From contig NC_080165.1 of the NCBI RefSeq assembly GCF_950295315.1, positions 9,911,723-9,975,722 on the forward strand: DNA of 64,000 nt, in the 5' to 3' direction. Every line of letters begins with the position of its first letter. The stretch's first letter is position 1. Positions 1 to 64,000 of the stretch are shown piece by piece. Made by a program: the position numbers and the translations under genes. Under the pieces are notes generated by a model that searched no databases, was not told where the DNA came from, and saw nothing but the letters and a program-made list of their open reading frames with translations. The stretch is from Erinaceus europaeus (lineage: Eukaryota > Chordata > Mammalia > Eulipotyphla > Erinaceidae).

Positions 1-600
1 ACTTAGACCTACTTATACCCTCCTCACCTACTTCCTATTACACCTCCCTCAGTCACTCCAAAGCTAACCTTATCAAAGTAAGGACTGCAAAAGCTGAATA
101 ACGGTAAGAGACTAACATACTTTAATGATGACTCTTTAGTCACTGTCAGATCACCCCGTCATCTGGGGCCCTAGTCACACAATAGAAGCTTTTGTGGGCC
201 CCCATAGGACCTTGCCCTCAATGTGGATCAGAAGAGAGGCTGGACAACATACTCTATGCTACCACCTGAGGAAGATGGGTCCTGAAATTGGGGCAACTTG
301 GAACCTCCCTATTCATGATCACAGAATGTGAGCTCCGACCTACAGGGATACAGAGGTTACATAGGCTTCTAAGCTAAATATGGGCCATAGATCAAATCAA
401 TGGGGTCCACAGTCAACAATACTTATACGCCTTTCCCATATTTGGGAGCTACCCTGATCCAGCTTTCTAGCCCTTTTTCAGCCATGACGTCATCTCCCCA
501 GACAATAACTTGGGTCCACCTGCATATCAGAGGTCAGGCTCAGGAAAGAACTAGTATTGTCATGGGCCCTTTGAAATATAACTACTCTTAGGTTTTATGT
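1..600 (+). mobile_element. L1 3' UTR-type repeat copy (cut by window edge)
   Basis: This sequence recurs at 1501-2311, 17690-18990, 35430-37835 and 39340-40350. The shared family ends in A-rich tails and shows L1-style 5' truncation and inversion, so I read it as hedgehog L1 3' UTR sequence. The copy starts outside the window and stops near 595 without its tail. Confidence 0.6.
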
Positions 601-1500
601 ACGAAGAACCTGTTTGACATGATGGCACAGAATCGCTGATAGGTGTATGACTGAAGGAAAGGGAAACATATAGTTTTCTTTGAGAGAAGAGTTTCACTAA
701 GCACAGCAAAATGCACAATTACTCAGAAGTAGGACCAATATTGTTCACAGGAAGAGTAACAAGGAGATCAGTTTGCTGAAAATGAAAATGATAAATTGGA
801 TGGATAATATTCTGTTATGGGAATAACAGAAGCAACTTGGGAAAGGGCATGCAGTTTATATAAGTCATGATAAGGATTTGATGGGGATGGAGTGTTGGAA
901 GGTTGTGAGTGGGGAGGAAGTGATGTGATTTGGTGCGGAAAGAATACTTGTTACCTTTTTAAAATAAGTTTTAGAGGCTAGTAGGTGTCTCACACAATAA
1001 AATGTATGTTACAGTGCAGAAAGGTCTGGGCTCAAGTCTTCAATCACCAAATGGGAGTGTCTACAGGGAAAAAGCTTCAATAATAGCAGAGCAATGCTGG
1101 AGTTTCTCTCTTGTTTCTCTCTTCTGAAGTCAATTTATAGAAATCTGACCAAATTTTACTATCAACAGGTTTATTTACTATAAACATAAAGGCCTGAAAA
1201 CATTATAGGCTTTTTTTTACATTATTTTTAAGCAATTATGACTCAAGTTAGATAAAAGAATATAAGCTTTGGCAGATTTATTGACGTTGGAAATAATAGA
1301 GCCCATCAAACTTGCTTTGTTTCTAAATACTTATTAAATCCTACTTTTATTGCTATGATATTATGTCAACAGAGCAGTAAGAAAAACAGTTATTTTGACC
1401 TATTCAAGTCAAAAAGGATTATGCAATAGAAGTGTTGACTAGATATTTTTATATCCATATTTTCCTGTTCTAGGTCGATATTTCCAAATTAATAAAAAGT
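601..1500. other. Unassigned AT-rich sequence
   Basis: No gene is seen. A degenerate SINE-like patch lies around 1010-1135, with the usual head, caution-free linker and CT-rich tail order, but it is too decayed to bound. Confidence 0.4.
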
Positions 1501-2311
1501 AGACAGAAGTCCTAAAATTGGTTCAGCCTGGAATGTTCCTAGAAGTGACTACAGAACGTGAGCTCAGATCTACAGGGATGCAAAGATCACAGAGGCTCCT
1601 GTGCTGACTATGGGCCCCAGATCAGATCAATGGGGTTTACAGTCAACAATATGTATATACTTTCCCCATATTTGGGAGATACTCTCTTCCCTGATCCATC
1701 TTTCTGGTCCTTTTCCCAGCTGTGACACCATCTCCCCAGACAATAATTTAGGTCACCTGCATATCAGATGTCAAGCACAGGCAAAAACTAGTTAAGTCAT
1801 GGGTTCCTTGGAATAGACCTAAAATAGACCTACTAGCTTTTTCTAAAATGGAGACCCCAAATCTCCATCCATAATATTCCACCCTTTAGGTTCATGATTA
1901 GTCAACAATTTGCTCTGCTTTCTATCCTAACTCTTTTTCAGATACCAGGTTCTATATGATACCATGACACCAACAAGACTTCCCTGGGCAGACCACCTAC
2001 CATTTGTCCTGGAGCCCCACCTCTCCAGATTCCTGCCCCACTAGGGAAAGAGAGAGATAAGCTGGGAATATGGGTCAACCTATCAATGCCCATGTTCAGT
2101 GGTGAATCAATTACAGAAGCCAGACCTTCCACCTTCTGCATCCCATAATGACCTTGGATCCATACTCCTAGAAGGATAAAGACTAGAAAAGATATCAGGG
2201 GAGGGGGTGGGATACAGAGTTCTGGTGGTGGGAATTGTGTGGAGTTGTACCCCTCTTATCCTACGGCCTTGTCAGTGTTCCCATTTTATAAATAAAAACT
2301 TTTAAAAAATA
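1501..2311 (+). mobile_element. L1 3' UTR copy with A-rich tail
   Basis: Matches the family seen at 39340-40350 across its length and ends in an AATAAA-like, A-rich tail near 2290-2311. It is 5'-truncated and contains no coding part. Confidence 0.65.
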
Positions 2312-2326
2312 GAACACAGGCAGAGA

Positions 2327-2371
<45 letters not shown>

Positions 2372-2475
2372 TGGAGAGAGTAATACTTATCCCTCTGCAG
2401 TGGAGACAGGGCTTGAACTTGGGCCATTCTCATCCCAAAACAGGCATCCTCTCAACTGAGCTATCTGTGGTCTGC
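2312..2475 (-). mobile_element. tRNA-derived SINE with GA-rich tail
   Basis: On the minus strand a tRNA-like head with a B-box-like core is followed by a pyrimidine-rich tail, seen on the plus strand as a (GA)n run at about 2330-2370. It sits directly after the L1 tail at 2311. Confidence 0.6.
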
Positions 2476-3155
2476 TAGCATAAATTTAGAGGACAGGATA
2501 ATGTACTTCCATGTGGCCATGAGAAATTGCATTGAAGTGATTTAATATCAGAATGTTCTCTGCCAAACTACTGATAGCATCCTCTCATCCTCAATCATTA
2601 TGAGTGTTTTGTTCTGAATCTAAAGCTTTAAAAATAGTGCCCAGTTGAAACACAAGTGTATTTTGAAGGAGTCTCACAAGAAGAGATGCCGGCAGAATAA
2701 CTCATTTAGCTTGTGTGCTTCTTTGTCAGGTGTGAGACCCAGGTGTGCTGTGGTCTCTGGTGTCTCTCTGCCTTCTCTCTCTATTTAAAATTAAGTAAGT
2801 TAATATTTTTAAAAATAAAAACAACTTGTACATAAAGATCTCTAAGTCATGACTGTGAAATATGTCCTTTCATTAATACTAAAAGCACACAGAATGAAAT
2901 CAAGACCTTGTAATTTGCCAATCTGATGACATAAATTGTACTCACATAGTAGATAATTCTAAATTTTCATAAACTTCACATTTGAACATTCACACACCTT
3001 TTTTGTTGGTGTTGTTATCTAAGTTCCATGAATCTATTTGCTGCCCCAACACAGAAGTGAAGATTTCATCAAGAGAATGAAATAAACTAAAAATATAGCA
3101 TGCAAAGATCTCTTAGGAAAACACAGATTGGTAGTATCATAAAGACAGAATTTAT
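2476..3155. other. Unassigned sequence with a SINE remnant
   Basis: No gene is seen. A degenerate plus-strand SINE with a CT-rich tail occupies about 2690-2805. Confidence 0.4.
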
Positions 3156-3159
3156 TTTG

Positions 3160-3412
3160 TAATTTTGTATTTGATAGGACAGAGAGAAATGAGAGGGGAA
3201 GTGGAGATATAGAGGAGAGATGGAGGGAGGAGATGAGGGAAGAAAGGAGGGAGAGAGATAAAGAGAGAGAAGAGGAAAGGAGAGGAGGAGGGGAGGAGAG
3301 GGGAAAGGAAGGGAGGGAAGAGAGAGACTGTGAGCACTGGGGACTTGAACACAGGTCTCTGTGCCTGGTTATTTGTACACTTAACCAGGGGTGCCATTGC
3401 CTGGGCCCTGAC
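3160..3412 (-). mobile_element. tRNA-derived SINE with expanded purine tract
   Basis: The minus-strand SINE head lies at about 3330-3412. Its pyrimidine tail has expanded into a long purine run on the plus strand (3180-3330). Open frames across it are low-complexity and not genes. Confidence 0.65.
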
Positions 3413-4040
3413 AGTATTTGATTTAAAATACTATATAATATCAAAATACTAAAAGCAATAGGTCTGCAAAGGGAAAGTAGAAGTCAATATAATCTTAGGA
3501 GTTAAGATAACTTCGGTTATCTGGTTATCTTTTCCTCTGACTTTGTGCTGAACTCTAGCTTTGATGACTGCTTGGAGATGTTAGGAACAGAAAGTAAAAT
3601 CTATGGCTTTCCTGAACTGGATAAGTTATAGGTGACCTCTTCATCATTCTGAATTCCAAGAGGGCTACATATACTTTCCAAACTAAGATGGTGATAACTG
3701 TCATAAATAAACTCATAAACAATAACATACATCATACAACAGATTTTAGGATGGAAGTTTGTCTCTGAGAGTTAGGTTGAAGTAGAAAATGAATTTCAAA
3801 TGAATAATTTAAGTCTTCTACGCCTCCTTTACTATCTGAAGTAGATCTCATATGGAGAATCATGAAATAGATCATGAAATAGATTCCATGTGAAGAACTC
3901 ACAGTGGCCTCAAATTAGTGATTAATGCAGAAAATTGGGGGATGCAGCAAAACTCTTCCCATAAGGACTTCAGTTTACACTCAGGTCTCAAATTAAATAC
4001 ATAAAACAAATTTTAAGAAATTACTTCCTCAAGAAAACCA
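3413..4040. other. Unassigned sequence
   Basis: No gene, RNA or recognisable repeat could be supported here. Confidence 0.4.
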
Positions 4041-4252
4041 TTAAAATATTATCTTTATTTATTTTTTGGATAGAGATAGTCAGAAATAGAGATGGAAGGG
4101 GATGATAGAGAGGAAGGGAGACAGAGAGACACCTGCAGCCCTGCTTCACCACTCACGAAGCTTTCCCCCTGCAGGTAGGGCCAGGGGCATGGACCTGGGT
4201 CCTTGTGCATTGTAACATGTGCGCTCAATCAAGAGTAACACCAACCAGGCCT
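4041..4252 (-). mobile_element. tRNA-derived SINE, older subfamily
   Basis: Carries the diagnostic CACCTGCAG-type core, the GA-rich tail complement and a decayed tRNA-like head. It resembles the copy at 21190-21405. Confidence 0.7.
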
Positions 4253-4685
4253 AAACCAAATTGTTAAAAAGCAAAAAGACAAAGGAAGAATACTCTAGGA
4301 AATAATGCAAAATGAACAAGAGGTAAAAATAAATCATAGGAATACATTTAGACATTTAAAACCTCAAAATATTGTACATTATATAGAGAATATTAGTTAT
4401 CTAAAGGCTATAGAGAAAATAAACTTTAGAAAATATTTATCTGAACTCCTAGACATTATGAGAAAAAAAGTTGCCAGCTAGTAGATATACATGTAGCAGG
4501 AAGTGCCAGTGACAGCTGAGCACTGAAATCCAGAACTTGCATGTCTGAGCTTCCAGACTTCATCATTGGCTATATATTCCAGAACTTAGTGATACTCTGG
4601 TGTCTATCCACTTCTTTCTCAACACAGAGACTAATAAAACACATCTTTAAAATAGGTAAAGGTCAGAGGGAAAAAAAATATTCAG
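4253..4685. other. Unassigned sequence with a SINE remnant
   Basis: No gene is seen. Positions 4500-4660 resemble a decayed plus-strand SINE of the type intact at 29208-29410. Confidence 0.35.
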
Positions 4686-4697
4686 AAAGTAATTTAT

Positions 4698-5006
4698 CAG
4701 GGGCTGGGCGGTAGCACAGCAGGTTAAGCGCACATGGCATGAAGCACAAGCACCCACATAAGGATCCCTGTTGGAGCCTCCTGGCTCCCCACCTGCAAGG
4801 GGGTTGCTTCACAGGTGGTGAAGCAGGTCTGCAGGTGTCTATCTTTCTCTCCCCTTCTATGTCTTCTCCTCTCTCAATTTCTCTCTGCCCTATCCAACAA
4901 TAACAACAACAACAAGGGCATCAAAATGGCCTCCAGGAGCAGTAGATTCATAGTGCAGGCACCGAGCCCCAGTGATGATAACCCTGGAGGCAAAAAAAGG
5001 GAAAAA
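4698..5006 (+). mobile_element. Hedgehog tRNA-derived SINE with target-site duplication
   Basis: Full-length copy of the main SINE family: tRNA-like head, a core containing CACCTGCA and a repeated TCACAGGTGGTGAAGC motif, a CT-rich stretch, a CAA-rich segment, and a 3' extension ending CCTGGAGG plus A-rich tail. Twelve-base direct repeats AAAGTAATTTAT flank it at 4686-4697 and 5007-5018, the mark of L1-dependent insertion. Confidence 0.9.
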
Positions 5007-5018
5007 AAAGTAATTTAT

Positions 5019-6000
5019 ATGTGTGAAATGTATTAGAATTGCGAAGTTGCATTAAACATAAAGCTAAAACTTCAAACCATAATGAAAATTACTACACCGT
5101 GATTAAGAACTTTTATTATAAAAATCACTATAGCAAGCCTAAAAAAAATAAATAAAACCTAAAAGAAAAAATTCAGAGTGTATGTCTAAGGGAGAACTTG
5201 TGCACACAATATGTCTTTAAAAAGCCACAGATCACTAGTGATTTTAACATATTATGCTGTCTCTCCATAGTTGTGCAGTAAGCTTTATGGTTTCAGCTGT
5301 TCTTACGGGCAACTAGTTAAATTTCACTGTGGATTTAATGAATATATCTTTATGATCAATAACACTGGACACTTTCATATAATTTTGTGTCATTGATTTG
5401 CTTTGAAATGCTCAGTTTTTTAATCCATTTGCAAGATTAACTTAGGTAATTTCATATACTTGGACTGTGGAGAAAGTATAATTGTTATGAAAAGACTTCC
5501 ATGCCTGAAGTTCCAAAGTGGCAAGTTCAGTCTCTGCATCACTGACAGTCAGCAAAATAGATCACCTCAGCTCAATAGTGTGATTTCTTTGCATGGGTGG
5601 GATTTAGGTTGAAGCCTGGAGTAAGTTTGATATCTGTGCTGTTTTTTCTCTATATATCTCTCTCTCAAAAAAAAAAAGTTTTCCCAGAACAATGAAGCCC
5701 TGACAAAAAAAACTAATGCACTTTTAAGAATACATGTATATTCATACAACTTATAAAAGTTGCTTAACAATTACATTGCTAAATATTAATATGTAAATGT
5801 ATAACAGAAATGAATCCAATATGATTGTGTATATGTGTATTCCAAAAAGAAAAAAAAGCATGCACAGGAATGTTTATAACATCATTTTTTGTGATAACAT
5901 AATTAAACTAAGAAGAAATTAAATATTAATTTCTAGTAAAATGAATACATTGTAATATGTATTCATAAATTATGTAATGAGAAACAATTAATTGATTAAT
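5019..6000. other. Unassigned AT-rich sequence
   Basis: No gene is seen. A decayed plus-strand SINE with an A-run lies at about 5535-5710; the rest is AT-rich and unassigned. Confidence 0.4.
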
Positions 6001-6004
6001 AAGT

Positions 6005-6310
6005 TACCTCCAGGGCAACACTATGAATTCAGTGCTCCTGGCAGCTATTTTTTCTATTTTATTGGATAGGACAAGAAGAACTGAGAGAGGAGGGGGAGAT
6101 AGAGAGGGAGAGACAAAGAGAGACATGTGCTTCATGGCTTATCTACCAGATAAAGAGAGAAAGACAGAGAGAGGGAAAGATGTAATAGCAGTCATGCTTC
6201 CTTCACTGTTGTGGTAGGGGTTGGGGTGGGGGGGGCGGTGAAGATTGAAGCAAGGTACACTATCAAAAGCTGGTACACTATCCTGGTGACATATTCTGCC
6301 AGCCCAGGTC
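6005..6310 (-). mobile_element. tRNA-derived SINE (diverged)
   Basis: Minus-strand member of the main family. The GAATTCAGTGCTCCTGGC-like 3' extension and the GGATAGGACA tail complement are clear, while the head is decayed and interrupted by a G-rich run. Confidence 0.55.
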
Positions 6311-6347
6311 CAAATTGTCATTTTATTTTATTTATTTATTTATTTAT

Positions 6348-7385
6348 ATTTTAATTTTTTTTTATTTAAGAAAGGATTAATTAACAAAACCATAGGGTAG
6401 GAGAGGTACAACACACAATTCCCACCAGCCAATCTCCATATCCCACCCCCTCCCCTGATAGCTTTCCCATTCTCTATCCCTCTGGGAGCATGGACATAGG
6501 GTCATTGTGGGTTGCAGAAGGTAGAAGGTCTGGCTTCTGTGATTGCTTCCCCGCTGAACATGGGTGTTGACTGGTCAGTCCATACTCCCAGTCTGCCTCT
6601 CTCTTTCCCTAGTAGGGTGGGTCTCTGGGGAAGCTGAGCTCCAGGACACATTGGTGGGGTCTTCAATTCAGGGAAGCCTGGCCAGCACCCTGATGGCATC
6701 TGGAACCTGGTGATTGAAAAGAGGGTTAACATACGAAGCCAAACAAATTGTTGAGCAATCATGGACCCAAAGCTTGGAATAGTGGAGAGGAAGTGTTAGG
6801 GAGGTACTCACTGCAAACTCTAGTGTACTTCTGCTTTCAGGTATATATTTTGCAGTAGTTTATGGATAGGTGTGAACATATGCTCTCTCACACAGAACCT
6901 GGTCTATATCTAGGTTTTGGGACTTTGTTAGAAAGTGAACCACCTGAGATGAAATTAGAGTGTACTATAAAAGGAAAGGTCTCACCCGAGTAATGAAGAG
7001 TAATGAAGCTGAAGGGTTGTCATTCCACACGTGAAGTCTCTGGACACAGTCTGAGGTGAAGCATGTTGAGGTGGCAATCGTTGTGTTGGTTAGGTTGTGA
7101 TCGGCGGATGCAATATTATTTGATATGGATTGGGAGAGGCATACGGGAAAGTGGGCCCTATCCAAGGGTTCCAGGACTGGGGGAAGTAGGGGCTCTATAG
7201 TGGAGATGTGAGGTTCCTGCTATCTTAGGGTTCAAAAAGACAATCGATAGTTAATGTTATCATCACATTATTTGGTAATTGGGTTAACTTTGAAAAGTCC
7301 TTTTGTTATGGTTTGCTGTACAGTACCCAGTGTCTTGTATATAGCTGTGTTGTCATTTTGTTTTCCACAGAAATAAAGACTTTTC
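6348..7385 (-). mobile_element. L1 3' UTR copy, about 1 kb
   Basis: Antisense copy whose A-rich tail appears as a T-rich start on the plus strand near 6350. It is colinear with 30410-31385 on the other strand. It holds the same 86-codon open frame (6502-6762, minus) as the copies at 30955-31215 and 44589-44849. Confidence 0.75.
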
Positions 7386-7960
7386 TTAATCAGAGGATCT
7401 AATATTTTCCCCCAATTGGAGCTAACCTAAAAGGAATTCAAAATTTTTATCTACACAAAAGTTCAAATGAGTGCTTCTAGCTTTGATAGCTTTGGCCTTA
7501 TTTTCAAAGGCAATATTCATTCTGGAAGATGAGCCAAGATGTAGAACATTGCAATCATCATATGATGCCACGTGATAAAACAAATGAAGTCTCCTAACAT
7601 ATTTAGCATATTTTAAGCATTAAACATACAGACCAGTGTTTTATGAGAGAGATTATAAAATATTTTTAAATATTCTGGGATTTTAAAAGATAATTAAATA
7701 TTATTATGTATTTTGCTTATTTATATGTTATAAAAATAAACTATTAGATGGTATTTTCCAATAAACAAATAGTAGTTTGATCTAAACAAACAGAAATACT
7801 GTTGTGATAACAGAATTAGTAAATTGGGAAGACTTTTACTCTTCTTCACATAACAATATAATTTTATACAGTCTCTGCTTCAAGTTTATAATGTTCTTTG
7901 GTGGGATAAGTATAGATGGGATGATTTAGAGGAAGGAAACAAATGCTTAAAATAACCCTT
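7386..7960. other. Unassigned AT-rich sequence
   Basis: No gene, RNA or recognisable repeat could be supported. Confidence 0.4.
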
Positions 7961-7975
7961 GGATTCATAAATATT

Positions 7976-8126
7976 TTTTTTTAGATTTTATTTATTTATT
8001 GATGAGAAAGATAGGAGGAGAGAAAGAACCAGACATCACTCTGGTACATGTGCTGCCAGGGCTTGAACTCAGGACCTCACGCTTGAGAGTCCCGCACTTT
8101 ATCCACTGTGCCACCTCCCGGACCAC
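7976..8126 (-). mobile_element. tRNA-derived SINE, second family, with target-site duplication
   Basis: Short SINE with an intact-looking tRNA-like head. Imperfect 15-base direct repeats beginning GGATTCA flank it at 7961-7975 and 8127-8141. The same family is present at 24696-24880. Confidence 0.85.
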
Positions 8127-8141
8127 GGATTCACAAATATT

Positions 8142-8256
8142 AAAAATAATATTGGGCTGGCAAAACAGCTCAGCTGAACAGTATGCTATCTTTCTACTCA
8201 CACAACCCAGGTATTAGGCTATCCTCCTATGAACTAAAGAATGCTTTGTTTGCTAT

Positions 8257-8307
<51 letters not shown>

Positions 8308-8370
8308 TCCTTCTCTTTCTCTGTCTTTGGCTCTCTCTGTCACTATTCTGTGGGATAGAATCTCTTTTTA
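8142..8370 (+). repeat. SINE head followed by (CT)n microsatellite
   Basis: A decayed plus-strand SINE head (8145-8255) runs into a nearly pure CT repeat at about 8258-8312. Open frames here encode only Leu/Ser runs and are artefacts. Confidence 0.6.
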
Positions 8371-9700
8371 AGATCTCTTACTTCTTTTTTGTCTCTAATT
8401 TGCCCTTGACCTTGCTAGTTCTGTCTTCAGCCTCATTTATTCTATTCTCTCTCCCCTCTACTGTTTTCTAGAGTTCAACTATTTTGTTACCCTGTTCTGA
8501 TACTGTTTCATCTTGTTCAGCTAGTTGTGTTCTTAGCTCAGCTATTTCAGCTTTCAGCTCTCTAATAACCTTGAGATAATTAGTATTTTCTTCCAGAGAC
8601 TCATTTGTTGTTTCTGCATTTCTGATGACAATCTTTCAAACTCTTTACTCAATCCTGTGACTATTTCCTTAACTAGTGTTTGTATGTTGACATCACTATT
8701 TTATGGTTCAGCCTTTGGGGGACTTTTAGCTAGACTTTTGTCCTGCTTCATTTCTCCAATATTTCTTCTCTCACCACTTTTCAAATTATTGATCACTCTT
8801 GCCTGGAAGACTTGTGTCTAAGTAAGGTATATAAAGAGTTCACAGTTGTGGAATGTAACAGTTGTTTGAATATTATTTCAATCTCTGAATTGGAGCACAG
8901 AGGTTGTTAAAAGCCTCTTTTGTTCTTTTTTCTTCCCTGTAGGTTATGGGAGCCTGAGAGCTTTTAAACTATGAGTAGGCTTCTTAGTTTAACCACTCAC
9001 TCATGACCAAGAGATAAAGCAGAGTGGGGGAGAGATTGCACAGTGGTTATGCAAAGAGACTCTCACACCCCAAAGATCAAAAGCTCCAATCTCAATTCAG
9101 CTTCTCTGCCAAGCCAGGCAGCACTGCTGGACCTTGTGAGCTTCTAAACAAGTCCCATTTATAGTCTATAGGTTCTTAGGCAATTATTCACCATGTTCTC
9201 ATCAGAAAAATAATGTGGAAAGTCTCCCACTGTACAGCCCCACTACTAGGCCACCGAGCTGTAGCTCTTCTCCTGAGTTTCTTGGTCAGTTCTCTGTTCC
9301 CAGATGTCTGCACAGCCCCCCCCCCCCCACCACCATCACCACCACCACTGCTCAAGCCTCTGAGGGCAGTAGCAATGGAGACTCACAGTGTCATTTGGTG
9401 AGTCTTAGGGGAGTCCTCTCTTCCCTTCAGCAGTCTTTTTGTTGGTAAAAACAGACTGGAGGTGCTGCTTCAACTGGTAAGCTGCAGGACTGAAACAAGC
9501 TGCTTAATCTCTCCTTAGGCTCCTCCCTGTCCACTAGCCACACGTGTTTGCACTCACTGGTGGTTTGGTGGGTTTCAGAAGTTGTTCTAGTCCTGCCTTG
9601 TTGTGGTCCCAGGTGGTATCCTTTGGTATTCCTAGTTGACCTGGGAGAAGAGAGAAACACAGCTGCTGCTGCTCTGTAGCCCCCAGCATTTCTCGATCAC
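8371..9700 (-). mobile_element. L1 5' region (5' UTR plus ORF1 coiled-coil), antisense
   Basis: Read on the minus strand, 8370-8810 gives broken, charged, Glu/Lys/Leu-rich peptide like the coiled-coil of L1 ORF1. The GC-richer part to about 9700 would be the L1 5' UTR. A decayed SINE lies at 9020-9130 and a C/CCA repeat at 9317-9350. The assignment rests on composition and order, not on a database match. A non-L1 origin of 9131-9700 is possible. Confidence 0.5.
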
Positions 9701-10219
9701 TTTTTAAATAATTTTTTTACTTTCTAAAAGGTACTCAATAAAATCATATTAGAAGAACATCTTTTATTTAGTGTTAAAAATATGTGACAAACTTTGCTTT
9801 TGAGTTTGTTTCTTTCTTCAATGTTATGCACTTGCTGGAATGAATTGTTCTTGCCGTTTTATTTTTAAGTAGCAGCTCTTCACACTTAGCAACAGTACTT
9901 CCCCTAATTAGAGCCTGATATGAAAGAAAATGCTGAAAACTGCCAGAGAGGAGGTATTAAATATTAATGTTAGAATTAAAATAAAGATTGTGTATTTATT
10001 TATTTATTTATTTTAATGAGAAATAGAGATAGATAGATGGATAGAGAGAGAAAGACCAGATCATTGCTCAACTTTGATTTATGGTGGTGGACTAAACCTA
10101 GGACTTTAGAGCCAGAAGGACTGGGTATTTTTTCTTTTTTTCATTATCAAACATCCCTTTCCTAGTGAAGAATGTGAAAATCAGATTAGGGTAGTCCAGT
10201 CATATTTTTGTTGATAAGT

Positions 10220-10255
<36 letters not shown>

Positions 10256-10426
10256 TTTCAATTACCTAAATTCATATCAAGTCTGAGATAGTCATTTCCT
10301 AAAAGTGGCCATATCTATGTGCATATCTATATGACATTTAGGATGCAATCACCCTCCTTATCTTTTAAATTCAGAACAATATCAATAATCAAGAAATTAA
10401 TCATCAGTCTCATGGCTGTTATTTTA
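9701..10426. other. Unassigned sequence with SINE remnant and (CA)n
   Basis: No gene is seen. A minus-strand SINE remnant lies at 9985-10125 and a (CA)n run at about 10222-10251. Confidence 0.45.
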
Positions 10427-10465
10427 AAACCCTAAACTTTGCAATAGCTTACAAAAGAAAAAATC
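10427..10465 (+). repeat. Left arm of a perfect 39-bp inverted repeat
   Basis: Exact reverse complement of 11159-11197. The similarity stops abruptly on both sides of each arm. I do not recognise it as the terminal repeat of any element. Confidence 0.9.
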
Positions 10466-10610
10466 CACCTGACTGTTAGTCTCATTTTTTAAAAAACATG
10501 TCATAATACAGATTTACTTTACAATTACTCCTGTGTTCTGAAAATCTGACATATGCAAACTTACTTGTATTCATTACCATAGATCACTTTATTGATGAAA
10601 TGTTATTTCT

Positions 10611-10900
10611 TTTTTTTATTTTTTAATATTTATTTTATTTATTTATTCCCTTTTGTTGCCCTTGTTGTTTTATTGTTGTAGTTATTATTGTTGTTGTCGT
10701 TGTTGGATAGGACAGAGAGAAATGGAGAGAGGAGGGGAAGACAGAGGAGGAGAGAAAGACAGACACCTGCAGACCTGCTTCACCGCCTGTGAAGCGACTC
10801 CCCTGCAGGTGGGGAGCTGGGGTTTGAACCGGGATCCTTATGCCGGTCCTTGTGTTTTGCGCCACCTGCGCTTAACCCGCTGCGCTACCGCCCGACTCCC
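10611..10900 (-). mobile_element. Hedgehog tRNA-derived SINE, young copy
   Basis: Head on the minus strand with good A- and B-box-like motifs, a full core and CAA-rich tail. Fourteen-base direct repeats with one mismatch (GAAATGTTATTTCT and GAAATGTCATTTCT) flank it at 10597-10610 and 10901-10914. It lies between the arms of the 39-bp inverted repeat. Confidence 0.92.
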
Positions 10901-11158
10901 GAAATGTCATTTCTAAGACTTTAGTCTCAGAGGTTATTTCAAATCTACCTAAGATAGGTATGAACACCTCTTCATCAGCCAAATAGTTTCTTCCTCAACC
11001 ATAGAGATTTGTGTCCTGAGCTCAACTTTTTCTCATTTATATTTTATTTCATTTTCTTCTCTAATTCTTTCCTTCTGTTGCCTAATGCAACTGCAGATAC
11101 TATTCCAATTCATTTATAGTTTGTAGTCTCTAACAGTTTTATAATAGTTTATAAAACT

Positions 11159-11197
11159 GATTTTTTCTTTTGTAAGCTATTGCAAAGTTTAGGGTTT
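11159..11197 (-). repeat. Right arm of a perfect 39-bp inverted repeat
   Basis: Pairs with 10427-10465. The spacer is 693 bp, of which about 300 is the later SINE insertion. Confidence 0.9.
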
Positions 11198-11204
11198 GAA
11201 CACA

Positions 11205-11395
11205 TAGTAGAGTGCAGATGTTATAACATGCAAGGGCCAGAGTTCAAACCCCAGGGATCCACTTGCAGGTGGAAGGAAACTTCATGAGCAGTGAAGCAGT
11301 GTTGCAGATGTTCTTTCTCCCTGTCTTTCCCTTCCCTCTCAATTTATGTTTCTAGAGAAAAAAAAATGACAAAAACAGTCATCTGTAGTGGTAAT
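11205..11395 (+). mobile_element. tRNA-derived SINE (diverged)
   Basis: Decayed head, core (ACTTGCAGGTGG) and CT-rich tail on the plus strand, ending in an A-run near 11370. Confidence 0.55.
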
Positions 11396-11552
11396 TTTCC
11401 CCTTCCTTCTTTTCTTCCTTCCCTCCTCCCTTCTTCCATCTATTCCTTCTTCCCTCCTTCCTTCCCTTCCTTCCTAATTGCTTTCCTTCCTTCCTTCCTC
11501 TCTTTCTTTCTTTCTTATTTCCTTCTTGCTTTCTTTCTTCTTTCTTTTTTTC
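11396..11552. repeat. (CCTT)n/(CTTT)n polypyrimidine tract
   Basis: Long low-complexity pyrimidine tract between two SINEs, probably expanded from a SINE tail. Open frames over it are not genes. Confidence 0.85.
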
Positions 11553-11802
11553 TTTTTTTGCCTCCAGGCTTATGGATGGGGCTCAAATGCCCACACTACA
11601 AATCTACTGCTACCAGCAGGAATTTTTTTTATTTCTACTTTACTTTTATTTAACAGGACAGAGAGAAATTGAGAGATAAGAAGGATATAGGGAGAGAGAA
11701 AAAATAGACACCTGCAGGCCTGCTTCACCCCAGGTGAAGCTGAGCCCCTGCAGGTGGGAAGGAAGGGTTCAAAGCCAGGTCCTGAATTTAACCAGGTGCC
11801 TC

Positions 11803-11803
<1 letters not shown>
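11553..11803 (-). mobile_element. tRNA-derived SINE with 3' extension
   Basis: The plus strand begins with the complement of the CCTGGAGG-type 3' extension, followed by the tail, core and decayed head. It ends at the GT microsatellite. Confidence 0.7.

Positions 11804-11858
<55 letters not shown>
11804..11858. repeat. (GT)n microsatellite
   Basis: Near-perfect dinucleotide run. Long frames in the reverse strand (His/Thr) are artefacts. Confidence 0.95.
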
Positions 11859-11861
<3 letters not shown>

Positions 11862-13125
11862 CAGCAATAATGCTGATGAGGCATTAGGTTCCATCATTAT
11901 CTTGAAGTAAAAGAATGAACTTAGACATGTATTGCTGTGTGTGAGCCTGCTTGGAAGGGCTACTTTTTCAGAAGAGTTGCCCCCACAGACAGGAACATCC
12001 CAAAAGTATCTTTGAACAAATACAGGGACTTCTTTCACCGATGTTTTATACACATACACGAAAAAAGGCAGGAATTCAGAGTCAGTCATCCAAAAAGAAA
12101 TAATTCGGGGAGATGTTTAATCTACACAACACCCAGTCCATGTTAGGACCTTACTGTATAGACACTGAGTCATTGGTGCTACATATTTTACTACCTTTGA
12201 TTAGGGAGGCAAGACTTTCATCAGAAGGTGTAGGACAGGCTTTTGTTTATAGGAGCTTTTGCTCTAGACTCTCCTTTCCATGACAAAGAACATGCACTCA
12301 ATTTCCTTCAGGGCACAGACAACTAGAGTGGAGTTCACATGATATGCTCACAGTTCAGCATGCTCACAGTCATTCTCTACACAGAGTAATTTCTAAAGTC
12401 TTTTCATTTCATGTTCCCAACTTCTGGACACTGTGAGAACTAGGTTGAGCATGGTGAGGCCTTTCCCATTGAAAAATGGGGAACTAAGGAAATGAATCTC
12501 CCTCTCAGTTTTTTGCTTCCCCGTCAGTTACTCCCTGGATCCAGAGACCCTGCATTTTTCTGCCTCCAGGAGCTTGGCATTCCTTAAAAAGTTAATCCAG
12601 ATCCCCTGCTTCACCCTGCATTCCTTGATACAATGGTCGCTCTCCTATTATCTACATATCAATGTTCTGCTTTATCTAACAAATGACTTAAGGTCTCCTT
12701 CCTATTTTCCCACCCATTCTGCTCATTTGATATATTCTCTTTCTACCCTCAATACCCTCCATGCCTGTAGGATATTATTAATCCTACCAGTTAAACCCCT
12801 TGCAACAGTTGCTAAGGAAGTTCCTACCTTTCCCAGCTCCCTTTTACCTTTCTCCACCCCTTTCCTAACCATGTATGGTATTGTCAAACCACTTCCATTT
12901 CCGACTTGTGACTTCTGTTTTCCAGACTCAGAGGAGGGACGCTCAGACAGGATCCAGATGCTGGCCCTTGTGCTTTGTGCCATGTGTGCTTAACCCACTG
13001 TGTTATCGCCTAACTCTGGGGTGCTTGGATGACTAAAGATTTGAACCACCTCGCCACCACCAGTTTGGTTCCTGGGTCATCTCTCTTGTGTTGCTGATTG
13101 TGTTTGAAGAGGCATCCCTACACTA
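11859..13125. other. Unassigned sequence with a SINE head
   Basis: No gene could be supported. A minus-strand SINE head without its tail lies at about 12945-13016. The 139-codon frame at 12574-12993 runs into that SINE head and has no recognisable domain. Confidence 0.45.
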
Positions 13126-13129
13126 GCCC

Positions 13130-13246
13130 AACACCCAACACTGGGAACATTGCATAACGGCTATACATAAGACTTTCATGCTTGAAGGTCTGAGGCTCCG
13201 TTTCAATTCCTAGCATTACCATAAGCCAGAACTGAGCAGTGCTATG

Positions 13247-13300
<54 letters not shown>

Positions 13301-13345
13301 AAATCTTCAGATCTCTCTCTCTAGTAAATAAAGAAATAAAATAAA
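13130..13345 (+). mobile_element. tRNA-derived SINE with (TC)n(TA)n tail
   Basis: Member of the family intact at 29208-29410 (CATAAGCCAGAACTGAGCAG core). The tail expanded to (CT)n then (TA)n at 13252-13298. Confidence 0.7.
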
Positions 13346-13853
13346 TAGAAACACAATAAAGGATACCATGCTAATGTAATTCAGTGTGAATACAAATTCA
13401 ATGTCCATAAGTGTAGAAGTATTATAATATACTCATTAATAAATATCTTGGTATTAGTTGAGTAAAAAAAGTCCAGTATAACTCAAAGTCAACTCAATAC
13501 TTAGACATTAAACTTGAAAATACAAAATATATAAAAAGCACAAGTGAACCATTTCAGGATCTTAACATCAAAGATAATAAAGCCATCTGGGAGCAGATAT
13601 TTGAGTACCATACCTCTGACAAAAGAGTCATATTGAAAATTTATAAAGAACTCATACAAATCAACAACAAAACAAATAACTCAGTTGGAATCTTTGACCG
13701 AAGATCTGAATAGACAGTTCTCTAAAGTAAACATTCAAAGGTTCTACAGATAAGAATGAATTCACATAAAAGGAAAACAAAGGGAAACTTTGACTGGATG
13801 GGATAATGCATTGAAGCAAAAGACTAGGGGAGAGAACAATAAGAAGTGAAGAG

Positions 13854-14155
13854 GCGGGAGTCGGGAGGTAGAGCAGCAGGTTAAGCACATGTGGTGCTAA
13901 GCTCAAGAACCAGTGTAACAATCCCAGTTTGAGCCTCTGGCTCCCCACCTACAGGGGAGTCACTTCACAAGCAGTGAAGCAGGTCTGCAGGTGTCTATCT
14001 TTCTCTCCCCTTCTCTCTCTTCCCCTCCTCTCTCCACTTCTCTCTGTCCTATCCAACAAAAAAGACAGACAACAATAACTACAACAATAAAACAACAAGG
14101 GCAAAAAAAAGAATAAATTAATAGATAAATAAAATTTTTAAATAATAAAAAAATA
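13854..14155 (+). mobile_element. Hedgehog tRNA-derived SINE
   Basis: Complete plus-strand copy: head, CACCTACAGGGGAGTC core, CT-rich stretch, CAA-rich segment, A-rich tail. Confidence 0.85.
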
Positions 14156-14159
14156 AGTG

Positions 14160-14350
14160 AAGAGGGTCTTGGAGTTAGTGGTTGGGTGGTAGAACAACCA
14201 ATTAAGTGCACATATTTCCAAGCTCAAGGACCCAGGTTTGAACCACCATTCCCCCTCTACATGGGATCAGTTTCTCTACCTCTCTATCTCCCCCTCCTCT
14301 TTCAAATTCTTTCTGTCCTAGCTAATAAAAAAATAATAGAAAGAAAAGGG
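14160..14350 (+). mobile_element. tRNA-derived SINE (older subfamily)
   Basis: Head with GGTTTGAACC B-box-like motif, short core and CT-rich tail ending in A-runs. Confidence 0.65.
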
Positions 14351-14610
14351 TCCTGTACTCTTGGTGCATGATGATTAAAAGAAAAACTATTTTGCAGGTG
14401 AGAGTGTTCGGAAGACACCTACCACAGGAAGATGAGAAACTATACCTCTGTCAAGAACCATACTGTAAAGTATTAACCCAATAAAAATTTTAAAAGGCAC
14501 TCACATGTCTCATAGACATATGAATAAATGCTTCACATCACTTATTAGGAAAATCTAAACTAAGGTACTGTAATACCATTTCACACCTACGAGAGTGACC
14601 CACAACAACA

Positions 14611-14735
14611 AAACACTTGCAGACCTGCTTCACAGCTCATGAATCAGACCCTCTGCAGGTGGAGGAGAGGGGGGTGTTGAACCTGGGTTCCTGCACTTGG
14701 TAATATGTGTGTTACCTGGGTGTGCCACTGCAGGC
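14611..14735 (-). mobile_element. SINE fragment
   Basis: Minus-strand core and head without the pyrimidine tail. Confidence 0.6.
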
Positions 14736-16984
14736 CTCCCATTATTAGATATTTCAAAGGAGTGACTCAGTCTAGAATATTAGTGACCTGTTAACAGAAT
14801 GAAAGTAAATGAGAGAAATTAAATACTGAAGTACCCAAATAAAATAAAATTAGTATTCTGAATATATAAAAATAAAAGGATGAACTTCTGGAAATTTGGA
14901 GGGAACAGGTAACATCACAAAGCTGAAGACATTAGTTAGTACCTGCCATCCCCTCTGGAAAAGTTTGCTGGTCTCTGGCCATAGTAGAAGAAGCTAGAGT
15001 CTGGGACCCATTGTTGGTATTGGGACCAAGAAACATGGTTGAAATGATCAGACTTGGTATATCAGATAAGCATAAAGTTAGCTTCCTCTCTTTTCAAGGA
15101 AAATCCAATATTCTTAGAATTTAACAAAAGTATAGCTATTAAAACTGTGAAATGCAAAGGTCGTCTCAGAAAGCGAAGCATGAAGTATTAACCATGGCCT
15201 AGAGACTGTGTAGGATAAGCAGCCAGTATGTCTAGCTCCTTTCTTCACTGCCTTGATGATTAGATGTCAAACAAGAAACTGTGGAGAGCTTTCAGCATGA
15301 AACACATAATCGTCCATTAGTAGTGATTATGTCATTTGAACTCAAAAAATAATGGGAAGCATGTGGGACTATGTGAAAGCTTGGTAGAGCTTAGGGGAGC
15401 TCTCCCATCCTTGGATGGAGGTCTGGAAAGACACACAATTTGTTAGCCTCTCTCCTTATAGAGATGAGCCAAGAGGAAAAGTCTCCCAGACTCAGTTTCT
15501 TCTTGTTAATCTCTCAAGCTCACAGAATGCCTACTGCCTCTCATATTTAGTTCACTCTCCTGCTAGCAAACGAAGTGGCTGCTTGCTTCAAAGTTCATTC
15601 AAAATTCACACATTCATTATAATTTCACCTTTGATCATATAGGAGAACACACTCTATCATACACCCCTGCCAGTACCCGGCAATGAAACCCCATATTCTA
15701 TTTCCTTGTGTCCTTTGATATCTGTGATATACATCAAGTTTTGTTTTTCTCCTTCTCTACCTCACCTTACTGGTTTAACCCCTATGCTCTTCTCAAATAC
15801 CTTTGGATAACTGACTTGCCTACATCATGGAAACTAATTGTCATGACCTTTATGTATCTCATCAATTCTTGTCATACCAACCCCCTACCATGGGGGCAAG
15901 CTGACCTTTAAGAAACCTGTAATTTATGACACATGTAAAAAAATGTTCTTTGTTTAACTCAGTACAAAATCCTGTACCTGTCTCCAAATAAACGGATGTT
16001 TGTACCAGAATATCTCCCGATGCCTCTTTCTATTTCAGGCAGTCACTAGAACTGGTGAAGGAGGGTTGGACGCTTATTCCCCCAGTTGGAGCCACCTCAT
16101 GTGAGCACCAGCAGGGGGGGAATGTTACCTTCTTGTCTGGATGGAGTTTCCATTGTGCATTTAAGAGTGATTTCAGAATAGCAATATAAGTGGAAAGGAG
16201 ACCACTTTAAAATATCCTTAAATTTCAGATATACTTTTGCCACTGTAAACAACATTCCCCTCCTTGGTTGGAAATGTTTCCGACCTCCTTCTGTGCCCAG
16301 CAATAAGAATGGTCATAGTAGACCTTGTGTACACACCCATTAAGTAACTAGCAGTGTGGACTGGTGACCAAGTAAGTGGTATGTGTTCAAGAGTGAAAAT
16401 AGTAGTGTTATGCAATGAAAGTCAGGAAGAAAGAGGTCATGGCTCCTTCTATACTAATTTTGCTTCTATAATAGTCACACATAGAATAGAGTATTACTAC
16501 ATGAGTATGTTACAACAAACCATTATATCAAAGTATTGGTCTCCAGAAAATGTATGGCTTCCTTCCTGTTTTTTTTTCTATCTTATCTGCATGCCTGATT
16601 TACCTTAGTCACTATTTTTATAGTCCTATACAAAGACACAAGGAGTAACAGAAAAATAAAATGTCCCTGATGAAAATGACTTCATATTATTATTAGATTA
16701 AATGTTTTCAATCAGGAAATGCATAAAGTGGATTGCTCATGCCAATTTTTGTAAAGAGATAGTGTTTGAGAGGGAGACCAGGGAAAAAAGGCAATCGGTG
16801 AGAACTAAAGAGGAAATATTTATTACCACTGATTATTTTGGGGCCCAGTAGTGATGCACTTGGTTGAGAGCACATATCACAAACATGACACAAGCAACAT
16901 ACTACTCAAATAGGCTATTTCACCAGCCCAGTCTTTCTGTTCTTTAATCACTTGTTTTATATCAGAGAATCAGTTTTATCTTAT
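14736..16984. other. Unassigned 2.2-kb stretch
   Basis: No gene is supported. An AATAAA at about 15987-15992, followed by CA-ending sequence, makes 15.3-16.1 kb a weak solo-LTR candidate, but no matching ends or target duplication were found. A SINE head remnant lies at 16840-16925. Confidence 0.3.
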
Positions 16985-17214
16985 TGACTATAAGAAAGTC
17001 ATCATGAGCCTGACCTCCCACCATCTCTGCACCCCATAAAGATCTTCAGTTCATACTCACAGAGGGATAAAGAATAGGGAACCTTCCAATGGAGGGGATG
17101 GAATATGGCACTCTGGTGGTGGGAATTAAAAGAATTGTGCCCCTTTTATTCCAACATCTTGTCGATGATTATTAAGTTACAAAAAAAAATAAATAAATAA
17201 GTTGAAAAATAAAA
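16985..17214 (+). mobile_element. L1 3' UTR terminal fragment
   Basis: Last ~200 bp of the L1 3' UTR family, ending in an A-rich (AAAT)n tail at 17180-17205. Confidence 0.6.
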
Positions 17215-17360
17215 AAACACAAAGAAGAACTTGGACTGGGTTTGGTGTATTGCACCAAAGTAAGAAGACAGGGGTGGCAGGGACGAGAGGCTCAAGTCCT
17301 GGAATATGATGTCAGAGGAGGACCTAGAGAGGGTTGAATTGCTATGTGGAAAACTGGGGA
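17215..17360 (+). mobile_element. L1 3'-end fragment
   Basis: Shares the TTGCACCAAAG and GGACCTAGAG patches with 61790-62090 and 24890-25090, which belong to the L1 3'-end family. Confidence 0.45.
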
Positions 17361-17672
17361 ATGTTATGCATCCAATTAAGTGCACAGAGCACTATATGGA
17401 AAGACTTCTGCTAGGATCCCAATTCAAGGCCCCTCTCTATACCTACACTGAGGACACTTCACAAGTGGTGAAAAAGGCCTGCAGGTGTCTTTCTCTCCCT
17501 CTCTATCTCCTCCTCCCCTCTCAGTTTCTTGCTGTCCTATCCAGTAAAGTAAACAAGAAAGAAATAAAGAAAGAGAGAGAGAAAGTAAGAAAAAAATGGC
17601 CACCAGGAGCAGTGGATTCACTGTGCTAGCACGGAGCTCCAGCGACAACCCTGGAGGAAAAATTTAAAAAAT
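17361..17672 (+). mobile_element. tRNA-derived SINE with 3' extension
   Basis: Decayed head, core, CT-rich tract, A/G-rich segment and CCTGGAGG 3' extension in the usual order. Confidence 0.7.
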
Positions 17673-17689
17673 AAAATAATTTACTAAAG

Positions 17690-18990
17690 GGCAAGAGACT
17701 GGCCCACTTAATAATGACCTTTTAGTACATTACATCACCTCATCATTTGGAGCCCTAGTCAGGGAATCTTTGGATTCCCACACACATATGATGGCCTTTG
17801 ACCCCTAATAGATCCCTCTTTCCACCACCACTGGTCATTTCCATCAGGAACAGCACTGTGTGGGCCCTCCCAGGACTTGCCCTCCCCATAAATACACAAC
17901 AGTAGTGACTGCCCCAGTCTCTGAAGGGAGGCTGGAGTATCCTGCCCTGCCACTCAAGGAAGACTGGTCCTGAAATGAGTGCAGCCTGCAATGTTTCCAG
18001 CTGTGACCATGAGCTGTGAGCTCAGACTAGTAGGGACTTAGAGGTAACAGAGGCTTTGGTGATAACTATAACAACTATAACTATAACTATAGCTAACAAC
18101 TATATATATATATGCACATGCCTTGTCTCAAGTGGATGGAGGTAGTTAATTTTATGCACAATTATTATTTTTTTCAAGAATGGGAGATACTCACTGCCCT
18201 AACCCAATTTTCTAGCCCTTTTTTGACACCATTCTCTCAGACAATATTCATATGCAATTTCAGGCTAGCCATCAAACTCAAGCAAAACTACCATTGTTGT
18301 GTGTCCCCAGGAACATGACTTCCTAGCTTTTTTCTACCCTAAGATCCTTAATCTCATCTGCTCTGTTCCTACTTTTTGGTTCCTGTTCATTAGCCACTTT
18401 GTGTCACTTTATGCCCTGCCACCTTCCAGATACCAAGTTGCAGATGCTACCATGACTCCATTCTAACTTCTCTGGGCAGATGACCTCGTCAATGTTTTCT
18501 GGAACCTCACCTCTTCAGAGTTCTGGCCCACTAGGAAAAGATAGAACCAGTCTGGGGGTATGTATTGACTTTTCAATGCCCATGTCCAAAGGAGAAGCAA
18601 TTACAGAAGCCAGAATTGTTACCTTCTGATCCCCCCAAAACAACCTTGATCCATGCTTCCCTGTGGGGGAGAAGTGGTAGGAGGAAGACAATAAGAGGGC
18701 TTTGAACCCCAGCTTCATCAGTACCCACAGAGAGAGAAGGAAAAGGTGAGGAACATATGGAGGTAGAAAAGTTGTCATGACTGGCTTGGAAGGGAAGAGA
18801 AGATTGGATCAGGAAGAAAAGGGGGGAAATTATATATAAATGTAGTCAGATAGTTGTAGAGATGATGGCTAGCCCAAGTCTACAAACTTCGGGGAACTAA
18901 ATGCATTACAGTAAGGAGAATGAAGATTCAGAACTCTGGTGGTGGGAATGGTGTGGATTTAGACCCCTGTTGACATGTAATTTTATATAA
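17690..18990 (+). mobile_element. L1 3' UTR copy, long and diverged
   Basis: Colinear with 1-600 and 1501-2311. It ends near 18975-18990 in an A-run. A short (TA)n and CTATAA minisatellite interrupts it at 18060-18115. Confidence 0.6.
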
Positions 18991-20375
18991 AAAAAAAAAT
19001 ATATCCAAACCTCAGTGACCTCAAATTATATAATATTGAACTAAGGGAGCATAGGTGTTCAGTCAAGGTACCATTAGGGTCTACCTTTTCTTTTATTCTA
19101 CAGGACACTTTTTGTTCCAATAATGTGTTTTAATTTTCACAAGCAATCTCATCTTACCCACAAGAAGCACTGAGCAGAAGGACACATTACGTTTACTTTC
19201 AGAAAAAACGTAGTATTCTGTGTGGAGGGAGACAGTGACTTACTGGTATGTAAAGCTTGTAGACCTGCGGCAGCTACAGTCCAGGAAAACATTTCCTACA
19301 CATAGACATGCACAAATGAGTAAAAGTAAAATTGGAAAAGGGCAGGTTCCTAGATTATGTTATGAATGTAGAACTAAGAGCCTAGAGGACTCCACACCCA
19401 GACAGTGAGGAAGGTCCCACAGAGTAAGACTGGGTTTTGATCAAGGGACTGGTCACATGTGACAGGCTTGATGTCAGACCTACGATTATAGTAGAACTTT
19501 GCCAGCTGTTATCTTAGGTGGGAATAAGAGATACAAGAAATCTCTAATTAATTTCTTAACGTGAATCTATAATTATCTCAAAATAAAAAGTTGAATTAAG
19601 GAACTCAAAAAACAATAGAGAAATTATCCCAGATTATCTGGAAAGAAGGGTATCATTGTTATACAGCAAAGGGCATACAATGCAGTACATCTACTTAAAA
19701 CAACACACCCCTCCTCAGTAGCTGGGAAGGCAGTTAATATAGGAAGTTCATTTTCTGAGATTCCTTTGTGTTCCCTAAGGAAGTGAGAAAGCAAAATAAA
19801 AAAAGGTGAAGAAAATACCAGTGAACTGTGCCAGGTAAAGCAGAGAGTTAAGCCGAAAGTTTCATTTAATAATAAAAAAACATGTCATTTTACTTGGTAA
19901 AGGGGAAGTCATTCTTGACCTAGAATGAAATTGTGTTCATGAAAAATGGCAGTGAAGAGAAAGTATAGACTTGAGAATGCATTAAATAGTAAGAGTAGAA
20001 ACAGTAATCATTTTATTCTATGAATGTAGAAACCTGAATTAATAATAATAGAGATAAGAGCTAAAACAAGTGATATACCATGTCTTCTTTAACCCTCACC
20101 ACAATTTGAGGATATGTATGATATTAACACCTCCATTTTTCAAAAAAAAGAAAAGAGAAATTGTTGTTAACTACCTTGCTCATGACCACAGAGCACTTAC
20201 GCAGACTATGAGGAAGGTAAAGCCACTTGCATTTAAGATGTTAACCAATAACATAAAAACCTGGGATTGCTCTTCATTCTGGTACATTTGTAAATATATT
20301 TTCCATTTCCACTAATAATGAAATTGTGTATATGTATTTCTTTCCCTGACATAATAACAATAAAACAAGCAGACA
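18991..20375. other. Unassigned 1.4-kb stretch
   Basis: No gene, RNA or clear repeat is supported. Base composition is ordinary for the window. Confidence 0.4.
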
Positions 20376-20520
20376 ATATTTCTTAGACTTTATTTATTTC
20401 TTTCTTTATGCCAGAGCACTATTCATTTCCGGTTTATGGTGGTGTGGGAGATGGAACCTGGGACTTTGGAGCTTTGGACACGAGCCTTACACAACCAGTG
20501 AACTATCACCTCTGCCTGAT
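20376..20520 (-). mobile_element. SINE (diverged)
   Basis: Minus-strand copy of the family intact at 29208-29410: TTTATGGTGGTG core and decayed tRNA-like head. Confidence 0.6.
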
Positions 20521-20580
20521 TTCCTAGATCTTATAAACACATGAAATAACAAAAAAACTATAAATATGAATAAAATTCAT

Positions 20581-20640
20581 AATATTCGTAACCTACAAAT
20601 AATATTCATAGTCTATAAATAATATTCATAATCTATAAAT
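20581..20640. repeat. Three tandem 20-bp units
   Basis: Units at 20581-20600, 20601-20620 and 20621-20640, each starting AATATTC and ending TA(C/T)AAAT, with a few differences. Too few and AT-rich to be more than a small minisatellite. Confidence 0.85.
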
Positions 20641-21189
20641 ATTAATATATTTTTACAACAAATTCTTTTTTTAATTTTGATGTGCAGTTTGGGGACTGTG
20701 AATTTTTATGCCATGATCTGTTTAATCTTGTTCAAAGCTGTTCCCCACTCTCTGAAGGTTGTGTTTGAAGAGACTGTTCATAGCACGAATCATGGTAATA
20801 AGGGGCATGAGTTAACAGGACAATTTCCTTTCAAGATAGGCATTTATAATTGCACAATGAAATATTTTCTGCACACTCCTCTCTGGGGAAATAAAATGAG
20901 TAACCTCTCCTAGGGGGAAATGAAATGCTTTTGAGGAAGAGAGATGAAGGGGATCCCCAAATTGAAAGGAATTTATTGAACCTCATTAATTTTTACAAAG
21001 AAATAAGGATATGTGATATTTTCTTCTCTGATGCAAAATCATTCCAGTCTCTCTGATAGCGCTTCTTTTCAGAAAACAGATTTTTTTTTTGTTCATTCTA
21101 AAAGAAAAGTCAGTAAAAATGTAGATGCAGGCTGGACTTAGAGAGGCCAAAGGTAAGAATTACATGGTCTTTAAAAGCTGATAATTCTT
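20641..21189. other. Unassigned, non-repetitive sequence
   Basis: No gene is supported. 20690-20935 is mixed-composition single-copy-looking DNA. Confidence 0.4.
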
Positions 21190-21405
21190 TTTTAAATTTT
21201 GTTATTATTAATTATTTATTGGATAGAGACAGCCAGAAATCGAGAGGGAGGGCAGAAATAAAAAGGAAGAGAAACAGAGAGACACCTGCAGCCCTGCTTC
21301 ACCAATCACAAAGCTTACCCCCTGCACATGGGAACCAGGGACTTGAACCAGAGTCCTTGCACATTGTAACATGTGAGCTCAACCAGGTGTGCCACTCACT
21401 CTTGA
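21190..21405 (-). mobile_element. tRNA-derived SINE, older subfamily
   Basis: Minus-strand copy resembling 4041-4252, with TTTATTGGATAGAGAC tail complement, core and decayed head. Confidence 0.7.
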
Positions 21406-23257
21406 TCATCAAGTATGTCAATGCATATCGTTATTATTGTCCTTTCTGAAGGGAAAAGAGTAGTTGAATCTTCCAAATAGTAACTAAAAACGTTTTTTTC
21501 CCCACTTTACTGGGGGGTTCATAGTTTAGAGTACAGTTGTTGACACACAAGCAAAAAAAAGTCAATATAAACAGGAAAAAGTGAACAAGGGGGTGAGGAT
21601 ACTTTAAAAGCAAAACTAGAGGGAACACAAAAATAAAGTGTGTTTTCACATCACCTTACAGGTACAACTTTGAAATATTTATCGAAATTACAAACGAAGG
21701 AGTGAGATCATCATAGAAACAGATGCAAGTTTACGTGCAAATGACAGTTCCTGACTCGTTTTGCAAAGCTTTACAATTTCAGTCTGTACATATATGATAC
21801 ATTTTTCTGGTGACCACAGATCCTGAACCTTTGCTATTCCACTGCTCTTGGAGCTGAACTTTTTGTTTCAGTCTTTCTATTTAAGATTTGTATAGAAAAA
21901 CATATACAGACACATGAGGGAAAGAGAAAGAGAAGAAGAGGCAGAGATGGAGACAAAGGCAGAGAACAAAGCCTTGCTTCATCATCTGTGAAACTTTCTC
22001 TGGTATTGTAAACTCAGATATTCAGTCATGGAAGGATATGCACTTCAGCCATTTCCCAGTCCAGAGAAAGCTGTGTGAAAGCCATTTTGTTGAATAAAAA
22101 TCAACCTCTGAATTCGATTGCAAGCATTACTGAATTAGTAAAAACACCTTTAGATCTATATGACTTTGTTTATTTACTGACAGCCACCAATGGCATGGTC
22201 TGTTGAATCTCTGCTTGGTTGTTGTTCGCATTCAGTAATTTTGAAATTCTCTTCCATAATAACCTCAACGAAGTCATCTCATTCAGTAGCCTCACAATGA
22301 CTTGCAAGTTCACATGTCCATGAAACTAAATTTACACAAAAAGTAAGTGGGATCTGCAAATGTTGACTTGGACAATGTTTAATCAATAGCAGAGAGAATG
22401 AAGTCGTCTGGGGTGTAAGCGGCACCACAAAGATAATTTATGGGGGGAGATTCCGTTTCCTTCTTCTAATTTTGGGACAGCAAAGGCGTAGGAGATTTTA
22501 TTTCTTTTCAACTTCACCTTGGTCGTCCACATTACATTTCAAAATGATAATTTGACTTAATCTATTGCAATTGTGCTTGTAGAAGTGGAAAAGTGGACTA
22601 GAAGGGTTTAAACCCACCGGAGCAGAAATAAAACATTTTAGAAACGTAATATAGAGAACCAATTGTACTATTTTCTGCACTATTAAATCACACTAGGGGT
22701 TCAAATAATAATCACACACATTTCTTCTAATTTTAGTTTGTGGTATATGAATAAACTTGTACTTACTTGCCTCGTCTTTTCTTTCCTCAATTTACCCATT
22801 TGTACATTTGCAAGTATTAGCTATATTCATAAAAACGAAAAAAATGCATTACTCCTTCTACAAAACAGTTGAGATTCATCACTGATGCTTACTTACAGTG
22901 TTTTTCCTACTTTCTTGGTGCTCCAGTGGTTAACGGTACATTTATCAATGACACATAGACACAATTCCTCACTCCCCTGTAACAGGGACCTACAAGACAC
23001 TCTTTCCATCAAGGTAGGTTGGTCCTATTGTGTAGGATGCCAACATTTGCAAAATAAGGAAAACCTGAGGCTGCACTCCTAAGAAACTGGGAAATCACCA
23101 TAAGAAGGTGGAGAGCTCCCACGTGAATGGAAAGCCAGCACAGTGAATCACACCCTCCAGTTGTTATTGTAGTGACAGTAAAACAATAACTTGATGTACT
23201 TAACCTCTTTCCGTTTATGACTCCTCCAGATGTTCTATAGATGCAGCCGTTGTAACT
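21406..23257. other. Unassigned 1.85-kb stretch
   Basis: No gene is supported. A minus-strand SINE remnant lies at 21880-22015 and a possible L1 3'-end scrap at 22925-23050. Confidence 0.4.
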
Positions 23258-23386
23258 TTATAGACATAGAGTATAGCCTTGATTTTTTTATAGACAGAGT
23301 ACTAGCCTTGATTTTTTAATAGACATAGAGTGCTAGCCCTGATTTTTTTTATAGATATAGAGCCCTAGCCCTGATTTTTTTTTTTG
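23258..23386. repeat. Minisatellite, four ~31-bp units
   Basis: Four tandem units, each with TAGACATAGAG-like start, (C)TAGCC and TTGATTTTTT end. They differ by a few substitutions and T-run length. Confidence 0.85.
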
Positions 23387-23519
23387 TTTGAAAAAAACAG
23401 GCCTAGCTCAAAAACATGTTCTTCTGATGTGTGTGATGTCAACATACAATCTGCTGTGATTATTAAAAAACCTGACTGAATCTGCCAAAAAACAGATTGT
23501 TCTCTGAATGGTTCCAAGG

Positions 23520-23710
23520 ATCTCTGGTGTTTGTTTAATCAGTCCTTCCCTTGCGGGCTAGAGCATTCCACTATACTGCTGCACCACCTTGTGCCAGGAC
23601 CCCAACATGCTTCATTCTCGCCCTCCCCCTCCTTCCCCGTAATTCACTGCTTTGGTGTCATTCACCACACACAGTCCAAGTTTCATCTAATGTTTTCCCT
23701 TGCATTTTTC
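23520..23710 (-). mobile_element. L1 3'-end fragment, antisense
   Basis: Contains the complement of the TTGCACCAAAG-type patch and the GGGAGGG/GAGGGCG stretch seen at 24890-25090 on the plus strand. Confidence 0.5.
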
Positions 23711-24610
23711 TCCTTTTTATTTTACAAGGAAGGTCTTTTTGATAGTGAAAGCATTCAACCTTTGATCGTTGGCACAGTGGGTTATATACACATAGAGATA
23801 TTTGAAATCATAGATGAAACTTCCCCTCAAAATAACCAATATTAGTTATCATATGCTGGGTAACTATTAACCCATATATTGTCTAACTATACTCTTAGTA
23901 AGTCTTTACATAAATTAGCAGATAAATGTGTTTGTGCTTAAGAGTACTATATCCAATATGGTAGTCATTTCAACTTCTGAATCTTACTTGAAATGCTTTC
24001 AGTTAGTACCAATTATTTATAAAATACAAAGTCAAAGTAACAATAAAATCTATGCATGTTAGTCTTTAAATTAGCTTGAGGTGAATTAGTAGCAGCTGCT
24101 TTACATTTATCTGAATAAATAAGGAAATGAGATTAAACTTGATTAAAAAGACTATCTGAGATATTTATTCAAGATAGTTTAATAAAAACTGTCTGGGCTC
24201 ACCATGTGCTAACAGACACAAAGCCTGCATCTACCAAGCAGGAACTTCCTTTGAAAAAAAATGAGAGGGAGGGTAGATCAGCATCTTCAGAAGTCAGAGT
24301 GACTAAAATCATGCAGAAGTGCTGGAAATACTGAGACTTGGATTTTCTAGGAATGTTACTAGGCTATTGTTACTTGTGATTAAGAAGACATCAGATGTGG
24401 AGCTTCTCACTTGCCACTCAAAACCTTACTCCCTCATTGGGATGTCCCAACATCGCGTGAATATCAACACATAGAAAAGAACAGTGTCCGTATCCATGTG
24501 TTCAGCACGGATTTGGGACTTTCCTTTGCAGAGCAGTAGGACACTGAGAAAAGAACCTTGAATCTTAGACTGTGAGTAAAGGCAGTGGATTAAGCAGTAG
24601 TGGACAGAGT
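23711..24610. other. Unassigned AT-rich sequence
   Basis: No gene, RNA or clear repeat is supported. Confidence 0.4.
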
Positions 24611-25090
24611 TTGAAGGGATCATATTAAGTGAGATAAGGAAAAAAAAAAGGATGAGTACAGGATGGTCTCACTTATAGGCAATACTCAAGAAACAAGAGC
24701 CTGTGGTCTGGGAGGTAGCACAATGGATAAAGCATTGGATTCTCAAGCATGAGGTCCCAAGTTCAATCCCCAGCAGCACATGTACCAGGATGATATTTGG
24801 TTCTTTCTCTCTCTCCTCCAATCTTTCCCATTAACAAATAAAAAATTAAAATATTCTAAAGAAAGAAAGAAAGGCCAAAATAGAAACACAAAGTAATTGT
24901 GGCTTATATTTGGTATATTGCACCAAAGCAAAGGATTCTGGGGAAGGAGGGTGAGGGGAGTTTGAGGGGAGTTGGATCCCGGTGCATAGTGATAGAAAGG
25001 CCTGTCAAGAGCTGTGCTGCAAACCATCAACTCTTCAATCAAATGACAAGAGTGGAAAGAATAGTGGACAGACATCAACTGAAGCACTTA
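24611..25090 (+). mobile_element. L1 3'-end fragment with nested SINE
   Basis: Begins with the ATTAAGTGAGATAAG...TCTCACTTATAG pattern typical of mammalian L1 3' ends and continues after the SINE at 24696-24880. Confidence 0.65.
24696..24880 (+). mobile_element. tRNA-derived SINE, second family
   Basis: Same family as 7976-8126, with a clear tRNA-like head (GTAGCACAATGGATAAAGC, GGTCCCAAGTTCAATCCC) and A-rich tail. Confidence 0.8.
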
Positions 25091-25510
25091 CAGCTTAGTA
25101 AGAGGAGCAAGAACGAGCAGTCCACATTTGAACAGGCACAATTTGGAGGCTCTCGTTATCTGTGAATTATTGGCATCAACAGAGGACATACTGGCTGAAA
25201 TCAAATAAGGAAGCATAGTTAAAGAATGACAGCCCTGTCCCTCTGGCATCAGTGGCTCCGGAAGCTCTTAGGGTTTTTTGTTTGTTTGTTTGTTTGTTTT
25301 TCATTTTTAAAAAGTACGTTGTTAGAGACCATAATGATTTACAAAGGTTATTGTCACCCGAGTATAATTTCTTATCTCCTAATAGATGTCTGTGTATCCC
25401 AACTTCCACCAACTGAAATTTCCCTTGGATTCGTTCTTAAGGTTACTTGAGTCACACTTAACATACAGTCACTGCTGGACCTCACATCCTCAAGGAAAAT
25501 TTGCTTTGAG
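25091..25510. other. Unassigned sequence with (GTTT)n
   Basis: No gene is seen. A short (GTTT)n run lies at about 25277-25300. Confidence 0.4.
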
Positions 25511-25700
25511 CAGTCATTTGTTTGACAGGACAGAGAGAAATAGAGAAAAGAAGGGGAGGAAGAAAGGGAGAGAGAAAGAGAAGACACTTGCAAGCCTGCT
25601 TCACTGCTATGAAGTGTCCTCCTTGCAGGAGGGGAGTGAGGCTAGGACCCAGGTCCTTTTATATGGCAGTGTGTGTACTCAGCCAAGGTGCCACCATCCA
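25511..25700 (-). mobile_element. tRNA-derived SINE (diverged)
   Basis: Minus-strand tail, core and decayed head of the main family. Confidence 0.65.
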
Positions 25701-25780
25701 AATGCAAATTAACTTTGTATCTTAAAACTTTCTTCCCTACACTTTCTTCACCTACAATATGTATGAGTGTATAATGTTCT

Positions 25781-26087
25781 TTTTTTTTATTTAAACTTTA
25801 AAAAAAATTTTTTTAATTTATTTAGTTTATTTATTCCCTTTTGTTGCCCTTGTTTTATTGTTGTAGTTATTATTGTTGTTGTCATTGTTGGATAGGACAG
25901 AGAGAAATGGAGAGAGGAGGGGAAGACAGAGAGGAGGAGAGAAAGATAGACGCCTGCAGACCTGCTTCACCACTTGGGAAGCGACTCCCCTGTAGGTGGG
26001 GAGCCGGGGTTCGAACAGGGTTCCTTATGCCGGTCCTTGTGCTTTGCACCACCTGCGCTTAACCCGCTGCGCTACAGCTCGACTCCC
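25781..26087 (-). mobile_element. Hedgehog tRNA-derived SINE, young copy
   Basis: Complete minus-strand copy with an intact-looking head. Perfect 16-base direct repeats GAGTGTATAATGTTCT flank it at 25765-25780 and 26088-26103. Confidence 0.93.
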
Positions 26088-26103
26088 GAGTGTATAATGT
26101 TCT

Positions 26104-26834
26104 AATCTCTTTATTTGGAAGCCTAGCTCATCTTTGGACAGTGGTTTTGTATATGAAGACAAAATCTCCCATGCAACATTTGTTCAAAAATAAAACAATT
26201 CTTTCTCTATTGAATTAATATGTTTTTCTTGTTAAAGATTATTTCTGGACTCTTATATGTATTCTATTTATGTTCATCCTTATCATGCTATTTTGATTCA
26301 AAATGATACTCTAAAAACTACAATACTCAGAGAATGAGACTTTTTATCTTTTAAAGCACAGCTGGACAGTGCACCTGCTTTGTGGTGGTGGAGGGAACTA
26401 TTAAAGTAAGACTCAAATCTGGTCTTAAGCTAGGGGTGGGTGGGAGGGCTGACACCAGAGCGCAGCCTGAAGGGGGCTTAGTGCCATACAGCCTTGATCT
26501 GATCACTGGGTTTTTTTGTCCTTTTATTAGTGCATTTCAGGATAAATCAAAGAAATTTTAAGATAACTTGTATCAGCAGAAAGCAGAATGGTTTGATAAG
26601 GGGAACAGAAAAAGGAGGATCAGCTTTTCAGTCTTGGATTTTTGGAGCCTTGGCTACTCCAATTCTATGCTCACCACAGTGAGCTTCCTTTCTCATCAAG
26701 AAATTGTTTACTTTTTTTTTTTTAACTTTTAGGTCGTTTCTTTTCTTTTCTTTCTTTTTTTTTTTTTTTACTAATTCTATAAATAGACAAAAATCTTCCT
26801 CAAAGTGTATCCCTATTTCTATCTTTATCTCTAC
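26104..26834. other. Unassigned sequence
   Basis: No gene is supported. A T-rich low-complexity run occupies 26709-26770. Confidence 0.4.
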
Positions 26835-26843
26835 CTTATCTAT

Positions 26844-28720
26844 TCTTCTTCTTCTAGCGTTTGCCCTTCTTCCGTAGCCAGTCAACAGCGTCAGGTTGAG
26901 CCTGATGTCAAGTTTCGAGACCCCCTTTGAATCTGGAGAGGTGGCAGTCATTGACTATGTGGGTCATAGTCTGTCTGGAGCCGCAGGGGCAGTTCGGGTC
27001 GTCTCTGGCTCCCCAGCGATGGAACATAGTGGCGCACTGGCCATGGCCTGTTCGATAGCGATGGAGGAAGGCCCAATCATAACGTGCTAGGTCAAAGCCG
27101 GGTTGACGCCTGCAGGGGTCTGTGATGAGGTGTTTGTTCTTTACCTCAGCTGACTGCCAACTCTGTTTCCAAGAGACTGGAACAGAGAAGTTCAGTGTAG
27201 GCGTAGGGGACCAGATTGGGTGACGAGACGTCAAGCGTTGGACAGGGTGGGCGAAGATATCCGCGTATATTGGCAGGTCCGGTCAAGCGTAGACGTGGGA
27301 AATGAACTTAGATGATGCAGCATCCCGACGAATATCTGGCGGGGCGATGTTGCTAAGAACTGGCAGCCATGGAACCGGGTTGGAATGGATGGTTCCAGAA
27401 ATGATCCTCATGGAGGAATATAATTTGGAATTGACCAAGTGGGAATGGGGGCTACGGAACCATCCTGGGGCACAGTATTCTGCAGTGGAATAGCATAATA
27501 CCAGAGAGGATGATCGTAGTGTGGAAGCGCTCGTGCCCCATGAGGAGCTGGCCAGTCTTGCAATGATGTTATTCCTCGCGCCCACCTTTGCGGCAGTTTT
27601 TATGAGATGTTTGTGAAATGACAGAGTGCGATCGAGAGTAACGCCAAGATAGACTGGCTGGGCTTCATGCCGGATTCTCGTATCACCAAGCTGCACATTA
27701 AGCTCACGCGAGGCCGAGGCATGGTGTAGATGGAAAACAGATGATACCGTTTTTGCAGTGCTAGGGACTAGTCGCCATTTTTTACAGTAATCAGATATCA
27801 GAGACATGTCTTTCATGAGTGATTCCTCAAGGATGTTGAACTTGGATGCCTGAGTTGTACAGCAGATGTCATCAGCGTAGATGAACTTCCTTGAAGAAGT
27901 TTCTGGGAGGTCATTGATGTAAATATTAAATAGCGTAGGAGCCAGAACAGAGCCCTGGGGGAGGCCACTTGAGACAAGTCTCCATCTGCTAGACTTGTCA
28001 CCCAGATGCACCCGGAATCTTCTGTTTTGGAGAAGAAACGATATAGTGTTGGCCACCCATGGAGGCAGGCATCTTGAGATCTTGACTAGGAGACCACAGT
28101 GCCAGACCGTGTCATAGGCTTCTGTAAGATCAACAAAGACAGCACCTGTCTTTAAATTCTTCTGGAATCCATTTTCAATGTAAGTTGAGAGGGCCAGGAC
28201 TTGTTCGCAGGTAGATCTTCCTGGGCGGAAACCAGCTTGGGTGGGTGATAGGAATTTCTCTGTAAGAGGAGAAATACGTGACAGAAGCAGCCTCTCAAGG
28301 AGTTTGTAACACACGGAGAGGAGAGAAATTGGTCTATAGCTGGCGGCCAGTGTTGGGTCTTTCTTTGGTTTCAAAACCGCTATTATCTTTGCTCGACGCC
28401 AAATTTTGGGCATAGATTCGGATTCCAAGATGTGGGACAGGAATGTAGTGAGCCACTTCTTTGCCGCGGGGCCCAGGTTAAGAATGAGTTCTGGGGTGAT
28501 GTTATCATAGCCAGCAGCTGTTCCCAGTTTAACCCTCTTCAAAGCGTCTTCCAGTTCAGACAGTGTAAAGGGAAAGAGTTTTGGAGATGGACAAGATAAA
28601 CGGAAGTGGGATGACCACTCATGGGAAATTTCTCTTTTCCAAACTGGGTCAATCTTAGCACGTCCAACTTGAGTTAGGTGACAAGTAGCAAATACCTACC
28701 TATCATCTGTCATCTATCAT
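26844..28720 (-). mobile_element. Vingi-like LINE, 5'-truncated copy
   Basis: A non-L1, non-LTR retrotransposon. It ends, on its own strand, in AGAAGAAGAAGAA instead of poly(A). The encoded reverse transcriptase is of the Jockey/Ingi kind. Among mammals this matches the Vingi clade (sister of Ingi, lacking RNase H) reported from hedgehogs. The 5' end is truncated between the endonuclease and RT regions. Nine-base repeats CTTATCTAT at 26835-26843 and 28721-28729 may be the target duplication, but the 5' one lies in a TATC-rich stretch, so the outer limit is uncertain by ~30 bp. Confidence 0.85.
26908..28686 (-). pseudogene. Vingi-like ORF: reverse transcriptase, one internal stop
   Basis: This is the RT half of a LINE polyprotein, which would copy element RNA into DNA at a nicked genomic site. 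The frame is open from about 28686 down to a TGA at 27283-27285. It then continues in the same frame to a TGA at 26908. RT signatures in order: RPISLLSVCYKLLER, AGFRPGRS, a DLTEAYDTVWH catalytic block, SGLPQGSVLAPTLFNIYIN, and YADD followed by ICC. A C-terminal Cys-rich segment reads CPCGSRQTMTHIV. The second copy (35510-36095) has an Arg codon where this one has the internal stop, so a CGA to TGA change is likely. No RNase H domain is visible, as expected for Vingi. The ATG-less start and missing endonuclease reflect 5' truncation. Non-functional as it stands. Confidence 0.85.
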
Positions 28721-28729
28721 CTTATCTAT

Positions 28730-28856
28730 GATAAGCACCAACAGGAATATTTGAAACTGATAAAAACTTCTTCAGAAGTATTCCATCTTTGTATTTATAC
28801 TTCTACGTATAGATAGAGATACCTATATATATATCATACTATAAATATACTGCTCA

Positions 28857-28898
<42 letters not shown>

Positions 28899-28960
28899 AA
28901 ATTCAGTTTCTCAATTTAGCTGCTTCTACTATTTTCTGTAATTTTACTGATTAAAAAACT
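28730..28960. repeat. AT-rich stretch with (TA)n
   Basis: Holds a (TA)n run at about 28857-28892. Positions 28730-28806 resemble 31391-31465 in direct orientation. Confidence 0.6.
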
Positions 28961-29560
28961 CCTATAAAATTTAGATGAAAAATAGTCCTGCCAATATTTT
29001 CCTCTAAGTATTTGATAGTTTCTGGTCTAACATCCAATTCCTTGATCCATTTAGAGTTTACTTTTGTGTGTGATGCAATGTAGCGGTTCAGTTTCATTCT
29101 TCAACACATTTCAACCCAGTATTCCCAGCACCATTTGTTGGAGAAACTGTCCATTCTCCATTGAATCACTTTGGCTTCCTTGTCTCCTTGTTAAAACTTT
29201 GATGTCCGGGTGGGGGTGACAGCATAATGGTTATGCAGACTCTCATGCCTGAGGCTCCTAAATCCCAGGTTCAATCCCCCACACCACCATAAGCCAGAGA
29301 TGAGCAGTACTCTGGTGTTTCTCTGTGTGTCTCTCTCTCTCTGCATCTCTCTCATAAATAGAAAAATTAATTTAAAAAATTCAAAAAAAAGAAACTATTT
29401 AAAAAAAAAAAACTTTGATGTCCATAGGTATGGGGGATTATTTCTGAACTTTCAGTTCTATTCCACTGACTAGTGTGTCTGCTTTTATTCCAGTACCAGG
29501 CAGTTTTGATTACTATGTAGTCTGAGATCTGGGAGTATGGGAGTCATTCAGTTCTGTTCT
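28961..29560 (-). mobile_element. L1 ORF2 fragment, antisense, with nested SINE
   Basis: The plus strand reads as antisense L1 ORF2 C-terminal region, including the CCATTTGTTGGAGAAACT and CTGTTCCA-like patches typical of mammalian L1. It partly covers the same L1 region as 29583-29945, so they are two separate insertions. A SINE splits it at 29208-29410. Confidence 0.65.
29208..29410 (+). mobile_element. tRNA-derived SINE, third family, with target-site duplication
   Basis: Intact-looking tRNA-like head (CAGCATAATGGTTATGC, CCCAGGTTCAATCCC), CATAAGCCAGAGATGAGCAG core, CT-rich tail and A-run. Direct repeats AACTTTGATGTCC lie at 29195-29207 and 29411-29423. Inserted into L1. Confidence 0.9.
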
Positions 29561-29582
29561 TACTGATTAAAAGAATGATAAG

Positions 29583-29794
29583 AGAGCCTCCTTCTTCCAT
29601 TTAATACTTTGGGCCCCCTTATCAAAGATTAGATGCCCATAGGTGTGGGAGTTTAGATCCGGGCTTTCAATTCTGTTCCATTGGTCTGTGTGCCTATTTT
29701 TGTTCCAATACCAGGCTGTTTTGAGGATGATGGCCTTATAATATAGTTTGAGATCTGGGAGTGTGATGCCTCCATTTCTGTTTCTTTTCCTCAA
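29583..29794 (-). pseudogene. L1 ORF2 C-terminal fragment
   Basis: The minus-strand frame contains the L1-typical [23 protein letters not shown] and DQWNR peptides, part of the L1 ORF2 C-terminal region downstream of the RT. It is the inverted 5' part of the twin-primed insertion. Its apparent stop derives from flanking duplication sequence, so the fragment is an insertion product, not a gene. Confidence 0.85.
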
Positions 29795-31385
29795 GATGGT
29801 TGTGGCAATTCTAGGTGTTTTCTGGTTCCAGATAAATGATTTTGTAGTTTTTGTTCTATTCTCTTAAAGAAGCTTGGTAGAACTTTGATGGGTATCACAT
29901 TAAATTTGTATAAGGCTCTGTGGAGAATATTCATTTTGATAAGCTAGAAGGAATTATGTTAGGTGAGTTAAGTCAGAAAGACAAATATGAGTATGGGATG
30001 ATCCCACTCATCAACAGAAGTTGAGAAACAAGAGCAGAAAGGGAAACTAAAACAGGATCTGATTAAATGGAGAGTAGGGCACCAAAGTGAAAACCCTGTG
30101 GTGAGGGGGAGGGTAGACATTCAGCTTCCCTGGGCAGTGGGGGGTGGGGGGGTGGGGAGCTGGGATGGGATACAGTCTTTTGGTGGTGAGAATGGTGTTT
30201 ATGTACACACCTATTGAAGTGCAGTCATATAAACCACTATTTAATTATTACGGGAGGGGAAAAATTGATCATATGACCAGAACTTTTAAAAACACAGACT
30301 GAGTTTTTTTAATACATAAGCTGATTCTTTGGTATTTTAACTCTCTCAAAAGCCTAGATGAGGGAGAACAGAAGCAACTGGTGGCACCACTTTATACAAG
30401 ATGTTGGGTATTATACAGCTAACGCTAACAAAGGGACTTTTCAAAGTTAACCCAATTACCAAATAATGTGATGATAACATTAACTATCGATTGTCTTTTT
30501 GAACCCTAAGACAGCAGGAACCTCACATCTCCACTATAGAGCCTATATTTCCCCCAGTCCTGGAAATTTAGAGTGGGGCCCACTTTCCTGCATGCTTCTC
30601 TCAATTCATATCAAATAATATTGCATCTGCTGATCACAACCTAATCAATGCAGAGTGCCACCCAACATGCTGTGTCCAGAGACTTCAAAAGTGAAATAAC
30701 AACCCTTCAGCTTCATCACTCAGGTGAGACCTTTCCTTTCATAGTATTCTCTAATTCCATCCCAGGTGGTCCACTCCCCAATAAAGTCCCCAAACCTACA
30801 TATAGACCAGGTCCCCTGAGATGGATCATATGTTCACACATGTCCATAAATTAGGACAAAATATATACCTGAAAGCAGAAGTACACAAGAGTCTGCAGAG
30901 ATTACCCGCCCCCCACCCCAGCACTTCATCTGCACTATTCCAGTCTTTAGGTCCATGATTCTTCAACAATTTGTTTGGCTTTGTATGTTAATTCTCTTTT
31001 CAGCCACCAGGTTCCAGATGCTATCAGGATGCCGGTCAGGCTTCCCTGGACTGAAGACCCCACCAATATGTCCTGGAGCTCAGCTTCCCCAGAGACCCAC
31101 CCTACTAGGGAAAGAGAGAAACAGGCTGGGAGTGTGGACCCACCAGTCAATGCCCATGTTCAGTGGGGAAGCAATTACAGAAACCAGACCTTCCACCTTG
31201 TGCAACCCACAATGACCCTGGGTCCATACTCCCAGAGGGATAGAGAATAGGAAAGCTATCAGGGGAGGGGATGGGATATGGAGATCTGGTGGTGGGAATT
31301 GTGTGGATTTGTACTCCTTCTGTCCTACAGTTTTGTTAATGTCTCCTTTCTTAAATAAATAAATGACAGAAGTTTCAAAAAAAAA
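29583..31385 (+). mobile_element. L1 insertion with 5' inversion (twin priming)
   Basis: The first ~360 bp (29583-29945) is L1 ORF2 in reverse orientation. From about 29946 the sequence switches to forward L1 3' end, runs through the full long 3' UTR and ends in poly(A) at 31376-31385. Perfect 14-base duplications AAAAGAATGATAAG flank the whole at 29569-29582 and 31386-31399. This shows that the 3' UTR-type repeats of the window belong to L1. The 3' UTR here is about 1.4 kb. Confidence 0.88.
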
Positions 31386-31399
31386 AAAAGAATGATAAG

Positions 31400-31835
31400 C
31401 ACCATCAGGAAGATTTGGTACTTATAAATATAACTTCCGAATTTATTCCATCTTTGTATTTATATTTCTTTCCTTTTGGTCCATATTTATCCTGTAACTC
31501 TTTATGCTATTCTGAAGAGAAACCTCTTCACTGTTTCCCCAAATTACACTTTTTCAAACAAAAGAGAAGCAGTTTGAATCAAAGTGTGAAGTGTGACTAA
31601 CAATTCACTAGAATGTAGATCAGAAAAATATATTTTTCAAAGGCAGTTGATTATGCAACATAATGGAAAACTCCACTGAAATTCTGTAGTGTTTTAGTAG
31701 TCACTCTGTATTCTGTTTATCACACAAAATATGTGTGGGGAATTATACATTCCCTTCTCAGCTCTCTTTAGTATTATTTTATGGAAAACAATAAGGGAGT
31801 TTTAAAGAAAGAGCTTTTAGAAATATCTACTGAAA
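31400..31835. other. Unassigned sequence
   Basis: No gene is seen. The first 65 bp resemble 28730-28806. Confidence 0.4.
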
Positions 31836-32101
31836 GGGGTCGTGCAGCAGGTTCAGTGCACGTGGCGCAAAGCGCAAGGACCGGCATAAGGATCCCTGTT
31901 CGAGTCCCCGGCTCCCCACCTGCAGGGAAGTCACTTCACAGGTGGTGAAGCAGGTCTGCAGGTGTCTGTCTTTCTCTCCCCCTCTCTGTCTTCCCCTCTT
32001 CTCTCCATTTCTCTCTGTCCTATCCAACAACAAACGACATCAACAACAATAACAATAACCACAACACCGGCTACAAAAAAGGGCAACAAAAAAGAAGAAA
32101 A
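31836..32101 (+). mobile_element. Hedgehog tRNA-derived SINE with target-site duplication
   Basis: Near-full-length copy with a slightly shortened head and GTTCGAGTCC B-box-like motif. Duplications of about 15 bases ending TATCTACTGAAA lie at 31821-31835 and 32104-32118. Confidence 0.85.
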
Positions 32102-32139
32102 AGAAGTATCTACTGAAAAATTGTTACATTAAAATGTAT

Positions 32140-32352
32140 CAAGCAGTGTGGCCAAGTGGTAACACACCTTGTTAAGTGCATGTTTTACTGCATCCAAGGA
32201 CCCAGGTTCAAGCCCTTACCCCACCAATAGGCGGAAAGTTTCACAAGGGTCGAAGCAATGCTGTAGCTGTCTCTCTTATGTCTCCCTCTTTACCTTCCTT
32301 TCTCCCTTCACTCTAAATTTTTCTCTGTTTTATCAAATAACATAAAATTATT
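32140..32352 (+). mobile_element. tRNA-derived SINE, older subfamily
   Basis: Head with CCCAGGTTCAAGCCC, short core and pyrimidine tail. Confidence 0.65.
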
Positions 32353-32890
32353 TTAAAAATCTTATTAAGCCGTAAATACAAAACTCATTAATAAATAATT
32401 TAACATTGTGCTTTCTAATAAAAATAATGTTAAATATTTTATTAATTAGCAAGTATAATGTCATGATGGCCTTAATGAAACAAGAGCACTCAGGACAATA
32501 ATGTCAGTCATAGTGATATTTCATGTTAGATTTATTTTTTTTCCTTTGATAATAATATTCATATATAAATATACAGTGCTATCTGTGGCACTTATACAGA
32601 ATCAAAGTCTTCCTTGAAGGTAAAACATGTTACCCCAAGTTATTTGTTTCATTAAAAATTCATACAAATTTAGTTACATCATACCTAGTGACAACTAGTA
32701 ATGATATATATATATATACACATATATATATACCACTAGTATTTTGATCAATTTTAAATGCAAATCCACTTACAAAGAAAATGCTACTTAAGATATCTAA
32801 CACACTTATGAGTTTTATTTCCATTTTTGAATAATTAGCATTATCCTTAAGTCTTAATATATATTTGGTTATACATTTAGTATTAAAAAT
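32353..32890. other. Unassigned AT-rich sequence
   Basis: No gene is seen. A (TA)n-like run lies at about 32704-32733. Confidence 0.4.
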
Positions 32891-33345
32891 CAGATGTAAA
32901 TCTTGTTATGTGAGAGAAACCAAAAAGAGGAGATGATGTCACTCATAGGTAAACTTAAGAAATAAGGACATGGTATATTGCATTAAAGAAAAGGACTCTG
33001 GGAAAGGAATGAGAGGAAGGAGAGGAAGAAAACTTTGCTGTCATAATGAAATTATACTCATACTGAAATTATACTCACCCGCCCCAATAGAAAAGATAAA
33101 GCAGAAAAGGAAAACAGAGTAAAACCTGAACGGAGTGCTATGTATTGCATCCAGTAAAAGGGCTCTGAACTAGAAGGAGAAGGGGACGTTTGAAGGGACC
33201 TTAAGTTCCTGGCTCATGATAATGAAAAGCACCTTAGCTGGGGCAAGTGTGTTTTGAAAACACCTGTCACAGGAGGATAAATCAGACCCATATGTCAACA
33301 ACTGTTTAGTAAACTACTAATCTCTCAATAAAGTGATTTAAACAA
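32891..33345 (+). mobile_element. L1 3'-end fragments
   Basis: Two adjoining pieces resemble the L1 3'-end family at 61790-62090. Both carry the TATTGCA...AAAG patch, and the second ends near CTCAATAAAGTG. Confidence 0.5.
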
Positions 33346-34439
33346 GCAGAAGTAGTCTTTAGATTTTTAAATTTGAATACTGTTGCATTTTACTTTTTCA
33401 ATTTGATGTTTTTATAGTCAAAATGAAAGTTCCAGTGTTTTTAGTCGATTTTAATACTTATTGTAGTCTAACATACTTCAGATTAAATTGTCTATATTAA
33501 ATTAAATTTGCAGTTAAGATCTATTTTTCCCAGAATAATTGATACAGTCATCCTTAGTATTTTAAAGCAGGCAAAGGTAATTTTATGATTCACAAACTCC
33601 CCTTAAGCATTTCTATATATTGTGTTGACTGTTAATTTTATACAGAGATATAGAGATTTTCATCTCCATACACTATCATTAATTTAGGCTTGCTAATTTC
33701 AATAAGACACAAACTGTTCTCTATAAAGCTAAGGTAAAAGGTCAAGTTGCTTTCAGAAATGTATTTGCGTTAAGCAGAGGAGTACATAATGTGAAAAGGG
33801 AGACCTCCTATAAAAACAACATCTTGTTCTGCACCAGTAAGGATCAGCTGAACATTCAGTACAAAATTGACAAAGCTGAAACCAATGTGAGACACTTAGG
33901 AAGCTCAGAGTTACCCATTATCTTTCAAGCAGGTAGCCTGAGGAGAATTATAGAACATGAAACATCAAACATGGGATAAACATCAGAACTGAAACACAAA
34001 AGGTTGGTTAAGCATGAGTTGAAAGATTCAGGACACTATCAAGTTATTCTCAACTCCCTTCAGGACATAGTCTCTATTCTTATTCTCATCCTCAATTTTT
34101 TAATCCTCTGGGAAACTACATCAAACTTTGTTCAACATGTTTACTGAGTATGTAGTATCTTGGAGATTTAAAGACAAAAATGGTGATTTCTGTAAACAGT
34201 AGTTGCTACAAAGAAATGAATAGGCTGAGTGAATAAGTAAAGGGATGTGAAGAGAAAAACATATTAGTAGTGAATGAGAATTTTGACAAGACGCTTGCAG
34301 ATAATTTTTAGTTAAAAATCACAGCAAGAATAGAGATTGAGTGATCTTTTGATATATTTCATTGACTAAGGAGTTGTGTTCCTTAGGAAACTAACTCATT
34401 CATTCAGGAGGATGAAGTTGCAATGGAAAGGGCAGAATG
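33346..34439. other. Unassigned 1.1-kb stretch
   Basis: No gene, RNA or clear repeat is supported. Confidence 0.4.
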
Positions 34440-34451
34440 TCTCTTTAGACC

Positions 34452-34504
<53 letters not shown>

Positions 34505-34625
34505 CCTTGTACCAGAGCATTATTCTGGTTTATGTTAGCCTAGTGGTGCTGGGGATTGAACCTGTGACCTTGGAGTCTCAGGATGAAAGATTTTTGCATA
34601 GCCATTGTTCTGTCTCCCTAGCCCC
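34440..34625 (-). mobile_element. SINE with (CT)n expansion
   Basis: Minus-strand SINE of the third family. Its tail expanded to a nearly pure CT run at 34455-34499 on the plus strand. Confidence 0.65.
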
Positions 34626-35429
34626 TTCCTCCCATCAATCTGTCCTATATGAAACAGAAACTATGACTTACATTGATTTTCATAGAGTTTTAATCAATGG
34701 TGAGCACTATCAGAAGATGGTAGGAGACAGTCCCATAAAGGTTAATCTTAGCCTAATTCTTGCCTTTAGCAGACTATCACTCTTTGCATCAGTGTGACAT
34801 TTTCTACATAAATCTCTCCTGAATTTGACTAAATACTTTGTCTTCTTTCTTCTTCAGAAACACTAATGTTACTGGTCTCTAGGTCCTAAGTTACTGGCTA
34901 GCCCTTATGACTTCCCTGTGATTATGTTCACCTATACAAAGTCTCCCTAAAATTAACAATCTGAGATACAATTTAGATAACTTGTAGTTTATCTAACTTT
35001 GCATGTATCACTGGTTTCCAATTGGGTCCTGGTTAATGGTACCAGTAATTATTTTGGGTATGACCTTTCACACTATTAAGGAGCTATCCACATGTAATTA
35101 TCCACCAGTCAACTGGGAAACTAGTTGTGGAACTAATGAATGAGATCCAATCCAGGGACATTCAATACTTTAGAGTTTTAAGATTATATTCTGGACACCT
35201 TTATTTCTCCAGAAAAGAAGGAGTAAGTAAACCACTAAGGGTTACTATTGATTTCTTAGGAAAATCACAGGGGTTAGAATTGCCAATCACAGTCCACTAC
35301 TTCATAAGAATAAGATGGGGTGAATCCTCTACAGAAATTCTGGCTATTGTAGTAATAATAGCTTTCATGCCTCTAGTTGCTTCATTCTATTTTCCCACCA
35401 GCACTTGTCCTATAGAATACTCTTCATGT
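34626..35429. other. Unassigned sequence
   Basis: No gene is supported. The 110-codon frame at 35127-35459 runs into the L1/Vingi junction and shows no domain. Confidence 0.4.
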
Positions 35430-35442
35430 GATCTGGGGCCCA

Positions 35443-36095
35443 TCTTCTTCTTCTTCTAGCGTTTGCCCTTCTTCCATAGCCAGTCAACAGCGTCAGGTTG
35501 AGCCTGATGTCAAGTTTCGAGACCTCCTTTGAATCTGGAGAGGTGGCAGTCGTTGACTATGTGGGTCATAGTCTGTCTGGAGCTGCAGGGGCAGTTTGGG
35601 TCGTCTCTGGCTCCCCAGCGATGGAACATAGCGGCGCACCGGCCATGGCCTGTTCGATAGCGATTGAGGAGGACCTGATCATAACGTGCCAGGTCAAAGC
35701 CGGGTGGACGCTCGCAGGGGTCTGTGATGAGGTGTTTGTTCTTTACCTCAGCTGACCGCCAGCTCTGTTTCCAAGAGACTGGAACAGAGAAGTTCATTGT
35801 AGGCGTAGGGGACCAGATTGGGTGATGAGACGTCAAGCGTTGGACAGGGTGGGCGAAGATATCCACGTATATTGGCAGGTCTGGTCGAGCGTAGACGTGG
35901 GAAATGAACTTAGATGATGCCGCATCCCGACGAATATCTGATGGGGTGATGTTGCTAAGAACTGGCAGCCATGGAACCGGGGTGGAATGGATGGTTCCAG
36001 AAATTATCCTCATGGAGGAATATAATTTGGAATCGACCAAGTGGACATGGGGGCTATGGAACCGTACTGGGGCATAGTATTCTGCAGTGGAATAG
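35443..36095 (-). mobile_element. Vingi-like LINE, short 5'-truncated copy
   Basis: Same 3' terminus as 26844 and highly similar to it throughout. It is 5'-truncated at 36095 and lies inside an inverted L1 3' UTR segment: the L1 sequence stops at 35442 and resumes at 36096 almost without loss, so the ends are well defined. Any target duplication is at most 2-3 bases. Confidence 0.88.
35510..36095 (-). pseudogene. Vingi-like ORF C-terminal fragment
   Basis: The frame enters at the truncation point and stays open to the TGA at 35510, encoding the region after the RT: a VLSNITPSDIRRDAAS block and a C-terminal CPCSSRQTMTHIV Cys-rich patch. It lacks the internal stop of the first copy. A further in-frame TAG lies 54 nt downstream at 35456-35458, just before the GAA-rich terminus, the same arrangement as in the first copy. 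With no promoter, endonuclease or RT core it is a dead fragment. Confidence 0.85.
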
Positions 36096-37957
36096 ATAAT
36101 CAGCTTAGAAGCCTATGTGACCTCTACATCCCTGTAGATCTAAGCTCACATTCTGTGATCATGAGTAGGAATATTCCAAGCTGCCCCAATATCGACCCAT
36201 CTTCCTCAGGTGTAGCATAGAGTATGTTGTCCAGCCTCCATTAAGAGGATAGAACATTCTCTCCCATTGTTAATCCAAGTTGACAGCAAGGTCCTACGGG
36301 GGCCCACAGAGGGGTCTGTTCTGTTGTTCCTGACAGAGATGACTGGTAATGATGGAGAGAGGGATTTATTCTAGGTCTATGCCAATCAAGTCTGTTTGGG
36401 AATCTTAGGACTCCTCGATTAGGGCCCCAGCTGATGGACTGTCCTAATAGTGACTAAAGAGTCATCATTAAAGGATGCCAGTCTCTTGCCCTTATCCAGC
36501 TTTTGCAGTTCTTTCTTTGCTAAAGTTAATTTCGGAGTGAGTGAGAGAACTGTAATAGGAAGTAGGTAGACACTATTTCATTATGAACTTGATACTGACT
36601 CACTACAGACTATTGTGTATTTTTGCTTTCAGGTATATATTTTGCCCTAATTTATGGATACATGTGAACATATGCTCTATCTAACAGGACCTGGTCTATA
36701 TATAGGTTTTGGAACTTTGTTAGCAAGTGAACCTCCTGGAATGGAATTAGAGAATATTATGAAAGGAAAGGTCTTACCTGAATAATGATGCTGAAGGGTT
36801 GACATTCCATGCCTGATGTCTCTGGACACAGTCTGAAGTGAAGCATGCTGAGGTTGTACTCATTGCATTGATCAGGTTGGGATCAGCAGATGCAATATTA
36901 TTTGGTATGACTTGAGAGAAGCATGCAGGAAAGTGAGCCCCACCCCAGTGGTTCCAGGACTGGGGGAAATATAGGCTCTATAGAGGAAGTGGGAGGTTCC
37001 TGCTGTCTTAGGGTTGAAGAAGACAATAGATAGTTATTGCTATAATTATTTGGCAATTAGGTTAACTGTGAAAAATCCCTTTGTTAGTATTTGCTGTATC
37101 ATACACACCATCACCATATTTTATTGGATTGACGGGGTTTACAGTCAACAATATTTATAGCCCTTTCCCATATTAGGGAGCTACTCTCTTCCATGATGCA
37201 GCTTTCTGGTCCTTTTTCCAGCCATGGCATCATCTCCCCAGACAATAACTTGGATCCACTGGCATATCAGATTTCAGGCTTAGGGGCAAAAAGAAAAAGG
37301 AAAAAAAAAAACTAATATAGCCATAGGCCCTTTGGAATTTAACTAAAATATGCCTACTATCTATCTACAAAATGGAGGACCCTCCAACACTTCATCTGAA
37401 CTATTCCATCCCTTAGGTCCATGATTGTTCAACAATTTGTTTGGATTTCTATGTTAACTCTCTTGTCAACCACCAGGTTCCAGGTGCTAGCATGATGCCA
37501 ACCAGACTTCCCTGCACAGACAACCCCACCAATGTGTCCTGGAGCTCCACTTCCCCAGAGCCCTTCCCCACTAGGGAAAGAGAGAGATAGGCTGGGAGTA
37601 TGGATCCACCTGTCAATGCCCATGTTCAGTGTGGGAAGCAATTACAGAAGCCAGACCTTCAACCATCTGCACCCTTTTGCACCCCACATTGACCTTGGGT
37701 CCATACTCCCAGAGGGTTAAAGAATAGGAAAGCTATCAGAGGAGGGGATGGAATACAGAGTTCTGGTGGGAGTTGTGTGAAGTTGTACCCCTCTCAACCT
37801 ATGGTTTTGTCAATGTTTCCTTTTTATAAATTAAAAAAAAAAAGGCTGTGGCTGTCAATACATATGTCCCTGTCACATGGCCAATACTGATGTTATGTGT
37901 TCTTGTCTCCTTGACCTGTTATTTATTACACATAACTCTTTCCTATGACTCTTAAAT

Positions 37958-38181
37958 CAAGGGTGGGCAAACTTTTTTTCTGTCAAGAGACAATTGGTAC
38001 TTATAACATCATTCACAATGCATATAAAATTATCAACTTAAAAGGAGCACTTCGTGTTGTTTTAGAAAAAGTTTCTCAATTTATTGAATTTCAAGTCCTG
38101 CCAACATTTGCCCTGGCAGAAACAGACCAAATGATTTCATGATTTGTAGAAGGTCCATACACCAGACATTCCACACCCCTG
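37958..38181. mobile_element. hAT-like non-autonomous DNA transposon relic
   Basis: About 224 bp with imperfect inverted ends: CAAGGGTGGGCAAAC at the left, and CAGGGGTGTGG read inward from the right. Flanks CTTAAAT and TTTTAGGT could be remnants of an 8-bp target duplication. It resembles the MER5/MER20-type hAT relics of mammals by eye only. Confidence 0.5.
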
Positions 38182-39335
38182 TTTTAGGTGGGTACTGTCT
38201 CAGATTGCAAGGACTTACCACTCTTGAGTTCTGTAAAATGTTCCCTGAGTGCCTCCTTGAGACTTCAGTTTCTCTTCAGAATACAGTATAGATAGAATCT
38301 AATCTAGAGGGAGCTTGAGTGTCTCAATAGCCTTCTCCACAGATAAGGTGGTTACAATAAATGTGGTTTTTAATCGAGGGTTTATAACATGGGTGTCTAT
38401 TTTCTTGGTTCTACAAATAGAAAATGAGCTTGTAAAGCAGCAATTCAAAGCTTTAAGTTATGACTGTTAGACTCAAATATAGAGTCTCAAGTGTTTGAAA
38501 GCAGCAAAGTGAAACCAATATATCAGTATATTAAACCAATATATCAATTATAATATATTATAATATATCAATATATAAATCAATATATCAGTTACTGAAA
38601 GAGTAATTAGTACAAGATAATGCAGAAGTCTCCATCATGACTACTTTTAAACCTAGAACATAAAAATCAGCATATGGAATAAGTTTCATGGAATATTGTG
38701 ACAAAGGAGCTTATGAGGTAAGGGCCAAAAGTTCTTTATTCATAGATGTGGGTATAAGGCAGGTAGAGCAGGGCTGACAACCTGATCATCTCTCTGAGAC
38801 TGGTGGGAGTTCACCCAAAAAAGCCTCCCTGCCCCTCCTCCCTCTCCTCAGACGGTCTTGTTGCCAGCATTCTGCACCTGGCCCGAGGGTGGGAGCTGTT
38901 AATTGAAACTGCTGCACAGATTACAGTTAAGTTTCCATTTTCTGCAGGCAAAGGGTGTGGAGGTTCCACAAACAGTTAACCACTGAAATCGCCTTTGCAA
39001 GCCTTTGCCCCAGCCTGTGCCTGTTAAGACTGCAACCCCCTGGCCCCAGCTTCTTCTCCCTTCATGATACTGACCTTTAAAAGTATTGGTCCAACAATGC
39101 GTCCTCTTTTCTGCCTTCTTGCTCGAGTATAAGAATACCTTCGTGTAACCCAATAAGCGCACTGTCCCCTGCCATAGTGTCCAGAGTCCTCACTCTGTGC
39201 CCTCACCCCCATCCTGGCCTGTTCTCCCCTACTACACCTTTCTGGTGGCCAACGGAGTGGTGGGCATGGGGTGGACAGGACAGGCCTTCCAGAGCTTGCC
39301 CCACACACAGACATTATTTATAGTGTTAAATTGTC
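38182..39335. other. Unassigned sequence
   Basis: 38510-38600 is an ATATCA-rich simple region. 38740-39310 is GC-richer than its surroundings. No gene could be supported. Confidence 0.4.
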
Positions 39336-40352
39336 TTAAATGGCCATGGCGAGCTTAGACCTCAAATAGATCCCTCTCTCCATTGCTATTGGTCATCTCT
39401 ATCAGGAACAACACAATAGACCCCTTTGTAGGCCCCCAGAGGACCTTGCCCTCAACTTGGATCAACAATGGTAAAGAATGTACCACCCTCCAAAGGGAGG
39501 TTGGACAACATACTGTATGTTCCACCTGAGGAAGATGGGTCCTGAAATTAAGGCAGCTTTGAATGTTCCTACTCATGACCACAGAATATGAGCTCAGATC
39601 TATAGGGATGCAGAGGTCACATAGGCTCCTAAGCTGAATATGGGCCCCAGATCACATCAAATCAATGGGGTTTACAGTCAATAATATTTATACACCTTCC
39701 CCATATTTGGGAGCTACTCTCTTCCCTGATCCAGCTTTCTGGTCCTTTTTCCAGCCATGACATCATCTCCCCAGACAATAACTTGGATCCATAGGAGATA
39801 GGAGATGTCAGGTTCAGGGAAAAAAAATGTAGTCATGGGACCTATGGACTATAACTAAAGTAGGACTACTTTCTACAAAACAGAAACACCCACCCCCCAA
39901 CTCTTCATTTGCACTATTCCAGCCTTTAGGTTCATCATTAGTCAATAATTTCTTTGGCTCTATATGTTAACTCTTTTTTCAGCCACCAGGTTCCAGGTGC
40001 TAACATGATGCCAACCGGATTTCCCTGTACAGACAACCCCCCACCAATGTGTCCTAGAGTCCCACTTCCCCAGGACCCCACCCCACTAAGAAATGAGAGA
40101 GAAAGGCTGGGAGTATAGATCTACCTGCCAAGCCCATATTCAGCAGGGAAGCAATTACAGAAGCCAGACCTTCCAACTTCTGCACCCCATAATGACCCTG
40201 AGTCTATTCCCAGAAGGATAAGAATAGGAAAGCTATCAGGGGAGGGGATGGGATACGGAGTTCTGGTGGTTGGAACTGTGTGGAGTTGTACCCCTCTTAT
40301 CCTATTTTTTGTTAGTGTTTCCTTTTTATAAATAAAAAAATTTTTAAATTGT
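39336..40352 (+). mobile_element. L1 3' UTR copy
   Basis: Full-length match to the 1501-2311 family plus upstream part, ending in AATAAAAAAATTTTTAAA at about 40333-40350. Confidence 0.7.
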
Positions 40353-40759
40353 CTTAAACGATAGGGAGTTTATCACTGCTTACCTCATGTCAACACTGGA
40401 TAACACAATAAATTTTATAATTTCTAGAATCCCAACACAGTTGGGTTTGAAAAATAAGCAAAATTATTATCTTCTATAACCAAATTACTTTTGTCTGTTC
40501 AGGTGTTTTCAAGTAAGTCTCCCGGTTTCCTTTTGTTTGAATAATTATTCACACTGTTATATATATTCTTCACCTAGTGTATATAATCATTAGTCTATGC
40601 AATATATAGAAACACATGACCAGGGATTCCTCACTCAACAAGAATGATGGATTTTTAGAAACCAGGTCCTTAAGCAAAATGATATATAGAGAAATTGTGT
40701 TTTCAAATAGTGTTTCCTTCATTGTTGACAAGGATCTTATTTCTCAATTATAATGACAT
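40353..40759. other. Unassigned sequence
   Basis: No gene or clear repeat. Confidence 0.4.
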
Positions 40760-40772
40760 GAAACTGAGTGAA

Positions 40773-41128
40773 GGGAGTCAGGCGGTGGCGCAGTGGGCTA
40801 AGCGCACGTGGCGCAAAGCACAGGGACCGCGTAAGGATCCCGGTTCGAGCCCCCTGGCTCCCCACCTGCAGGGGAGTCGCTTCAAGGGCGGTGAAGCAGG
40901 TCTGCAGGTGTCTATCTTTCTCTCTCCCTCTGTCTTCCCCTCCTCTCCCCATTTCTCTCTGTCCTATCCAACAACAAAGCAACGTCAACAATGGCAATAA
41001 TAACCGCAACAGGCTACAACAACTAGGGCAACAAAAAGGGGGAAAAATGGCCTCCAGGAGCGGTGGATTCATGGTGCAGGCACCGAGCCCAGCAATAACC
41101 CTGGAGGAAAAAAAAAAAAAAAAGAAAA
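40773..41128 (+). mobile_element. Hedgehog tRNA-derived SINE, young full-length copy
   Basis: Complete copy with GGCGCAGTGGGCTAAGC (A-box region), GGTTCGAGCC (B box), core, CAA-rich part, CCTGGAGG extension and a long A-tail. Perfect 13-base duplications GAAACTGAGTGAA lie at 40760-40772 and 41129-41141. Confidence 0.95.
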
Positions 41129-41141
41129 GAAACTGAGTGAA

Positions 41142-42682
41142 ATGGTGTTATTTGATGGCCTACTACTTATAAATATCTATTTTGAGTATAATTTATATTT
41201 GCATATACTTTATTTTTTATTTATTTTGATTAGAGATGAAGAGAAGTTAAGAGAAATGGGAGAAAGAAAGGGAGAAAAAGAGACACCTGTAGCACTGATT
41301 TTTCAGCTCTTGAAGTTTCTCCCCTGGAAGTGGGGGAAATTAATAAAAAATAATTTATTCTTGTATTTAGGGATACCTTGATTCTTTTCAATTTGGGGAT
41401 TATGAATAAAACTGCATAATAAATATCATGCCTAAAAAGAATGCACGTATCCATACATATAGCTCATCTCTAGGACTTCCTTGTTAGGAAATCACTCTAA
41501 GAGAGACAAAGAGGGAGATAAAAATGAATAGACTCCATAGCCTCCTCCCTAGCACGAAGTTCTTCCCTATGCTGTGGCAGGAACTTGAACCAGGGCTGTA
41601 CAAAGAGCAGAGCAGCCCCCTTCCCAAATGAGCTATCTTGTTGGTTGGTCTCCAAATATTTTCTTTGAAGAAAAGTAATGTTAAAGATCATGAAGTTTAA
41701 TAACATATGGTACACCAGTCATTTGGGCTAGTAAAGCATTTGTTGTTTTACTTCATGCTTGTGAATTACAAAAATAAAGTGATATTTAACAACCTGACAT
41801 GTTAAGAATGAGTAAAATGGTGGATAGCAATTTTTTAAAAAAAAATAATGGTCTTTTTCACAGATATTTGTTTTCAAGCAATGAAATTATACAAGAGTAC
41901 AGGTCCTGGAAAAGGATGATAGAGAACCTAGTGAGGGTTGTGTTGTTATGTGGAAAACTGAGAAATATTATGCATGTACAAACTCCTGTATTCATTGTCA
42001 AAAGTAAAACATTAATCCTCAAAAAAAGGGGGAGAAGGGGAGAAAAAGAAAATATATATATATATATTATACAAGCTATGTAAATGTGGAATTGTGAAAA
42101 CTATGTAATTTGTAATATACATAGATTGCATACTTTAATATTTGACTTTAATATTTGATATTTAAAAATTATACATGTAGGATGAATAAGTAAACAACTA
42201 TAATGAATATTAAAAATAAATTAATGTGGTAACAATAAACATAAATAAAGAAAAGTCTATTTTTAAATAAAGGTAAACCAATACATAGAATTTTTTGTTA
42301 AATTGTAAATAATAAATAAATAGGAAAAAGGTAAGCCCTAGACATTTATAAGCCTAGAGATCAACGTATCTCTAATCTTACAGTGTTGGTTTCTTCATTT
42401 AAGCAATGAAAGCAACTAAATAATAAGATTTAGATGAGAGAAAGGAAGTAGTAGTAAGGCTAAAGGTATCCAGTAATGCCTCAGTAAGTGTCTTTGTTAA
42501 TTAAAGTATGAAATAAGAATGAAATCTAGGAATAATCTCTGAGTTCAAGTAACGTCAACACTAACAAAAAACAGTAGCTTTCCTAGAATTTTTTCAGTTA
42601 ACACAAAATGAGTAGATCCATGCTTTTTTCTTTTGGTTAGGCAAATATTGCTAAGGACAGTGTAAGAAACATCGGAATTGTA
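41142..42682. other. AT-rich stretch with SINE and L1 scraps
   Basis: Minus-strand SINE remnants lie at 41215-41345 and 41490-41655. An L1 3'-end scrap (TGTTATGTGGAAAACTG patch, also at 17340) lies at 41920-41990, and a short (TA)n at 42052-42068. No gene is supported. Confidence 0.45.
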
Positions 42683-42917
42683 GGGGCTAGGTGGTGGTGC
42701 ACTTGGTTGAACGCACTTCTTAACAATGTACAAGGACCCAATTCAAGCTCTTAAGCTTCACAAGTGGTGAAGCGGTACTGCAGATTCTCTCTCTCTCTCT
42801 CTCCCTCTCTTCCTCTCTCTCTCTTTCCCTCTCCCCACCCCATGTTTCCCCCCTCATCTAAATTTCTGGCTGTCTCTACCAAACAAAGTAAAGATAAATT
42901 AAAAAACATTAAAAAAA
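42683..42917 (+). mobile_element. tRNA-derived SINE with imperfect target duplication
   Basis: Head, short core, CT-rich tract, A-rich tail. Flanks ACATCGGAATTGTA and ACATTGGAATTATA differ at two positions. Confidence 0.75.
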
Positions 42918-43282
42918 AAACATTGGAATTATACATTTCCTTAAGGATATCATAAAATTATCTACAAAATCACTTCTCACTTAGACACCTACCATCATCA
43001 CCACGAGTCCTCTGATTTTTCAATTGGAGAAAAAATAACTTCCAAATAGTAAGACCTTGTTTGATGTCATGCAGCTAGTAATAAAAAATTTGAGTACAAT
43101 TGTGTGTTTTCTGAGATAAACATAAGACTATTTATTTATTTTAACTGCTCATCTCTGGCTTATGGTGGTACAAGGGATTGAACCTAGGACTTTGAAGCCT
43201 CAGTCATGAGAGTCTCAGCATAGCCATAACTATATCTACCTCAGCCTGTCAGCATATACTTCCCAATACTTCTTTCACTAAA
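42918..43282. other. Unassigned sequence with a SINE
   Basis: A minus-strand SINE of the third family lies at about 43125-43245. No gene is seen. Confidence 0.5.
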
Positions 43283-43297
43283 ATATATGTCCCCTAT

Positions 43298-45009
43298 ATC
43301 TAGGTTTAGGGACTTTGTTAGAAAGTGAACCACCTGGGATGGAATTAGAGAATACTATGAAAGGAAAGGTCTCACCCAAGTAATGAAGCTGAAGGGTTGT
43401 CATTCCACACCTGAAGTCTCTGGACATAGTCTGAGCTGAAGCTTGTCGAGGTGGCAGTCATTGCGTTGATTAGGTTGTGATTGGCTGATGCAATATTATT
43501 TGATATGGATTGGGAGAACCATGCGGGAAAGTGGGCCCTATCCTAAGGTTCTAGGACTGGGGGAAATATAGGCTCTATAGTTGAGATGTGAGGTTCCTGC
43601 TGTCTTAGGGTTCAAAAAGACAATCGATAGTTCATGTTATCATCACATTATTTAGGAATTGGGTTAACTTTGAAAAGTCCTTTTGTTAGGGTTTGCTGTA
43701 CAGTACCCAGTATCTTGTATATAGCTGTGCTATTGGTTGCTTCTGATCTACTTGGTCTAGGCTTTTTGAGAGAGTCTGCATATCAAATACACAGTCTGTA
43801 TATTAAAAAGACTTCCCTGGATTGAAGACCCCACCAATATGTCCTGGAGCTCAGCTTCCCCAGAGACCCACCCTACTAGGGAAAGAGAGAGACAGACTGG
43901 GAGTATGGACCGACCAGTCAACGCCCATGTTCAGCGGGGAAGCAATTACAGAAGCCAGACCTTCTACCTTCTGCAACCCACAATGACCCTGGGTCCATGC
44001 TCCCAGAGGAATAGAGAATGGGAAAGCTATCAGGGGAGGGGGTGGGATATGGAGATTGGGCGGTGGGAATTGTGTGGAGTTGTACCCCTCCTACCCTATG
44101 GTTTTGTTAATTAATCCTTTCTTAAATAAAAAAAAAGACTCAGTCTGTGTTTTGAAAAACTTCGAGACATACAATTAATTTTCCCCCTCTCATATTAATT
44201 AACTAGTGATTTATATGACTACACTTTACTAGGAGTGTACATAAACACCATTCCCACCACCAAAAGACTGTGTCCCACCCCACACACCCACACCCACCCC
44301 CCACCAGCCCAGGAAGCCGCATGTCTACCCCTCACCACAGGGTTTTTACTTTGGTGCCCTACTTTCAATTTAGTCAGGTCCTGCTTTTAGTTTCCCTTTC
44401 AGATCTTCTTTTTCAACTTCTGTTGATGAGTGGGATCATCCCTATAGACCAGGTTCTGTGAGAGAGAGCATATGTTCACACATATCCATAAACTAGTGCA
44501 AAATATATACCTGAAAGCAGAAGTACACTAGAGTTTGCAGTGAGTACCCCACCAACACTTCCTCTCAACTATTCCAACCTTTGGGTCCATGATTGCTCAA
44601 CAATTTGTTTGGCTTTGCATGTTAACTCTTATTTCAGCCCCCAGGTTCCAGATGCCATCAGGATGCCAGCCAGGCTTCCCTGGACTGAAGATTCCACCAA
44701 TGTGTCCTGGAGCTCCGCTTCACCAGAGACCCACCCTACTAGGGAAAGAGAGAGACAGACTGGGAGTATGGACCGACCAGTCAACGCCCATGTTCAGCGG
44801 GGAAGCAATTACAGAAGCCAGACCTTCTACCTTCTGCATCCCACAATGACCCTGGGTCCATGCTCCCAGAGGGATAGAGAATGGGAAAGCTATCAGGCTC
44901 GGGGGTGGGATATGGAGATTGGGTGGTGGGAATTGTGTGGAGTTGTACCCCTCCTATCCCATGGTTTTGTTAATTTATCCTTTCTTAAATAAAAAATAAA
45001 TTAATATAT
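43298..45009 (+). mobile_element. L1 insertion with 5' inversion, itself hit by another L1
   Basis: 43298-43813 and 44132 to about 44445 is L1 3' end/3' UTR reversed. About 44446-45000 is the directly following consensus segment in forward orientation with an A-rich tail. Fifteen-base duplications ATATATGTCCCCTAT lie at 43283-43297 and 45010-45024. The inverted part is split by a second L1 tail fragment at 43814-44131. Confidence 0.85.
43814..44131 (+). mobile_element. Nested L1 3' UTR terminal fragment
   Basis: Last ~310 bp of the L1 3' UTR with A-tail, inserted in the inverted arm of the surrounding L1. Nine-base duplications AAAAAGACT at 43805-43813 and 44132-44140 mark it. Confidence 0.85.
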
Positions 45010-45024
45010 ATATATGTCCCCTAT

Positions 45025-45764
45025 TGGGGGCTATTATAGGAAATTTCATAATTCTTTTCTTTATACCCTGAGTATCTAAAGTTTACTTACATATTTATTT
45101 ACTTCTATTTCATTTTTCCATCTCTGGGACTTCACTTTGGACTGATATTCTCAGATAAAAAGACTAAGACCAAGAGGCAAAGTAAAAAGAAAGGAAATGA
45201 CAGCACTGAAGTTTCCTTCGGTGCAAGGGGCCTGGGCTTTTAGCTTAATTTAAAGGCTGTTATGAGAGAAAGTGTATGCATCACTCTCTAATGAGAGATC
45301 GTGCGCATCAGATGTGGATGGGGCCTTGGAAAGGCATCTAATAGCAGCAGCCCTTCAGTAAATGAATGGGCCATATCATCAACTCTGTTTGCCCCCAGCA
45401 GTGTTAAGCTGAAGAATGCAGCGTTAAGCCCTTTCATGCTAGTGCTGGTGGCTGTGTGGCCTAAATTCAAAACTCATTTCATTCAGAAGAATAGGCAGTT
45501 TCAATGACTTGATGGATGTGCTGTCGTTGTTTATTGGTTATCTATTGATTGCTTACTGAGTCTCCAGCATACTGTACACCTGTGCAAGGCCCGGGACGCT
45601 TTATTTCCTGTTTTGATGTCAACTCTTACATAGTATAGTGTTTCCTAGCTATATTTTTTTTCCAGGTTTAAGATATTTAGCCAACAACTATCAATCCCCT
45701 CATTCTGCTAAGGCCTCTATTTTAATCCCCCACCTTTTGGTGGGGAGACATGGTTGATTAAAAA
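45025..45764. other. Non-repetitive island
   Basis: 45180-45530 is mixed-composition, apparently single-copy DNA without microsatellites or SINE/L1 motifs. Short frames occur on both strands but none has codon-like features. It may be a conserved non-coding element; this cannot be decided from one sequence. Confidence 0.35.
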
Positions 45765-46020
45765 TTAACAGGACAGTTGTTGACACATGGGTAATGTTTC
45801 TCATTTCACCAGGATAGGTGTCTGCAAAACACTCTCACCCCCAACTAGGGTCCTTTTCCACCACAGTGCACAAGGCCCTCCCCCACCCTCTCCCTAGTCT
45901 TTCCCCAGAGTCCTTTGCTTTGGTGCAACACACCAAACTCAGTACAAGTTTTGCTTTGTATTTCCCATTTCTCTTCTTGCCTTTTTAAGTTCTGAGTGCT
46001 AGTAAAATCCTTTCATATTT
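45765..46020 (-). mobile_element. L1 3'-end fragment, antisense
   Basis: Contains the CTTTGGTGCAACACACCAAAC patch complementary to the L1 3'-end family at 61850-61915. Confidence 0.55.
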
Positions 46021-46068
46021 ATCTTTCTCTTCCAACAGTCCAGAGATCACCTTGATCCAAACCTGAAT

Positions 46069-46264
46069 TCTTCTTCTAACGTTTGCCCTTCTTCCTTAGC
46101 CAGTCAACAGCGTCAGGTTGAAAGCTGTCAGGAGCTGCTTGTTGCTGGCTTTGAAAGTGACTGGGATCCATGTGGATTCAGTTGGCTAGGAAGTATCATC
46201 AGTTTCCCCAATGAATGGGTACTCACGGGATGCACCACGAGAAGGTCGATCCAATGCATCCCAG
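46069..46264 (-). mobile_element. Non-autonomous Vingi derivative
   Basis: About 195 bp. Its 3' ~55 bp equals the end of the Vingi-like LINE, including the GAA-rich terminus. The 5' ~140 bp is not in the two truncated LINE copies here and probably represents the LINE 5' end joined by internal deletion. Ten-base duplications AAACCTGAAT lie at 46059-46068 and 46265-46274. Short internally deleted Vingi families are known in hedgehog. The copy at 59341-59537 has the same structure. Confidence 0.88.
46193..46262 (-). ncRNA. Candidate HDV-like ribozyme, decayed copy
   Basis: P1 has seven perfect pairs (46256-46262 with 46227-46233, GGGATGC/GCATCCC). The L3-like loop and P4 hairpin are identical to the copy at 59469-59537. 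The P2 partner at 46193-46198 carries two substitutions that weaken the helix. Probably inactive, but it shows that the fold is a property of the family. Confidence 0.5.
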
Positions 46265-46350
46265 AAACCTGAATAGTAACAGCTGACTCAAAGGGCTACT
46301 GTCAAAGGGGACCACAGATGCCTTTTCCTGACTTATCTGAATATTTTCTT

Positions 46351-46726
46351 CTTTTTTTTTTAATTTTTTTTTATTATTATTATTTTTTCCTCCTCCAGGG
46401 TTATTGCTGGGCTCGGTGCCTGCACCATGAATCCACCGCTCCTGGAGGCCATTTTTCCCCCTTTTGTTGCCCTTGTTGTAGCTTCGTTGTGGTTATTATT
46501 ATTGCCCTTGTTGACACAATTCGTTGTTGGATAGGACAGAGAGAAATGGAGAGAGGAGGGGAAGACAGAAAAGGGGAGAGAAAGATAGACACCTGCAGAC
46601 CTGCTTCACAGCCTGTGAAGCGACTCCCCTGCAGGTGGGGTGCCGGGGCTCGAACCGGGATCCTTACACCAGTCCCTGCGCTTTGCGCCACATGCGCTTA
46701 ACCCACTGCGCCACCGCCCGACCCCC
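46351..46726 (-). mobile_element. Hedgehog tRNA-derived SINE, young full-length copy
   Basis: Complete with 3' extension (CCTCCAGG complement) and intact-looking head. Fourteen-base duplications CTGAATATTTTCTT lie at 46337-46350 and 46727-46740. Confidence 0.93.
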
Positions 46727-46859
46727 CTGAATATTTTCTTGATCAGACTCCCTTACTTTGGGACTGCTAAGAATGCTTTTCAAATAGCCTTCCTTTTTCA
46801 GGCTCTCATACTTCCAGACCAGGAATCAGAAAACCTGGAGAAGTTCATAGAATCTATGA

Positions 46860-47137
46860 TTTTTTTTTTTTTGCCTCCAGAGTTATTTCTGGGGCTCGGT
46901 GCCTACACCATGAATCTACTGCTCCTGGAGGCAATTTTTTTTCCCCTTTTGTTGCCCTGGTTGATTTTTTTTATCATTCTTGTGGTTATTATTACTATTA
47001 TTGTTCTTGATGTTGTCATTGTTGTTGGATAGGACAGAGAGAAATTGAGAATGGAGGGGAAGATAGACAGGGGGAGAGAAAGACAGACACCTGCAGACCT
47101 GCTTCCCCGCCTGGGAAGCGACCCCCCTGCAGGTGGA
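46860..47137 (-). mobile_element. Hedgehog tRNA-derived SINE, head truncated
   Basis: Same subfamily as 46351-46726 (T-run, 3' extension, CAA-rich complement, core) but it stops within the core, so the tRNA-like head is missing. Confidence 0.85.
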
Positions 47138-47329
47138 ACCTTCTGTGCTGTTACCAAGTACTTGTCTTCTAATTAACAGAGTTGAAAAGGATGACATGTA
47201 ACTTCTGTTAAATTATCAGTTTATCATGTCCAACCACCAAAAGAGTGTTTAGGAATAACATGGATTATAGAATAGAAAGTTCTGGACTTCCTTCCTTGAA
47301 CACAACAATTTCATAGCAATGTGTATACA

Positions 47330-47525
47330 AACACTCTTTTTGCAAAGTCTAAAATCTACTTGAGAGTCTCTTGCACCCCCAAAGGTCAGTGTCCGTGCTC
47401 CCACTCCACCACAGTGGACCTGACATCTACCTTCCCCTCTGAGACTCTTACTTTAGTGCAATACTGCATCCTCAGTCCACTTCTGCTTTGTGTTTCCTCA
47501 TTCTGTTTACCATCCTGTTAATCAT
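47330..47525 (-). mobile_element. L1 3'-end fragment, antisense
   Basis: CTTTAGTGCAATACTGCATCC and the preceding ACCACAGTGGACC stretch match the antisense L1 3'-end family. Confidence 0.45.
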
Positions 47526-48292
47526 TATTAAATCACTAATAAAAATTATATATATATATATATATGATCACATAAAGTTAAAGTTTTCTGGTGAATATAA
47601 ACAGATAAACAGAATTCTGTAATACTATAATAAAGGAAAGAAAACCAATTTTATTTCTAATAGGAAAGCTCAAAACTAAAGGCCCCAAAATAACTATGGA
47701 ATGTTACAAATTATATAACAATGATATATAAAATAAAGAAATGAATATACAATATAATCAATTGTAAATCATGACAACAAAAAACAGCTGAGATTATAGA
47801 AATAGTCCAGAAATCTTAAGAAAGAACAAAGCTGGCAACAACATACACTTTGCTTCAAATAGTATTACCAAGCCATAGTAACTGGACAATTATTCTGCTG
47901 CTGTAATAATATATCCCATAACATAGCTCAAAAATAACCAAAGAATGAGAACGGAAGCTGCATGGAGGGCAGGGAGTTACAATTACTTTACCATAACAGG
48001 TTATAGACCAATTTCCACCCAATCTGACCACCCCTGTGCTGCAGCACTCAGCCTTTATGAGTTTCAAACTGGGCAAAACACAAGCTCATTGGTGACAGAG
48101 TCCCACAAGGTGCTGACAATAAAGGTGAGAGCAGGTTGGCCACAATCAGAGCCGGCCACTCGGGAGACTGGAATGCAGAAGTGGGGGTTCACCAGGACCC
48201 CATGGATGTTTTCATTCCACTGCCATAGAAAGAGACACATAGACCAATGGGACAGAAAGGTGAGCCTTGGAATCCATTCTACCCTCAAGTCA
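47526..48292. other. Unassigned sequence
   Basis: A (TA)n run lies at 47549-47566. The 149-codon frame at 47945-48394 crosses the L1 junction and has no recognisable domain. Confidence 0.4.
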
Positions 48293-48307
48293 AGATTATT
48301 CAATGGG

Positions 48308-48655
48308 AGAAGTGTTAGGGAGGTACTCACTGCAAACTCTAGTGTACTTCTGCTTTCATGTATATATTTTGCAGTAGTTTATAGATACGTGTGAACATAT
48401 GCTCTCTCTCACAGAAACTGGTGTATATCTAGGTTTTGGGACTTTGTTAGATCAGCGGGGAAGCAATTACAGAAGCCAGACCTTCTACCTTCTGCAACCC
48501 ACAATGACCCTGGGTCCATGCTCCCAGAGGGATGGAGAATGGGAAAGCTATCAGGGGAGGGGGTGGGATATGGAGATTGGGTGGTGGGAATTGTGTGGAG
48601 TTGTACCCCTCCTACCCTATGGTTTTGTTAATTAATCCTTTCTTAAATAAAAAAA
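48308..48655 (+). mobile_element. Short L1 insertion with 5' inversion
   Basis: 48308-48450 is L1 3' UTR reversed. 48451-48655 is the 3' terminal part forward with A-tail, with some consensus lost at the junction. Fifteen-base duplications (AGATTATTCAATGGG and AGAATATTCAATGGG) lie at 48293-48307 and 48656-48670. Confidence 0.85.
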
Positions 48656-48670
48656 AGAATATTCAATGGG

Positions 48671-49000
48671 TTAAATACATTATCTTCTACTAATGTGTCA
48701 GGATAGTTAGTATTGACATGTAAAAGACTATAATAAAAAAGAAAGAAAATTCCTTCTTGTTTGTTGACTCTGTATTCAGAACCTTTACTGAGTTTGTGCA
48801 GGGTTTAACCACATACACCATACCTATGGTATTCTTAAAATATTTGATTTTAGGGACTTGTCATCTTTGGGCAGAATTTGAGATCCGAGAAAGGATTTTA
48901 AATACATTTTCCACAGTGGTGGGGTGCAGAAGCGCCTATAATTGCTCAGGTTCAGCTCCCAGGTTAAAAATAGATTACATACATTTAAAATTATATTTTA
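48671..49000. other. Unassigned sequence
   Basis: No gene is seen. The last part (48940-48965) may be a SINE scrap. Confidence 0.35.
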
Positions 49001-49400
49001 TTTGTTATTAATCATTTGTTACAAGAAGATTACAATGTATAGTTCCACACCACATCCACCACCAAAGTTCCATAACTTTCCCACCTTTTAAAGAGAATCA
49101 CCATAGTTCACAAGTCTTACAAATAGTTTGCTTGCTTCTGTCTTCTTTGAACTTCTCCTTCTTATTCTCCTCCTCCTCCTCCTCCTCCTCCTCCTCCTCC
49201 TCCTCCTTCTTCTTCTTTTTACAAGTTCATGTAAATCAGATCTCTAGATTCTATGTATGAGGGAAACCATCTGGTAGTGGTCTTTCATCTCTTATTTCAT
49301 TAAGCATAATCACCTCCAGCTCCATCCATCTTGTCCCAAAGGACACGGTCTCATACTTTGATCACATACTTTTGATTGTTATCTCCATTATTTATGATAT
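49001..49400 (-). mobile_element. L1 3'-end fragment, antisense, with (TCC)n
   Basis: TTTCATTAAGCATAATCACCTCCAGCTCCATCCATC is the antisense of a typical mammalian L1 3' end. A (TCC)n run lies at about 49164-49206. Confidence 0.65.
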
Positions 49401-49424
49401 TTGTGTTTTTTATTTTTTTATTTT

Positions 49425-50027
49425 TGATTTAATAATGATTGACAAGTTGATGGTATAAGAGGGGTACAATTCCATACAATTCCCACCACCAGAGTCCCAT
49501 ATCCCATCCATTGAAAACTTCCTTATTCTTTATCCCTCTGGGAGTATGCAACAAAATTCTTTATGGGCTGTCCTAGGTGGAAGGCCTGGCTTCTGTAATT
49601 ACTTTTCTCCTGGACATGGGCGTTGACAGGTCAATCCATACCTCGAGTCTGTTTCTAACTTTCTCTAGTGGGGTAGGGCTCTGGGGAGGTGGGTTTCCAG
49701 AACATTGTTGAGGTTGTCTGTCCAGGGAAGTCAGGTTGGAATCATGATAGCATCTGTAACTTGGTGGCAGAGTAGTGGAGCTGAAGGGTTGAAATCCCAG
49801 GCCTGGTGTCTCTGGACACAGTCCTAAGTGAAATAAGATGAGGTGGCACAGGTTGCATTGATTTGGTTGAAATCAGCAGACATAGTAGCACAAAGTACGG
49901 GTCAACATGGGTATGAAGGAAAAAGAGCAAAGCCCCAGAGGTGCCAGGACTGGGAGAAATTCAGGTTTTATAGAGAATGAGGAAGGTTCCTTGCTGTCTT
50001 ATGGTTTATAAGGCAATAGATTATGAA

Positions 50028-50058
<31 letters not shown>

Positions 50059-50155
50059 ATAACCAAGTTATTTGGAACTTGATTTACTTTGAAAATCCCA
50101 TGGTCAGGATTTAATCTAGCATAGAAGATCTTACCATGATTTATGTCATTTAATG
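49425..50155 (-). mobile_element. L1 3' UTR copy, diverged
   Basis: Antisense match to the L1 3' UTR family with A-rich tail complement near 49410-49435. A (GAT)n run lies at 50026-50055. Confidence 0.65.
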
Positions 50156-50630
50156 CTACTGGATCCAAGCATTCAAGATCCTTCTATGCTAAGAAGCTAT
50201 ATGTTTTTGTTTTTTTTTGTAGAGTTAGGAGAAAGACTGCTCTGATGAGATTCAGCAGAATCTAAAATCTTGTGTGATGACAAAATGCAGAAAGATAATT
50301 ATAAGACTATTCTGGGTTATGAGACCACTGACATTGGCAGCTATGAGATAAGAAATAAACAGGATTTCCCACAGGCATATTGTCTGTTTCTCAGTCATCA
50401 TTTTGACAGGAGCTGTTCAAAACGTGGAAGGAACATTGTTAAAACATCTGGAAGTTGCTTTCAAAGGTTTCCAGCTGTGTTTGCAAATTGAAACTTCAGT
50501 TTGGTCGGATAATATAGACAGCTATGCTTCTAAGTAGCTTTTGTGATTTGTGAAATTATTTTAGCTGCAAAAATTGACTTTTCTTCTAGCCACTTAACCA
50601 AATCAGTTGCATTATATGAGAAAGTTTTTT
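50156..50630. other. Unassigned sequence
   Basis: No gene or clear repeat. Confidence 0.4.
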
Positions 50631-50640
50631 AGGAAGAAAG

Positions 50641-50918
50641 GGTTAAGTACACGTGGCGCAAAGTGCAAGGACTGGAGTAAGGATCCCGATTCGAGCCCCC
50701 AGCTCCCCACCTGCTGGGGGTGGGTCGCTTCATAGGCAGTGAAGCAGGTCTGCAGGTATCTATCTTTCTCTCCCCCTTTCTGTCTTCTCCTCCTCTCTCC
50801 ATTTCTCTCTGTCCTATCCAACAACGATGACATCAATAACAACAAAAATAATAACTACAGCAACAATGAAAAACAACAAGGGCAACAAAAGGGAAAATAA
50901 ATATTAAAAAAAATTAAT
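50641..50918 (+). mobile_element. Hedgehog tRNA-derived SINE, 5'-truncated, with target duplication
   Basis: Starts inside the tRNA-like head, otherwise complete. Duplications AGGAAGAAAGG lie at 50631-50641 and 50919-50929. Confidence 0.85.
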
Positions 50919-50929
50919 AGGAAGAAAGG

Positions 50930-51644
50930 ATACAGATTTATGCTTTTCTGAGAGCTGAAGGCAGTCAAGTAAAATATTGAGAAACAATGACTCAGAAATT
51001 ATATCCTACCTTGTGAAATTTATTTGCATTGACAATCATATTCTGAAGCATTTTTAGATGCTGACAGAGTAGTTTTCCTTTGATGATATAAGTTTATAAT
51101 AATCATCATTAAATTTTCTTCAGGAACATCTGGGCTGTTCACTCATGTGTTTGACTATTCCTAGAATATTCCAGATCATTATTTCTCAGTTTAATTTGTC
51201 AAACAGTGACTCCAGCTGGAGGGAGGTTAATAGGAAAAAAAATTGGACAGGATTAAAAGTACGGGATCAAGAAGATCATAAGCATAAATTTATGGAGTTT
51301 TATGTTGCTTTATGCCACAACACAGTTGAAAATCATTGTTCGACATCATAACTTTAGGTTTCATTGATGTTCTTTAGTGCCTCTAGTACAAGTGCTGTGA
51401 TTTTAAGTTTTATATATTCAAGACTCAGTGATGTGAAATTCTGCTAATGTACAAAATTATATTAATTGGTTAACGCCTTATTCATCTTGTGTGACTATTC
51501 TTTTTGGTCTTTATATGAAAAAATGTCATATGTTTCATTAGCTCACAAAGAAACATCTTAAACAATAATGCAATTACCATTCATGCAACTATTACCTACT
51601 AAATGCAGGGAAACAATAAACAGTATAAAGACTGCAATATGGTT
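50930..51644. other. Unassigned sequence flanking the provirus
   Basis: No gene or clear repeat. It abuts the 6-base target duplication ATGCCC at 51645-51650. Confidence 0.4.
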
Positions 51645-51650
51645 ATGCCC

Positions 51651-51960
51651 TGTCGCTGTCAGCCCACATCGACACAGACACCAGAGTCTTCTTCCTCAAT
51701 TCCCTTTATTTCCTTCTTATGGCCACCTTAAGTACCTTTCACTGTTACATAGTCAGCCAATGGGCATTAAGCAAGCATACAGCATTCATAGATCATGCAG
51801 CCTTCTACCAATCATAAAACAGTTCACGTGTACAGCATGCAGTCTGTTCAGTTGGATCGTCCAACTTCCGCAAAGTTGTTTACCACTTTACTGGTTTAGC
51901 CACCACATGGCCGGCGCCATCTTAGGGGCATGATGTGCAGTGTCATTATGGCTCCCGACA
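51651..51960 (-). repeat. 3' LTR
   Basis: 310 bp. On the minus strand it starts TGTCGGGAGCC and ends GCGACA, giving TG...CA ends and the 4-base TGTC/GACA inverted ends. An AATAAA signal lies at 51705-51710. No clear TATA box was found. Confidence 0.95.
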
Positions 51961-51972
51961 GCTCCCCCATTT
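51961..51972 (-). other. Polypurine tract
   Basis: AAATGGGGGAGC directly precedes the 3' LTR on the minus strand, the plus-strand DNA primer site for reverse transcription. Confidence 0.85.
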
Positions 51973-52197
51973 ATATATAATAAAATGAGCAGGGGACCAT
52001 GCCTGTCTTAGGTTGTCCCAGAGTGTTCATACCCTTACCCGTCTTCAGCAGCCGGGCAGCTTGGCACGCCGCCTGTCTTAGGTTGGTATAGGAACCCCAG
52101 GGAACTTACCCATCTTTGGCTATTGATCCAGCATGCTTAGCCAGATTTGAGGGGTCTCTCCACCTTGGATAGCCAACATGGCCTGGACCATAATTTG

Positions 52198-53661
52198 TCA
52201 TTCGACTCGAGCCTGTGCTCTGAGACGACACAGACAATAAAGGCCCAGGATGATGGCACCCACAAGCTCTGTCCCGAGGACCCCTACTCCAGCCCATTCT
52301 TTTAGGTGGGAGACTGCCGAGAGCACATAAGCGGCAAACTCTTTTGCCGTGGCAATCTGCATTTTGGTGGTATTAATGGAGAAAATTTGGCGTCTCATTG
52401 TCTTGGTCAGCGTGTCAAACTCAGTGGACCAGGTGCCATTGAGCATCAGGGATAATCACCTGGAGTGATTAGCTGCCAGACTGTTATTGACCCATGCCGT
52501 ACTGGTGACACACACTCTAGGCACGCTCCGCACACAATGAGCAGCCAGCATACCCTCTATTTGCTCAACTGACTCTTGGAGAAGGTCTACCCTTTGGTTC
52601 ACAATCATGATACCTGCTCTGAAGTGTTGAACAATAGCTAGATTGGTTTGTAAGGCCTCGGCTGTGGATGCGGTGAGATTATTTAGAGCTTCTGCAGTAG
52701 GTATGCTGGTAGTTAGGGAAATGCCTGCCGCCGCGGCAGCAGTGGCAGATACGGCAATGGCAGCAACAATTGCCGCTGTGATGCCAAAATCTCACCTGGG
52801 GCAGAGCAAAATCTCTAACTCTCCTTCCTCTATCTTAGTGGGTACAGGGAGATAAGTGGGTACCCTGGCCACTACAGCTGTGCCCATACCGTTCCAACAT
52901 TGTGTCAGGTTACATCTCCCTGACTTACAAGGCAGCCGAGTGGTATTAACCGAAGCATGAACAATGAACATGAATGGGGGCTGTACACATACAGGTGTAG
53001 GGGGGAAGTTCAATGTAGCATTGCATTCAGAAGGAGAAACATCAGTTTCAAACATCCCTCCGGGAGTATAAGAATAGGTGCAGTTTTTCCACGTAGCCCC
53101 CCACACAAAGGAGAAAGGGGAAATGTCCGAGCAACCCCCGCCCGAGGTGCAGAACAGCCACACTTGCCAAGGGTTGACTGGGGCACCCTGCATGGGGTTG
53201 CCAAAGGAGTAGTTATATCCTCCAAAAGAGCTGTTGCTAAAGGTCGGGGGAACCTGCAAGGTGGAGTTGCACACCCGACGAGGGCAGACCTGCGGGACAG
53301 TGGCAGAAGTCACTGTGACTGCCCAGGGGCGCCCAGAGCTATTGGAGAAATGTCCCAGGGTCTGATTCAAAAGCGTCACACAGGGTCCAACAGAGTCTGC
53401 CGAGACCCTGGGGGCTTGAAAGCAGACAGTCCCTTGGAGTAGCAAGTCCGTGGTATTGAAGCATCCTGTGGCCGGGTCGAAAGGCACTGTAGGAAGTCCC
53501 GTGGAGGCATGTGTGGACAGGAAGGCTGGCAGGATTTTGGACTCATTGGTCACTGGCAGGGGGAATGGCCACGCGCGGGCCAGACTCCACAGGGTTTGCA
53601 TTTGTGCCCTGGCCGTCGTCATCACCATCATCATGATCAGCAGGGCACGCGGGGGAGTCAT
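52198..53661 (-). pseudogene. env: Retroviral envelope gene, two in-frame stops
   Basis: Encodes an envelope glycoprotein precursor: surface (SU) subunit, then transmembrane (TM) subunit, which in the family mediate receptor binding and fusion. The whole gene stays in one frame, interrupted by TGA at 52792-52794 and at 52456-52458. The first ATG is followed by a hydrophobic signal peptide (LLIMMMVM). SU is short (~285 codons), with about eleven N-X-S/T sites and many cysteines. After the first stop comes an Ala/Ile-rich fusion-peptide-like stretch, a helical region, a CX7C pair (CVRSVPRVC) and a membrane segment near GTELVGAIILGLYCLC. CX7C without CX6CC fits betaretroviral (ERVK/MMTV-like) TM and not a type-D/gamma envelope. 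No dibasic cleavage site is visible at the SU/TM border. The 5' end overlaps pol by ~119 bp in another frame. Confidence 0.9.
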
Positions 53662-56166
53662 CTTTATGGGTCACAGCACAGGTCAGCCTTTCCGGGATCC
53701 ACACAGGCGTCTGCTGATTCTGTGGAAAAACACAGACAGAGCTTCGCACCCATCTAAGAACTGGGTCCAGGCTGGCCCAGTGGCTGGTTAAAGGATCTTT
53801 CCACATGACCATTTCTTTAAGGCCAGAGTTGGCAGTGGAGTGACGATCTGCTGCTGACTTCCCGTGCTCATCCAGGGATAGAAAATTAAGAGTAAAGAGA
53901 GCAATATGCAGCTTCTCTTTGGGGGAGCGAAATGTCTCCCCTATAACCCCCTTTTGTTTGTATAAGCAATTTTTTAAGGTGAGATGAGCATGTTCAATGA
54001 CTCCTTGTCCTCGAGGATTATAGGGGATGCCCGTGGTGAGCAATATCTCAAAGGCTTGCAGGAATTCATAAGAGGCTTTAGAAGTATAAGCATGTCCATT
54101 GTCAGTTTTATACTGTTTTGGGGTCCCCCAGGCAGCGAATGCCTGAAGGCAGTGAGCGAAAACATCAGAAACCTTTTCTCCTGCATGAGAAGAGGCAAAA
54201 ATAACACCAGAGAACAGGTCAATAGACACATGGATATATTGTAAGCGGCCGAAGGAGGGAAAGTGGGTAATATACACCTGCCACAGATGATTAGGTTGGA
54301 GGCCCTTAGGGTTGACACCCAAAGAGGGCTGGGGCAAAAAAGGGACACAATGGGTGCAGGATTTAACAATATGCCATGTGATTTGTCTGGTAATATTGAA
54401 TTTTCGGCAGAGGGTGTTGGCATTGACATGCCAGCGGCTGTGAAAGGAAGCTGCCCATTCCTGAGCGGGGCAAATGAGATCAAATTTGGTAGCACTATCC
54501 GCAAGGGCATTACCTTCTGCTATAGGGCCAGGAAGATTAGAATGAGCCCTAACGTGTCCCACAAAGAAGGGCTCTCTGCGGCGAGTGATGATCTCCTATA
54601 AGGCAAGCAAATCCCGATGGATAGGAGAGGTGACCGCAATGGTAGCAGCGGTCTCCAGCATGCGGACAGCATTGACAACATACTGGCTGTCATAGACAAG
54701 ATTAAATGGCTCAGGAAAAAGGCGGAAGGCCAGCAGGACTGCCGCAAGCTCTACCCTTTGGGGGGCGGAAGCGGGTATGACTACTGGATAAACCTGTCCT
54801 GCCGAGACTATGGCTCCCGTTCCATTCTTGGAGCCGTCAGTGAAAACAGTGCGGACGGCTGGCAGGGGCTGCAGTTTTGTGACTCTAGGGAAAATGATAG
54901 GGACTGAGTGGCAAAATTGGAGCCATGGGTGAGGTGGATAGTGGTTATCAAAGCGCAAGCTATGGAGGCATGCCAAGAGTGACCAGTCATCATTGAAGTG
55001 TACGAGGTGCATGATCTGTTCCTTAGTATAAGGGGTTACACAAAGTGTCGGTGCAGCGCCAAAGGCTGACAGGGCCGCACGAATGGCTTTATTAATAAGG
55101 GTAGCAACGGCCGTAGGGTAGTCAGTGATAATCTTATTGGGGGCAGAAGGCAGGTAGACCCAGGTTAAGGGTCCTCCCTGCCAAAGAACAGCCGAGGGAC
55201 AGCTCTTTTCAGGAAGGACCATAACAGCAAGAGGCTGGGAGGGATCACAGCAGCTGGCCCGTCCCTCTGATAGACGGCACTCCACCAGGGTCAAGGCTGG
55301 AGTCAGCCGCCTAGGTGAAGCCAGCTGTGGATCTCCTTTAAGGATATCAAAAAGTGGCTGTAATTCTTGAGTGGTAAGCTTTAAGTAAGGCTGGACCCAA
55401 TTTATGTTCCCCAAGAGTTGTTGAAAGTCATTGAGTGTATTTAAATTGTCAGTCCTAATGGTGAGCTTTAAGGGGTGCACAGACACTGTGTCAATCCTAT
55501 TGCCTAAGTATTCCACAGAGTCAGTCTTTTGGACCTTTTCGGGGGCGATATCAAGGCCCCAGGAAAGTAGCGCCCACGTCACATGGACCAGGGCCTTTTC
55601 TAGGTCATTAAGAGAGGCTGCACACAGAAGAATATCATCCATGTAGTGGGAAAATAAAACCAGAGGGAAAGCAGATCTACTAGAGCGAATTGCCCGATCA
55701 ACATAAAGTTGACAAAGGGTAGGACTATTCATCATGCCTTGAGGGAGGACCACCCATTCATATCACTGATCAGGTTGCATGTGGTTAAGGGCAGGTAAGG
55801 TAAAGGCGAACCTAGCACAATCATCAGGGTGAAGAGGAATGGAATAAAAACAATCTTTGATATCTAAAGCTACCACGGGCCAAGCTTTGGGTAAGGCGGT
55901 TAACAATGGCAGCCCCAGTTGCACTGGACCTAGAGGAGACATCTGAGCATTAATCTCTTGGAGGTCATGTAAGAGCCTCCATTTGCCTGATTTCTTTTTA
56001 ATGACAGATAGGGGTGTTCCACGGTGAAGTGGAGGGTCTAACGTGTCCTGCAAGCAGCTGATCTTTAACCAGGGCATGTGCTGCGTTCAGCTTCTCCTTT
56101 GTTAAGGGCCACTGAGCCACCCACTTAGGAGCACCAGAGATCCAGCGGATTCAGTGGCCCTGGGTG
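53543..56166 (-). pseudogene. pol: Retroviral pol: RT, RNase H and integrase, with stops
   Basis: Codes for the enzymes that copy and integrate the provirus. The main frame (56077 to 53543) is interrupted by TGA at 55763-55765, inside the RT fingers/palm, and TAG at 54596-54598, inside RNase H. The reading frame continues unchanged after both. RT shows [33 protein letters not shown] and the YMDD box (55634-55645). RNase H shows TDGS, an E in VELAA, and DSQY. Integrase follows with an HHCC zinc motif (...CTHC), VSIDLFSG, KTDNGHAY and a conserved E in GVIEHAH. The N-terminal part, WVAQWPLTKEKL at about 56110-56140, is in a different frame with a shift near 56010-56020. It also carries a stop upstream. 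Inactive as found. Confidence 0.92.
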
Positions 56167-56172
56167 AAAACC

Positions 56173-56634
56173 TGTTGTTTTCACCAGGCTATGTTGTTTT
56201 TGCCGGGCTGGCTTCACGGGCGGGTAACAGACGATCAGGGACTCATGGTTGAGCTGTAGGCAGTATCTCTTTATTCATGCAGGACGCAGCACAATCTAAG
56301 CCGAGCTAAGCTAAACTCAAGTACCGTAAAACTCACTATGCTGTCTTTATATATACTTGCCAAGTAGGGTGGAAACAAGATGTGACATAGAGAGGGTGGA
56401 GAGAAAAGTGACTGGTGAAAACCAGGGTATGACAAGGAGAGGATCAGGATGTGACAAGGAGAGAGGGTGGAGCAGGCGAGAATTCTATCACTGAACCACT
56501 AATGCCCTGGAGGGAGGGTGGTGCTTGTTAACAGCGGTTATGTAAATAGAATGAAGTGGTTGTGTAAATAGAATAGTGTTAAGCAGGGGGGATTTAAACC
56601 AAATGAAACAGAAGGGGTCTCATGCATACCAACA
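56173..56634 (-). mobile_element. Solo LTR of another ERV, nested at the pro/pol junction
   Basis: 462 bp with TGTTG...CAACA ends, flanked by perfect 6-base duplications AAAACC at 56167-56172 and 56635-56640. On the minus strand a TATA-like TATATATAAAG lies at 56345-56355 and AATAAA at 56270-56275. The sequence is unlike the host provirus LTR. Provirus coding sequence resumes on both sides. It is a solo LTR left by recombination of a different, later ERV, also class II judging from the 6-base duplication. Confidence 0.88.
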
Positions 56635-56640
56635 AAAACC

Positions 56641-57094
56641 CAGTCCGGACCTGCCGGAGCAGGGGTCTGGACACACCGGCGTTGTAGCTTCCTGTTCAGT
56701 AGTGCCCAAGCCTCCACCTTTGTATCCCATTTGGAGCATCATGTTCCAGGCCTGTTGGCTATAGTTGCCCTCATTGGTGAGGATCATATTCATTCCCATG
56801 AGAACATCTCTCCCCCAAAGTGAGACAGGCAGGTCACAAACATGGTTTGAAGGTGCCTTTATGTTTCTTCTTGTCTTCCCAGTGTAAATGGTCAGCACTT
56901 TGATCAGGGCTGCTAGTGACCCCTAGACCATGCAGCGTCTGCGCTGCCTTCACCAGGTGCCATTCTCGTGGCCAGTCACAGGCGCGAATGATACTCCTAT
57001 CTGCGCCAGCATCTAGGAGGCCTTGCAAGTCTTTGCCATTTATGGCCAGGGTAAGGATGGGGTGCTCTCCAAGCTGCATGGATAGAAAAGCCAT
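56641..57094 (-). pseudogene. pro: Retroviral aspartic protease with G-patch, frameshifted, DAG active site
   Basis: Protease that would cut Gag and Gag-Pol. The N-terminal half (57094-56834) has the active-site segment LLDAGADRSII at 57005-57013, where the family has D-T/S-G: the central residue is Ala. A frameshift between about 56834 and 56898 moves the C-terminal half, with LPVSLWGRDVL, into another frame. A Gly-rich G-patch (MGYKGGGLGTTEQ) follows, a C-terminal domain typical of betaretroviral proteases. The end lies at the solo LTR insertion. Both the frame break and the Ala in the catalytic triad argue against activity. Confidence 0.88.
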
Positions 57095-57669
57095 AGGGTC
57101 CCCGAAGAACTGAGGCCTTTCTCACCACGTACTAGTGGGTGAGAGGGGAAGTCTCCGTGGTTGCTGGGGAGTATTAACAATTGGGCTATTCTGTCACCGG
57201 GGACAATAACAGACACCCCTCTGGGGGAGGATACCAATATTTTCAGTTGTCCAAAAAAGTCGGAGTCAATAACTCCGGGATGCATGGACAAGCCCCGTAA
57301 TGTCGCAGAACTCCGCCCCAAAAGCAAGCCAACGGTGCTTTCAGGCAAGGGCCCCTTGAAATCTGCAGGGACGGCAAGGGCCCCCTGAAATCTGCAAGGG
57401 CCCCTTGAAATCTGCATCTCTGGGGTTAGTACCAAGCTGGTGGTGGCGCAGAGGTCCAATCCTGTGCTCCCTGTGGTGGCCCTCCTAGGGGGATCGTGGG
57501 CTCCCCCTAGTGAAGCAGCTGCTGCATCACTCCATGCATTTGCCCTGGGCGCCAGAGTGGGGGGCCGCTCGGGAGTTTTTTGTTGGGGCACCCTGACTTG
57601 CAGACAGCGGTCTGCCCGCCTTATCTCTAACTGACCTGCATTCATTGGCCCAGTGATTTCTTTTCCCAC
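57095..57669 (-). pseudogene. Retroviral dUTPase domain with internal tandem repeats
   Basis: Trimeric dUTPase domain encoded at the head of pro in beta- and IAP-type retroviruses; it hydrolyses dUTP to dUMP. Motifs in order: GSTGLDLCA (about codon 67), GLLLGRSS, a GVID segment, and PGDRIAQLLI. The frame is open, starts within the NC end of gag and continues to 57040, where the protease frame takes over. Between the first two motifs a 20-bp unit occurs three times (57346-57365, 57375-57394, 57395-57414). It is read in three different frames, which adds foreign residues just after motif 1. The C-terminal Gly-rich motif 5 is not clear. Possibly folded originally; doubtful now. Confidence 0.85.
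57346..57414. repeat. 20-bp unit, three copies within dUTPase
   Basis: CAAGGGCCCCTTGAAATCTG, then nine spacer bases, then two abutting copies, the middle one with one change. A local tandem duplication inside a viral gene. Confidence 0.92.
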
Positions 57670-59145
57670 AGTGAGGGCAGAGACTGAACTGCCGGCGGGT
57701 ATTCATGTCCTTATTTGGGCAGTTCCTGTTGAAGTGCCCCTGTTTGCCACAGCGGAAGTAAGAGCCATTTCCGGCCTGCCTACGTCCACTGGCCTTGTCT
57801 AGGCCCTGCGCAATAGCTGCAGCCATAACCTGAGCCATGACTGTCTGCGGAGTAATATCTCTGCAGATCTTTAGGTAGTCTTCTAAAGTCTTGCCCCTAT
57901 GGGGTGTGATGGCTTCTCTACACCATTTATTGGCTTGCTCATAGGCCAGCTGCCTAACGAGGGGTGCCGCCGCCTCGGAACTACCGAAGATGCGGCTGGC
58001 CATAGTCAGCAGGCGATCTACAAAATCAGCGTAGGGCTCATCAGGCCCTTGAAGGACCTTAGTGAGCATGCTCTGACTGTCTCCTGGGGGCTGGAGGGTT
58101 CTCCAGGCTTTCTTGGCTATGGTGGCCAATTGAACATACACTCCTGGATCATAATCTATCTGGTTATCATGTCCCAAATAACGCCCTCTGCCAAGAAGCA
58201 TATCTTTGTTCCATTGCGGCCGCCCCTGATCTGCATTTCTCTGGGCATATTCTTCAGCTACCTCTCTAAGGGCTGTCTTCCACATCAGATATTGACCCCC
58301 GGTTAAAACGCCCTTAGCCAGGTGAGCCCAATTCTCAGGGGTCATCCAGGAGTCGCTAATCAAATCCAGAATGCCCAGGGTATAAGGTGCATGTAGGCCA
58401 TACTTCTCCAGGCTATCTTTCAGCTGTTTAATCCATTTAAAGTCTATAGGATTGAACTCTCGGTTGCCCGAGAGGGGATCCTCGACTGCTGGAAAGGCTC
58501 TGCACTCAGGCAGAAGTTCAGACCATTTACGAGTCCGGCAGGAGGAGCAATAGCAATGAGCACAACAGGCGACCCCCGGGCCCTTTTCTTGCCAGTAGGG
58601 GGTTCCCACCCCCAAGGTGCAGCGGGTGCGGAAGGTAAAAGGGGAGTGGGGGCGGGGCCGGGGTCCCAACTAATGAGGTCTGTGACCTTCTCCTTTTCTC
58701 TCCCAGAGTCTGTGATTTTTATGTCTTTTATCTGCAACCCCACCAGGTCCAGTTCTTCTCCAGAGAGTCCGCCTTCCTCCTCTGATAGAGGACCACATTC
58801 AGATCTTTTTTGTGAGCATTCCTCTTTAATCTCTTCTAATATGTTTCCTCCAGTTTTAATGTAATCTTTGAACTGACCTCCCCTCTTCACTAGACGGGAT
58901 TTGATCAGGGTCCACAATCCCAAAGTTCTCAGGGGCCCCTCCTTGTCCTCTGTCTTTCTGAAAACTTCTCCAAGGTGCTCCCATTGTGGGACGGTAAGAA
59001 GTCCCTCTTCCAGAAACCATGGAGAGACCTCTTCTACCGTGGACATGAAAGTCCTAATGGTCCCCATCTTAACGGGGGTCCCATTACTCTTCAGTAATTT
59101 CTTAATAGTTCCCTCCATGTGCTGGCTTGACTGAAAGCCTCCCAT
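57527..59145 (-). pseudogene. gag: Retroviral gag (matrix, capsid, nucleocapsid), frameshifted
   Basis: Structural polyprotein. I choose the ATG at 59143-59145, in a GCCATGG context, because it gives Met-Gly, the usual myristoylation site. The matrix-like part has a CPWF-type patch (VSPWFLEEG) and TLGLWTLIKSRL. A Ser/Glu- then Pro-rich region follows, and this frame ends at 58444. Capsid runs in another frame (from about 58560) to the stop at 57527, with the major homology region QGPDEPYADFVDRLL. Nucleocapsid has two CCHC knuckles: the second, CPHCGKRNHWANEC, is intact; in the first, YFRCGKQGHFNRNC, the first Cys is Tyr. A one- or two-base indel near 58500-58560 probably caused the split. The NC end overlaps the dUTPase frame. 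Confidence 0.9.
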
Positions 59146-59240
59146 GGCAACTCCCTGCTTCAAAGCAGTTTAACCTGTGATCACAATCCTGCACTTCTCG
59201 CAGCTCCCTAGTCTGTTTGACTAGCTTTCGGACCGTAGAA

Positions 59241-59258
59241 TCCTGGGTTTCAGCACCA
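59241..59258 (-). other. Primer binding site, tRNA-Phe type
   Basis: TGGTGCTGAAACCCAGGA lies two bases after the 5' LTR on the minus strand. It matches the IAP-type tRNA-Phe site with two transitions, both at CpG positions. Confidence 0.85.
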
Positions 59259-59340
59259 CTTGTCGCTGTCGGCCCGCAACAACGACATGGACACCAGAGT
59301 CTTCTTCCTCAATTCCCTTTATTTCCTTCTTATGGCCACC

Positions 59341-59537
59341 TTCTTCTTCTTCTAGCGTTTGCTCTTCTTCCGTAGCCAGTCAACAGCATCAGGTTGAAAG
59401 CTGTCAGGAGCTGCTTGTTGCTGGCTTTGAAAGTGACTGGGATCCATGTGGATTCAGTCGGCTAGGAAGGATCGTCAGTTTCCCCAATGAATGGGTACTC
59501 ACGGGATGCACCACGAGAAGGTCGATCCAGTGCATCC
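59341..59537 (-). mobile_element. Non-autonomous Vingi derivative inside the 5' LTR
   Basis: 197 bp, flanked by perfect 10-base duplications TATGGCCACC at 59331-59340 and 59538-59547. The other LTR keeps the empty site, so the ends are exact. The 3' ~55 bp equals the terminus of the Vingi-like LINE: it reads as a QPDAVDWLRKK peptide followed by TAG, then the GAA-rich end. The 5' ~140 bp matches the copy at 46069-46264. It encodes nothing itself and would need Vingi proteins in trans. Same orientation as the provirus. Confidence 0.93.
59469..59537 (-). ncRNA. Candidate HDV-like self-cleaving ribozyme at the element 5' end
   Basis: The 69 nt from the exact 5' boundary can form the nested double pseudoknot of HDV-like ribozymes. 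P1: GGATGC (59532-59537) with GCATCC (59504-59509). P2: GGATCG (59523-59528) with CGATCC (59469-59474). P3: ACC/GGT (59520-59522 with 59510-59512), enclosing loop TTCTCGT, which resembles the HDV L3 loop. P4: CCCA/TGGG hairpin at 59483-59495. J4/2: CTGA at 59475-59478, supplying the expected catalytic C. All elements come in the correct order. The relatives of Vingi (Ingi/L1Tc) carry such ribozymes at their 5' ends. Pairing was done by eye; activity is not shown. Confidence 0.6.
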
Positions 59538-59786
59538 TATGGCCACCTTAAGTACCTTTCACTGTTACATAGTCAGCCAATGGGCATTAAGCAAGCATAC
59601 AGCATTCATAGATCATGCAGCCTTCTACCAATCATAAAACAGTTCACGTGTACAGCACGCAGTCTGTTCAGTTGGATCGTCCAACTTCAGCAAAGTTGTT
59701 TACCACTTTACTGGTTTAGCCACCACGTGGCCGGCACCATCTTAGGGGTGTGATGTTCAGTGTCATTATGGCTCCCGACAATTCCC

Positions 59787-60744
59787 TATATGCATGTTCG
59801 CGGCAAAAGTAAACACTGCCTACACTTTTCCCTGCCCAGGAATTTTTGTAGACAAACATCAGGGTTCTGCAAGTAATTTTGTAATATTTATGTTATGTTC
59901 TGATATTTTCCTCTAACAGAAACAGGGTAATTAAAAATGGTGAGATAGCTATGGTTCCATCTCTTTCTTAATTCCCCTCTCTGTTTTTCACTTCTGACTT
60001 TGAATTGATTTTAGACTAAGAGAAAGACTATAAAGTATGCAGATATTTTTCACATCTCTCACCTTTTCCCAATGCTAATGTAATATTTTAATGTATAACA
60101 TAATAAAAACAAAAAATTGCATTGCTACAATAATTACAAAGGTCAATAACATTTGCCATAAAATGCAAATTAATGAACTTTGTAGTTTTTCCAGACCAAA
60201 TAATCTCTATAACAATTACTCATTATTTCCCTTGTGAAATTTAAAAAAAAAAACAGTCACATGTGAGTGAATGTCACAGAATTCCAGAAAACTTTATTTA
60301 CAAAGACAGGTACTAACATAGTTGAGTCTGAAATAAAAGAACTTCTCTTTTAATATTTTTTTCTTTAAAATTCTTTTTTCATTCTAGGTTACTATTCAGA
60401 ATCCTACATGCCTTAATTTCTTCACTCTCTTAATTTCCTGCTTAGGTTAACTTTCATTATTCTTTCTCTTGAATATTTTTTTAAAACTGTTCATATATTG
60501 TTTTGTCAAATGTATCTCAATTTGCATTTAGTCTTATTTTTTATTGTAACAGCATCTGTCTAGTGGTGATTTGTTCTTTCATTCATTTCTTCTATATTTA
60601 TTCTTGTTTCATTTTGTTCATTCATTTGCTTATACTCGTGAATACTTTATTCAGAAGTTCATAATTCAATGCTATCAATGTACTTTATCTCTCAGGTTAT
60701 TTAAATAGCGTTTTGCTTGTTCTTTCTACAAGAGCTAAATTTTA
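59787..60744. other. Unassigned AT-rich sequence
   Basis: No gene, RNA or clear repeat is supported. Confidence 0.4.
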
Positions 60745-60935
60745 TAGGATGGGTACTGGTGCATTCAGTGGAGTGCACAGGCTGCCATGCATGAGAACCA
60801 GGGTTCACACCCCAACTCCTTAATTGCAGGGAAGAAGCTTCATGAGTGATGCTGGTGTGTCTTTCTCTCTCCCTCTATTCCTCTATGGCCACTCTCAATT
60901 CCAGTCTCTATTCAATTAAGTAATTAAGAAAAGAT
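60745..60935 (+). mobile_element. tRNA-derived SINE (diverged)
   Basis: Head with CCAGGGTTCACACCCC, core and CT-rich tail. Confidence 0.65.
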
Positions 60936-61069
60936 ACATTTTCACATTGCTACTTTCTGATATGTTTGTTTACAAATCATATTTTCTTAAACACCCCACT
61001 TTCTCATTTAGACAGGTCATCTAGGCAGAGAATCAATAAAGAAATAAGAGAATTGACTGAAAAGATAGA

Positions 61070-61535
61070 TCACATTACGTTAGATTAGATTAGATCTTCT
61101 AGACATTTCCAAAGTTACACACCCCAAGAAACTGGGATACACATTCTTTTCGAGTCCACATTGGACATTCTCAGGCATAGGCCATATGTTAGGCCACAAA
61201 GACAGTATCAACAAATTAAAGAGCATTGAAATCATCCCAAGCATCTTCTCAGACCACAGTAGAATGAAGCTGACATATAACAACAGAAAGTTAGTAAAAA
61301 TACCAAAATATGGAAACTCAACAACACACTACTTAACAACTGCTGGGTCAAAGAGGATATTATGGAAGAAATTAAATGTTTTGAGAATCAAATGAAAATG
61401 AAAACACAAACTATCTAAATATTTGGGACACAACTAAAGTAGTACTTAGAGGGAAATTTGTAGCCATACAAGCACACATTAGGAAACAAGTAAACAAAAG
61501 AGAGAGAAGAGAAAAAGAAAGCATTAGAATTTGTG
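61070..61535 (+). mobile_element. L1 ORF2 fragment (end of endonuclease and following region)
   Basis: Plus-strand peptide pieces such as SDHSRMKL and a broken GNSTTHYLTT follow the L1 ORF2 pattern at the C-terminal end of the endonuclease. Downstream nucleotides (TGGGACACAACTAAAGTAGT, GGGAAATTTGTAGCCAT) match the usual L1 continuation. Several frameshifts; a dead fragment. Confidence 0.65.
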
Positions 61536-61544
61536 ACCTTTCTT

Positions 61545-61685
61545 TTGAAACTTATTTATTGATTTACTAGAGAGAGTATACTAACATATCACTCCAGTAT
61601 ATGCCATGCCAGAGATTGAACCCCTGATCTTATGTGTAAAATCTCTACCCTCTATTGCTGATCTACTTCTGAATTGCTGGTAGAT
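61545..61685 (-). mobile_element. SINE, second family, diverged
   Basis: Minus-strand copy with TTTATTGATTTACTAG tail complement and decayed head. Confidence 0.55.
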
Positions 61686-61749
61686 ATGGTCCAGGGAGAT
61701 ATGGAAATGCACCTATATGCTAAATCCATTTAAATTTTATCTGAGGTCA

Positions 61750-62095
61750 TTCAACCATCATAAAACAATAAAGTGATGATTGGATGACTTCATTCAACCA
61801 TCTTGCCCTGGGTATGGTGGACCAAACTTAAACTGGGGATGGTGTAACAAACTTGGACTGAGTATGATGTATCAAACTTGGTCTGGTTATGGTGTATTAC
61901 ACCAAAACAAAGGACCCTGGGGAAGAAGGAAAAGTAATGGGATAGAGAAGCCCTGGGATTGTGGGACATGAAGATGGGAAAGGACCTAGAGGAGAGAGTG
62001 TCTTGCAGACACCAATCATGGGGATATGAAAGGTTAAACCTATGTGTCAACAACCATACTGGAAACCCTTAATCTCCTAGTAAACATACCAAGAA
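61750..62095 (+). mobile_element. L1 3'-end fragment
   Basis: TGTATTACACCAAAACAAAGGA and GGACCTAGAGGAGAGAG patches recur at 17235-17330 and 24900-24960. It ends near CTCCTAGTAAACATA. Confidence 0.5.
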
Positions 62096-63000
62096 TAGAC
62101 CCAAATTATAATTATTTCATTTTGAATATTTGTCTCCATTTATAAAATTTTGGTTGCTATTTTTGAAAATTATATATATGTACATATACCTATATGTTTA
62201 TAAAGAACTCTGGATGAGTCCATTATGGGCAGTTTATTATGAAAATAATAAAAACTAGGAAGGGAATAGAGATGCTGACAGACAAGTGAGATATGAAAAA
62301 TGTACCACTCTATCTGACAATCAAATGATTAAAATTTTTATTTAAGCCACACAGAGTTGCAACTAGGAGTTTTCATCTTAAAACATAAAAAATTAACCTT
62401 ATTCTGACTTGTAAGCAACTTCTTCCTTAAACTGGATAAACACTATGCTTAGTCCGAAAAGCATTTTAAAAATGCTAACTTTCCTAACTGCTACTACCTT
62501 TTGTTTCTAAATTCTTCTGAGAAAAAGCAGTATGAAGAGGGACCATAAATAGAAGCAATGATAAGAGCTGTCTTTCTTTTAGTATTCATTGCCATTGTCT
62601 GACCTTCAAGCATATGGAGAGAATCTGGATTTGTGGTCTGTACCTTTTGACATAAACTGTGCTGAACACATGGCCTTTCCAAAAATACTTCAGGAAACAG
62701 TTCTGAGTATCATTCATCATCTCTTGCCACAATGACACCTCGTTGCAAAGGAAAGTGAAAATTGTTGCTATAAGGGCAATAGTTGATGAGAAATGGAAAA
62801 AAAAAAATAGTTAGCTTGGTAGCTAATAAAGGATATTAGAAGATGCCCTGTGATACTAAGAACTTTAATAATGCATGCACCAGAGACCACACGGAAATTA
62901 ATGAGCAAAAGCAGAAGAGCATGGATGCTTCCTTTATTAGGACTTAGTCATTTCCATTTGTGACAATGTTTCTCTTGATTTTCGTGCAGAGAGAATCTGT
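62096..63000. other. Unassigned sequence
   Basis: No gene or clear repeat is supported. Confidence 0.4.
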
Positions 63001-63002
63001 TC

Positions 63003-63180
63003 AAAGGTTGAGCTGGCAAGATAGCTCACACAGATAGTACACTCCTTTACCATGAGTAAACCCAGCTTTGAGCCTAGCTCCCAGCACGCTGATGGAAATG
63101 GTGGTGCCCTGGTCCCTCTGCCACTGTCTCTCTGCCTTCTCTGCCTCTATCTAAAAAACAAAAAGTGAGGCAAATAAAGA
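63003..63180 (+). mobile_element. tRNA-derived SINE, another family
   Basis: GAGCTGGCAAGATAGCTCAC head, TTTGAGCCTAGCTC B-box-like motif, CT-rich tail and A-rich end. Confidence 0.6.
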
Positions 63181-63405
63181 AGGCCTGTTCTTATAAATGT
63201 GCTTATAAAATGTTGTCTTAAATTCATATTGCATATTTTCAGGTGTATTCAAAGCACATATTGAAAGCAGGTTAAACAATATTATATCAATTTACTAAAA
63301 TACCCTATGGGTCATCAGTGTTCAATATAAGAGAATTATATATATATAATATATTAAATATATATATAATAATATCAAAGGACATAAATTATGGTAATGT
63401 TGTGT
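63181..63405. other. Unassigned AT-rich sequence with (TA)n
   Basis: A (TA)n-like run lies at about 63337-63372. No gene. Confidence 0.45.
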
Positions 63406-63901
63406 ATGATACAGCAAATCCTAACAAAGGGATTTTCAAAGTTAACCCAATTGCCAAATAATATGATTACACCAATAACTATCTATTACCTTCTTAAACC
63501 CTAAGACAGCAGGAACCTCCTGCTTCCTCTATAGAGCCTATATTTCCCCCAGTCCTGGAACCTCTAGGGTGGGGCTCATTTTCCTGCATGCTTCTCTCAA
63601 TTCATACCAAATGATATTGCATCTGCTGATCCCAACCTAATCAAGACAAAGAGTACCACCTCAGCATGCTTCACTTCACACTGTGTCCAGAGACTTCAGA
63701 CGTGGAATGTCAACCCTTCCCCCTCATTACTCAGGTGAGACCTTTCCTTTCATGGTATTCTCTAATTCCCTTCCAGGTGGTTCAATTCCTAACAAAGTCC
63801 TAAAACCTAGATATACACCAGGTCCCATGAGATAGAGCATATGTTCACATGTATCCATAAATTACGGCAAAATATAGACCTGAAAGCAAAAGTGCATAAT
63901 A
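63406..63901 (+). mobile_element. L1 3' UTR copy, 5' part
   Basis: Colinear with 30420-30900. Interrupted by the SINE at 63902 and then by the window end. Confidence 0.7.
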
Positions 63902-64000
63902 GCGAGTCGGGCAGTAGCACAGCGGGTTAAACGCAGTTGGTGCAAAGAGCAAGGACCGGCATGAGGATTCCAGTTCAAGCCCCGGGCTCCCCACCTGCAG
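63902..64000 (+). mobile_element. Hedgehog tRNA-derived SINE, cut by window end
   Basis: tRNA-like head (GCAGTAGCACAGCGGGTTAA, CCAGTTCAAGCCC) and start of the CACCTGCAG core at the last bases. Confidence 0.85.

Follow-up and report, generated by a model that had tools for sequence, protein, structure and literature searches.

HDV-like ribozymes on LINEs have so far been described, in those parts of the literature that were consulted, from R2 and related animal elements and from trypanosomes. In trypanosomatids, an HDV-like fold named Pr77 starts the LINE of the L1Tc/ingi clade as well as its short partners NARTc, RIME, and SIDER (consulted sections of PMC4035085). The R2 ribozymes have a P1 of 6–7 bp, a P2 of at least 5 bp, and a variable P4, and the R2 SIDEs combine the 5′ ribozyme with the 3′ end of the element (excerpts of PMC3774820 and PMC3414825); the term SIDE is used here as in the excerpt of PMC3414825. 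Among mammals, the CPEB3 ribozyme is likewise HDV-like and belongs to a single gene (excerpt of PMC4908430).

We analyzed 64,000 nucleotides of contig NC_080165.1 of the hedgehog Erinaceus europaeus, referred to as the window, which contains two SIDE copies (A and B) and two truncated copies of the corresponding LINE (Table 1). As with Pr77, an HDV-like fold starts both the LINE and its short partner, whereas the host is an animal and the core is of the R2/HDV type. The R2 features named above recur in the element together with a near-identical core, the P3-L3-P3′ segment ACCTTCTCGTGGT being one base off the R2 ribozyme primer core ACCTCCTCGTGGT (excerpt of PMC3414825). In contrast to R2, the element lies at varied targets with target duplications, is not confined to rDNA, and has a P1 derived entirely from the element. 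It shares the helix order, L3, and the CNRA motif with the HDV ribozyme (RF00094), but its P4 is short and its P1.1 appears weaker by eye. Unlike CPEB3, it constitutes a mobile family.

The LINE carries reverse transcriptase and endonuclease-type domains. It is most likely the Vingi of the hedgehog, an assignment based on the initial annotation, on published reports of hedgehog Vingi elements, and on the anatomy of the element. The N in the family name Vingi-1N3_EE presumably stands for non-autonomous. According to Table 2 in the consulted part of PMC3183009, this is the largest hedgehog family with less than 1% divergence (311 copies), and it resembles our SIDE in being a young hedgehog family. 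Vingi elements have been reported from hedgehogs and reptiles (excerpt of PMC5753468). In the literature searched, three papers mention both Vingi and a ribozyme, and judged by title all three concern alpha-synuclein. The term HDV-like ribozyme together with hedgehog was not found in the literature searched, and the text of a paper on hedgehog LINEs and SINEs (PMC12026660) contains neither "ribozyme" nor "Vingi".

An HDV-like fold at the start of the short element

Read on the minus strand, copy A contains P1, J1/2, P2, P3, L3, P3′, P1′, P4, J4/2 with the sequence CUGA, and P2′ in this order. The initial annotation had recognized P1, P2, P3, P4, and a CTGA J4/2 in the order of the HDV double pseudoknot, and every part was found at its assigned position. 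The fold had also been said to begin directly after the target duplication, which is the case in copy A, where the two adjoin without a gap. In this copy, an A stands where the family has its first G. The family itself starts with GGGATGC, pairing with GCATCCC, one base upstream of the fold start in copy A. Since the duplications place the element start at GGGATGC, P1 comprises 7 bp in the family (GGGAUGC/GCAUCCC), with the first G as the modal 5′ end of the element, and the 6 bp originally proposed hold for copy A but not for the family. The tail of copy A is (GAA)n, and its border with the duplication is ambiguous owing to common bases. Copy B retains G1 (position 46262), has a decayed P2 with one G-U pair and one mismatch, and is flanked by a 9-base duplication (46265–46273 and 46059–46067) with an extra CT ahead of G1.

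Table 1. Coordinates of the elements, duplications, and parts of the predicted ribozyme fold in the window
Feature	Position	Strand	Remark
LINE copy without 5′ region	26843..28695	minus	last 54 nt common with SIDE; upstream border provisional
Second 5′-truncated LINE copy	35445..36100	minus	same 3′ end
SIDE copy B	46068..46262	minus	95.9% identity to copy A over 194 nt
SIDE copy A, 195 nt	59343..59537	minus	LINE nt 2-141 plus the LINE's last 54 nt
3′ target-site duplication, 12 bases	59331..59342	minus	same as AAGGTGGCCATA
5′ target-site duplication, 12 bases	59538..59549	minus	AAGGTGGCCATA (minus-strand reading)
HDV-like ribozyme fold, family nt 2-70	59469..59537	minus	G1 missing in copy A
P1 5′ strand	59532..59537	minus	GGATGC (GGGATGC in family)
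J1/2	59529..59531	minus	ACT
P2 5′ strand	59523..59528	minus	GGATCG
P3 5′ strand	59520..59522	minus	ACC
L3	59513..59519	minus	TTCTCGT (RNA UUCUCGU)
P3 3′ strand	59510..59512	minus	GGT
P1 3′ strand	59503..59509	minus	GCATCCC
P4 hairpin	59483..59495	minus	CCCA/TGGG
J4/2	59475..59478	minus	CTGA (CNRA), presumed catalytic C
P2 3′ strand	59469..59474	minus	CGATCC

The nested order P1-P2-P3-P4 of the double pseudoknot was found in the copies by both descriptor and alignment. The HDV-ribozyme descriptor, which the initial annotation had named as a check on this region, was run with L3 and CNRA constraints and gave one match in the window, at position 59537 in copy A, and 0 matches in 150 dinucleotide shuffles searched on both strands. 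Copy B escaped the descriptor because of its decayed P2. Structure alone, with no L3 constraint, matched at 2 sites in the window and gave 11 matches in 20 shuffles. Applied to 253,691 bases from genomic loci, it yielded 82 matches, 80 of them in the SIDE/LINE family and 2 at one other site. A merely accidental resemblance to the HDV ribozyme, in favor of which the Rfam scores under the curated threshold can be cited, is scarcely plausible beside the single other site in these loci, and it was rejected because the shuffles were empty and because, in dozens of insertions, the fold starts where the element does. Judged from its sequence, the 5′ fold of the element is very probably an HDV-like ribozyme.

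Two features of the fold count against the ribozyme reading. For P1.1, inspection by eye suggested one clear C-G pair, followed by a U-U position. The best non-pseudoknotted fold has −26.7 kcal/mol, with pairings of nt 8–10 and 11–13 that compete with P2 and P3, and P1, P3, and P4 alone score −19.4, with P2 left out of the score.

The Rfam scan of the window at gathering thresholds gave no match, and RF00094 was the only ribozyme family that Rfam listed for SIDE and LINE copies. The covariance-model search, also named as a check, did match both window copies with RF00094, albeit weakly and below threshold: no copy reached the curated 50 bits, with scores ranging from 20.5 to 26.8 bits, under a model that contains no P2, a pseudoknotted helix. 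Given 301 bases, copy A scored 20.5 bits (E 0.7, with lower E-values for two other families among the 5 matches) and was no longer listed when the whole window was scanned at E ≤ 10, and copy B scored 26.8 bits (E 0.043 over 301 bases as the top match, E 9.2 over the window). At the same E-value limit, 3 of 13 genomic loci were matched with 25.3–26.4 bits, and the other 10 include truncated copies, one copy with a U-U mismatch in P1, and most LINE copies; this small share slightly weakens the case for a ribozyme.

Two further minus-strand regions of the window drew Rfam hits. Positions 55800–56083 matched RSV_RNA, a retroviral 3′ UTR stability element, with 49.8 bits (E 3e-11; threshold 105), and are possibly part of an endogenous retrovirus. 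Weak overlapping matches of unrelated microRNA-precursor models (mir-4716, MIR1219, MIR5298, mir-320, and others) at 17482–17591 perhaps reflect an inverted repeat.

Family anatomy and the exact 5′ end

The longer LINE copy in the window has a 470-aa open stretch (27283–28695) with an RVT_1 match (E 1.4e-33) and the motif FIYADD. Of 52,171 first-look candidates for the reverse transcriptase, 90 matches were scored, and the ten long LINEs among them with listed frames of at least 940 aa (4 stop-free, 6 with one internal stop) were followed upstream. The 5′ region of the SIDE was present in 9 of the 10, where the matches begin at G1 in five copies and at nt 3, 6, 7, and 57 in the rest. The expectation that a full-length LINE would carry the same fold at its 5′ end was borne out by these five long copies, which start at the same base. 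The first ATG of the LINE ORF lies at nt 92 in 6 of the 9, right behind the ribozyme fold, and the endonuclease domain PF03372 was matched past the ORF start in two of the long copies (L075, 5.7e-06; L079, 4.7e-04, the latter below the cut-off). Because the long LINEs carry the same 5′ region, the SIDE could be defined as LINE nt 1–141 plus the last 54 nt, that is, the LINE 5′ end with the ribozyme fold and the LINE 3′ end, with target duplications on both sides. Of the first 30 copies with an exact core, 28 can be aligned as far as the end of the 54-nt tail, and 2 represent a shorter variant.

A conventional SINE, transcribed by Pol III from a fixed start, would also be short and numerous with a fixed 5′ end, and an A-box-like stretch (10/11) does lie at nt 53 of the SIDE. 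This origin is nevertheless very unlikely and was rejected, since the B box is unconvincing (best 7/11), both ends of the element derive from the LINE, and Rfam matches of the tRNA, 5S, and 7SL families are absent in both window copies.

The abundance of the family was assessed over the whole assembly (2.72 Gb) with a core pattern of 22 bases, from L3 to J1.1/4, allowing at most 2 mismatches. The pattern gave 10,544 matches (5,195 + 5,349), compared with 0 + 1 for the reversed control. When the first 120 nt were compared with the genome, 22 of 40 scored matches, drawn from 352 first-look candidates, were 100% identical over the 120 nt, copy A included, which points to a young family.

Related reverse transcriptases in public contigs amounted to 2,295 proteins among 7,984 scored. 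Among the relatives listed (120 of the 2,295), P0001–P0043 are 53–66% identical to the LINE (P0001: 94%), and P0038 is named Synaphobranchus kaupii. No relatives of the LINE were found with their DNA in viral contigs. Bacterial genome contigs contained one distant LINE whose reverse transcriptase has 30% identity (L085, VFKM01000197.1, from a Flavobacteriales metagenome bin), which is probably a eukaryotic contaminant and in which the ribozyme descriptor found no match.

Insertion junctions were sampled in 100 copies, comprising the 30 nearest to copy A and 70 exact-core copies consecutive along one contig. A recognizable target duplication was present in 70 copies. It adjoins G1 in 34 of them and has 1–3 G's in common with an intact start in 14; two more show an overlap of 5 or 8 bases with an intact start, and in 6, copy A among these, the duplication extends into a changed start. 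The remaining 14 have 1–6 extra bases between the duplication and G1. The junctions are concentrated at the position where cleavage is predicted. For R2, the consulted part of Eickbush et al. (PMC3774820) describes variable junctions with added bases where cleavage coincides with the element end.

The extra bases were T, C, AT, T, T, TT, T, CC, T, TTTAGT, TT, T, T, and T. They consist of T alone in 10 of the 14 junctions (L012, L037, L038, L051, L086, L101, L114, L115, L120, L125), and a G next to G1 occurs in none of the 14. Copying of a cap would put a G at the junction, as considered in work on L1, and addition of A at the cDNA end would give a T. The T-only extras and the lack of G beside G1 may possibly record run-off addition on an uncapped template.

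Variation within the fold

The alignment comprised 68 copies, 60 short and 8 LINE, as 2 of the 10 LINE stretches had no usable core; 30 of the 60 short copies are the genome's best matches to copy A, and the sample leans to intact copies. The core residues, which we take to be the conserved L3 positions and the catalytic C in the CNRA of J4/2, are intact in 65 of the 68, and all 16 P1/P2/P3 pairs plus the core are intact in 40. Shared variants were defined by a minor base in at least 4 copies, with nt 1–3 excluded because truncated copies have flank bases there. Within the 70 nt, such variants occur at nt 9 (the second base of J1/2, which is T in copy B and in 35 of the 68 aligned copies), nt 23 (L3, U/C), nt 35, which turns pair 2-35 from G-C into G-U, and nt 4, where A is replaced by T. 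The changes common to long and short elements mostly fit the HDV fold (nt 9, nt 23, and pair 2-35).

The nt 4 position requires separate consideration. An exact pattern for the variant GGGTTGC...GCATCCC, with a U-U mismatch in P1 pair 4-33, is present in 310 copies (for example L046, L058, L063, L067, L117, and L121), and the 5′ ends of these copies are just as precise, with the duplication adjoining G1 in 5 of 9 sampled. The variant thereby offers a natural gauge of how much decay P1 can undergo. In another HDV-like ribozyme, a U-U mismatch in P1 is the postulated cause of cleavage at raised Mg2+ only (consulted part of PMC3774820). No other observation weighs as heavily against a simple ribozyme story as the U-U variant; the mismatch may be tolerated, or the lineage carrying it may have depended on different starts.

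Compensatory changes in the helices, which the initial annotation had named as a check, did not appear at P1 pair 4-33: of 24 copies altered at nt 33, 22 are uncompensated and 2 compensated. The two were rejected as support, since they fit the background share of GGGTTGC (9 of 100 sampled). Missing covariation at this pair is expected because copies are neutral after insertion. A genome-wide pattern for a diverged P1 behind the same core gave 2 matches against 1 in the control, which was taken as chance. The long LINE L078 starts with AAGATGC and has GCATCTT, so that AA...TT replaces GG...CC at P1 pairs 1-2; it was not counted as covariation, because flank bases together with a CpG change can account for it.

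These data also bear on the idea that transcription begins at G1 under an internal Pol II promoter and that the fold is an inactive inherited ribozyme or has another role, for example in translation. The 310 U-U copies, with the exact 5′ end kept in those sampled, would agree with such a promoter; the same 77 nt of L1Tc act as promoter and ribozyme (consulted section of PMC4035085), and activity cannot be read from sequence. Retention of the core residues in nearly all aligned copies argues against it. So does the lack of G beside G1, insofar as cap copying would be expected to favor G. We consider the promoter explanation unlikely. The initial proposal that the RNA releases its own 5′ end is favored by the fold on the LINEs, the more than 10,000 cores, and the clustering of junctions, but it gained nothing from covariation at the one P1 pair.

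A candidate self-cleaving 5′ end in the LINE life cycle

We consider it likely that the first 70 nt of the LINE and of its internally deleted derivatives form an HDV-like self-cleaving ribozyme that releases the element RNA. The ribozymes of R2 (PMC3774820) and of L1Tc/ingi elements (PMC4035085) provide the precedents, although in trypanosomatids certain sequences that fold adequately showed no activity in vitro (consulted section of PMC4035085). A copy would be transcribed from any upstream promoter, by read-through or as its own transcript, and the RNA would fold into the double pseudoknot and cleave immediately upstream of G1, the first base of P1. The RNA set free in this way would begin at the first base of the element with a 5′-OH and would be uncapped. 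The LINE RNA would be translated from the ORF at nt 92, and the LINE protein would insert LINE or SIDE RNA by target-primed reverse transcription, after which the duplication would sit against G1.

More broadly, HDV-like ribozymes that are potentially active may lie scattered by the thousand through a mammalian genome, spread by a promoterless LINE/SIDE pair that rides host transcripts and excises itself uncapped, a picture to which we give an even chance of being correct. If it is true, the extra bases at the junctions would be a record of this process, and host transcripts may be cut by copies lying in sense orientation within genes. The Ingi-type ribozyme would gain a vertebrate relative, provided that the clade assignment is right. 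A young, very abundant mammalian family would open the life cycle of ribozyme-bearing LINEs to tests in mammalian cells, including the questions of how uncapped LINE RNA is translated, how copying reaches the exact end, and whether self-cutting sequences by the thousand within or close to genes influence host transcripts.
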